DNA of 44,479 nucleotides. Source: Thermococcus sp. (lineage in GTDB: Archaea > Methanobacteriota_B > Thermococci > Thermococcales > Thermococcaceae). The notes under the pieces are model-generated. The model had not been told where the DNA came from. It saw only the letters and a list, made by a program, of their open reading frames with translations, and ran no database searches. The position numbers and the translations under genes were made by a program. The stretch lies in NCBI RefSeq assembly GCF_027052235.1, contig NZ_JALUFF010000033.1:1-44479 (forward strand), written 5' to 3'. This document shows positions 1 to 44,479 of this stretch, in pieces (position 1 is the first letter of the stretch; every line of letters starts with the position of its first letter).

Positions 1-2
1 TC

Positions 3-173
3 AGCGATGTCCTAACTCCAGAGATGAAACTCAAGCTTGAGGTTCTCTCGACAAGAGATTACTTTCTGGACGAAATCATCTCCATCGAAAAGGTTCCTTA
101 CGAGGGCTACGTTTACGACCTCTACGTCCCCGGAGAGCACAACTTCGTCGCCGAGGGAATAATCGTCCACAAC
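3..173 (+). other. C-terminal splicing segment of intein 1 (inserted at MCM Walker B)
   Basis: The first 57 complete codons end in VAEGIIVHN, an intein block G with the terminal His-Asn pair, followed by Cys as the +1 extein residue (CIDEFDKM). Upstream, GYVYDLYVPGEHNFV matches block F. The insertion point therefore lies just before the Walker B Ile-Asp-Glu, a highly conserved spot typical for inteins. The start of this intein and any endonuclease domain are outside the window. Splicing would use Asn cyclisation and Cys+1 transesterification by the general mechanism; this is family knowledge, not tested here. Confidence 0.92.
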
Positions 174-2057
174 TGTATAGACGAGTTCGACAAGATGAGC
201 GACAGGGATAGGAGCGCCATACATGAAGCTCTTGAACAGCAGAGCTACCACTACGATTTCGAGCTTCTCCTCGCTGACGGGGGGAAGGTTAAGATAGGCG
301 AACTAGTGGATGAGCTCATCGAGAGGAACCGAGATAAGGTGATAATCGGCAAGGACACCGAGATACTGCCCGTTGACGATATCGAGCTCCTCGCCTACGA
401 CCTTGAGAAGAAGGAAATCGTAAAGGTGAAAGCCGACCGCGTGAGCAGGCACAAAGCGCCGGACAAGTTCGTAAAGCTGAAGTTCTCCAACGGCAGGGAG
501 ATAACGGTAACGCCGGAGCACCCGATAATGGTATGGGAGGACGGGAAAATCGTGGAAAAGCCCGCCGATGAGATTTTCTCCGGGGACATAGTGCTGGGTG
601 TTAGAGAGTATCCTGTTGAGATAAAGGCGGAATTCAGGAGCGTCTACAGGGACAGGAAGGAGGCGGAGGACTACCATGACTACCTGTACTCCAGGGGCAT
701 CGTGGGGAGGATAACGAAAACGGGAACAAACTTCGTGGTAAAAGAAACGGAAAGGGCACTTCCAAAAGAGCTTGTAAAGCCCCTTATGAAGGCATGTAAA
801 TCCCTCAAGCTAAAACTAACCTCGAAAGAGCGTATGCGGTTCAATCAGCCACTGGTTAAAGAGCACTACATAAAGGAAATCCTCAAAAGAATCGAGGAAA
901 GAATAGCTGAGCTGGAAAAACTTGCCGAGGAGAATCCGGAGGGTGCGTTAAGAATAATCCCAAAGACCCGTATTTACACCAGATCCGGGATAACCCACAA
1001 CAGGTTCAAGAAAATGCTGGTCAGGGGAGACGAGCAGGCAATAGAAATAGTCCGGACTCTTATAAGAGAGATGATAGACTCGGCCAGATCCCACCTTGAC
1101 GAATTCCACCGCTGGTGGAGTGCGAACGTTAATTTCCTGAGGGTGAAGAGGGTCGAGAGAATCCCGAACGACCGCTGGGAGTGGGTCTACGACGTCACCG
1201 TTGAGCCTTACCACCTTTTCGTCTCCCACGGACTTGTCCTCCACAACACGATAAGCATCTCCAAGGCCGGCATAACCGCAACCCTGAACGCGAGGACGAC
1301 GGTTATAGCCGCTGCCAATCCGAAGTTTGGCCGGTTCAACAGGCACAAGAGCCTTCCAGAACAGCTCGACCTCCCGCCCACTCTCTTGAGCCGTTTTGAC
1401 CTGATATTCCTCCTTCTCGATGAGCCCGACGAGAAGGTTGACTCCCAGATAGCGGAGCACATACTCCGGGTAAGGCGCGGTGAGGCCGAGGTTGTAACTC
1501 CGAAGATACCCTACGACCTCCTCAAGAAGTACATAGCCTACGCGAGGAAGAACGTCCACCCGGTTCTCAGCAGGGAAGCCATGGACGAGATAAAGCGCTA
1601 CTACGTCAGGATGAGGCGTGGTGCGAAGAGGGTCGGCGAGGATGAACTCCAGCCGATTCCCATAACCGCGAGACAGCTTGAGGCCCTTATAAGGCTCAGC
1701 GAGGCCCACGCTAGGATGCGCCTGAGCGAGACCGTAACCAGGGAAGATGCAAGGGCTGCAATAGCCATAATGGAGGAGATGCTGAGGACGATAGCGGTTG
1801 ACGAGGAAGGGGCGATAGATGCGGCTATTCTTGAAGTCGGGAAGAGCACGAAGAAGCTCAGCAAGATAGAGAAGCTCATCGACATAATAAAGAACCTTGA
1901 GGGCGAGGGCGAGCACGGTGCTCCCGAGGACAGGGTTCTTGAAGCTGCGAAGCAGGCCGGTCTCGGAACCGAGAAGGACATCAGGAAGCTCATAGAGGAT
2001 CTCAAGAGGGACGCGAGGATATACGAGCCGAGGGCCGGCTTTTACAGGGTGCTTTAA
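3..2057 (+). CDS. mcm: Replicative DNA helicase MCM, 3' part of an intein-containing gene (5' end outside window)
   Basis: Open reading frame runs in from the left edge. Host (extein) segments visible are codons 174-242, carrying the Walker B motif CIDEFDKM and the conserved IHEALEQQ, and 1248-2057, starting TISISKAG and containing sensor-1 (AAANPKFG), the arginine-finger region (LSRFDLIF) and a C-terminal winged-helix domain (about the last 75 residues). These are diagnostic of the AAA+ core of the hexameric MCM helicase that unwinds DNA at archaeal replication forks. Two inteins interrupt it: the tail of one up to 173 and a complete one at 243-1247. Walker A and the N-terminal DNA-binding domain lie upstream of the window. 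The upstream extein is not visible, so completeness cannot be judged. The next gene, aIF2-beta, starts 44 bases downstream on the same strand. Confidence 0.95.
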   Translation, partial: SDVLTPEMKLKLEVLSTRDYFLDEIISIEKVPYEGYVYDLYVPGEHNFVAEGIIVHNCIDEFDKMSDRDRSAIHEALEQQSYHYDFELLLADGGKVKIGELVDELIERNRDKVIIGKDTEILPVDDIELLAYDLEKKEIVKVKADRVSRHKAPDKFVKLKFSNGREITVTPEHPIMVWEDGKIVEKPADEIFSGDIVLGVREYPVEIKAEFRSVYRDRKEAEDYHDYLYSRGIVGRITKTGTNFVVKETERALPKELVKPLMKACKSLKLKLTSKERMRFNQPLVKEHYIKEILKRIEERIAELEKLAEENPEGALRIIPKTRIYTRSGITHNRFKKMLVRGDEQAIEIVRTLIREMIDSARSHLDEFHRWWSANVNFLRVKRVERIPNDRWEWVYDVTVEPYHLFVSHGLVLHNTISISKAGITATLNARTTVIAAANPKFGRFNRHKSLPEQLDLPPTLLSRFDLIFLLLDEPDEKVDSQIAEHILRVRRGEAEVVTPKIPYDLLKKYIAYARKNVHPVLSREAMDEIKRYYVRMRRGAKRVGEDELQPIPITARQLEALIRLSEAHARMRLSETVTREDARAAIAIMEEMLRTIAVDEEGAIDAAILEVGKSTKKLSKIEKLIDIIKNLEGEGEHGAPEDRVLEAAKQAGLGTEKDIRKLIEDLKRDARIYEPRAGFYRVL
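243..1247 (+). other. Intein 2 in MCM, complete, 335 aa, no recognisable LAGLIDADG motif
   Basis: Begins with Ser after IHEALEQQ (SYHYDFELLLADG, block A-like) and ends with LFVSHGLVLHN (blocks F and G) before Thr+1 (TISISKAG). Block B is clear (ITVTPEHPIMVW, about residues 85-96), followed by a block with SGDIVL. Between about residues 120 and 310 is a roughly 190-residue lysine/arginine- and glutamate-rich insert in which I cannot find a LAGLIDADG, HNH or GIY-YIG motif. It may be a decayed or unusual homing endonuclease region. Both splice junctions keep functional residues (Ser1, His-Asn, Thr+1), so splicing is expected. The reading frame is intact. Confidence 0.9.
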
Positions 2058-2101
2058 CAAAGGTTATAAAGCGTCGTGAAGAGTAGGGAGGGGTGAGAGG
2101 A

Positions 2102-2527
2102 ATGAGCGAGACAGACTTTTACGACTTCGAAAAGCTCCTCGATAAGGCTTACGAGGAACTCCCCGAGAACGTGAAGTCCCACAGGTCGCGTTTCGAGGTT
2201 CCAGCCGCTGTGGTGACAATAGCCGGAAACAGAACTATAATAGAGAACTTCGTTGACATAGCCGAGGCCATGAACCGCGACCCCAACCACCTCCTCAAGT
2301 TCCTGCTCAGGGAAGTGGCGACCGCCGGAACCCTTGAGGGCAGGAGGGCCATACTGCAGGGTCGCTTCACACCTTACCTCATAGCCAACAAGCTCAAGAA
2401 GTACCTCAAGGAGTTCGTCATCTGTCCAGTCTGCGGTTCACCGGACACGAAGATTATCAAGAAGGGACGCTTCCACTTCCTCAAGTGCGAGGCCTGTGGA
2501 GCCGAGACGCCCATCGCACACCTCTGA
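2102..2527 (+). CDS. eif2b: Translation initiation factor IF-2 subunit beta (aIF2-beta)
   Basis: 141 aa, the usual length for archaeal aIF2-beta. The core alpha-beta domain is followed by a C-terminal zinc ribbon with four cysteines (CPVCGSPDT ... CEACGAETP). As part of the heterotrimeric aIF2 it helps deliver Met-tRNAi to the small ribosomal subunit. I prefer ATG 2102 because a strong GGAGGGGTGAG site lies 5-6 bases upstream. An in-frame GTG at 2093 sits inside that site. A TATA element (TTATAAA, 2064-2070) would, at the usual spacing, put the transcript start near 2093, so a leaderless GTG start (3 residues longer) cannot be fully excluded. Follows mcm directly and may also be co-transcribed with it. 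Confidence 0.95.
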
Positions 2528-2550
2528 ACTTTTCTTCATTTTTATGCCTT
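2528..2550 (+). terminator. T-rich termination tract after aIF2-beta
   Basis: After the stop codon the plus strand reads ACTTTTCTTCATTTTTATGCC. No stable hairpin is visible. U-rich tracts of this type are the usual intrinsic and FttA-assisted termination sites in Thermococcales. Confidence 0.5.
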
Positions 2551-2573
2551 TAGGGCAATCTAACTCCGGAAAA

Positions 2574-2590
2574 CCCTTTTAAACTTTACA
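2574..2590 (+). promoter_or_regulatory. Promoter of the methylmalonyl-CoA decarboxylase operon
   Basis: AACCCTTTTAAACTTTA has a TATA core (TTTTAAAC, centre about 2580) with upstream purine/A-rich BRE-like bases. At about 26 bases spacing transcription would start near 2606, leaving a leader of about 20 bases that contains the GGGGG ribosome binding site before ATG 2627. Confidence 0.6.
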
Positions 2591-2626
2591 AACTACAAGA
2601 CCCAGCAACCAAACGGGGGCGTTCTC

Positions 2627-4195
2627 ATGAGCATGGAGGAAAAACTTAGGGAGCTTTACGAAAAGAGGGAGAAGATTCTGCAAATGGGTGGCGAGAAAGC
2701 CATCGAGAAACAGCACTCCAAGGGAAAACTCACCGCCCGCGAGAGGATTGAAAAGCTCCTCGACCCCGGGAGCTTCGTGGAGATTGGGATGTTCGTCAAG
2801 CACAGAAACACGGACTTCGGTCTGGACAAGAAGGAGTTGCCGGCTGATGGCGTAATAACCGGCTACGGAACGATTGATGGAAGGCTAGTCTTCGTCTATG
2901 CCCAAGATTTCACCGTCATGGGCGGTTCCCTCGGCGAGATGCATGCGGCGAAGATAAAGCGCATAATGGAGCTCGCACTTGAAGCGGGAGCACCGGTAAT
3001 AGGTCTCAACGACTCGGGAGGAGCGAGAATCCAGGAGGGAGTTGACTCCCTCAAGGGCTACGGCGAGATTTTCAAGATGAACACCGTTTTGAGCGGTGTT
3101 GTTCCGCAGATAACCGCCATCATGGGACCCTGTGCCGGAGGAGCGGTTTACAGCCCGGCAATCGGGGATTTCATCCTTATGGTGGACAGCCAGTCAAGCT
3201 TCATGTTCATCACGGGCCCACAGGTAGTCAAGGCCGTCACGGGCGTTGAAGTTACGCCGGTTCAGCTTGGAGGGGCCATGGTTCACGCCCAGAAGAGCGG
3301 ACAGGCCCACCTCATAGGGAAGAGCGACGAGGAGGTTCTGGCCCTCATAAGGAAGCTCCTAAGCTACCTCTCGTCCAACAACATGGAGAAGCCACCGAGG
3401 GTCAAGACCAACGACCTACCCTTCAGGAAGAGCGAGAGGCTCTACTCCATAGTCCCGGACGACCCTAACAAGCCCTACGACGTCAGGGAGGTCATCTATG
3501 AAATAGTCGACAGGGACGAGAACGGCAATCCGGATTTCCTTGAGATTCTCCCGTACTTCGCTCCCAACGCGGTCGTTGGCTTCGCCAGGATGAACGGCCA
3601 GACCGTTGGAATAGTCGCGAACAACCCCAAGTACTTCGCCGGAGTTCTAGACATAGACTCAAGCGACAAGATAGCGCGCTTCGTTAGAACCTGCGACGCC
3701 TTTAACATACCGATAGTTACGCTCGTGGACGTTCCCGGCTACCTTCCGGGAACCGACCAGGAGTACAGGGGAATAATCAGGCACGGTGCCAAGGTTCTCT
3801 ACGCCTACGCGGAAGCCACCGTCCCGATGGTTACCGTCATCCTCAGGAAGGCCTACGGAGGGGCCTATCTCGCGATGGGAAGCAAGCACCTCGGTGCCGA
3901 CTTAGTCTACGCGTGGCCCACAGCGGAGATAGCCGTCATGGGCCCGGAGGGAGCCGCGAACATAATATTCCGCAAGGAGATAGCTCAAGCTGAGAACCCC
4001 GAGGAGTACAGGCAACAGAAGATTAAGGAGTACCGCGACAAGTTCGCCAACCCCTACGTGGCGGCATCGAGAGGCTACATAGACGATGTAATAGACCCTG
4101 CTGAGACGAGGGCGAAGATAATCATGTCGCTTGAAGCACTTGAAAGCAAGCGCGTTAAGCTTCCGCCCAAGAAGCACGGCAACATACCCCTGTGA
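2627..4195 (+). CDS. mmdA: Methylmalonyl-CoA decarboxylase alpha subunit (biotin-dependent carboxyltransferase)
   Basis: 522 aa, full length for the carboxyltransferase family shared by MmdA and propionyl-CoA carboxylase beta. Visible hallmarks are GGARIQEGV in the N-terminal crotonase-like half, the oxyanion-hole glycines in [12 protein letters not shown], and [11 protein letters not shown] and [11 protein letters not shown] in the C-terminal half. It transfers carboxylate from (S)-methylmalonyl-CoA to carrier-bound biotin. Adjacency to OadG-like, biotin carrier and Na+-pump beta genes favours the decarboxylase complex over an acyl-CoA carboxylase, since no biotin carboxylase gene is present here. 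ATG 2633 is an alternative start two codons in. Confidence 0.92.
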
Positions 4196-4204
4196 GGTGG
4201 GAAA

Positions 4205-4588
4205 ATGGACATGACGCAGCTCATCGAAGGTGGCTGGATAACCGTCATAGGTGTCACAGTCGTCTTTACGATACTCGGCATACTGGCACTAGTCCTCTAC
4301 TTCGTCGGCTGGCTCGAAAGGAGACTGGTTGAGAGGGAGGGGAAAGCCCTTCCGGCCCCAACTCCAACTCCTTCGCCCTCTCCCCCCAAAGAGGAAGCCA
4401 AGCCTGAAATATCTCCAAGGGAGCTGGCCATAATCACCTCGGCCGTTCTGGCTTACCTCGCCAAGAAGGCCGAGCAGTTGAGACCCCTCCCGTTCAGGAG
4501 GAAGGTTTCCGATGCCTGGCGTCTCTACGGCCTTGAGGGCCAGATGGAAGAAACCGAGAACTTCAACTACGAGATAGGGAAGTGGTGA
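4205..4588 (+). CDS. OadG-family small membrane subunit of Na+-pumping decarboxylase
   Basis: 127 aa. One N-terminal transmembrane helix (about residues 10-35, WITVIGVTVVFTILGILALV) is followed by a Pro-rich linker (PAPTPTPSPSPP, about residues 49-60) and a soluble tail. This architecture is that of the gamma/delta subunit of oxaloacetate and methylmalonyl-CoA decarboxylases, which tethers the carboxyltransferase to the membrane beta subunit. Starts 9 bases after mmdA with a GAGGTGG site and ends overlapping the start region of the biotin carrier gene, so translational coupling is likely. Assignment rests on architecture plus operon context. Confidence 0.85.
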   Translation: MDMTQLIEGGWITVIGVTVVFTILGILALVLYFVGWLERRLVEREGKALPAPTPTPSPSPPKEEAKPEISPRELAIITSAVLAYLAKKAEQLRPLPFRRKVSDAWRLYGLEGQMEETENFNYEIGKW

Positions 4589-4590
4589 AG

Positions 4591-5058
4591 ATGAAGGTCA
4601 GGGTCATCGTTGATGGTGTTGAGTACGATGTTGATGTTGAGGAACTCCCCGGAGGAAAGTTCAGGGTGAGCTTTGAGGGAAAGACCTACGAGGTAAAGGC
4701 TGAAGGGCTCGGGATAGACTTCGGAGCGCTCGCGGGTGCTTCCCAGAGTGTCCAGAGCGCACCGGTAGTTAGCGCGCCCGCTCCAGCTCCTTCTCCTCAG
4801 GTTTCTGCTCCTGCTCCCGTGGAGGGGCCTTCGGTTTCGGCTGGGGAGGGTCTTGTTACTGCCCCGATGCCTGGGAAGGTTTTGAGGGTTCTTGTTAGGG
4901 AGGGTGAGAGCGTTAAAACCGGTCAGGGTTTGCTTGTTTTAGAGGCAATGAAGATGGAGAATGAGATTCCAGCACCGAGGGATGGTGTTGTGAGGAAAAT
5001 CTACGTTAAGGAAGGCGACACCGTGAACACCGGCGACCCACTAATAGAAATCGGGTGA
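4591..5058 (+). CDS. mmdC: Biotin carboxyl carrier protein of the decarboxylase complex
   Basis: 155 aa. N-terminal domain with VIVDGVEYDVDVEE, then an Ala/Pro-rich flexible linker (about residues 60-85), then a biotinyl/lipoyl domain with the biotinylation motif EAMKMEN; its central Lys is the biotin attachment site. It shuttles CO2 from the carboxyltransferase to the membrane decarboxylase. The linker and biotin domain between about 4780 and 4930 use noticeably more T-ending codons (GTT, GCT, CCT) than the flanking genes. I chose ATG 4591; GTG codons at 4582 and 4585 in the same frame overlap the end of the OadG gene and are possible alternatives. Confidence 0.92.
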   Translation: MKVRVIVDGVEYDVDVEELPGGKFRVSFEGKTYEVKAEGLGIDFGALAGASQSVQSAPVVSAPAPAPSPQVSAPAPVEGPSVSAGEGLVTAPMPGKVLRVLVREGESVKTGQGLLVLEAMKMENEIPAPRDGVVRKIYVKEGDTVNTGDPLIEIG

Positions 5059-6257
5059 TGGCCATGACGAGCTTCATAGACTTCATCAACACCCTCGGCT
5101 TCCTCCACCTCACGGTGGGGAACGTCATCATGATAGTCATAGGCCTCACCCTGGTCTACCTCGCCATAAGGTATGAGATGGAGCCCCTGCTCCTCCTTCC
5201 AATAGGCATCACCGCCGTTCTAGTAAACCTCCCGCTCAACGGGATAGCCAACTGGCCGGTGGCGGTGAACCTGCCCGAGAACGTCAGCGACAGCATATTC
5301 AAGACGATAGCTTATATGAACCAGCACTACGGAGAACCGGGCCTTCTAGACCTGGTTTACTACCTCCTCGTGAAGACGGAGGTTGTCCCCCTGCTCATCT
5401 TCTTCGGCCTTGGAGCGATGACCGACTTCGGACCGATGATAGCGGATCCAAAGACGGCCCTCCTTGGAGCTGCAGCACAGATAGGTGTCTTCGTGGCGAT
5501 GCTGACTGCTCTAGCCTTGGGCTTCAACCTCCACCAGTCGGCCTCGATAGGAATCATCGGCGGAGCCGACGGACCGACGACGATTTACCTGACGACGAAG
5601 CTGGCCCCGGAGATACTTGCAGCTACGGCGGTTGCAGCGTACAGCTACATGAGCCTCGTCCCGATAATCCAGCCACCGATAATCAAGGCCCTCACAAGCC
5701 CGGAGGAAAGGAGGATCAGGATGAAACAGCTCAGACCGGTTTCAAAGCGCGAGAAGATACTCTTCCCGATAATCACCATGATAGTCATCGGCCTGCTCGT
5801 TCCAAGCGCGGCCCCGCTTATAGGCATGCTCATGATAGGGAACCTTTTCCGCGAGAGCGGTGTCGTCCAGAGGCTCAGCAAGGCAGCACAGGAGGAGCTG
5901 ATGAACATAGTCACGATATTCCTCGGCCTTGGCGTCGGCTCAACCATGCGTGCTGAAAGCTTCCTCACGGCGCAGACGCTGGAAATCCTTGGGCTCGGTG
6001 TCGTTGCCTTTGCCAGCGCCACAGCGGGGGGAGTCCTCTTCGGAAAGCTCATGAGCAAGCTCTCGGGAGGAAAGATAAACCCGATGATAGGAGCAGCCGG
6101 AGTTTCAGCGGTTCCAATGTCGGCTAGAGTGGTTCAGAGAATAGCGACCGAAGAAGACCCGGGCAACTTCATCCTTATGCACGCGATGGGCCCGAACGTT
6201 GCAGGGGTTATAGGAACGGCCGTCGTGGCAGGTGTTTTCCTGGCCCTTCTGGGCTGA
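5058..6257 (+). CDS. mmdB: Na+-translocating decarboxylase beta subunit
   Basis: 399 aa, a polytopic membrane protein of about the usual length for OadB/MmdB/GcdB. The family signature GGADGPTTIYLT is present at about residues 172-183; its Asp is the conserved residue implicated in Na+ and proton coupling in this family. It decarboxylates carboxybiotin and exports Na+, giving a sodium gradient that Thermococcales can use through their Na+-coupled systems. Start ATG 5058 overlaps the previous stop (TGATG), a standard translational-coupling arrangement; ATG 5064 is a close alternative. It is the last gene of the four-gene operon and is convergent with fttA, 28 bases away. Confidence 0.93.
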   Translation: MAMTSFIDFINTLGFLHLTVGNVIMIVIGLTLVYLAIRYEMEPLLLLPIGITAVLVNLPLNGIANWPVAVNLPENVSDSIFKTIAYMNQHYGEPGLLDLVYYLLVKTEVVPLLIFFGLGAMTDFGPMIADPKTALLGAAAQIGVFVAMLTALALGFNLHQSASIGIIGGADGPTTIYLTTKLAPEILAATAVAAYSYMSLVPIIQPPIIKALTSPEERRIRMKQLRPVSKREKILFPIITMIVIGLLVPSAAPLIGMLMIGNLFRESGVVQRLSKAAQEELMNIVTIFLGLGVGSTMRAESFLTAQTLEILGLGVVAFASATAGGVLFGKLMSKLSGGKINPMIGAAGVSAVPMSARVVQRIATEEDPGNFILMHAMGPNVAGVIGTAVVAGVFLALLG

Positions 6258-6285
6258 TGCCCTTCTTTTAAAATTTGGGAAAGGC

Positions 6286-8238
6286 TCACTTGAGCCTTAT
6301 AGCATCGAGGTTGTTCGGTGCGCGGGTTGAGACGCCGAACTTTCTGTGTATGCTCGTCGAGAGGTCGAGGCACTTGTGGGATTCGCCGTGGACGGTTATT
6401 ATGCGCTCCGGCCTCGGTCTGACGCGGGCAACGTAGCTTATCAGCTCCCTCCTGTCGGCGTGACCGGAGAAGCCGTCTATAGTGTGCACTTCCATATTGA
6501 CGTTGACTACTTCTGTTCTGCCGTCCTCGCCAACTAGGGGTATCTCCCTAAGGCCCCTCTGAACCTGCCTTCCGAGGGTCCCCTCTGCTTGGTAGCTCAC
6601 GAAGATAATGCTGTTCTTCGGATCCGAGGCGAGCTGCTTGAAGTACTCGACGCTCGGCCCGCCGACGAGCATACCTGAGGTGGCTATTATTATCGCCGGC
6701 TCACCGCTGTCTATTATGTCCAGCCTCTCGCGGGAGTTGGCTACGGGCCTGAAAACAGGGTTCAGGAAGGGGTTGTAACCCTCGTGGAGTATCTGCTCAC
6801 GAAGATTCTTACTGAGGTACTCCGGATAGGCCGTGTGTATGGCGGTCGCCTCCCATATCATACCGTCAAGGTATATCGGAACGTCTATTCCTCCGACTCT
6901 GGCGTACTCTTCGAGAACCATCATTATCTCCTGCGCCCTTCCGACGGCCATGGCCGGTATGAGCACCTTTCCACCGCGCTTTATCGTCTGGTGGATTATC
7001 TCTATGAGCTTCTTCTCGGCCTCATCGCGGGGCATCTGGTAGTCGTTGCTCCCACCGTAGGTGGACTCCATAACGAGGGTCTCAAGCCTCGGGAACCTGC
7101 TGACGGCAGGCTCGAAGAGTCTCGTGGGGATGAACTTGAAGTCACCGGTTATGGCTATGTTGTGGAGCCCGTTGCCGATGTGGAGGTGAACTATCGAGGA
7201 ACCGAGTATGTGGCCGGCGTTGTGGAGGGTGAGCCTTATGTCTGGTGCTATGTCCCTCACCTCCCCGTAGTCGAGGGTTATTGTGTGCTTTATGACCTCC
7301 TTGATGTCCCTTGGTCTATACAAGGGCTCGACGCCGTTCATCTTCTGGATGTCAATGAAGTCCTGCTGGAGGAGAACCATTAAATCCCTCGTGGGCGGGG
7401 TGGTGTATATCGGGCCGTCGAAGAGCTTGTAGCGGAAGAGGTAGGGGAGCATGCCGCTGTGGTCGAGGTGGGCGTGGGTGATTATTATGGCATCGAGGAG
7501 GCCCTCGTCGAGGACGTAGCGGAACTCAGGGGCATCGAAGTGGGGGAAGGCCTTGAGCGGATCCTTCAGGGTCGCTATGTTGACACCGAAGTCCACCAGA
7601 ACGTAGCTCTCATCGGTTTGGACGAGGAGGGAGCTCCTTCCAACCTCGCGGAAGCCCCCGAGGCCTGTTATCCTTATCCACCTGCTCTTGTATTCGGACT
7701 TCCTGTAGATGTTCCTCCCGACCTGTCTGAGGAACTTCCTCCTGTCCCTGCTCTCGTTCTGGAGAATCTGCCTTATCGAGTATATCGTCTGGCTCTGGAG
7801 CGGTGGCGTTCTCACTGGCCTCGGCGCCCAGTGAACCCTCTGGGTTATCAGGCGGAGCGTTTCCCCGTTCTTTCCTATAACGAGGCCGGGCTTCTTGGCC
7901 TCTATTATGACCTCACCGACGGAAGGGTCAAAGCTTATGTTGGTTATCTCCGCCTCGGCCGGGACTATCTCCTTTATCATCTCCTCGGCCTTCTCCGGCG
8001 GGATTAGGATGTCCGGGTCGGGGCGCACGCTGATGCGCTTCTTCAGGACTTTTGCGAGGTTCCTTATCAGGTCGCCGTCCCTCATGAGGACTTCAGGGTT
8101 CTTGGTGTATATCACCAGCTCCGGCCCCTCGAACTCTATCTCGGTTATCTTCGCGTTTGGTGGAACCATCTGGCTGATTACTTCCCTTATCTCCTTGAGT
8201 ATGTCGTCAACGTAAGTTTCCCTTTTGATCAACTCCAT
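6286..8238 (-). CDS. fttA: FttA/aCPSF1, KH-domain beta-CASP ribonuclease and transcription termination factor
   Basis: 650 aa. N-terminal KH-like domains (second one with VIGKNGETLRL, about residues 120-130), then a metallo-beta-lactamase fold with THAHLDHSGMLPYL, MESTYGGSN and a beta-CASP insert, ending with SGHADRRELI and VHGESH zinc ligands. This is the archaeal CPSF73-like nuclease shown in Thermococcus and Methanococcus to terminate transcription at U-rich sites. The start is taken as ATG 8238; GTG 8241 and TTG 8250 are in-frame but overlap the proteasome gene. It follows psmB by 4 bases on the same strand, so the two are probably one transcript coupling RNA and protein turnover functions. 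Confidence 0.95.
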   Translation of the reverse strand: MELIKRETYVDDILKEIREVISQMVPPNAKITEIEFEGPELVIYTKNPEVLMRDGDLIRNLAKVLKKRISVRPDPDILIPPEKAEEMIKEIVPAEAEITNISFDPSVGEVIIEAKKPGLVIGKNGETLRLITQRVHWAPRPVRTPPLQSQTIYSIRQILQNESRDRRKFLRQVGRNIYRKSEYKSRWIRITGLGGFREVGRSSLLVQTDESYVLVDFGVNIATLKDPLKAFPHFDAPEFRYVLDEGLLDAIIITHAHLDHSGMLPYLFRYKLFDGPIYTTPPTRDLMVLLQQDFIDIQKMNGVEPLYRPRDIKEVIKHTITLDYGEVRDIAPDIRLTLHNAGHILGSSIVHLHIGNGLHNIAITGDFKFIPTRLFEPAVSRFPRLETLVMESTYGGSNDYQMPRDEAEKKLIEIIHQTIKRGGKVLIPAMAVGRAQEIMMVLEEYARVGGIDVPIYLDGMIWEATAIHTAYPEYLSKNLREQILHEGYNPFLNPVFRPVANSRERLDIIDSGEPAIIIATSGMLVGGPSVEYFKQLASDPKNSIIFVSYQAEGTLGRQVQRGLREIPLVGEDGRTEVVNVNMEVHTIDGFSGHADRRELISYVARVRPRPERIITVHGESHKCLDLSTSIHRKFGVSTRAPNNLDAIRLK

Positions 8239-8242
8239 CACC

Positions 8243-8854
8243 TCACTCAAGAAAAGCTCTGAGCTCTTCCTCGCTCCACTCGCGATAGCCTTCTTTGGTT
8301 ATGGTAACGAGGGTAACGCCACCTCCGGTGAAGACGTCCCTCCTAGTTGCGACCTTAATTGCCTTGAGGGCGAGCTTAATCCCACCATCGACAGAGAGGT
8401 CATCACGGTAGTTCTCCTCAAGTATAGAGAAGGCGAACTCCATGCCCGAGCCGGCAGCGGTGAACCTGTCCGCGGTTACGCCACCGGCGGAGTCTATTGA
8501 GTACAGCCCGGGCTTCTCGTCGTAGCCACCAACGAGAAACCATGCGTAGTAAGCGTAACCCCTACCACCGTGAAGCACGTTGGCCGTCAGCGTCGCAAGG
8601 GCCTTAACGGACATCTCCTTCCCGACCCTTGCCCTGTAAAGCCTAGCCTCCGCCCTGAGACGTCTGACCAGGCCAAGTATGTCCCCAACGCTTCCGGCCC
8701 CGGCCAGTGCCAGGTGCTCGTCTATCTGGAATATCTTCGTGACGTTCTCCGAGAGCACCATGTTGCCGAGAGATGCCCTCCTGTCCGCCGCTAGGACTAC
8801 GCCGTCCTTACAAACGATGCCAACGGTTGTTGTGCCCTTTAGGCCCTCAGTCAA
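8243..8854 (-). CDS. psmB: Proteasome beta subunit (Ntn hydrolase)
   Basis: 203 aa. A seven-residue propeptide ending in Gly is followed by [17 protein letters not shown]. Mature Thr1 (residue 8), Asp17 (residue 24) and Lys33 (residue 40) are all present, so this is a catalytically competent 20S core beta subunit. No ATG is available; the first start codon in the open frame is TTG 8854, preceded by AGGGGTG at a 6-base spacing, and it gives exactly the expected short propeptide. Thermococcales usually have two beta subunits; I cannot tell which paralogue this is from the sequence alone. First gene of a probable operon with fttA. Confidence 0.95.
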
Positions 8855-8914
8855 CTACAACACCCCTGGATTTGGTTTTAGAACAGAAGAATTCCTACAA
8901 ACCGCTTGGGGAAA

Positions 8915-8930
8915 GAGTATTTAAAGGTTT
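8915..8930. promoter_or_regulatory. Near-palindromic TATA box between psmB and the divergent fusion gene
   Basis: GAGTATTTAAAGGTTT reads as a good TATA (TATTTAAAGG) on plus and CCTTTAAATA on minus. About 26 bases downstream on plus is 8949, just before ATG 8956. On minus the start would be near 8897, giving psmB a leader of about 43 bases that includes its ribosome binding site. No other clear TATA is visible in the gap. Confidence 0.5.
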
Positions 8931-8955
8931 CGCCCGAGTTAAATGGGTGGTTGCC

Positions 8956-10122
8956 ATGAAGAAGGAGGTAATACTCCTTACCGGTCCACCCCTCAACGGG
9001 AGGGACGAGTACATAACCGAGGCCCTCAAACTCGCCAAGGGGGAGAGCTACGGCTATTACCACGTCTTCGACTGGCTCAGGGAGGTCGGGAAGGAGAGGG
9101 GAGTCAAGATAACGCGGAAGAACGTCCTTGACTTTGCCATAAGCCACCCCGACCTCATGAACGAGATAAGGGACGAGGCCTTCGCGAGGATAAGGGCGGA
9201 GATAGACAAAAGCGACAGGGCTTTTCACCTCGTCTCTACGCCAAGCCTCTTCCGCTGGGGGAGCGGGAGCGTTATAGGCTTCACCCTGAGTAACCTCAAA
9301 CTGTTAAGGCCCAACAGGGTGATAATAGTCCTCGATGATGTGCTCTCGGTCAGGAGAAGGATAATCAACGACCCGGAGTGGTTCGAGCGCTTCGGCGAGA
9401 ACCCAGACAACATAAAGCTGACCACCCTAGTGATGTGGAGGGAGGATGCCATAAACCACGTCAAGACCCTCGTCCACGAGCTGAAAAAGGAGGGGGTAAA
9501 CGTCCGCTACGTCCTACAGTTCGGCATAAGGCACCCAAAAGAAGTCTTCCTCGACCTCGTCTTCCGGGAAAAGGAGAAGCCCCTCGTTTACCTCAGCTAC
9601 CCCATGACCGGCCACGAGGAGGAGTACTACCACAGGGTTAGGGGCTTCTACAACAAGCTCAGCGAGCACTTCACGGTTCTCGACCCCGGGGCTCTCGACG
9701 ACTGGTGGGTGGTCGCTGAGTACGACGAGCAGGTGTCAAAGAACCCATCTATAAAGCGCATCAGGATAAAGCACCTCCTCGACGGCGAGGAAGAGGAAGA
9801 ACTCGACAGGGAGGACATAGAGCAGGCGACCGACATACTGAGGAGACAACTCGTCGAGCGCGATTTCAACCTCGTTGATGTAAGCAAGGCGATAGCAGTC
9901 TACCACTACGCCGAGGGCGTTTCGGCAGGAGTTATAAGCGAGATGGCAGAGGCCTACAGGACGCTTGCTGCCATATACCTCTACTACCCATTCAAGAGGC
10001 GCCCAAGTCCATTCATGGAATTCTATGGCATGCAGAACCCGTCGAGGAGGACGATGTTCAGGGACGAGGACGAGATGATAAAGGCGATGATGGAAGAAAG
10101 AGAGTACTGGACCAAAGCGTGA
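8956..10122 (+). CDS. Two-domain protein: degenerate P-loop kinase-like N half fused to nucleoside 2-deoxyribosyltransferase-like C half
   Basis: 388 aa. N half (about 1-200) begins KEVILLTGPPLNGRDEYI, placed like an adenylate-kinase P-loop but lacking the Gly-Lys-Ser/Thr end, and has IIVLDDV as a Walker-B-like strand. C half (about 215-388) opens with LVYLSYPMTGHEEEYY and later has YAEGVSAGVISEMAEA, resembling the substrate-binding start and catalytic-Glu segment of the nucleoside 2-deoxyribosyltransferase fold. A role in nucleotide metabolism is plausible but is inference. Start ATG 8956 has GGGTGG 6 bases upstream; longer upstream extensions run through the promoter and are rejected. Single-gene unit, T-rich terminator after it. 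Confidence 0.75.
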   Translation: MKKEVILLTGPPLNGRDEYITEALKLAKGESYGYYHVFDWLREVGKERGVKITRKNVLDFAISHPDLMNEIRDEAFARIRAEIDKSDRAFHLVSTPSLFRWGSGSVIGFTLSNLKLLRPNRVIIVLDDVLSVRRRIINDPEWFERFGENPDNIKLTTLVMWREDAINHVKTLVHELKKEGVNVRYVLQFGIRHPKEVFLDLVFREKEKPLVYLSYPMTGHEEEYYHRVRGFYNKLSEHFTVLDPGALDDWWVVAEYDEQVSKNPSIKRIRIKHLLDGEEEEELDREDIEQATDILRRQLVERDFNLVDVSKAIAVYHYAEGVSAGVISEMAEAYRTLAAIYLYYPFKRRPSPFMEFYGMQNPSRRTMFRDEDEMIKAMMEEREYWTKA

Positions 10123-10390
10123 CATTTTAGTTTTGTTTTTTATTCCTGTTGAAAATTTTATCGCACTATCTTACTATATTGACAACCTTAATGATCAAAA
10201 CTATGAACTTTCACCAAAAATCTTTATTTTTAGCTGTCATTCAATCAAGATATTGCCTGTAAGATACCGCTGAGATTGGATTCTAAGTAGAAAAGTTTTC
10301 TAAATTTCGTCAATTTGTTAAAAAATTCTGCGATAAAGATTTAACTTAAATAAACATCACGACTGGAAGAAAATCCCGGAGGGAACTCCA
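10123..10390 (+). promoter_or_regulatory. AT-rich intergenic region: terminator tract and livK promoter
   Basis: 268 bases without a supportable gene. 10125-10143 is T-rich (TTTTAGTTTTGTTTTTTATT), a likely terminator for the upstream gene. A TATA element TTAACTTAAATAAAC (10341-10355) puts the livK start near 10375, just before its GGAGGG ribosome binding site. The central 190 bases are about as AT-rich as typical promoter spacers here, and I see no stable hairpin or box motif in them. Confidence 0.5.
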
Positions 10391-11692
10391 ATGAAACGAT
10401 TCGTGACACTGCTCCTGATAGGGCTGCTGGTCGTGGCGGCGGGCTGTATAGGAAGTTCTAGCTCAGGCAGTTCCTCCAGTGTCCAGTCAGGAAGTTCCTC
10501 ATCAAGCGGTCAGCAGGTTAAAGTCATAAAGCTCGGTGCCCTCCTCGACCTCTCGGGTCCGATAGCCTCAGACGGCAAGAAGATCCAGAACGCACTAAAG
10601 CTGGCGCAGGAGGATATAAACGCCTACTTCCAGAAGAAGGGAGAGCCCTTTAAAGTTGAGATACTCTTCGAAGACACAAGGACTGATCCCAAGGTGGCAC
10701 TCGAAAAGCTCCAAACGCTGGACGCCCAGGGGGTTAAGGTTATAATAGGGCCCACTTCGAGCGGCGAGCTTAAGAATATGAAGAGCTACGTCAACGCCCA
10801 CAAGCTCATAGTTATCTCGGAAGCATCAACGGCGCCACCCAAGTTCATAGGCTTCGCCAAGCCAGAGGACAAGAAATACGTCTTCCGTTTCGTCCCGACG
10901 GACTTCTTCCAGAGCAAGGCGATAGCGGCGGAGCTTAAGAGCAAGGGCATCAAGGGAGTTGTCATATTGTACCGCGGTGACGCGTGGGGCAAGGGACTGC
11001 ACGACGCCACCGTTGAGAAGATAAAGGGAAGCATCGAGATAGCCGAGGACATCAGCTACCCGAGCAACCCCGAGCCAACAGACTGGTCACCCTACATCAG
11101 CAAGGCCGAACAGGGTGTTGAGAGCCTTCTCTCAAAGTACTCTCCTGACCAAGTGGCCGTCTGGGTAGTTGGCTTTGACGAGATAGCGACCCTGCTGTCG
11201 CAGGTTTCAGACGACTCACCCCTCCTCAAGGTTAAGTGGTTCGGTTCGGACGGCGACGTCCTCAGCGACAAGATAGTGGAGGAAGCCGGCGACAAGGCAT
11301 CGAAGGTCGTCCTCTACTCGACCCAGTTCTTCGCCCAGAGCGAAGAGGGTAAGAAGTTCGTCCAGAGGTACAGGGAGAAGTTCGGAATCGAGCCGAGTGA
11401 GTACGCCCTCATAGCCTACGATGCAGCGTGGGTTGGGGCTTTAGCCGAGGCAGAAGTTCTCAAGGAGAAGGGGAGCTTCGATGCCGATCTGGTGGCCCAG
11501 AAGATAAAGGAGATACTGCCCAAGTACAGCTCTGGCGAGCTTGGAGTTTCCTCAGTCACAGGAAACATCGAGCTCGACGAGTGGAACGACAGGGCCAGCG
11601 GTGACTACGCCATCTGGGGCATTGTGAACGGAAAGTGGAAGCTTCTCGGACTGTGGAAGTCCTCGACCGGTAGGATCGAGTGGTCTTCCTGA
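10391..11692 (+). CDS. livK: Branched-chain amino acid ABC transporter substrate-binding lipoprotein
   Basis: 433 aa. Signal peptide with lipobox (LLVVAAGC, Cys19) is followed by a Ser/Gly-rich linker (about residues 21-43) that spaces the domain from the membrane. The periplasmic-binding type-1 (LivJ/LivK, Leu/Ile/Val-binding) domain then begins VIKLGALLDLSGPIASDGK. It captures branched-chain or related amino acids outside the cell for LivGFHM. First gene of a five-gene operon whose order K-G-F-H-M covers a complete HAAT-family importer. True ligand unknown: the family also includes amide and urea binders. Confidence 0.93.
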   Translation: MKRFVTLLLIGLLVVAAGCIGSSSSGSSSSVQSGSSSSSGQQVKVIKLGALLDLSGPIASDGKKIQNALKLAQEDINAYFQKKGEPFKVEILFEDTRTDPKVALEKLQTLDAQGVKVIIGPTSSGELKNMKSYVNAHKLIVISEASTAPPKFIGFAKPEDKKYVFRFVPTDFFQSKAIAAELKSKGIKGVVILYRGDAWGKGLHDATVEKIKGSIEIAEDISYPSNPEPTDWSPYISKAEQGVESLLSKYSPDQVAVWVVGFDEIATLLSQVSDDSPLLKVKWFGSDGDVLSDKIVEEAGDKASKVVLYSTQFFAQSEEGKKFVQRYREKFGIEPSEYALIAYDAAWVGALAEAEVLKEKGSFDADLVAQKIKEILPKYSSGELGVSSVTGNIELDEWNDRASGDYAIWGIVNGKWKLLGLWKSSTGRIEWSS

Positions 11693-11735
11693 GCTTTTCC
11701 CTTCTTTCATACTCCCCCCGTCTGGAGGTGATGAA

Positions 11736-12497
11736 ATGCCTTTGCTTCAGACCAGAGACCTCGTGAAGACGTTTGGCGGTTTAAGGGCTGTCGATGGCGT
11801 CAGCATAGACGTTGATGAGAAAACCCTAACCCTCATAATCGGTCCAAACGGTTCTGGTAAATCAACCCTGATAAACCTGATAACCGGTTTCTTGAAGGCA
11901 GATTCGGGCAAGGTTGTTTTCGCTGGTGAGGATATAACAAACAAGGAACCGAACGAAATATACAACCACGGTATTGTGAGAACCTTTCAGACTCCCCAGC
12001 TTTTGAAGAGTATGAGCGTTGTTGAGAACCTGCTCATAGCTAACGTTCATCCCGGTGAGAATCCAATCTCTGCCCTGAGAAAAAGCCTGTGGCTTAAGAA
12101 GGAGGAGGAGCTCGTTGAGAGGGCCTTCTCAATTCTGAAGTTCCTCAGGCTTGATCACCTGTGGGACAGGCCCGCCGGAACGCTGAGCGGCGGGCAGATG
12201 AAGCTCCTTGAGATAGGGCGTGCCCTCATGACGGAACCAAAGATGGTAGTCATGGACGAGCCAGTCGCTGGAGTGGCGCCTTCACTTGCCCACGACATAC
12301 TTCAGAAACTCGTCGAACTGAAGGAGGAGGGCATAACGGTTCTCCTCATAGAGCACAGGCTCGACATCGTTCTGGGCTACGTGGATCACCTCTACGTGAT
12401 GTTCAACGGGAAGATACTCACCGAGGGACGCGGGAAGGAGGGCATAGAGAAGGTGGTGAACGACCCGAGGGTGGCCGAAATCTACATGGGGGGTTGA
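11736..12497 (+). CDS. livG: Branched-chain amino acid ABC transporter ATP-binding protein LivG
   Basis: 253 aa. Walker [11 protein letters not shown] (about residues 33-42), signature LSGGQMK, Walker [13 protein letters not shown] and switch His in [10 protein letters not shown] are all intact. The GVAPS and EIYMGG ends are typical of LivG rather than LivF. It powers uptake together with LivF. ATG 11736 is preceded by GGAGGTGATGA, an optimal site; the 43-base gap from livK has no promoter-like element, consistent with one transcript. Confidence 0.95.
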
Positions 12498-12499
12498 GG

Positions 12500-13240
12500 A
12501 TGCTTGAGGTGGAGAAGGTTAACGCCGGCTACGGAAAGCTCCAGATACTCTTTGATATTGATTTGAAGGCCGAGAAGGGCAAGATAACCACGATAGTCGG
12601 CCCAAACGGCTCGGGGAAATCGACTTTCCTGAAAACGGTCTTTGGGCTGACGACCGTTTATTCGGGCTCAATTAGGTTCAAAGGGAGGGACATCACGGGG
12701 CTTCCCCCCTTTAAGAGAACTAGAATGGGAATGGCCTACCTGCCCCAGACGAACAACGTCTTTACCAACTTAACCGTGATGGAGAACCTCAAGATGGCTG
12801 GCTATATACTGAGCGAGGATGAGTTTCGGGAGAGACTTGAGGTGGCCCTCTCGGTTTTTCCAGATCTGAAAAAGATACTCGACAGGAAAGCGGGGAACCT
12901 GAGCGGCGGCCAGAGGCAGTTTCTGGCAATGGCGACGGCAATAGTCAGGAACAGCGAGCTCCTGCTCCTCGACGAGCCAACCGCACAGCTCGCTCCAAAG
13001 CTTGCCGACGTCATATTCTCAAAAATCCTTGAGATGAGGGACGACCACGGCATAACGGTTCTCCTCGTCGAACAGAACGCTATGAAGGCCCTTGAGATAA
13101 GCGACAGGGCATACATGCTCGTCAGCGGAAGGGTGTTCTATGAAGGCAGCCCGAAACCTCTCCTGACAGAGGAGAAGTTCAGAAAGCACTTCCTCGGCGT
13201 TGTTGAAGAGCTGGAGGTGGTAGAGGATGGGAGTGTTTGA
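12500..13240 (+). CDS. livF: Branched-chain amino acid ABC transporter ATP-binding protein LivF
   Basis: 246 aa. Walker [11 protein letters not shown], signature [12 protein letters not shown], Walker [14 protein letters not shown] and His-switch region [14 protein letters not shown], where the canonical His is replaced by Gln as is usual in LivF. ATG 12500 follows GGGGGG with a 6-base gap; TTG 12494 overlapping livG is less likely. Its 3' end overlaps livH by 14 bases, showing tight coupling. Confidence 0.95.
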
Positions 13241-14132
13241 GGGGGCTTTAACCTACGCCAATTTACTCGCTCTATTGGCTCTGGGATTAACGCTTACCTA
13301 CATAACCACGGCCGTTCCGAACTTTGCCCACGGTTCCTTCGCGGTGATAGGCTCTTACTTGGCTTACACCCTGCTCGTCGCCTATGGCCTCAACCCCTAT
13401 CTGGCCGTGATTCCTGCCTTCATTGTCGGCGGACTCGTTGGAACTGCTGTTTACCTGCTCACAATAAGGCCTCTCATAAGGAAAGGCGCCTCCGTGGACA
13501 TGCTGATGATGGCAACGCTCGCCATCGACATAATCCTCTATGGATTTCTCGGGGCTTACTCGGATTTTTTGAGCGACGCCTTCAAGAGAAACGCGAGCAA
13601 GTTCGTCTTCACGGACATAGACTTCACTATGGGAAGCATTCCGGGAAGGGTTGTGACCTCAACTGCTCTCGTCCTTGCTACTCTCATCGGCCTCTACGTC
13701 CTGCTCTACAAAACAAAGTTTGGAATAGCGCTCAGGGCCTCGATGGAAAACCCAGCCTTAGCTGAGGCAATGGGAATAGACGTAGAAACCACAAGATTGT
13801 TCTCGTGGTTTTTAGCGGCAGCAGTTGCGGGGATGGTGGGGGCGGTATTACCTTTCCTCCAGGAAACTGTTCCCGGAACGGGAGGCTTCATAATCGTTTC
13901 CGTCTTCGCGGCGAGCATAGTCGGCGGGCTGAGGAACATAGCGGGGGGCTTGATAGGAGGCTACATCATAGGCTTTTCGGAGTCGCTCGTTACCTATGGA
14001 CTGTCTGACATAGCTGGAACGGGGGTTCTGGTTTACGGTAAAGTTGTTTCCCTCCTCATAATGGTGGTCGTCCTTCTCCTCCTGCCCGAGGGGATAACTG
14101 GCACAAAGCTCTGGAGGAGGCTGGTAGGATGA
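13227..14132 (+). CDS. livH: Branched-chain amino acid ABC transporter permease LivH
   Basis: 301 aa with about eight hydrophobic segments. The N terminus [18 protein letters not shown] and the EAA-like segment [20 protein letters not shown] match LivH permeases. It forms half of the transmembrane channel with LivM. ATG 13227 lies inside livF and follows GGAGGTGG; the stop overlaps the livM start by 4 bases (ATGA). Confidence 0.93.
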
Positions 14133-15148
14133 TATCCGAGGTTCTCCAGCTCATCCTAGTGTGGATTGGAATCTACGCGATAGTGAACATAAGCCTCAAC
14201 ATTGAGTACGGCTACACCGGAATACCGAACTTCGGAAGGCACTTCGCGGTAATTATAGGGGCAATAGCCGTCGGCGGAATACTGAACAGGATACTTATGA
14301 AGATTCTCGGGGTAAGCGGTGACCTCATAACCGGAACCACGGACCTCGTTGCAAAGGCGGACGATATTTTCGCCGCCCATCCCGCGTATGGCATAGCCTA
14401 CCTCCTAGTTTCCCTAGCTTTAGCGTTCGTTCTTGGGATGGCAATGGGGGCAGTTTTTATACTACCCAGCTCGCGTCTTCGCGAGGACTACCTCGGAATG
14501 ACCCTCCTGGCGATAGCAGAGGTAACCTTCATGATAGCCTACTACACGCCATCGCTGATGGGCGGCTACTACGGAACATCGGTTCCGGATCCCTTGGCAT
14601 TTCTCTCGGGCAACTCAAGGGAGTGGACGTTTATCGGGATAACCCTGTCCCTAGCGTTGCTGGTTTACCTCTTTGCAGAGAGATTCCTAAATACTCCCTT
14701 CGGAAGGCTTTTGAAGGCCCACAGGGAGAACGAGACGGTGGTACTTGCCTTCGGGAGGAACCTGATGGAGATAAGGATAAACGCCTCGGTCATAGGCTCA
14801 GGAATAGCGGCTTTGGCTGGAGTCCTCTACGGCTTCCACGCCCTCAACCTGATAAGCAGTTCCTTCTCAAGGGTTGAGTGGACGTTCTACCCATTTATCA
14901 TGCTTTTACTCGGTGGAAGGGGCAACAACAGGGGCGTAATCCTTGGAACGACGCTCTTCGTTGCCCTCAAGGTGCTCATAGAAACCTACAAGTTCCAGAT
15001 ATCGGCACTGCTTCACCTGCCCTTTGAACCGGTGTGGCTTGAGTACGTGCTCTTTGGTATAATAGCCCTGCTGATACTCTACTACAGGCCGGAGGGCCTG
15101 ATAAGAGAGGGAATGATAAGAACGGAACCGCTGAAAAAGAGGGGATGA
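14129..15148 (+). CDS. livM: Branched-chain amino acid ABC transporter permease LivM
   Basis: 339 aa, multi-spanning. SLNIEYGYTGIPNFG is the LivM N-terminal signature (NLxxGYxGxxNFG-like), with GRLLKAHRENETVVLAFG as the cytoplasmic coupling segment and an LLLGGRGNNRGVILG motif near the C terminus. It completes the transporter. Last gene of the operon; a hairpin beginning within its last codons may terminate the transcript. Confidence 0.93.
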   Translation: MISEVLQLILVWIGIYAIVNISLNIEYGYTGIPNFGRHFAVIIGAIAVGGILNRILMKILGVSGDLITGTTDLVAKADDIFAAHPAYGIAYLLVSLALAFVLGMAMGAVFILPSSRLREDYLGMTLLAIAEVTFMIAYYTPSLMGGYYGTSVPDPLAFLSGNSREWTFIGITLSLALLVYLFAERFLNTPFGRLLKAHRENETVVLAFGRNLMEIRINASVIGSGIAALAGVLYGFHALNLISSSFSRVEWTFYPFIMLLLGGRGNNRGVILGTTLFVALKVLIETYKFQISALLHLPFEPVWLEYVLFGIIALLILYYRPEGLIREGMIRTEPLKKRG

Positions 15149-15171
15149 GTTTTTATCCCCTTTATATTTAT
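15141..15171 (+). terminator. Hairpin plus T-rich tract ending the liv operon
   Basis: GGGGAT (15141-15146) pairs with ATCCCC (15155-15160) around a T-rich loop, followed by TTTATATTTATT. The left arm overlaps the livM stop codon. On the minus strand the same hairpin would end gdhA transcripts after a run through AAATATAAA, so it is more convincing for liv. Confidence 0.55.
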
Positions 15172-15200
15172 TCAGGCAAAAGTTTAGAAAAGAAAGAAGA

Positions 15201-16466
15201 TCACTTCTTCACCCATCCACGGTGCTTCATGGCCTCGTAGACCCTGCTGACAGCGACGACGTAGGCTGCATCCCTCATGTGGATGCCTTTCTCCTTGTGA
15301 GTGTTGAAGACGTCCCAGAAGGCCCTAGTCATCTTGTCATCGAGCCTCTTCCTAGTCTCTTCAACCGTCCAGTAGAAGCCGTTGATGTTTTGAACCCACT
15401 CGAAGTAGCTGACGGTAACGCCACCGGCGTTACAGAGGAAGTCCGGAATCTGGAGGATGCCCTTCTCGTAGAGTATCTCGTCGGCCTCTGGAGTAACAGG
15501 TCCGTTGGCAACCTCGGCAACAATCTTGGCCTTGACGTTGTCGGCGTTCTTCTCGGTGATGACCTCCTCTATTGCTGCAGGAGCGAGGATGTCAACGTCG
15601 AGCTCAAGAAGTTCTTCGTTGGTTATGTTCTGGGTTCCGGGCATATCCTTGACCGAGCCGTGCTCCCTCTTCCACTTGAGGACTTCCTCAGCGGGTGGAA
15701 GTCCGTCAGGGTTGTAGATACCGCCCTTGCTGTCGCTTACCGCGACTACCTTCATGCCGAACTCCTCGCTGAGGATCTTGTGGAGGAAGTGGCCGGCGTT
15801 ACCATAGCCCTGTATGGCTATGGTCTTGCCCTTGAGGCCGTCCCAGCCGAGGGCCTTAGCAGCTTCGCGTATGGCAAAAGCGGCACCGCGAGCGGTTGCG
15901 TCCATTCTGGCGACGATACCGCCAACTCCGGGTGGCTTGCCGGTTATGACACCGAAGGCCGGGCCCTTGCGCCTCATTATGGTCTCGTACTCGTCCATCA
16001 TCCAGGCCATTATCTTTGGGTTGGTGTAAACGTCTGGAGCCGGGATGTCGGTCCAGGGGCCAATAACGTCGTAGATGGCCCTTATGTAGCTCCTCGCGAG
16101 CCTCTCCTGCTCTCTCTCGGAGAGCTTCTTCGGGTCAACGATTATGCCTCCCTTACCGCCACCGTAGGGGAGGTCCATAACAGCGACCTTCCAAGTCATC
16201 CAAGTTGCCAGAGCTTTAACGGTGCTGAGGGTCTCCTCCGGGTGCCACCTTATACCACCCTTGGTCGGCCCGCGGGCCCAGTTGTGCTGAACCCTGAAAC
16301 CGGTGAAAACCTTAACAGAACCGTCGTCCATCTCGACGGGAACGCTAACCTCAACAATCCTCATGGGCCTCTTGAGCCATTCGAGAGCCTCTTCGCTTAT
16401 GTCCATGAACTGGGCGGCCCTCTCAAGCTGCTGGATGGCCATCTCAAAGGGGTCCATCTCAACCAT
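15201..16466 (-). CDS. gdhA: Glutamate dehydrogenase
   Basis: 421 aa, nearly the length of the Pyrococcus furiosus hexameric enzyme (420 aa) and clearly similar along its whole length. The catalytic segment [13 protein letters not shown] includes the active-site Lys, PAPDVYTN follows, and the Rossmann motif is [11 protein letters not shown]. It interconverts glutamate and 2-oxoglutarate with NAD(P)H and is the major amino-acid oxidation enzyme of Thermococcales. ATG 16466 follows GAGGTGAT at the usual spacing; the GTG at 16475 lies inside that site and is not the start. Convergent with the liv operon, fitting amino acid import and catabolism. Confidence 0.98.
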
Positions 16467-16514
16467 ATGTATCACCTCAAGTTTCGGTAATCTGCGATAT
16501 CCGTTACGACCTTT

Positions 16515-16529
16515 GCATATATAAACCTT
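16515..16529 (-). promoter_or_regulatory. gdhA promoter
   Basis: On the minus strand AAAGGTTTATATATG is a strong TATA element (core centre about 16522). Expected transcription start is near 16496, giving a leader of about 30 bases that includes the GAGGTGAT site. Confidence 0.75.
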
Positions 16530-16690
16530 TCGGGAAAGGAGAAAGGAGAACGCTTAGTTTCCAACAAAAAGTTTTTACCACAAATTTTCGAAGGAATAAA
16601 AAGTTCTCCTGAAATTTTAGGCCAAAAGGAGCAATGTACATTCAAAATTTTCTGGACATCAGTGGACTTAAAAATCCGTCAATGAACATT
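16530..16690. other. AT-rich spacer between gdhA promoter and sRNA gene
   Basis: Mostly A/T with TTTT and AAAA runs (for example ATTTTTAAG on the minus strand at 16668-16676, possibly terminating the adjacent sRNA). No open frame, repeat or stable structure that I can support. Confidence 0.4.
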
Positions 16691-16695
16691 TAATT

Positions 16696-16757
16696 GGGCC
16701 CTCAGCGAGAAGTCGGTCATCATCTATCAGCTCACTCACGTTCCAGTCATCGGGCCC
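16696..16757 (-). ncRNA. C/D box sRNA (rRNA/tRNA 2'-O-methylation guide)
   Basis: Read on the minus strand: GGGCCC, C box GATGA (16751-16747), guide TGGAACGTGAGTGAG, D' box CTGA (16730-16727), TAGA, C' box TGATGA (16722-16717), 11-nt guide CCGACTTCTCG, D box CTGA (16705-16702), GGGCCC. The order, the 4-nt D'-C' spacer, the 11-nt guide and the self-complementary terminal stem are the archaeal C/D sRNA plan. The C box deviates from RUGAUGA by one position (C for U). A minus-strand TATA (CTTTTTAAAAGG, about 16774-16785) lies about 25 bases upstream of the GGGCCC end. Such RNAs guide fibrillarin complexes; targets were not determined. Confidence 0.8.
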
Positions 16758-16772
16758 TTGGACTCTATAAAA

Positions 16773-16786
16773 GCCTTTTAAAAAGA
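16773..16786 (-). promoter_or_regulatory. Promoter of the C/D box sRNA
   Basis: Minus-strand TCTTTTTAAAAGGC is a TATA-like element whose centre is about 24-27 bases before the start of the GGGCCC terminal stem at 16757. A second AT element (CTTTTATAGAG, about 16765-16775) is too close to give the same end. Confidence 0.5.
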
Positions 16787-16954
16787 CTTTCGCCTGTTCC
16801 CTCCATTGGCATTTTTTGAAACGGGTTGGCGTTCATTTGTCAAAATGAAGGAAAGAGAAGGGTTTTACATCGTCAGATTGAAAAAATGACAAGAAAGGCC
16901 CTTCACCCAATCGGTGCTGGGGTAAATCGTCTTTCGTCGAAAATACCGACCAAA

Positions 16955-17049
16955 AAGCTTTTTATAGGATGCATGCCTCAATACATAGTGCCCATATCTT
17001 GGGCAACAATGAGATGTTAAGAACCCAAGAAGCTCGGAGGTGATCCGAA
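16955..17049 (+). promoter_or_regulatory. Promoter and 5' leader of the NSS symporter, with hairpins and a possible 10-codon ORF
   Basis: TATA element AGCTTTTTATAGG (16957-16969, centre about 16964) predicts a start near 16988-16990. Exactly there begins GTG CCC ... TAA (16988-17020), a 10-codon ORF encoding PISWATMRC after the start. GCCCA/TGGGC form a hairpin at 16990-17004, and the alternative CTTGGG (16998-17003) with CCCAAG (17024-17029) is mutually exclusive with it. The ribosome binding site GGAGGTGAT follows at 17037-17045. Regulatory meaning is inference. Confidence 0.5.
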
Positions 17050-18609
17050 ATGGAAGCCCAGAGGGATCAATGGGCGACCAAGATCGGTTTGATTCTTGCC
17101 ATGGCCGGTAACGCCGTCGGCCTTGGTAACTTCGTCAGGTTTCCAACACAGGTCGCCCAGAACGGCGGCGGCGCCTTCATGGTGCCGTACTTCATAGCGC
17201 TGTTCTTCCTAGGTATTCCAGTGATGTGGATTGAGTGGGTCGCCGGTCGCTACGGTGGAAGGTATGGCCACGGTACTCTCGGTCCAACATACTACCTCAT
17301 GGCCAGGGAGAGCCTCAAGCCGAGGAGCGCCCTCTGGTGGGGTGTCATCAGCGGTATGCTGGCCTTCAGCTTAACCGTTCTGCTCAACAGCTACTACCTG
17401 CACCTCATCGGCTGGTCGGCAGCTTACTCGTGGTTCAGCATAACAGGGGCATACTTCGGAACCAACACCGGCCAGTTCTTCAGCAACTACCTCAGCAACC
17501 ATGGTGAGGTGTTCCTGTTCTGGGGCATAACCGTTGTCCTGCTGGCGATAGCGGTCGGCCAAGGTGTCAGCAAGGGTATCGAGAGATGGGTCAAGGTAAT
17601 GATGCCATTGCTCTACATCTTCGCAATCATAATGGTCGGCTACATCTTCGTCCTGGGCTCACCAATAGACCCCAACTGGAGCACCATCGACGGATTCAAG
17701 TTCATCTGGAGCCCGAACTGGAGCTACCTCAGTGCGCACCTCTGGGACGTCATGCTCGCTGCGACTGGGCAGATATTCTTCACCCTCTCGCTCGGTATGG
17801 GTATCATCCAGAATTACGCAAGCTATCTCGGCCCAAAGGATGACGTTGCCCTCAGCGGTCTCGCAACGGTTTCGCTCAACGAGTTCGCCGAAGTGGTTCT
17901 CGGTGGTTCAATAGCCATACCGCTCGCTACCGCCTACGCCCCCAAGATAGTCCCGTCCGATGTCCTCGCCAAGGGCAAGAACGAGGCCCTCGCATGGATC
18001 GGCCACAAGTTCGGTCTCGGATTCTCATACACCAGCCTGCCAAACGTCTTCGTAAGCATGGGCGACGCTGGTAAGTTCTTCGGTGCACTATGGTTCCTCC
18101 TGCTTTGGTTCGCGGGCTTCACATCGGCCATAGCAATGTACAACTATCTTGTGGCCCTGCTTGAGGAGGACCTCAACATCAAGAGGAGCATAGGCACATG
18201 GGTAGTCTTCCTCATATACTTCATAATGGGACTGCCGGTCGTTTACATCAGCGGTTACATGGACCAGGTTGACGCGTGGGTCAGCTTCCAGCTGACACTG
18301 CTGGCGCTGTTTGACATCATCGTTGCAGTGTACCTCTTCAAGCCCGACAACTTCTGGAAGGAGCTCCACGAGGGTGCATGGATGGAAGTTCCCGGCTGGT
18401 ACAAGCCAATAATCCTCTACATAGCACCAATACTCCTCCTGCTACCGCTGGTCGGAACCTTCAAGGGCTTCATAAGCGGAAGGATCGGTATCGCACCGTG
18501 GACGGCAATAATCGTCATGTGGATTATTGGATTCATTGAGAGCTACTACTCCATCAAGAGGAAGTACGGCGAGGAGCTGGAGAAGAACGAAGTAATCATA
18601 AGGGTCTGA
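17050..18609 (+). CDS. Sodium-dependent amino acid symporter, NSS (neurotransmitter:sodium symporter) family
   Basis: 519 aa with about 12 transmembrane segments, usual for prokaryotic NSS/SNF proteins such as LeuT and MetP. TM1 carries GNAVGLGNFVRFP followed by NGGGAF, the unwound helix that binds Na+ and the substrate amino group. It imports an amino acid with Na+, which suits a cell that also runs a Na+-pumping decarboxylase. The substrate cannot be read from sequence. A 35-residue single-helix gene follows 10 bases after its stop, as in MetP-MetS type transporters. Confidence 0.92.
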   Translation: MEAQRDQWATKIGLILAMAGNAVGLGNFVRFPTQVAQNGGGAFMVPYFIALFFLGIPVMWIEWVAGRYGGRYGHGTLGPTYYLMARESLKPRSALWWGVISGMLAFSLTVLLNSYYLHLIGWSAAYSWFSITGAYFGTNTGQFFSNYLSNHGEVFLFWGITVVLLAIAVGQGVSKGIERWVKVMMPLLYIFAIIMVGYIFVLGSPIDPNWSTIDGFKFIWSPNWSYLSAHLWDVMLAATGQIFFTLSLGMGIIQNYASYLGPKDDVALSGLATVSLNEFAEVVLGGSIAIPLATAYAPKIVPSDVLAKGKNEALAWIGHKFGLGFSYTSLPNVFVSMGDAGKFFGALWFLLLWFAGFTSAIAMYNYLVALLEEDLNIKRSIGTWVVFLIYFIMGLPVVYISGYMDQVDAWVSFQLTLLALFDIIVAVYLFKPDNFWKELHEGAWMEVPGWYKPIILYIAPILLLLPLVGTFKGFISGRIGIAPWTAIIVMWIIGFIESYYSIKRKYGEELEKNEVIIRV

Positions 18610-18619
18610 GGTGATGGCA

Positions 18620-18727
18620 ATGGGAAGCTGGGTCATCTACATGCTCTCCGCTTGGCTCGTTATTTTCGCCCTTATGGGCTGGAGCATTGGAAGGCTCCTC
18701 AAGGCCGAGAAGGCACAAGGGTCTTAA
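18620..18727 (+). CDS. MetS-like small subunit of the NSS symporter (35 aa)
   Basis: Starts MGSWVIYMLSAWLVIFALMG and ends in a basic tail (GRLLKAEKAQGS). It is a single transmembrane helix filling most of the protein. Start ATG 18620 has GAGGTG (18608-18613) 6 bases upstream; ATG 18614 abuts that site. Its position directly after an NSS transporter matches the MetS small subunits that accompany bacterial MetP methionine/alanine transporters. Too short for ordinary gene calling but well supported by ribosome binding site, composition and context. Confidence 0.8.
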   Translation: MGSWVIYMLSAWLVIFALMGWSIGRLLKAEKAQGS

Positions 18728-18761
18728 ACCCTCTTCTTTTTACCTTTCCGGAGGGGATAAA

Positions 18762-21849
<3,088 letters not shown>

Positions 21850-21863
21850 GTGTATCACCGAGG

Positions 21864-21890
21864 GTGTTATATACTCATCGTATTTAACTT
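21864..21890 (-). promoter_or_regulatory. Promoter region of the branching enzyme gene
   Basis: Minus strand has AAGTTAAATACG (centre about 21884) and GAGTATATAACACC (centre about 21870). The first gives a start near 21858 and keeps the GGTGAT site; the second would place the start inside the coding region and is less likely for this start codon. Confidence 0.4.
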
Positions 21891-21930
21891 TATCCCGTCC
21901 GGAAGTGTCGTCCGTGACAGAAATGGACAT

Positions 21931-21946
21931 TCAAGCTTATAACCTC
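21931..21946 (+). promoter_or_regulatory. rqcH promoter
   Basis: CATTCAAGCTTATAACC contains TATA core CTTATAAC, centre about 21939. Expected start near 21965 gives a very short leader holding GGGTGGG before ATG 21974. Confidence 0.5.
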
Positions 21947-21973
21947 CCGGCCCAACTTCACCCGGGTGGGAAG

Positions 21974-23926
21974 ATGAAAGAAGAAATGAGCTCCGTTGAC
22001 ATAAGATACGTTGTGAGGGAACTCCAGTGGCTGGTTGGTTCTCGCGTTGACAAGGTTTACCACGACGGGGACGAGATAAGGATAAAGCTCCGCACGAAGG
22101 AAGGGAGGGCCGATTTAATACTTCAGGCTGGCAAGAGGTTCCACCTCACGAGCTACGTCAAGGAAGCTCCAAAACAGCCGTCGAGCTTCACCATGCTCCT
22201 CAGGAAGTACCTTGGTGGGGGCTTCATAGATGCCATAGAGCAACACCAGTTCGATAGGATTGTGAAGATAAGGGTTGGAAACTACACCCTCATCGGCGAG
22301 CTCTTCAGGAGAGGTAACATCATCCTCGTTGACTCGGAGAACAGAATCATCTCCGCCCTGCGCTATGAAGAGTACAGGGACAGGGCCATAAAGCCCAACG
22401 CCGAGTACCGCTTTCCGCCGGCGAGAGAGAACCCTCTGGATGTCTCGTTCGAGCGCTTTCTTGAGCTCATGAGGGAGAACGAAAACCTTGAACTGGTCAG
22501 GGCTCTGGCCAGAAAGCTCAACATGGGCGGCCTCTACGCGGAGGAGATATCCATAAGGGCCGGCTTCGAGAAGACAACTCCAGTTAGGGAGCTGAGCGAC
22601 GATGACCTTAGGAGGGTTTACGAGGCCATGCTGAGCACTTTCAACGACGAGCCAAGGCCGAACATAGTTTTCAAAGATGGGAACATGCATGACGTCGTTC
22701 CAATAGAGCTGAGGGTCTATGAGGGACTTGAGAAGAGGTACTTCAACACCTTCAGCGAGGCCCTTGATGAGTACTTTGGGAGGCTGACGATTGAGAAGGC
22801 CAGAATAGAGCAGACGAGGAAGCTCGAAGCCAAGAAGAGACAGCTCTTAATGACGCTCAAGAAGCAGGAGGAGATGCTCAAGGGCTTTGAGAAGGCAATG
22901 AACGAGAACCAGGAGATAGGCGACCTAATTTACGCGAACTATTCTGTGGTTGAGCGCCTCCTTGAGGAGTTCAAGAGGGCAACGGAAAAGCTCGGTTGGG
23001 ATGAGTTCAAGAAGAGAATCGAGGAGGGCAAGAAGGCTGGAAACAGAGTGGCCTTAATGGTGAAGGGAATCGACCCGAAGGAGAAGGCGGTAACGATCGA
23101 GCTTGAGGGGAAAAAAGTGAAGCTTCACCTCGACAGAAGCCTCGGCGAGAATGCAGAGCTCTACTACGAGAAGGCCAAGAAGTTCAGGCACAAGTATGAA
23201 GGGGCCCTCAAAGCCTACGAAGATACGAAAAGGAAGTTAGAAGAGGTTGAGAAGCTAATCGAGGAGGAGATGAAGAAGGAGCTCAACGTGAAGAAAATCG
23301 AGAGGAGAAAGAAGAAGTGGTTCGAGAAGTTCCGCTGGTTCGTTTCGAGTGAGGGCTTTCTGGTTTTAGCCGGTAAAGACGCGAGCACCAACGAGATTCT
23401 GATAAAGAGACACATGAGCGATAACGACCTCTACTGCCACGCTGACGTCTACGGTGCCCCCCACGTCATCATTAAAGATGGTCAGAAGGCAGGTGAAAAA
23501 ACCATCTTCGAGGCCTGCCAGTTCGCGGTTTCGATGAGCAGGGCGTGGAGTCAGGGCCTCTACTCGGCCGACGCCTACTGGGCCTATCCAGGGCAGGTGA
23601 CGAAGCAGGCCCCGAGTGGAGAATATCTAGGCAAAGGGGCATTCATGGTCTACGGAAAGAGGAACTGGCTTCATGGACTGCCCCTGAAGCTGGCAGTTGG
23701 CGTTGTGAGCTACGAGGGCGAGGACTTCGTCGTCTGCGCGCCGGTTGATGCGATAAAAGCCCACACAAAGCGCTACATCGTCATAAGGCCTGGCAGGCTT
23801 AAGAAGGGCGAGCTTGTCAAGAAAATCAAAGCCATTCTCGAAAAGTGGGGCTATCGGGTTAGGGAGGAAGACCTCAACGCCATCCTTCCACCCGGAGGGG
23901 GAGAGATAGCCGAGGTGGTCGGCTGA
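21974..23926 (+). CDS. rqcH: RqcH/NFACT family ribosome-rescue protein
   Basis: 650 aa, full length for archaeal NFACT. The N-terminal NFACT-N domain (MSSVDIRYVVRELQWLVGSRVDKVY) includes the conserved Asp-Arg pair in QFDRIVKIRVG, followed by a helix-hairpin-helix and long coiled coil (about residues 270-490). The NFACT-R domain follows (WFVSSEGFLVLAGKDASTNE, then ADVYGAPHVIIK). In bacteria and archaea these bind split 50S subunits carrying stalled peptidyl-tRNA and direct C-terminal tailing. ATG 21974 follows GGGTGGG; ATG 21986 is an alternative. The stop abuts the stop of the convergent small membrane gene. Confidence 0.95.
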   Translation: MKEEMSSVDIRYVVRELQWLVGSRVDKVYHDGDEIRIKLRTKEGRADLILQAGKRFHLTSYVKEAPKQPSSFTMLLRKYLGGGFIDAIEQHQFDRIVKIRVGNYTLIGELFRRGNIILVDSENRIISALRYEEYRDRAIKPNAEYRFPPARENPLDVSFERFLELMRENENLELVRALARKLNMGGLYAEEISIRAGFEKTTPVRELSDDDLRRVYEAMLSTFNDEPRPNIVFKDGNMHDVVPIELRVYEGLEKRYFNTFSEALDEYFGRLTIEKARIEQTRKLEAKKRQLLMTLKKQEEMLKGFEKAMNENQEIGDLIYANYSVVERLLEEFKRATEKLGWDEFKKRIEEGKKAGNRVALMVKGIDPKEKAVTIELEGKKVKLHLDRSLGENAELYYEKAKKFRHKYEGALKAYEDTKRKLEEVEKLIEEEMKKELNVKKIERRKKKWFEKFRWFVSSEGFLVLAGKDASTNEILIKRHMSDNDLYCHADVYGAPHVIIKDGQKAGEKTIFEACQFAVSMSRAWSQGLYSADAYWAYPGQVTKQAPSGEYLGKGAFMVYGKRNWLHGLPLKLAVGVVSYEGEDFVVCAPVDAIKAHTKRYIVIRPGRLKKGELVKKIKAILEKWGYRVREEDLNAILPPGGGEIAEVVG

Positions 23927-24349
23927 TCACTTCTTCCCCTTTCCGCCTCCAGCGAGGCCTATGAGGAACCCAATTCCGCCGACGATGTATCCGTAGGAGA
24001 TGATGTTGAAGAGCCCCTTGCCGGTCGTTGTCAATATCGGGTAAGTGAGCAGGGCCATGCCTATTATCCCGAGGAGGTGGCCTCCCCTGCCTCCGGTGAG
24101 CCCGAAGAGAGCTCCGATGAGTATCAGGGAAACGCCAGCAACGTAGGACAGGAAGAGCATCGAGGCGTTGGTGGGACTCTGGCTGAGGTCTTTCACGGTC
24201 TCCTCTATCTGGGTGACGTTGCTGTAGAGCCCCTTCGCAATCTCCATCATGGTCACCTGCTCGGTTCCGTACCAGGTCTGGGTCTGGAACCAGGGCATCA
24301 GGAAGGAGAAGAGCACCAGAACCGCAGCTAAGAACCCGACGACCCTCAT
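23927..24349 (-). CDS. Small membrane protein, function unknown
   Basis: 140 aa. N-terminal hydrophobic segment (VVGFLAAVLVLFSFLMPWF), an external-looking polar loop of about 45 residues with N-x-T/S sequons, then three hydrophobic segments (FLSYVAGVSLILIGALFG, LLGIIGMALLTYPIL, YIVGGIGFLIGLAGGG) and a basic tail. ATG 24349 has GGAGGGAT upstream. No family recognised. A TATA-like GGTTTAAAGC lies at about 24382-24391 on the minus strand. Confidence 0.8.
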   Translation of the reverse strand: MRVVGFLAAVLVLFSFLMPWFQTQTWYGTEQVTMMEIAKGLYSNVTQIEETVKDLSQSPTNASMLFLSYVAGVSLILIGALFGLTGGRGGHLLGIIGMALLTYPILTTTGKGLFNIISYGYIVGGIGFLIGLAGGGKGKK

Positions 24350-24398
24350 GGTAAATCCCTCCCATATTTAGATGACCTTGATGCTTTAAACCTTCCCC

Positions 24399-24815
24399 TC
24401 AGACGAGCTCCTTTCCGGTTCCCGTCATGACGAGCTTTCCGTGCTTAACCCCCTTGAGGCTCAAAAGCCTGTCCGCTATCTCCTTTATCCTGCTCGCCTT
24501 GCCTTTGACGATGACGACCTCAAGGCAGTTGTGCTCGTCCATGTGGACGTGGATGCTCGAAATTATCTCCTCAAGGTAGTCGTGCTGTAAATCGAGGAGT
24601 TCCTTCACAACATCGGCCTCATCATGGTTGTAGAGCATCGTTATGGTTCCAGCGACTTCAGCGTCCCCAACCTCCCACTCGTGCCTCACTATGAAGTCCC
24701 TCATGAGGTCCCTTATGGCCTCGCTCCTGTTGACGTAGCCCCTCTCCTTGATTATCCTGTCAAAGCGTTCCAGCAACTCCTCGGGAACCGAGACGCCAAA
24801 GCGGACTATCTTCAT
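24399..24815 (-). CDS. nikR: NikR-type nickel-responsive transcription regulator
   Basis: 138 aa, the usual NikR length. N-terminal ribbon-helix-helix ([19 protein letters not shown] ... [13 protein letters not shown]) binds DNA. C-terminal ACT-like domain has the nickel ligands: His of DLQHDY, His-x-His in [11 protein letters not shown] and the Cys five residues later. It represses nickel uptake genes when Ni2+ is bound; no nickel transporter is visible in this window. Start ATG 24815 has GGTGGTG just upstream. Confidence 0.92.
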
Positions 24816-24861
24816 AGCACCACCAAGGTAAGTATTCACACCGGAGTTAAAAAGATGTTCC

Positions 24862-24878
24862 AAAAGCCTTATTATCCC
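24862..24878 (+). promoter_or_regulatory. Promoter giving a leaderless transcript for the gene at 24898
   Basis: AAAAGCCTTATTATCCC has TATA core TTATTAT centred at about 24872, exactly 26 bases before ATG 24898. No ribosome binding site precedes that ATG, consistent with a leaderless mRNA. Confidence 0.55.
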
Positions 24879-24897
24879 CCAATCCGAATGCCTCACC

Positions 24898-25344
24898 ATG
24901 AGGCTCAACGAACTCTATCCCCTAGCGAGGCGCGAGTTTGCCGAGGATTTAATATTCGAGCTGGGTGAAACCCCGGTAACGCTCTCAATAAAGGGCCTCC
25001 TGATAGCAAGAAGCCCGAGCGAGGGCTATAACTTCTCCTTCTTCGAGGTTACAGGCAATGACTTCGTGCTGGCCGTTCAAATGAAGGGGTTCGTGCTCTA
25101 CATCGGGATTGAAAGCGACGAGGAGCTCGACGAGGAGGAGTTCCTTGAGCTCGGAAGGGCTCTCCTTGAGTACCTGACCCCCAAGATAGCGACCCTCATA
25201 ACCGAGGCCGAGAGGAAGTACTCCGGAAAGGCGGACATACTCCTCGACGACGGCATGTCACCCGAGCTGAAGGAGTTCTTCTTCTCCCTCCTGGCAAAGC
25301 ACCGGGCCGGAAAAAGCCCCTACGAACAGACCGAGATGGCATAG
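24898..25344 (+). CDS. Conserved-looking acidic protein, function unknown
   Basis: 148 aa, soluble, acidic ([20 protein letters not shown]). Predicted mixed alpha/beta, no transmembrane helix or cofactor motif visible. I do not recognise the family. ATG 24898 appears leaderless. It ends 11 bases before the first of two paralogous exported proteins and probably heads their transcript, but a functional link is not shown. Confidence 0.75.
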
Positions 25345-25355
25345 GGGTGGGTAAA

Positions 25356-26132
25356 TTGAAAAGCTGGGAAAGAATGGTGAGCCTTGTTGTGCTGGCAGTC
25401 CTCATCGTCGCCCTTCTGAACGTCTTCGTCCCGGGTGAAGAAGGCGAGAAGGTTAGGGGAGTGAAAAGGCCCGTCCTCTGGGCAATAGACGAGCCACCCA
25501 TCCTGAAGGAGGCTGAGTGGGAGGAGAAGGATGGAGTCGAGATTGCAACGCTCCCGGCCGAGAAGTGGAAGGAGCTGAGCCTTCAGCTCAAGGCCCTAGG
25601 ATACTTCCCCGTCTACGGAAACTGGAGCGGTGAATGCAGATGGACGCTGTGGGCCGGAAAGGAGCTCTACTACGTTGAGCTGTCCGGGGAAAAGATAAGG
25701 GTTGCCAGGGGAGAGGTAAACTACCTACTCGACTGGATAGGTGAGAACTCCGGATGCGGGAAACCAAGCGCCGAGACGAGGATCATCGGGCCAGACCCGG
25801 GGAAGGCGCTGGCCTATGTTGTGACGCTCATAGGGGAGGCCTCTCAGAAGATCGGTATCCTCGCTTTCCCGGGCGAGTGGAAGTGGGGAGCACCGAACTG
25901 GAGCCTCGCCAACTGGACGCTGAGGGCCGGGAACGTCACGGTCATTGTCCTCATCTACGGCACCGAGGAGCAGGCCCGCTACGCCTCCTCCTTCATGAAG
26001 GACTGTGCCTGCATCCATGCCCTCGGCTACGTTGCCCTCCTCTCCCTCAGGGGAGACCCCTACGATGTCGAACGCCTTTACCGGGCCCTTGAGTCCGTTA
26101 TGAAAGAGGAGGAAATCAGAGAGTGCGGGTGA
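25356..26132 (+). CDS. Membrane-anchored extracytoplasmic protein, paralogue 1 of a tandem pair
   Basis: 258 aa. N-terminal hydrophobic anchor (MVSLVVLAVLIVALLNVFV) followed by an external domain. It shares with the next gene LWxxxxPP, YGNWSGECRWTLW (versus SGNWSGTECQWSLW), CGKPS, PGKA and VLIYGTEEQARYA. Cysteines occur in the shared positions. Start TTG 25356 is inferred from GGGGTGGG four bases upstream; an in-frame GTG at 25347 lies within that site. Function unknown; several N-x-S/T sequons suggest a cell-surface glycoprotein. Confidence 0.75.
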   Translation: MKSWERMVSLVVLAVLIVALLNVFVPGEEGEKVRGVKRPVLWAIDEPPILKEAEWEEKDGVEIATLPAEKWKELSLQLKALGYFPVYGNWSGECRWTLWAGKELYYVELSGEKIRVARGEVNYLLDWIGENSGCGKPSAETRIIGPDPGKALAYVVTLIGEASQKIGILAFPGEWKWGAPNWSLANWTLRAGNVTVIVLIYGTEEQARYASSFMKDCACIHALGYVALLSLRGDPYDVERLYRALESVMKEEEIRECG

Positions 26133-26137
26133 TGAGC

Positions 26138-26920
26138 ATGAAGAGGGTCCTCGGGGCCATCATAGCCATCGCGGTTCTGGCGTCTGCCCTCTACTACTGG
26201 GGAAGGGACGAGGTGAAACCCGTTGAAAAGCCCGCCCTCTGGGGCCTCACCGACCCGCCGGCTCTGACAGATATGAGCTGGGAAAAGACCGGTAACGCTG
26301 AAGTCCTGAAGGTCGAGAACGGGAGCGCGCCCCAGCTTTATGGAGAAGTCATAGCAGAGCTCCAGGATCTGGGCTACTCCATGTCCTCCGGGAACTGGAG
26401 CGGAACGGAGTGCCAGTGGAGCCTCTGGGAGAGGGCCGGAGGAAAGGCCTACTACGTGGCCTACAACGGGAGTACCTTTTTGGCCGTGAGGGGAAGCTCC
26501 AGTGGCGTCCTCAACGAGACCCGGAGGGAATGGCTCTGCGGACGACCCTCGGGATCCTTCATAGCGAGTGCCCCGAGCCCAGGGAAGGCCGCTGAGGTTC
26601 TGGCGATAGGCCTCGGAAAGGAGCTTATGGATGCCGGTATTTCCATTGGGCAGGCCAACTGGAGCGGGCCTCTCCCCGACTGGTACCTCGCAAAGTTCTC
26701 CTTCGAAGCCAAGACGGGCGACGGCGTGCAGGTGCTCATCCTGATATACTCCAGGGAAGACCAGGTCAGGTACGCCAAATACCTCCTCAGGAAAGCCGAT
26801 AGGGGTCTGAGGTTCATAGAAAGCGACGCCGGGCAATACAGGGCCCTCATCGTCCTGAAGGGGAGGAAGGCGGACGTTGAGAGGGTTCTCTCGATTATCA
26901 CCGAGACTCCAAAGGGCTGA
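26138..26920 (+). CDS. Membrane-anchored extracytoplasmic protein, paralogue 2 of a tandem pair
   Basis: 260 aa. Signal anchor VLGAIIAIAVLASALYYW, then an external domain parallel to paralogue 1: PALWGLTDPPALTDMSW, SGNWSGTECQWSLW, CGRPS, PSPGKAAEV, ANWSG and VLILIYSREDQVRYAKY. The two are clearly related but strongly diverged, so the duplication is old. ATG 26138 is spaced properly from GGGTGAT; ATG 26132 overlaps the preceding stop. Function unknown. No promoter precedes it, so co-translation with paralogue 1 is expected. Confidence 0.78.
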   Translation: MKRVLGAIIAIAVLASALYYWGRDEVKPVEKPALWGLTDPPALTDMSWEKTGNAEVLKVENGSAPQLYGEVIAELQDLGYSMSSGNWSGTECQWSLWERAGGKAYYVAYNGSTFLAVRGSSSGVLNETRREWLCGRPSGSFIASAPSPGKAAEVLAIGLGKELMDAGISIGQANWSGPLPDWYLAKFSFEAKTGDGVQVLILIYSREDQVRYAKYLLRKADRGLRFIESDAGQYRALIVLKGRKADVERVLSIITETPKG

Positions 26921-26984
26921 CGTTTGGACGGATTTTTCCATACTTTCCCCATCTTTTTCGTCAGAGCACCGAATTTATCCCCAA

Positions 26985-27245
26985 AAAACATATAAATGGG
27001 GAAGTGTTCTGCACTACGATGCCCAATGACAGTCAGGAGTGATCGTTTTTGGCTTTATATGCGCCCCCTTAATGGAGCTCTTTAGCCCACAATCTCAAGG
27101 GCGGGATTGCTTTTGGCCCTGAACTGAGAAGGGTGCTCGTTTTTGGAGATGAGCTAAACTCCCCACTTTCCGGTTTAGCCATCACGCTCATTATTCCCTC
27201 GCTTTTGGGACTTTTTCTTCAAGAAGTCAAGACGGAGGTGTTAGA
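26985..27245 (+). promoter_or_regulatory. trpB2 promoter and long structured leader
   Basis: TATA element AACATATAAATGG (26988-27000, core centre about 26993) predicts a start at about 27019, leaving a leader of about 227 bases. Features: a 7-codon ORF ATG CCC ... TGA (27019-27042) at the predicted 5' end; hairpin CTCAAGGGC/GCCCT..TGAG (27094-27128); hairpin GCTAAAC/GTTTAGC (27153-27159 with 27173-27179), whose left arm could instead pair with TTTAGC at 27081-27086; and repeated (G/C)TTTTTGG or GCTTTTGG tracts. The ribosome binding site GGAGG is at 27235-27239. No protein gene supported. Confidence 0.55.
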
Positions 27246-28574
27246 ATGAAAGCCGTTCTTCCGGATTCGAAGATACCGAAGAAGTGGTACAACATTTTGC
27301 CGGACCTTCCGGAGCCTCTAGCGCCACCCCTCGACCCGGAGACGAACGAACCGATTGAACCCGAGAAGCTACTCAGGATTTTCGCGGCCGAGCTGGTAAA
27401 GCAGGAAGTCAGCAACGAGCGCTACATCGAAATACCCGCGGAGGTCAGGAGGCTCTACGCCAAGATTGGAAGGCCCACCCCCCTCTTCCGGGCGACGCAC
27501 CTTGAAAAGGCCCTCGGCACGCCGGCGAGGATATACTTCAAGTTCGAGGGTGCAACGGTAACCGGAAGCCACAAGATAAACACGGCATTGGCTCAAGCCT
27601 ACTACGCCAAGAAGCAGGGAATCGAGAGGCTTGTCACAGAGACGGGAGCGGGCCAGTGGGGAACTGCCTTGAGCTTAGCAGGAGCACTCCTTGGCCTGAA
27701 GGTTCGCGTTTACATGGCCCGCGCCAGCTACCAGCAGAAGCCCTACAGGAAGACGATTATGCGCCTCTACGGAGCGGAAATCTACCCGAGCCCGAGCGAC
27801 AGGACAGAAATCGGACGGAAGTTTTTGGCAGAAGATCCAAACCACCCCGGAGGGTTGGGTATAGCCATAAGCGAGGCCATTGAAGACGTTTTGAGAGACG
27901 AAAAGGCCCGCTACGCCCTCGGAAGCGTGCTGAACCACGTCCTCATGCACCAGACGGTCATAGGGCTGGAAGCTAAAGAGCAGATGAGGGAGTTTGAAGA
28001 ACCGGACGTTATAATCGGCTGCGTCGGCGGCGGGAGCAACTTCGCCGGCTTGGCATATCCGTTCGTGAAGGAAGTCCTTGACGGCAAAGCCGAGTACGAG
28101 TTCATAGCGGTTGAACCTAAAGCCGCTCCCTCCATGACGCGCGGTGTCTACAAGTACGACTACGGCGATTCCGGTGGCTACACTCCGAAGATGAAGATGC
28201 ACACTTTGGGCCACACCTACTACGTCCCGCCGATACACGCCGGCGGTTTACGCTACCACGGCTTAGCACCAACGCTCAGCGTTCTGATAAACCACGGAAT
28301 CGTCAGGCCAGTGGCCTACCACCAGAACGAGGTCTTCCAAGCGGCCGAGCTCTTCGCGAAGACCGAGGGCATAATTCCAGCCCCAGAAAGTGCACACGCA
28401 ATAAAGGGAGCGATAGACAGGGCACTGAAGGCGAAGGAAGAAGGAAAAGAGGAAGTCATACTCTTCAACCTCAGTGGACACGGCCTGCTCGACCTTCAGG
28501 GCTACGAGGACTACCTCGACGGAAAGCTTGAAGATTACGAGCCCGACTACTTCCCTGCTTTAGAGGAGCCCTGA
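27246..28574 (+). CDS. trpB: Tryptophan synthase beta-like subunit, TrpB2 type
   Basis: 442 aa, longer than TrpB1 and with the N-terminal extension ([22 protein letters not shown]) that marks the TrpB2 family. PLP Lys in TGSHKINTA, phosphate-binding CVGGGSNF, and SGHGLLDL near the C terminus. TrpB2 makes tryptophan from indole and serine, and in archaea often acts as an indole-salvage enzyme or with TrpA-like partners. It stands alone here, without trpA or other trp genes. ATG 27246 has GGAGGTG 6 bases upstream. Confidence 0.93.
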
Positions 28575-28575
28575 C

Positions 28576-28594
28576 CCGGCTTTTTCTTTTTATG
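28576..28594 (+). terminator. T-rich terminator after trpB2
   Basis: CCCGGCTTTTTCTTTTTATG follows the stop codon almost immediately; weak pairing of CCGG with the CCCGGG just after is possible, but the U-run is the main feature. Confidence 0.5.
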
Positions 28595-28670
28595 CCCGGG
28601 AAAGTTGAATTTCTGGGAGCTCAAAAGCTTTTTAGAGGGTGGAGAGAATATAACGTAATGGTGGTTGTCT

Positions 28671-29567
28671 ATGGATAAAGAGCCTCCATCTCGCTCTGTT
28701 GAGACGAACTTTCTTAGGTCCTTTTTGATTTCGAAAAACGTTGACGAGCTCTCAAGGAACCTTAAAGGGGTTTTGAACTCTTATCTAAACTCTCTTCAGA
28801 GCAGACTCGGGGTTGAGGGGCAGACCCTTGAGATAGTTCCCGTTGGGTCATTTTCTAAACTTCCAAACGAGCGAAGGCTTCTGTATCCACTCAGCGAGCT
28901 CAACGTTAAAAGTGGCGTTCTGTACGTTCTCAAGGGTGTTCTCCAAGACACGATGGTGGATCCACTCACCGGGCCGTTTTACATCGCTACCTGGGAAATG
29001 CTCTCGGCGCAGAGTCTTATGATAGCTCCCCGGAGGAAGATACCCCTCAACGTAAACGGCGCCTTCCTAGGTGGAATAATTTCTTCGATGGCCCTGTTTT
29101 CCGGCGACGATGCGAGTGTTATAGCGGGGGAGAGGTACCTCGACAACATACACAGGAACACCAAACTAATATTAGACGAGATATTGAGACGCCTCCAAGG
29201 GACTAACCCGTTCACCCAATACGAGGTCTGGAGTGAGCAGGGAAGCAAGCTTCAGTTCTACATAGGAGCTCTCTATCAACTCGCTTATGATTCCCTATCC
29301 CTGTGGATGGGCAGTACCCTCGGAAAAATGCTCGACACAATATCTGGGAGAAGCTTAATGCTGAAAGAGGCGGTGAGCTTTCTCATGAAGGATCCGAACT
29401 CCAGCGTCCCGGAGTTCCATAAAAGAAGCGCCACCCTGGCCCTTGCTCTGGGGGATGAGCTCGGAAAGGAGATAGCTGAAGTTACACGGGATGCCACGGA
29501 TTACCTGATCTACGTGGAGACGTTCCAGAGGACAGACGAAGACATCAACTGGAGAATGTTCAGGTAA
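28671..29567 (+). CDS. Unrecognised soluble protein, 298 aa
   Basis: 298 aa, mainly helical, no transmembrane helix, Cys pair or nucleotide-binding motif visible. A central stretch NVNGAFLGGIISSMALFSGDDAS is mildly hydrophobic. The C-terminal part is amphipathic helix (LALGDELGKEIAEVTRDATDYLIY). I do not recognise it. ATG 28671 follows GGTGGTTG; TATA AGCTTTTTAGAG (28627-28638) predicts a start near 28658. Its last 8 bases overlap the convergent rnp3 gene. Confidence 0.7.
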   Translation: MDKEPPSRSVETNFLRSFLISKNVDELSRNLKGVLNSYLNSLQSRLGVEGQTLEIVPVGSFSKLPNERRLLYPLSELNVKSGVLYVLKGVLQDTMVDPLTGPFYIATWEMLSAQSLMIAPRRKIPLNVNGAFLGGIISSMALFSGDDASVIAGERYLDNIHRNTKLILDEILRRLQGTNPFTQYEVWSEQGSKLQFYIGALYQLAYDSLSLWMGSTLGKMLDTISGRSLMLKEAVSFLMKDPNSSVPEFHKRSATLALALGDELGKEIAEVTRDATDYLIYVETFQRTDEDINWRMFR

Positions 29568-30219
29568 GCTTTGACAGAATCCTCCTTGGATAGAAGTTCA
29601 AGCTCGCCCTGGCCTCTGGAATTTCCATCCCTATGTTTATCCCGAGGCTCATCAAGTCCCTCGGAGAGCGGACTTCCCACCTGCTCTCGGCCGAGCTCGT
29701 TATAAACCTCGGCACGCGGTACTTCCTAACGAGCTCCCAGACCTTCATCATGAAGCGCAGAGTTAAGGCTCTCTCGTATGGGCTGGCCTTCAGAAGGGGT
29801 GAAAGGGAGAAGCCTATCGCGACGTTTCTCCTTGAGGCCATTCCAGCTAAGGTGTGGTCGAAGCCTGTGTCCTTCCTCCCGAGCCAGGGGCTTATCAAAG
29901 CGTCTGCCCCGGCTTCTATCGCCATCCTGTTGACCCTCATGTCGCCACCCTGAACGTAGAGGAGGGCCTTTAGATTCCTGCGCTTCACCTCCCTTATCAG
30001 ACTGGGCTTTTTGGTAACGAGCAGGAGTGCAACCTTCCCGTATCTTTCCCTGAGTTCCTTTAGTTCATCCTTTAGGGCACCCCACTCGGGCTCATCCTTC
30101 AGAACGAGCTTTCTGGTGAACACCACCTCATCGAACCACTCACTCACGAGCTCGTAGGCCTCCTCGCTCCTGACGTCCATCTCGACGAAGTAGTCGCGGG
30201 GAAGGTTTTCCTCCGTCAT
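29560..30219 (-). CDS. rnp3: Ribonuclease P protein component 3 (Rpp30)
   Basis: 219 aa, usual for archaeal Rpp30, with a TIM-barrel-like pattern: YFVEMDVRSEEAYEL, LLYVQGGDMRVNRMAIEAGADALISPW and FITSSAESRWEVRSPRDL. One of the protein subunits that activate the RNase P RNA for tRNA 5' maturation. ATG 30219 overlaps the preceding stop (ATGA). Co-transcribed with the RNA-binding protein gene upstream, an association common in archaea. Confidence 0.93.
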   Translation of the reverse strand: MTEENLPRDYFVEMDVRSEEAYELVSEWFDEVVFTRKLVLKDEPEWGALKDELKELRERYGKVALLLVTKKPSLIREVKRRNLKALLYVQGGDMRVNRMAIEAGADALISPWLGRKDTGFDHTLAGMASRRNVAIGFSLSPLLKASPYERALTLRFMMKVWELVRKYRVPRFITSSAESRWEVRSPRDLMSLGINIGMEIPEARASLNFYPRRILSKLT

Positions 30220-30671
30220 TCCTCCAGCCACTCCCTCACGGCTTTTACTACGGCCTCTTTCCTCATCGGGAAGGCCTTGACCTTTATCTTAACCTGTATC
30301 ACGTCGGGACCTTCATCAACTTCCGCTTCGCCGAGATATGCCTTCTGCTTGTTGAAGCGAACGTAGAGGGTTCCCTCCTCGTCAACCTTCTCGTCGAGGT
30401 GCTCGAGGATGTATTTCTTGTCCTCCTCGCTCAGCAGTTCCTTGAAGTGTTTGAGAAAAGCTCTTACTGCCCTGCTCCTTTTTATCTCGACGTTGACGAC
30501 CTTAATGGAGTTTCCAAAAAAGCCGGTGGTCTCGCTGACATCTAGGAGAACGTCTTCCTCATCTATCTCCTCCGGGATGAAGGTCGCTATCGCCTCAAGA
30601 ACCTTGTCTTCGTCCTCGGTCGCCTGAATGAACGTGGTAATCCTGACGTGGTGGGCCTTTAGGTTTGTCAT
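30216..30671 (-). CDS. RNA-binding protein of the DUF54/COG1325 family (predicted exosome-associated)
   Basis: 151 aa. AHHVRITTFIQATEDEDKVLEAIATFIP is the characteristic N terminus, followed by ETTGFFGNSIKVVNVEIKR. Family members are small archaeal RNA-binding proteins often encoded next to Rpp30 and L15e; a biochemical role is not established. ATG 30671 follows GGTGAT; longer upstream frames run through the promoter. A minus-strand TATA (ATTTTTAAACC, about 30701-30711) lies at the right distance. Confidence 0.85.
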   Translation of the reverse strand: MTNLKAHHVRITTFIQATEDEDKVLEAIATFIPEEIDEEDVLLDVSETTGFFGNSIKVVNVEIKRSRAVRAFLKHFKELLSEEDKKYILEHLDEKVDEEGTLYVRFNKQKAYLGEAEVDEGPDVIQVKIKVKAFPMRKEAVVKAVREWLEE

Positions 30672-30735
30672 TTTTATCACCGGAGTGAATATACAAAAAG
30701 GGTTTAAAAATATGATATTGACAGCCAAAAGCGAA

Positions 30736-30845
30736 ATGCTTTTAAGGACCACACAGAAAAGGATAATGTAAAACCAAAACGGCAATCATCTGGCCTGCCC
30801 TGTGGGGCGAATGCCGACCGGCAGGCTGTTGCTTTAGTTCTTTTA
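30736..30845 (+). ncRNA. Candidate orphan hairpin RNA with its own promoter
   Basis: TATA element AATGCTTTTAAGG (30735-30747, centre about 30743) predicts a start near 30769. The transcript would contain GCAA(30782-30785)/TTGC(30829-30832), a perfect 7-bp stem GCCTGCC (30793-30799)/GGCAGGC (30820-30826), and an inner GGC-GAAT-GCC stem, then a T-rich end (TTTAGTTCTTTTACC). There is no downstream plus-strand gene for 1.5 kb, so this is not a leader. No known RNA family recognised: no C/D boxes and no ACA in the right place. Confidence 0.45.
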
Positions 30846-31571
30846 CCTCCGTACAGTAAGAGTTTTAGCGAATTCTTTAAGCGAACGCAAGTTATCAGAA
30901 GCTATGTTATTGTAATCTTCCAACAGACGCCTGCAGAAATTAGCCAGATTATCAGACATTAAAAAGCCTTTGTATGTAATGTTTACGGGAAACTCACATT
31001 CATACTCACAAGATTCAGATTCTGGATTGTCACAGTTACTTTGAATCACATCCTCTGCAATTACAACAATTGGACCATCTGTGGTGTTGAATAACTTGAA
31101 GTATCTCATCTCTTCAATAATCTCTGTATGGGGATATAACATGTTAAGAACATCTATGTTAATCCATGGAAGATAGTTCTTATCAACTATGAACATGTTC
31201 CCAGCCTTAAGAAATGAATAAAAATGATCACGGAAAACGTGCTTTGCAGACTTTCTGTATGCTTTGACATGTACAAACTTTTCTTCATGAGATGATAACA
31301 CATTCCCAAAAATTTCAAGATATTTTTCTCTTCCTGTCTTGCCTCCTTTGTCCCTCTTAAAATGTTCCAACCCACAGAATCCATATCCTGAAAGACGAGA
31401 ATCAAACTTTCTGATTATATCCTCCATAACTTTGCCGGAGGGATAAACTACTAATGCCCTAGTCCCCTTACTAATATCAACTGCCACTACCTGAAGAATC
31501 TCAATTATATCGGGAGTAATCCACCTCGTAAATTCTTGGTACGCTTCAATTAATTTATCTTTTTTGCCCAT
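30843..31571 (-). CDS. AT-rich orphan protein, function unknown
   Basis: 242 aa. Codon use is strikingly AT-rich compared with all neighbours (many AAA, ATT, TTA, AAT codons), and it sits between genes that usually lie together, suggesting acquisition. N terminus is helical; the middle has YLPWINIDVLNMLYPHTEI and PIVVIAEDVIQSN, with a Cys pair (SNCDNPESESCEYECEF, about residues 183-199) and a helical C terminus. The layout loosely recalls sensor domains of TrmB-like regulators, but I cannot support that. Start ATG 31571; TATA CTTTTTAAAC (about 31600-31609) would put the transcript start near 31579, so the leader is nearly absent. Confidence 0.7.
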   Translation of the reverse strand: MGKKDKLIEAYQEFTRWITPDIIEILQVVAVDISKGTRALVVYPSGKVMEDIIRKFDSRLSGYGFCGLEHFKRDKGGKTGREKYLEIFGNVLSSHEEKFVHVKAYRKSAKHVFRDHFYSFLKAGNMFIVDKNYLPWINIDVLNMLYPHTEIIEEMRYFKLFNTTDGPIVVIAEDVIQSNCDNPESESCEYECEFPVNITYKGFLMSDNLANFCRRLLEDYNNIASDNLRSLKEFAKTLTVRR

Positions 31572-31650
31572 CGTACTCAACAATAAAGTACCGAAAGAAG
31601 TTTAAAAAGTTTAACAAAAACTGGCCAACTTAGGACAGTATACGAACCAT

Positions 31651-32235
31651 TCACTTGCCCTTGCCCTTGTTGGCCCTTATGCTGGGCCTGACCTTCTCAG
31701 CGCCTTTGCCCTTGTTGAGCAGGCCGCGGCTCCTCTTTCCAGCGCTGGTAAGTCCTCGGAAGACCCTGCCCTTGTGGGCCTTGCCAGCTATCCAGGCTAT
31801 CTTCGGGTCGCTCTTTATAACCGGGTGGTGCGGGTCAACGAGAATGACCTCGAACCACTTGTACATACCGTCCTCGCCGACCCAGTAGGAGTTGAGAACC
31901 TCAAGGTTCGGGAACTTTCTCGCTGCCTTCTCCTCGGCAATCCACTGGAGGCTCTTCTTTGGCGAGTACTTGACCATACCCATCTTGCTCGGCTTCCTTC
32001 CGCCTTTCCACCTGGGCCTCTTTCTTCCACCCTTCCTCACGCGGACGCGAGCGATAACGTAGCCCTGCTTTGCCTGATAGCCGAGAGAGCGAGCGCGGTC
32101 GAGCCTGGTCGGCCTTTCGATTCTCTTAACAACCGGTTCCCTCCTCCACTGGATCATCCTCTTCTTGAGGAGCTCACCGACGTAGCTCTTCTTGGGACTC
32201 TTCCAGGCTTCCCTAATGTACTTGTACATACCCAT
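31651..32235 (-). CDS. rpl15e: 50S ribosomal protein L15e
   Basis: 194 aa, full length. [19 protein letters not shown] terminus, [18 protein letters not shown] and the strongly basic C terminus [11 protein letters not shown]-like are diagnostic of the archaeal/eukaryotic L15e family of the large subunit. ATG 32235 follows GGAAGGTGAG; the in-frame GTG at 32244 lies within that site. It is divergent from pepQ with what looks like a shared AT element. Confidence 0.96.
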
Positions 32236-32270
32236 CTTGCTCACCTTCCTCGTTTGTGGTTCTCCCTTCC

Positions 32271-32331
32271 GGGAACATCCCGCGGGTTTGCCCCGCCAAG
32301 TCGAGCCGAGTTCGAGAATTAGTTTTTAAGG
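32271..32331 (-). promoter_or_regulatory. L15e leader with two adjacent hairpins and shared divergent TATA
   Basis: TTTTTAAGGG/CCCTTAAAAA (32322-32331) can serve as TATA for pepQ (plus) and L15e (minus, start near 32300). The L15e leader then has hairpin GCGGG-GCAAA-CCCGC (32296-32282) immediately followed by GGGA-TGT-TCCC (32281-32271), before the ribosome binding site. Possible feedback site for a ribosomal protein; inference only. Confidence 0.45.
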
Positions 32332-32360
32332 GTTGCGGAGTAGTTGGGGCGGTGAAGCAT

Positions 32361-33431
32361 GTGCGCCTCGACAGGTTTATCCCACTGATGAAAGAGAGGG
32401 GCTTTGAGGGAGCCCTTATAAGCCCCGGCTCAAACTTCTACTACCTGACCGGATTGAGAATCCACGAAGCAGGCGAGAGGCTGACTTTGCTCGCCCTTTC
32501 GGCCGATGGAAGCTACTCCCTACTAGCGCCGGCCCTCTACGAGAACGTCGTCAAAAACTTCCCGGTTACCTTCTGGCGCGACGGTGAGAACCCCTACGAG
32601 AAGCTCGCGTGGATTCTCGCGGATTTCGGACTCTCCTCGGGAAAAATCCTTGTTGAGGATACCATGCGGGCGGACTGGTTGATTGGCATTATGAAGCTCG
32701 GGGAGTTCAGCTTCCATCCACTGAGCTCGGTAATCAGGGAGATGAGGATGAGAAAGGACGAGAAGGAAATAGACCTTATGAAGCACGCCTCCAGAGTCGT
32801 TGACAGAGTTTTTGAAGAGGTCTTAAGCTGGGACATCCTCGGGATGAGGGAGAGGGAGTTAGCCCTTAAGATAGAGCTCGCCATAAGGGAGCTCTCGGAT
32901 GGAATATCCTTCGAGCCTATAGTGGCCTCCGGCAAAAACGGCGCAAATCCTCACCACGAGCCCGGCAACAGGCGGATTAGGCGGGGGGACATGGTAATCC
33001 TCGACTTCGGAGCGAGGTGGAGAGGCTACTGCTCGGACATAACGAGAACCATAGCGGTGGGAAAGCCCGATGAGAGGCTGGTGGAAATATACGGAATTGT
33101 AAGGGAGGCGCAGGAAAGGGCCTACCGGGCCGTTAAAACCGGTGTAAAGGCGAAAGACGTGGATGCTGTGGCGAGGGAGACGATAGCAAACGCCGGCTAC
33201 GGGAAATTTTTCACCCACAGAACCGGGCATGGCCTTGGTTTAGACGTCCACGAGGAGCCTTACATAGGGCCAGACGGAGAGGTAATCCTTGAGAACGGCA
33301 TGACCTTCACGATAGAGCCCGGAATTTACGTTCCTGGCCTTGGAGGGGTTCGCATAGAGGACGACGTGGCGGTCATAGACGGTAGGGGTAGGAGGCTGAC
33401 AAGGGCCGAGAGGGAGCTGGTCATCCTCTGA
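32361..33431 (+). CDS. pepQ: Xaa-Pro dipeptidase (prolidase)
   Basis: 356 aa, close to the P. furiosus prolidase (348 aa). N-terminal creatinase-like domain, then the pita-bread metalloprotease domain with the five metal ligands visible in order: Asp in ILDFGARW, Asp in CSDITRT, His in GHGLGLDVHE, Glu in TIEPGIY and Glu in VRIEDDV. It releases Pro from dipeptides in the cytoplasm, feeding peptide fermentation. Start GTG 32361 is chosen because GGTGA lies 5 bases upstream and no ATG fits; the frame upstream runs through the promoter. Confidence 0.93.
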   Translation: MRLDRFIPLMKERGFEGALISPGSNFYYLTGLRIHEAGERLTLLALSADGSYSLLAPALYENVVKNFPVTFWRDGENPYEKLAWILADFGLSSGKILVEDTMRADWLIGIMKLGEFSFHPLSSVIREMRMRKDEKEIDLMKHASRVVDRVFEEVLSWDILGMRERELALKIELAIRELSDGISFEPIVASGKNGANPHHEPGNRRIRRGDMVILDFGARWRGYCSDITRTIAVGKPDERLVEIYGIVREAQERAYRAVKTGVKAKDVDAVARETIANAGYGKFFTHRTGHGLGLDVHEEPYIGPDGEVILENGMTFTIEPGIYVPGLGGVRIEDDVAVIDGRGRRLTRAERELVIL

Positions 33432-33440
33432 GCCCTCCAA

Positions 33441-33620
33441 AAACCTTAAATACCCAAAGTCTTTACCGCTTCCGATGCCGATGAGGGGGGAGTGTCTTCT
33501 CCACCGTAATCTCAGCGGTAACTGATTTCACCGATAACCCCCCTATTTTGGAATCTCGCGCTTTTGAAGCTTGCAGTTCCTTTTTAGTGGTGAAAATCGA
33601 AGCTAAAGGAGGTTTTAGCC
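33441..33620 (+). promoter_or_regulatory. leuS promoter and structured leader with a possible leader peptide
   Basis: TATA AACCTTAAATACCC (33442-33454, centre about 33449) predicts a start at about 33475, where a 16-codon ORF begins (ATG CCG ATG ... TGA, 33475-33525) containing CTT CTC and CTC Leu codons. GGGGGG (33485-33490) pairs with CCCCCC (33538-33543) and is followed by TATTTT, terminator-like. Inside, CGGT (33516-33519) can pair with ACCG at 33503-33506 or at 33530-33533. The ribosome binding site AAGGAGG is at 33606-33612. Leader function is inference. Confidence 0.55.
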
Positions 33621-36524
33621 ATGGCTGAGCTCGACTTCAAGGCCATTGAGGAGAAGTGGCAGAAGCGCTGGATGGAGGCGAGGGTTTTCGAGCCCGACAG
33701 AAAAGCCAAGCCCAAGGAGAGGAAGTTCTACATAACCGTTGCGTTCCCCTACCTCTCAGGCCACCTCCACGTGGGGCATGCAAGAACCTACACGATTCCG
33801 GATGTAATAGCGCGCTTTAAGAGAATGCAGGGCTACAACGTCCTCTTCCCGATGGCATGGCACATCACCGGAGCGCCGATAGTCGGCATCGCCGAGAGGA
33901 TAAAGAGCCGCGACCCGAAGACCATCCACATATACCGCGACGTCTACAAAGTCCCCGAGGAAATCCTCTGGAAGTTCGAGGACCCGAAGGAGATAGTCAA
34001 GTACTTCATGAAGTCCGCGAAGGAGACGTTCATCAGGGCCGGTTTTAGCGTTGACTGGACGAGGGAGTTCCACACGACTTCACTGTTTCCACCCTTCAGC
34101 AAGTTCATAGAGTGGCAGTTCTGGACGCTCAAAGACATGGGACTGGTGGTTAAGGGAGCGCACCGCGTTCGCTGGGATCCCGTTGTTGGAACCCCGCTCG
34201 GCGACCACGACATCATGGAGGGCGAGGACATCCAGATTCTGGAGTACGTCATAATCAAGTTCATCCTCGAGGAGGACGGCGAGGTTATTTACCTGCCCGC
34301 GGCAACGCTGAGGCCCGAGACAGTCTACGGCGTCACAAACATGTGGCTCAACCCCAGCGCTACTTACGTCAAGGCTAAGGTCAGACGTGGCGGAAAGGAG
34401 GAAACCTGGATAGTCAGCAAGGAGGCCGCTTACAAGCTCTCCTTCCAAGACAGAGAGATAGAGGTCATCGAGGAGTTCAAGGGCGAGAGGCTCATCGGAA
34501 GGTACGTGAAGAACCCAGTAACTGGCGACGAAATCATCATCCTGCCGGCGGAGTTCGTTGACCCGGACAACGCTACCGGCGTCGTCATGAGCGTTCCGGC
34601 TCACGCTCCCTTCGACCACATAGCCTTAGAAGACCTGAAAAAGGAGACGGAGATTCTGCTCAAGTACGACATTGACCCGCGCGTTGTCGAGGAGATAAGC
34701 TACATCTCGCTCATCGAGCTTGAGGGCTACGGCGAGTTTCCAGCTGTTGAAGAGGCCGAGAGACTCGGAGTTAAGAGCCAGAAGGACAGGGAGAAGCTTG
34801 AGGAAGCGACCAGAAACATCTACAAGGCGGAGTACCACAAGGGAGTCTTCAAGATAGAGCCCTACGCGGGCAAGCCAGTCCAGGAGGTAAAGGACCTCAT
34901 AGCGAAGGAGCTCATGGAGAAGGGAATCGCCGAGATAATGTACGAGTTCGCGGATAAACCTGTCATAAGTCGCTTCGGGAACAGGGCGGTAATCAAGATA
35001 ATCCACGACCAGTGGTTCATCGACTACGGCAATCCGGAATGGAAGGAGAAGGCGAGAGAAGCACTCGCTAACATGAAGATACTCCCGGAGAGCAGAAGGG
35101 CGCAGTTCGAGGCGGTAATAGACTGGCTCGACAAGAAGGCCTGCGCAAGGAAAGTTGGATTGGGAACGCCCCTGCCCTGGGATCCGGAGTGGGTCATAGA
35201 AAGCCTGAGCGATTCCACAATCTACATGGCCTACTACACTATAAGCAGGCACATCAACCAGCTGAGGAAAGAGGGTAGGCTTAATCCAGAGAAGCTCACG
35301 AGGGAGTTCTTTGACTACATATTCAGGGAGGACTTTAGCGAGGAGCGCGAGAAGGAACTTGAGGAGAAGACCGGGATTCCGGCGGAGACAATCCACGAGA
35401 TGAAGGAGGAGTTCGAGTACTGGTACCCGCTCGACTGGCGCTGCTCCGCCAAAGACCTAATACCAAACCACCTGACGTTCTTCATATTCAACCACGTGGC
35501 GATATTTAGGAGGAAGCACTGGCCGAGGGGCATCGCTGTCAACGGCTTCGGAACGCTGGAAGGGCAGAAGATGAGCAAGAGCAAGGGCAACGTGCTGAAC
35601 TTCATCGACGCTATCGAGGAGAACGGGGCGGACGTTGTCAGGCTCTACATAATGAGCCTTGCCGAGCACGACAGCGACTTCGACTGGCGCAGGAAAGAAG
35701 TAGGCAAGCTCCGCAGACAGGTTGAGAGGTTTTACGAGCTGATAAGCGAGTTCTCAGGCTATGAAGCCAAGGAAGGCGTCAAGCTCAAGGACATCGACCG
35801 CTGGATGCTCCACCGCCTGAACAAAGCCATTGAAGGAACCACTAAAGCCCTTGAGGAGTTCAGGACGAGGACAGCAGTGCAGTGGGCCTTCTACACCGTC
35901 CTGAACGACCTGCGCTGGTACATGAGGAGAACTGAGGGCAGGGACGACGAGGCGAAGCGCTACGTGCTGAGAAAGCTGGCAGAAATCTGGGTAAGGCTCA
36001 TGGCGCCGTTCACACCTCACATAGCTGAGGAGCTCTGGGAGAAGCTCGGCGGGGAGGGGTTCGTCAGCCTTGCGGAGTGGCCGGAGCCGGTCGAGGAGTG
36101 GTGGAACGAGACGGTTGAGGCTGAAGAGCAGTTCGTCCAGTCCGTCATCGAGGACATCAAGGAGATTATCCGCGTGGCCAAGCTCGAAGACGCCAAGAGG
36201 GCCTACATCTACACTTCGCCAGAGTGGAAGTGGAAGGTAGTTGAAGTTGTGGCCGAGAAGAGGGACTTCAAGTCAGCTATGGCCGAGCTGATGAAAGACC
36301 CAGAGATGAGGAAGCACGGCAAGGAGGTAAGCAAGCTCATCCAGAGGTTGATAAAGGACAGAGCCTTCGAGGTAAAGAGGATAAACGAGGAGAAAGCGCT
36401 GAGAGAAGCCAAGGACTTCATGGAGAAGGAGCTCGGCCTTGAGATAATCATCAACCCAGAAGAAGATAAGGGAGGAAAGAAAAAGCAGGCGATGCCGCTG
36501 AAGCCGGCGGTGTTTGTGGAGTGA
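33621..36524 (+). CDS. leuS: Leucyl-tRNA synthetase
   Basis: 967 aa, typical archaeal-type LeuRS. HIGH motif as HLHVGHAR (about residues 50-57) and KMSKS as KMSKSKGN (about residues 651-658), with a CP1 editing domain between ([14 protein letters not shown] and [12 protein letters not shown]) and a C-terminal anticodon/tail domain. It charges tRNA-Leu and edits mischarged isoleucine/norvaline. ATG 33621 follows AAGGAGG. Preceded by a 146-base structured leader, unusual for this gene-dense region. Confidence 0.97.
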
Positions 36525-36526
36525 GG

Positions 36527-36563
36527 TTTTCCACATTTTCTTTCTCTAAGTTCTATTTTTTTG
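36527..36563 (+). terminator. T-rich tract between convergent genes
   Basis: Plus strand reads TTTTCCACATTTTCTTTC... TATTTTTTTGC directly after the leuS stop, a likely U-rich terminator. It overlaps the last codons of the convergent minus-strand gene. Confidence 0.5.
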
Positions 36564-37092
36564 CTTCTTGAAGCAATTCCCCGCATTCCCTGTTCATTTC
36601 GCCCAGCCCCTTCACGATGTTCTCGTAGGTTGGTGGGTATACATAGGTAAAGTTTATTATTGCGTCAATACCCTTGCTGGCGAGAAATACATCATTGTTA
36701 GTCATGTTTCCCCTTTGGATTGAAGAGTACACAACATCAAGAAGCTCCACGCACTCACCTTCAGAAGGAGTGTTCTCCTCGTATCCCAGCCAAGCCCCTA
36801 AGTGATCCGCGTTCATCTCCAGCTTTGAAAGGGAGTATTTCGTGTTGTTTAACTCAATAAGCAGGGCAAGTTTTGATTCATTATCTAAATGGTTTCCCAT
36901 GAGCCTTTTCACGAGTTTTGCGTGATGCCTAACCTCGAAGATTTCATGGGTAAGCTGAGAGACAATGAGGTTCTCCTTTATGCTCTCCTGCCCTATTTTC
37001 AGCTTTTCGTTTTCATGAGAGGTCACCCAGAGGTTGACAACTAGGAGAAAAACAAGAAAGAGATAAAGAGCGTCTCTTGCTATAAGCTTCAT
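36553..37092 (-). CDS. Membrane-anchored protein, unknown function, second gene of an exported cassette
   Basis: 179 aa. N-terminal signal anchor (ALYLFLVFLLVVNLWVT, about residues 8-24) and a helical external domain of about 150 residues (coiled-coil-like ENEKLKIGQESIKENLI; two Cys at ECVELL and ECGELL). No family recognised. AT-rich codon use. ATG 37092 has AGGTGAT upstream; only 4 bases separate it from the preceding gene, so they form an operon. Confidence 0.75.
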   Translation of the reverse strand: MKLIARDALYLFLVFLLVVNLWVTSHENEKLKIGQESIKENLIVSQLTHEIFEVRHHAKLVKRLMGNHLDNESKLALLIELNNTKYSLSKLEMNADHLGAWLGYEENTPSEGECVELLDVVYSSIQRGNMTNNDVFLASKGIDAIINFTYVYPPTYENIVKGLGEMNRECGELLQEAKK

Positions 37093-37096
37093 AGTA

Positions 37097-38356
37097 TCAC
37101 CTGTGAGTGACCTGTAGTGACATCTTCTTTGTTAATGTGGTTACTTTTGTGGCATATATGTAATTCCAATAAACCGGGACCTTGTAGACTACGTATATTG
37201 GCATTGTTCCCCCTTTCCCATCATGGTATTCAATGATAATGCCCTCCACGTCTATGTGGTTTCCTTTACGTAACAACGCACCATGACTAAATACAAACTT
37301 AAACGAATTGGATTCTGTTCCCGGGTATATGGGAAATTGCAAAGGTAATGAAGCCTGAGAATCTGGAACGAGGTCAGAAATTGGGTCAGGAACTCCAAAA
37401 TACCAAGATAACAGACTAAGCGCCCATTTTAGCAAATTCGGAGAACTTGGCTGGGAAGGCACATCGATAGGCCCTCCAATCCGATATATCCTGTCGTGGA
37501 TTGCATTTGTCCATGGTGCAGTAAGGCCTATTTCTATTGGATCGTTATAATTCCCGAGTTCTAAGGGGGTGCCCATGCTAATAAGGGCAAAGGATGTTCC
37601 CCGATCTATGTATTTTCCTTCATCTAAAATTTTAACTGCGACTTTGTAGTCCCCATAGTCTTTTATATACGTTGGGCCCTCAAAAGCATAACCTATGTGA
37701 ATATACCATTGTTCCTCATACGGATTGATCCCCTGGTAACTTACTATAACATATTCATCGTCTCTAACAACATCACTTCTAGTACCTCCTAACACATTCA
37801 TCCTGGTACTACTGCCTAGTTTTAGAATTTTAATTTTAGGAGATACAGCCAATGGCAACCAGTAGTTCTTATCAATGTCTACAGCAGGAATGTTCATAGA
37901 CTTAAAGAGTCTAGGTGCATATTCATTGATTGTGCTTAATGCGTATACTCCACCTTTGGTATCTTTAATGAATATCTCTACCTTACCGTCATCATAAACA
38001 TTGCCTTGGAGGATAGTGACCTTGTCTTTTTTTGAGTTATTGACCAAGAGTACATAACCATCAAAATATCTAGATCTAAATACTGAGAATCTCTTTTTGA
38101 TAAAAAGCCTAGACTTCCCATTAAGGATTATGACACTAATTGTATTCGTATTTAACCGGATTAATCCTGTGACATTTTTGTTTATTTCAATGCCTGTAGA
38201 GTACAGTTTTGTGCCAGGAGATGGATCATATAGTCCCCTGGCGGTAGTAGTTACACATTGATTTTTTAGAGGTAATTCCATAGCTGCCGTGCTTCCAGCT
38301 GTTACTCCGATCATCAGCAGTCCCAACAAGACTGCCATTAGAGGCTTCCATTCCAC
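37097..38356 (-). CDS. Secreted protein, unknown function, first gene of an exported cassette
   Basis: 419 aa from GTG 38356, which is preceded by GGAGGTGA at a 5-base gap; an in-frame GTG at 38383 lies near the predicted transcript start and would add 9 residues. Signal sequence PLMAVLLGLLMIGVTAGSTAA is followed by a mostly beta-strand extracellular domain with repeated YxxxV/I patterns and N-x-T/S sequons. No catalytic motif recognised. Strongly AT-rich relative to leuS on one side and the methyltransferase on the other, suggesting transfer. TATA GCTTATAAAGAC lies at 38402-38413 on the minus strand. Confidence 0.75.
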   Translation of the reverse strand: MEWKPLMAVLLGLLMIGVTAGSTAAMELPLKNQCVTTTARGLYDPSPGTKLYSTGIEINKNVTGLIRLNTNTISVIILNGKSRLFIKKRFSVFRSRYFDGYVLLVNNSKKDKVTILQGNVYDDGKVEIFIKDTKGGVYALSTINEYAPRLFKSMNIPAVDIDKNYWLPLAVSPKIKILKLGSSTRMNVLGGTRSDVVRDDEYVIVSYQGINPYEEQWYIHIGYAFEGPTYIKDYGDYKVAVKILDEGKYIDRGTSFALISMGTPLELGNYNDPIEIGLTAPWTNAIHDRIYRIGGPIDVPSQPSSPNLLKWALSLLSWYFGVPDPISDLVPDSQASLPLQFPIYPGTESNSFKFVFSHGALLRKGNHIDVEGIIIEYHDGKGGTMPIYVVYKVPVYWNYIYATKVTTLTKKMSLQVTHR

Positions 38357-38383
38357 ATGATTCACCTCCACTAGGTTTTGCAC

Positions 38384-38665
38384 TCAATTTTTGACCAGAC
38401 GTCTTTATAAGCTTTACTATGAAATTTAGTAGTTATTGATATTGCCAAAGTAATTTTATCAACACTATCTTGCCTCGGGTTTTTTGAGAGAAATAGGGAC
38501 AGGGCAAAGAAGTTGTATGGTCATGCAATCGGCGGGATAAGCCACCGGAAGAAAATCCTGCAAATCCAGAAATTCACCTCGCATAAAATTCTCCCCCACC
38601 TTATAAAACCTTTTCTCCGAAAACTCCTTAAAGAAAAAGTCCTTTGGCATTTTCCGGTGTTTTTC
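38384..38665. promoter_or_regulatory. Divergent intergenic region upstream of the exported cassette and the methyltransferase
   Basis: About 280 bases without a convincing gene. Contains the minus-strand TATA for the exported cassette (38402-38413) and a plus-strand TATA (CACCTTATAAAACC, 38597-38610, centre about 38604) giving a methyltransferase transcript start near 38630. An in-frame extension of the methyltransferase to TTG 38513 crosses that promoter and is not accepted. I see no repeat or stable structure. Confidence 0.45.
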
Positions 38666-39565
38666 ATGCTGGTTAGCGAGGAAACTTTTAAGAAGGACGT
38701 CCTCTCCAAAATTCCGCCCCGGAACGAGTCTCCACTATCTCCCAATTGGCTCCACATCGAGATGCTCGAACGCTTTCGTGTTCTTCAGTTTGCATCAATA
38801 AGAGAGGGCATGAACGTCCTCGAAATCGGATGTGGCGCACATGCCCTAACGGCGGTCCCACTAGCATATCTCGTCGGCGAAACCGGCCGCGTTGTGGCAG
38901 TCGATAAATCAAGGTGGTACTTCTTTGAAGAGATTACCTCGGTCACTGGCCTCAAGCACAGGATAATCCCACTAAAGCTCGACGCAAGGGAACTGCCCTT
39001 TCCGTTTAGGGCCTTCGATTTGGCCGTCCTCGTGCACGGAATACGGAGCCTGAACAACGAGGAAACGATGGTAAAAGTAATCTCAGAGATGCTCCGCGTT
39101 GCGGATAGGGTCTTCATAGCCGAGAGCCTGCCGGTAGCGAACAACGAGAGACAGAAGGCACACCTCGAATTCTACAACCTGCGCGAGGAAATCTTTGAGG
39201 CCCTCTTCGGCGAGAAGGACGACCTGCACTACCCAACGTTGGAGGAACTCAGAGAACTCGTCGAAAAAGCCGGAGGAAGAATAATCGAAAGCGGGACCTT
39301 CGAACCGGGCCTTCCGCATCACTTAGCCTATATCCCGCGGGAGTACGTGGAGAGAATAAAAGATGAGAAAAAGCGCACCGAGCTTTTAAAAAGATGGGAT
39401 ATCGCCTACGAGAAGTGGAAAGAAGGAGCGGAACACCCGCCGGTGGGGTGGATTCTGGCAGAAAGTCACTTCTCGACTACAACTTCTACACGGCCGAGGA
39501 GGAGGACTAACAGGAGAACCAGCACTATGAGGCCCTTTAGAAGTGACGAAACCCATGGCGGGTAA
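38666..39565 (+). CDS. SAM-dependent methyltransferase, class I
   Basis: 299 aa. SAM-binding motif I as VLEIGCGAHALTAVPLA (about residues 48-64), acidic residue in RVVAVDKSRW and motif IV region AFDLAVLVHGI. Substrate unknown. ATG 38666 has CCGGTG upstream and lies 36 bases after the predicted start. The last about 33 residues (STTTSTRPRRRTNRRTSTMRP) are low-complexity Thr/Arg and coincide exactly with the antisense of the convergent gene, so the natural C terminus was probably shorter and the original stop has been lost or shifted. Confidence 0.85.
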   Translation: MLVSEETFKKDVLSKIPPRNESPLSPNWLHIEMLERFRVLQFASIREGMNVLEIGCGAHALTAVPLAYLVGETGRVVAVDKSRWYFFEEITSVTGLKHRIIPLKLDARELPFPFRAFDLAVLVHGIRSLNNEETMVKVISEMLRVADRVFIAESLPVANNERQKAHLEFYNLREEIFEALFGEKDDLHYPTLEELRELVEKAGGRIIESGTFEPGLPHHLAYIPREYVERIKDEKKRTELLKRWDIAYEKWKEGAEHPPVGWILAESHFSTTTSTRPRRRTNRRTSTMRPFRSDETHGG

Positions 39566-40074
39566 GGTCCGGGTATTTCTTCATCGGAGCGAAGAACTGT
39601 CCCATCATCAGAGACCTTTGCATTCCGGGGCATTTTTAAGAGCACGAGCGCAGTGAGGAAGTCGCCCGCCATGCCGACGGTGTTGAAGATGTAAACGAGC
39701 GCCCAGAAGTCGGAGCGGAAGACCCAAGCAAGGGATATTGAAATGGCCGAGAGTGCCAGCGGAGAAAGGCAAACGAGGACATACTTCTCCGCGGGCAATG
39801 GAGTCTCGATGGCCACGTAGGGTGTTAAAGCAAACTTGTTAATCGTCGTAACGCCGAATCTCACTCTGGCCCGGAGAAGCTTTGCCGTCAAGGCATGGAG
39901 GCCCTCGTGGAGTGGAACTACTAAAACCCACGGCAGGAGGAGGAAGTAAAGGGCATCGCCCGGGGAGCTCACGGAAACTTCCACCCAGGGGACGGCCAGG
40001 GACGACAGAAACAAGAGGAGCAGGGATAGGATAACGATATCTGAGGAATAATCGGAGAGCCTGAGCTCTCCCAT
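39466..40074 (-). CDS. Zincin-like membrane protease of the DUF3267 type (putative)
   Basis: 202 aa with about five hydrophobic segments. HEGLHALTAK (about residues 58-67) is an HExxH zinc-protease motif in a membrane helix, and MAGDFLTALVLL could supply a third ligand, as in DUF3267/M50-like families. ATG 40074 overlaps the idsA stop (TGATG), so it is translated from the idsA transcript. Its 3' 100 bases overlap the convergent methyltransferase. Substrate unknown. Confidence 0.75.
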   Translation of the reverse strand: MGELRLSDYSSDIVILSLLLLFLSSLAVPWVEVSVSSPGDALYFLLLPWVLVVPLHEGLHALTAKLLRARVRFGVTTINKFALTPYVAIETPLPAEKYVLVCLSPLALSAISISLAWVFRSDFWALVYIFNTVGMAGDFLTALVLLKMPRNAKVSDDGTVLRSDEEIPGPYPPWVSSLLKGLIVLVLLLVLLLGRVEVVVEK

Positions 40075-41105
40075 CAAAACTCCCTCTCGACCAGAAACTC
40101 CGCCAAAAGCTCCAAGTCTCTCCTGGCTTCGCTCTCGGGGAGAACTTTTAACGCTTCGTTGGCTTCCCTGACGAGGTCTTTCGCATAGCGAGCGGCGTAG
40201 TCAATGCTCCCGTACTTCTTGAGGAGCTCGATGGCTTTGGTGACCTCTTCCTTAACCCTCTCGTCGTGTATGAGGGCATCACCCTTAGCATCGCCGGCGT
40301 ACTTGCCGAAGACCTTCAGGAACTCGGCCTTGTCCTCCTCGCTGGCTTTGCTAAAGAAGTGGCTCACTATGAGGGTCTTCTTGCCCTTCCTTATGTCGCT
40401 TCCCACAGGTTTTCCGAGCTTCTCCTCGTCGGCTATTAGGTCAAGAACATCGTCCCATATCTGGAAGGCTATGCCCACGTTCATGCCCCACTTTGATAAA
40501 GCTTGAATGTACTCCTCGTTATCGGTTCCGACTATCGCGCCGATTTCCGCCGAGCCCTGAAAGAGTGCCCCTGTCTTTCCGCTTATCATCCTGAGGTACT
40601 CCTCAACGGTGACTTCATCGCGCGTCTCGAACTCTATGTCCAAAGCCTGGCCCTCGCAGAGCATGTTGGAAGTCCTGACGAGGACGTCGAGGATTCTAGC
40701 CTTCTTCTCGGGGGAAACATTGGCCCTGGCTATCGCCTCAAAGGCCTTGCTGAAGAGTAAATCACCAGCAAGGATTGCCATGTTGACGCCCCAGAGCTTG
40801 TGGACGGTCGGCCTTCCGCGCCTCAGCTCGTCCATGTCCATTATATCGTCATGAACCAGCGAGTAGTTGTGGATGAACTCGACGGAAGCAGCTGGATAGA
40901 GGGCCTTCTTCGGGTCACCGCCGACTGCCTCAGTAGCGCGGAGGACGACAAAGGGCCTTACGCGCTTTCCACCCGCGAGCGGGTAGTGCCTGGCCGCTTT
41001 GTATAGCTCCAGCGGTTCCTTCTCGGGAACGAGCTCCAGAATGATCCTGTCAACGTCCCTGGCTTTATCCTTAATCCTTGCGAACAGCTCATCGTATTTC
41101 CCCAT
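40074..41105 (-). CDS. idsA: Polyprenyl (farnesyl/geranylgeranyl) diphosphate synthase
   Basis: 343 aa. First Asp-rich motif in VHDDIMDMDELRRGRPTVH and second in FQIWDDVLDLIAD, with the chain-length region just upstream of the first. It condenses isopentenyl diphosphate to C15/C20 prenyl diphosphates for archaeal membrane ether lipids. ATG 41105 follows GGGGTGATT. Lies downstream of the RNase J and fni genes on the same strand, a grouping with isopentenyl-PP isomerase that makes pathway sense. Confidence 0.94.
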   Translation of the reverse strand: MGKYDELFARIKDKARDVDRIILELVPEKEPLELYKAARHYPLAGGKRVRPFVVLRATEAVGGDPKKALYPAASVEFIHNYSLVHDDIMDMDELRRGRPTVHKLWGVNMAILAGDLLFSKAFEAIARANVSPEKKARILDVLVRTSNMLCEGQALDIEFETRDEVTVEEYLRMISGKTGALFQGSAEIGAIVGTDNEEYIQALSKWGMNVGIAFQIWDDVLDLIADEEKLGKPVGSDIRKGKKTLIVSHFFSKASEEDKAEFLKVFGKYAGDAKGDALIHDERVKEEVTKAIELLKKYGSIDYAARYAKDLVREANEALKVLPESEARRDLELLAEFLVEREF

Positions 41106-41171
41106 GCAATCACCCCGTGAGTGTGAGATGAACTCAAACCAAGGAGAAAAAGGAGAACCCCTTTATCAGCT

Positions 41172-42518
41172 TTACCCTATCTTCACCACGTGGCCGTTCC
41201 TCGAAACGAAGACGTCCTTGCCTATGAGGTAGCCCTCTTCTTCAGCGAGCTCCGCGTAGTGGGTCAGCATCCTGAAGTCGCCGTGGGCTGGGACGATGTT
41301 CTCGGGGTTGAGCATTCTCACCAGGTAGCGGTGGTCTTCCCTGCTCGCGTGACCGCTGACGTGCATGTCCTTTATCATCCTGACGCCCTTCATCCTGAGC
41401 TTTGTTTCAAGCTTGTAGCGCTGGGCGAGGTTTATGGGGTTGGGTATCGTTCCCGCGGAGAATACAACGGTGTCCCTCTCGCCGATGTCGTAGAGCTCGC
41501 CGTCGGCCATTCTCGTTAGAACAGCCCCGGGTTCACCCTGATGGCCGGTGACGATGAGAAGGTAGTTCTCCCTCGCTTGGCTGACCTCCTTGAGAACCTT
41601 CCTGACGGCGTTAGGGCTTCTAACGGCCCTCGCCCCCTTCATCTTTATGAGGCCGAGCTGTTTCGCTATTCCAGTGTACTTCGCGAGGGATCTGCCAACA
41701 AAAACCGCCTGCCTGCCCATCTCGTTCGCTATCCATATCAGCTCCTGAAGCCGGGCGATGTGGCTCGCGAAGGTCGTCGCAATAAGCCCAACCTCTTCCC
41801 TCCCCTCGTAGAGGAAAAAGTCCTCAAGGAGCATCTGGGCGACGCGCTCGCTGGGGGTCTTGGTTGGTTCAGCAACGCGCGTTGATTCCGCTATGAGCAC
41901 CTTAACGCCCTCCTTACCGAGCTCCTTTAACCTTTTGTAGTCAGGCCTCTCGCCGAGCGGGCTGTTGTTGTCGAACTTGAAGTCGCCGGTGTGGACAACT
42001 GCACCCTCTGGCGTGTGGACGACGACCATAGAAGCTTGGGGAATGGAGTGGGTCGAGCGGACGAACTCTATGGCCAAGTTCTCGCTCACCTGCACTATCT
42101 CGCCGTATTCGGTCTCGTACATCGGGTTCTTGACCTCAAAGTACTCCTCGCTCTTGACCTCGCTCTTGGCGAGCTTTACCGTGTAGGGTGTGCCGTAGAT
42201 CGGTACGTCCGGGTAGTGGGGGCCGAGCTTTCCAATCGCCCCAATGTGGTCGAGGTGGCCGTGGGTGAGGGTTATCGCGACAACCTTTCTGTTCTTACCG
42301 CCCTTCCAGAGGATTCTGTCGTCGGGGATTGCCCCGAGGCGCTGGAGCTCCTTGTCGGAGAACTTCTGGATGTTAGTGTCCTCGTGGATGAGAACCCGAT
42401 CGAGCATTATGCCCATGTCTATTATAACGACCTCTTCCCTTCCCCCGTCGGAGTAGCCCACTGCTGTCATGTTCTTACCTACTTCCTCGTAACCGCTAAT
42501 CGTGTAGATTTTTATCAT
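41172..42518 (-). CDS. rnj: Archaeal RNase J, beta-CASP 5'-3' exoribonuclease
   Basis: 448 aa. Metallo-beta-lactamase motifs THGHLDHIGAIGKLG (motif 2), HTGDFKFDNNS (motif 3), beta-CASP LIAESTRVAEP, GHASREDH and PAHGDFRM. Archaeal RNase J degrades RNA 5' to 3'. I choose ATG 42518 (MIKIYTISGYEEVGKN) because GGGAGG then lies at the 9-base spacing used elsewhere here; ATG 42524 two codons earlier is 3 bases from that site. The leader begins with a strong hairpin directly adjoining the ribosome binding site. Confidence 0.94.
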   Translation of the reverse strand: MIKIYTISGYEEVGKNMTAVGYSDGGREEVVIIDMGIMLDRVLIHEDTNIQKFSDKELQRLGAIPDDRILWKGGKNRKVVAITLTHGHLDHIGAIGKLGPHYPDVPIYGTPYTVKLAKSEVKSEEYFEVKNPMYETEYGEIVQVSENLAIEFVRSTHSIPQASMVVVHTPEGAVVHTGDFKFDNNSPLGERPDYKRLKELGKEGVKVLIAESTRVAEPTKTPSERVAQMLLEDFFLYEGREEVGLIATTFASHIARLQELIWIANEMGRQAVFVGRSLAKYTGIAKQLGLIKMKGARAVRSPNAVRKVLKEVSQARENYLLIVTGHQGEPGAVLTRMADGELYDIGERDTVVFSAGTIPNPINLAQRYKLETKLRMKGVRMIKDMHVSGHASREDHRYLVRMLNPENIVPAHGDFRMLTHYAELAEEEGYLIGKDVFVSRNGHVVKIG

Positions 42519-42527
42519 GCTCATCAG

Positions 42528-42561
42528 CCTCCCGCCCCAGGCCTCTCATGAGGCGTGGGGC
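42528..42561 (-). promoter_or_regulatory. Hairpin in the RNase J leader, abutting its ribosome binding site
   Basis: Minus-strand RNA GCCCCA-C-GCCTC-ATGA-GAGGC-C-TGGGGC (42561 to 42534) folds as 6 bp, a C-C mismatch and 5 bp with a 4-nt loop, then GGGAGG (42533-42528). The TATA at 42587-42597 predicts a start near 42566, so the hairpin would sit at the very 5' end. Confidence 0.65.
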
Positions 42562-42586
42562 TGCGTTGGCCCTACTTCTCGGGAGG

Positions 42587-42600
42587 GTTTAAAAAGGTGT
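42587..42600 (-). promoter_or_regulatory. RNase J promoter
   Basis: Minus strand ACACCTTTTTAAACC has TATA core CTTTTTAAA centred at about 42592; transcription start expected near 42566. Confidence 0.6.
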
Positions 42601-42607
42601 GCATTCA

Positions 42608-42916
42608 TTACTCCTTTCTTCCAAAATACCAAGATAGGGGTATTCCCATCAGCGATGCCACGATTAGACCCGCAGGCATCCACCAGATTCCGTTCCAGCC
42701 CATAAACCAAGTTCCATCAGCGTAGTAAGAGTAAACTGTCCCCACCAATGCACCCAATAGATAGAAGACGTTCCTTCGGGGAGTGGTTTTAAACTTCATG
42801 ATGATCGCTTCAATAAAGGATACCGCAACGGAAAGGGCCATCGTAAAGGGATTACAGGTGAGTGCAAAGCCCTCTATGAAGTCTGCAATGAGCCGGCCCC
42901 TTGATTCTTCCCCCAT
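42608..42916 (-). CDS. Small membrane protein, function unknown
   Basis: 102 aa with about three hydrophobic segments (FTMALSVAVSFIEAIIM, VFYLLGALVGTVYSYY, WWMPAGLIVASLMGIPL) and a Trp-rich stretch (TWFMGWNGIWW). ATG 42916 is only a few bases after the transcript start predicted from TATA CTTTTTAAAC (about 42943-42952), with no clear ribosome binding site, so it may be nearly leaderless. It separates fni from rnj. No family recognised. Confidence 0.7.
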   Translation of the reverse strand: MGEESRGRLIADFIEGFALTCNPFTMALSVAVSFIEAIIMKFKTTPRRNVFYLLGALVGTVYSYYADGTWFMGWNGIWWMPAGLIVASLMGIPLSWYFGRKE

Positions 42917-42971
42917 AGCCGTCCCGAGATTTGTACAATAGAAAGTTTAAAAAGATAACTCAAGAGAGACG

Positions 42972-44090
42972 TCACCTATTCCGCAGGTAGTTCATCAAAT
43001 CAATCCTCTGCTCCAGCCACTCCCGGGTGAAGCCAGTAACCACGAGCGGAACTTTTCTGAGCTCTTCAACGTTCTTAGCACCTACCAGAAACATGGCGTT
43101 CCTTATCTCCTCGATGTATCTCCTCAGGATTTTGATTACGCCCTCGACGTCCCCCTTAACTGCGGGCTTGAGAAGCGGTAACGCAACACCGGCGAAGGTC
43201 GCTCCCATAGCTAAAGCTTTCGCCATCGTTATTCCGTCGCGCATTCCGCCTGTGGCTATTATCGGCAGATCGGTCGAATAGCGCACTTCAGCCACGCTTA
43301 TGGCCGTTTTAATCCCCCAGTCCCAGAAGCGTAAAGCCAAGTCCCTTCCAATCTCGTCCTTGGCGCGGTAATACTCGACCGCGCTCCAGCTCGTCCCGCC
43401 GAGGCCACCAATGTCTATCGCGTCAATCCCTATGCTCTCAAGCCTTATCGCAACTTCCTTGGAAACTCCGGCACCGGTTTCCTTGGCTATTATCGGATAG
43501 GGGAACTCGGCCTTGAGCTCGGCCAACGCTTTGAGAACGCCCCTGTACTGAGTATCCCCCTCGGGCTGGACGCTCTCCTGCAGGGGGTTCATATGTATTG
43601 CCAGAGCATCGGCCTGAATCGTCTCGACGGCCTTCAAAGCCTCCTCAAGCCCGTACCTTTCGGGAATCGTCTCAGAGAACTGGGGGGCGCCTAAGTTGCC
43701 GACGAGGAAAACATCTGGAGCGACATCGCGAACGTAGTAGCTCTCCCACGTTTCTGGCTTCCTTATCATCGCCCTCTGACTTCCAACTCCCATCGGGATG
43801 TTGAGTTCCTGAGCGGCTTTGGCTAAAGTCCTGTTTATCCTTCCGGCGAGCTGTGAGCCCTTCGTTCCGCCGGTCATTCCGGCTATGAAAATCGGGTAGT
43901 CAAAGCGCCTGCCCAAAAACTCGACGCTCAGATCAACTTCATCCTTGTCTATCTCAGGTAAACTCATGTGGACGAAGTGTACATCCTCAAACCCGTTGGA
44001 AACGTGGGCCTGCACGTTCCTCTTTAGGCAGTGCTCTATGTGCTCGAACTTCCTGATGACCGTGAGCTCTTCCTTGTCAAAGGCCTCCAT
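42972..44090 (-). CDS. fni: Isopentenyl-diphosphate delta-isomerase, type 2 (FMN-dependent)
   Basis: 372 aa. TIM-barrel with FIAGMTGGT (about residues 69-77), [18 protein letters not shown] with catalytic Gln/His region, [12 protein letters not shown] and the FMN-phosphate site ATGGMRDG. It interconverts IPP and DMAPP for archaeal lipids using reduced FMN. Lies upstream of idsA on the same strand with the RNase J gene between. ATG 44090 has GGTGGTG upstream. Confidence 0.95.
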
Positions 44091-44145
44091 TCACACCACC
44101 GAAGGAGGAAGGAAAGCGGAAGTTAAGAGGTTTTTGGAACCTTGG

Positions 44146-44181
44146 AAACCTTTATACGCATTAAAACCCAACTTATATTAT
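44146..44181 (+). promoter_or_regulatory. Promoter of the AOR-family gene
   Basis: Two AT elements, ACCTTTATACGC (about 44147-44158) and AACTTATATTATT (44170-44182). The first gives a start near 44179, which leaves the GGGGATGTG ribosome binding site intact before ATG 44209; the second would start near 44200. Confidence 0.45.
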
Positions 44182-44208
44182 TGTAACTTCACGCCGGGGA
44201 TGTGAAAG

Positions 44209-44479
44209 ATGTCAATGCCAACGGACAGAGAAAGCCAGATTCTTTTCATCGACCTGAGCCGGGGAAAGGCCGTTAAGCAGCCCGTGAAGCCGGAAGATAC
44301 CAAGCTCTACCTCGGCGGTAGGGGCTTCAACTCAAAAACCCTTTTCGAGATGCTCGACGGCCCGATAGACCCCCTTAGCGTTGAGAACGTCATAGCCCTC
44401 GGAAACGGGACCTTTGCCGGAACGGCACTCCCCATGACGAGCAGGCTCCACATAAGTACCGTCTCGCCCCTCTCAGGAA
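44209..44479 (+). CDS. Aldehyde ferredoxin oxidoreductase family (tungsten), N-terminal fragment
   Basis: 90 codons visible, cut by the window edge. ILFIDLSRGKAVKQP followed by LYLGGRGFNSKTLFEML and NVIALGNGTFAGTALPMTSR matches the N-terminal tungstopterin-binding domain of AOR-family enzymes (AOR/WOR type; the GGRGF segment is characteristic). It would oxidise aldehydes from amino acid fermentation with ferredoxin as acceptor. The subfamily cannot be decided without the rest. Divergent from fni. Confidence 0.85.
   Translation, partial: MSMPTDRESQILFIDLSRGKAVKQPVKPEDTKLYLGGRGFNSKTLFEMLDGPIDPLSVENVIALGNGTFAGTALPMTSRLHISTVSPLSG

Follow-up and report, generated by a model that had tools for sequence, protein, structure and literature searches.

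The rnj mRNA of nearly all sequenced Thermococcus, Pyrococcus and their kin is predicted to start with a conserved hairpin. Because it occurs nowhere else in these genomes, it is a strong candidate for a switch or guard RNA that is missing from the catalogues. By the window we mean the whole stretch of DNA analysed, 44,479 nucleotides from Thermococcus sp. (contig NZ_JALUFF010000033.1). Our reading is that the hairpin is a 5'-end cis element dedicated to rnj which sets the amount of RNase J, with RNase J itself as the likeliest sensor, and we give this reading as a whole a probability of about 0.4. Its parts differ in strength. It is almost certain that the hairpin is a functional cis RNA element dedicated to rnj, an action on the stability or translation of the rnj mRNA is likely, and RNase J activity as the thing sensed is tentative.

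The gene lies on the minus strand at 41172..42518. Its product scores 520.6 bits against TIGR00649 (cut-off 400) and carries the RNase J domains PF00753, PF22505 and PF07521 (Lactamase_B, RNase J beta-CASP and RMMBL), all above their cut-offs; judged by sequence it is an RNase J of the beta-CASP metallo-beta-lactamases. The start codon conserved across relatives is the ATG at 42518-42516, which opens a run of MIKIYTI-like residues and stands at a normal spacing of 9 nt from the Shine-Dalgarno (SD) sequence. The ATG at 42524, which would give a longer open reading frame (ORF), was rejected, as it leaves an SD spacing of only 3 nt and relatives share 42518. In the window a type 2 IPP isomerase and a 102-aa ORF lie upstream of rnj and a polyprenyl synthase downstream. 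The 102-aa ORF (42608-42916, minus strand) is probably a membrane protein and has no Pfam or NCBIfam match; 9 of 86 genomes have it inserted between the isomerase and rnj, at 51-100% identity.

The minus strand at 42561-42534 reads GCCCCACGCCUCAUGAGAGGCCUGGGGC and forms a 28-nt hairpin, identified by its fold, by covariation and by a covariance-model match. It consists of 6 base pairs, a C·C mismatch (42555/42540), 5 base pairs and an AUGA loop, 11 base pairs in total. The first base of the Shine-Dalgarno sequence GGGAGG (42528..42533, minus strand) adjoins it, and a GGAGG-like site follows the hairpin in relatives too. The earlier note had described an 11-bp hairpin ending exactly at GGGAGG; the hairpin is real and does abut this sequence, its stem however is split by the C·C mismatch. 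Read on the minus strand from 42604, the layout is ATGCACACC-TTTTTAAA (42595-42588)-CCC...CC-A42567 ACGCA-GCCCCA-C-GCCUC-AUGA-GAGGC-C-UGGGGC (42534)-GGGAGG (42533-42528)-CUGAUGAGC-AUG (42518).

The folding energy of the 28-nt hairpin is -21.3 kcal/mol (z -4.7), and none of 200 shuffled sequences was as stable; the whole 52-nt leader folds with a z of -3.1, and in the predicted fold the SD sequence lies outside the main stem. A fold of the plus strand was discarded as misleading, because rnj is encoded on the minus strand. In genome G024, which we take to be T. kodakarensis, the rnj leader ranked fourth by folding energy among 369 leaders (400 kb scanned), and no other leader had an 11-bp stem with 9 G-C pairs. 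Melting was computed with a nearest-neighbour model at 1 M salt, so that the values are indicative only: 97-100 °C for form A stems (defined below) with the mismatch against about 109 °C if the mismatch were paired, and 80 and 92 °C for the two hairpins of form E. The value of about 100 °C for the mismatched stem is near the growth temperature of these organisms, which bears on the earlier note's idea that breathing of the stem would tune ribosome access.

Upstream of the hairpin, the promoter block ATGCACACCTTTTTAAACC (42586..42604, minus strand) contains the TATA box TTTTTAAA at 42588-42595. Among 94 genomes, 46 hold this 19-mer, each in a single copy that lies at rnj. Within the block, a factor may bind the TGCACA that precedes the TATA box. 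The transcription start was predicted as the first purine after a pyrimidine at 20-22 nt past the TATA box, which gives A42567 in the window, preceded by a C and the 21st base past the box. The distance from the TATA end to the predicted start was 20-22 nt in 85 genomes. The stem begins 6 nt past A42567, in agreement with the expectation that the transcript begins a few bases before the hairpin, and in most form A leaders an ACGC/GCGU pairing extends the closure to one or two bases from the predicted 5' end. A start far upstream, which would have counted against a 5'-terminal position, is so far not indicated, the promoter standing at a fixed distance in 83 genomes; added cotranscription from upstream genes is possible.

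The predicted 5' UTRs measure 48-58 nt for form A, 49-53 nt for form B and 80-89 nt for form E. The rnj tag in T. kodakarensis is presumably TK1469. This tag is not mentioned in the main text of the T. kodakarensis paper (PMC4247193), from which a median 5' UTR of 16 nt has been published; the published median for T. onnurineus is 12 nt (PMC5316973).

Of 94 Thermococcaceae genomes, 87 were found to have an RNase J, among them every one of the 74 that are more complete; the leader could be read in 86. A structured leader was found at the same place in 83 of these 86, so the possibility that close relatives would have no hairpin does not so far hold. The leaders take three forms. Form A, with a plain 1x1 mismatch in the stem, occurs in 56 genomes, including the window and the Pyrococcus-type leaders, and most of its members have 15-18 nt between stem end and start codon. 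Form B, found in 13 genomes, has a stem that reads as U·U plus one bulged G. Form E, found in 14, is longer and has two hairpins: the first starts near the predicted transcription start and the second carries C·C at nucleotide 41-42. Two genomes (L152 and L166) have degenerate hairpins, and the hairpin is absent from one (L142, genome G008), a member of the Pyrococcus group with an intact rnj behind a different promoter, that is, a natural deletion. Form B leaders (L140, L146-L151 and L154) hold a tiny frame, AUG CUC (G/A)UG AGA GCU UAG, inside the hairpin; this is probably a coincidence of the conserved RYGC core.

The 5' base of the mismatch, 42555 in the window, is C13 of the predicted transcript, and the mismatch base is nucleotide 13 in 69 of 69 leaders (56 of form A and 13 of form B). 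When the leaders were scanned for stems with a single 1x1 mismatch at most 100 nt from the start codon, 69 genomes gave C·C (55), U·U (13) or U·C (one); 14 of the 69 have form E. One further leader, L109, was missed by the scan because its lower stem is shorter; it was read by eye as U·U. Among the 70 genomes with a plain 1x1 mismatch there are thus 55 C·C, 14 U·U and one U·C, with no purine and no Watson-Crick pair; the sole purine-containing scan match was a chance stem in L142, the genome that lacks the leader. The mismatch alternates between C·C and U·U, both sides changing together. Within form A, the 3' base (42540 in the window) changes with 42555 in four of five independent contrasts and the fifth shows the U·C intermediate (sign test, p 0.125, underpowered). 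Over all forms eight of nine switches are concerted (p 0.008), in a test that mixes architecture swaps with point changes.

Covariation, which the earlier note had named as a check, is clear for forms A and E, the forms that the counts cover. Across the 32 distinct hairpins of form A, 93% of cells are paired, and 22 cells are compensatory against 8.8 ± 2.1 in shuffles, none of 500 of which reached 22; slid registers gave no more than 3. Next to the mismatch, on its outer side, stands an A-U pair in 20 and a G-C pair in 12 of these 32 sequences, and the mismatch itself is never closed. The 11 distinct leaders of form E have 96% of their cells paired, 13 cells are compensated against 3.4 ± 1.4 in shuffles, and 8 of 19 pairs changed on both sides. 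U-G wobbles replace U-A or C-G in 11 of the 32 form A sequences; this is the pattern expected of minus-strand RNA, and neither RNA of the plus strand nor a palindrome in DNA would account for it. Any other mismatch would also weaken the stem, so the confinement to C·C, U·U or U·C suggests that the mismatch is recognised in addition to weakening it. The same mismatch type in architectures as unlike as A and E likewise argues for recognition by some factor, the reader being left unspecified.

The element was found at no other gene. The form A pattern has one copy per genome in 47 of 94 genomes, always before rnj; the 13 occurrences of the form B pattern are all at rnj; and a covariance model gave exactly one match in each of 55 genomes, every one at rnj. 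The window hairpin is the sole match in its genome (E 2.2e-6). A looser form E pattern also gave about 12 matches elsewhere than at rnj; the reversed control matched at least as often. One copy per genome led us to reject a regulon or a repeat element, and the single target, with no other copy in 94 genomes, makes the role gene-specific and hence most simply autogenous. The earlier note's expectation that a 5'-3' exonuclease has a hairpin at the 5' terminus of its mRNA is supported, with a TIGR00649 match for the gene and a hairpin that is conserved, covarying and unique to rnj.

The covariance model had no match outside Thermococcaceae among 115 genomes of the phylum, and by inspection the regions upstream of rnj in methanogens and DPANN held no similar hairpin; a deep ancestry of the leader was rejected on these grounds. 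Rfam release 15 has no family above the gathering threshold at the window site and nothing credible there at permissive thresholds, nor has it one at the rnj leader in 8 relatives spanning forms A, B and E. Elsewhere in the window Rfam matches the eL15-Euryarchaeota ribosomal leader RF03144 (32253-32296, minus strand) and the C/D-box sRNA sR58 RF01308 (16700-16754, minus strand). RF03144 is, like the rnj leader, an archaeal cis-regulatory leader before a single gene, but the rnj leader differs from it in sequence and structure. A C/D-box sRNA reading of the rnj site, suggested by a box-C-like UGAUGA past the SD sequence, was rejected, the motif not being kept in relatives. Genome G004, which we take to be P. 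abyssi GE5, has rnj at about 881.8 kb, and on that identification none of 12 validated P. abyssi ncRNAs lies near it. A published P. abyssi ncRNA was rejected as the identity of the leader, as the coordinates disagree (PMC3124441). A description of an archaeal rnj leader was not found in the open literature; the primary papers on Thermococcales aRNase J lay outside this search, so novelty is unproven.

The leader follows rnj and not its neighbourhood. Directly upstream of rnj stands the isomerase in 44 genomes, the 102-aa ORF in 9 and other genes in Pyrococcus-type genomes, and the leader stays with rnj when the neighbour differs. On a tree of rnj DNA its form changes at least 9 times (about 9), for example with L151 (form B) beside L153 and L155 (form E). 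Since forms change among close relatives, leaders seem to be either replaced or swapped together with their promoters as cassettes, with a structured 5' end retained. In L151 the difference in leader form from L153/L155 goes along with different promoter flanks. L137 and L139 are also close by rnj sequence and differ in leader form; both are metagenome bins and could be chimeric. The persistence of the leader through changes of neighbour and about 9 changes of architecture implies that something keeps demanding a structured 5' end.

The earlier note had proposed that the hairpin shields the mRNA that carries it or serves as a sensor for autoregulation, and such a role is plausible. As the product of the gene attacks 5' ends, sensing by RNase J itself is the simplest proposal. 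In both P. abyssi and T. kodakarensis aRNase J degrades RNA as a 5'-3' exoribonuclease, and in P. abyssi it associates with a Ski2-like helicase (both as cited in PMC10470531). A structured 5' end would deny such an enzyme the single-stranded terminus it needs, and the pyrimidine·pyrimidine mismatch could be a built-in weak joint or a recognition mark; the computed melting of the mismatched stem, as compared with the paired one, would fit a weakened barrier. The most economical sensor would be RNase J, perhaps with its partner helicase ASH-Ski2. An excess of the enzyme would open or grip the leader, upon which the message would be degraded or the adjacent ribosome-binding site blocked, while the rnj message would survive when RNase J is busy elsewhere. 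A pure block lengthens the life of the message, and feedback therefore needs a further, putative opening step.

A close precedent is RNase E, which binds a hairpin in its own rne leader (reviewed in PMC3997798). As in the bacterial rne leader, a ribonuclease mRNA has a structured leader dedicated to its own gene (PMC3997798), but the rnj hairpin is only 28 nt, lies near the predicted transcription start and directly before the SD sequence, and belongs to an unrelated archaeal enzyme. Going by comparative sequence evidence, the structural half of RNase E-type control is present, namely a structured RNA under selection in the leader of the enzyme's own mRNA; the other half, an enzyme that binds or cleaves its own leader and lowers its own mRNA, is a candidate feedback by analogy and putative here. 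Counting against our proposal are L142, which has an intact rnj without the hairpin, and the degenerate hairpins of L152 and L166. Moreover, aRNase J is non-essential in T. barophilus (as cited in PMC10470531), so tight control may not be needed. It is doubtful whether the full picture applies, in which the leaders are a new RNA family, an archaeal autoregulatory ribonuclease leader through which RNase J senses its own spare activity by a calibrated 5' hairpin with a covarying nucleotide-13 mismatch in three exchangeable architectures.

A serious though rather improbable alternative is that the hairpin is a passive stabiliser, which holds the 5' end in double-stranded form and sets the spacing of the ribosome site, letting the rnj message persist amid abundant RNase J without any sensing. 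The stem within a few bases of the predicted start, the ACGC/GCGU closure in most form A leaders and the occurrence of three different structures at one place are what such a device would give, and 5' hairpins do stabilise Bacillus mRNAs against RNase J (reviewed in PMC3997798). The Bacillus stem-loops resemble the rnj hairpin in lying at or near a 5' end that faces a 5'-3' exonuclease of the same family, RNase J1 (PMC3997798); the rnj hairpin differs in sitting on the enzyme's own message and in its conserved pyrimidine·pyrimidine mismatch. For stabilisation any stable stem would suffice, yet conservation extends to the mismatch, to its position 13 and to parts of the arms, no leader closes the mismatch although pairing would be more stable, and the stem is used by no other gene in 94 genomes.

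It is unlikely that the reader is another RNA-binding protein (a ribosomal protein, Alba, Lsm or other) which represses translation from a site beside the ribosome site. A non-canonical pair that is conserved and fixed in place is typical of sites bound by proteins. The stem ends directly before the SD sequence in the window, most form A leaders have 15-18 nt from stem to start codon, and L7Ae represses its own archaeal mRNA in this manner (PMC5539422). The L7Ae leader is, like ours, an archaeal 5'-UTR structure near the SD sequence (PMC5539422), but it is built on a k-turn, whereas the rnj hairpin lacks one and has a candidate ligand only. By inspection there is no three-nucleotide bulge with tandem G·A pairs, form A having a 1x1 pyrimidine mismatch and form B one extra bulged base, and neither the k-turn families of Rfam nor any Rfam leader matches the rnj leader. 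One target per genome also speaks against such a protein.

An RNA thermometer, in which the mismatch would bring melting into the growth range and thereby couple ribosome access or decay to temperature, is very unlikely. The computed melting of form A with and without its mismatch agrees with it, but A·C or G·A would destabilise the stem too and only pyrimidine·pyrimidine is seen, the SD sequence lies outside the stem in the window and is not sequestered, and the two form E hairpins melt at very different computed values. Even less probable is that the site is a palindromic operator in DNA, bound by a transcription factor: it lies just downstream of the promoter, whose block is unique to rnj, but G-U wobbles are tolerated, like bases are opposed at the mismatch and switch together, form E is two different hairpins, and the genome holds no second site. 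A trans-acting small RNA or processed 5'-UTR RNA is the least probable of all, for although 5'-UTR-derived ncRNAs exist in P. abyssi (PMC3124441), no validated one lies near rnj, and the element is short and abuts the rnj SD sequence.

Little is known about the control of mRNA decay in archaea and of the dosage of their 5'-3' exonucleases. With a gene-specific, covarying rnj leader in hyperthermophiles that are genetically tractable (T. kodakarensis and T. barophilus), the question becomes directly testable, and the C·C/U·U mismatch is a defined RNA feature with which its reader can be sought.
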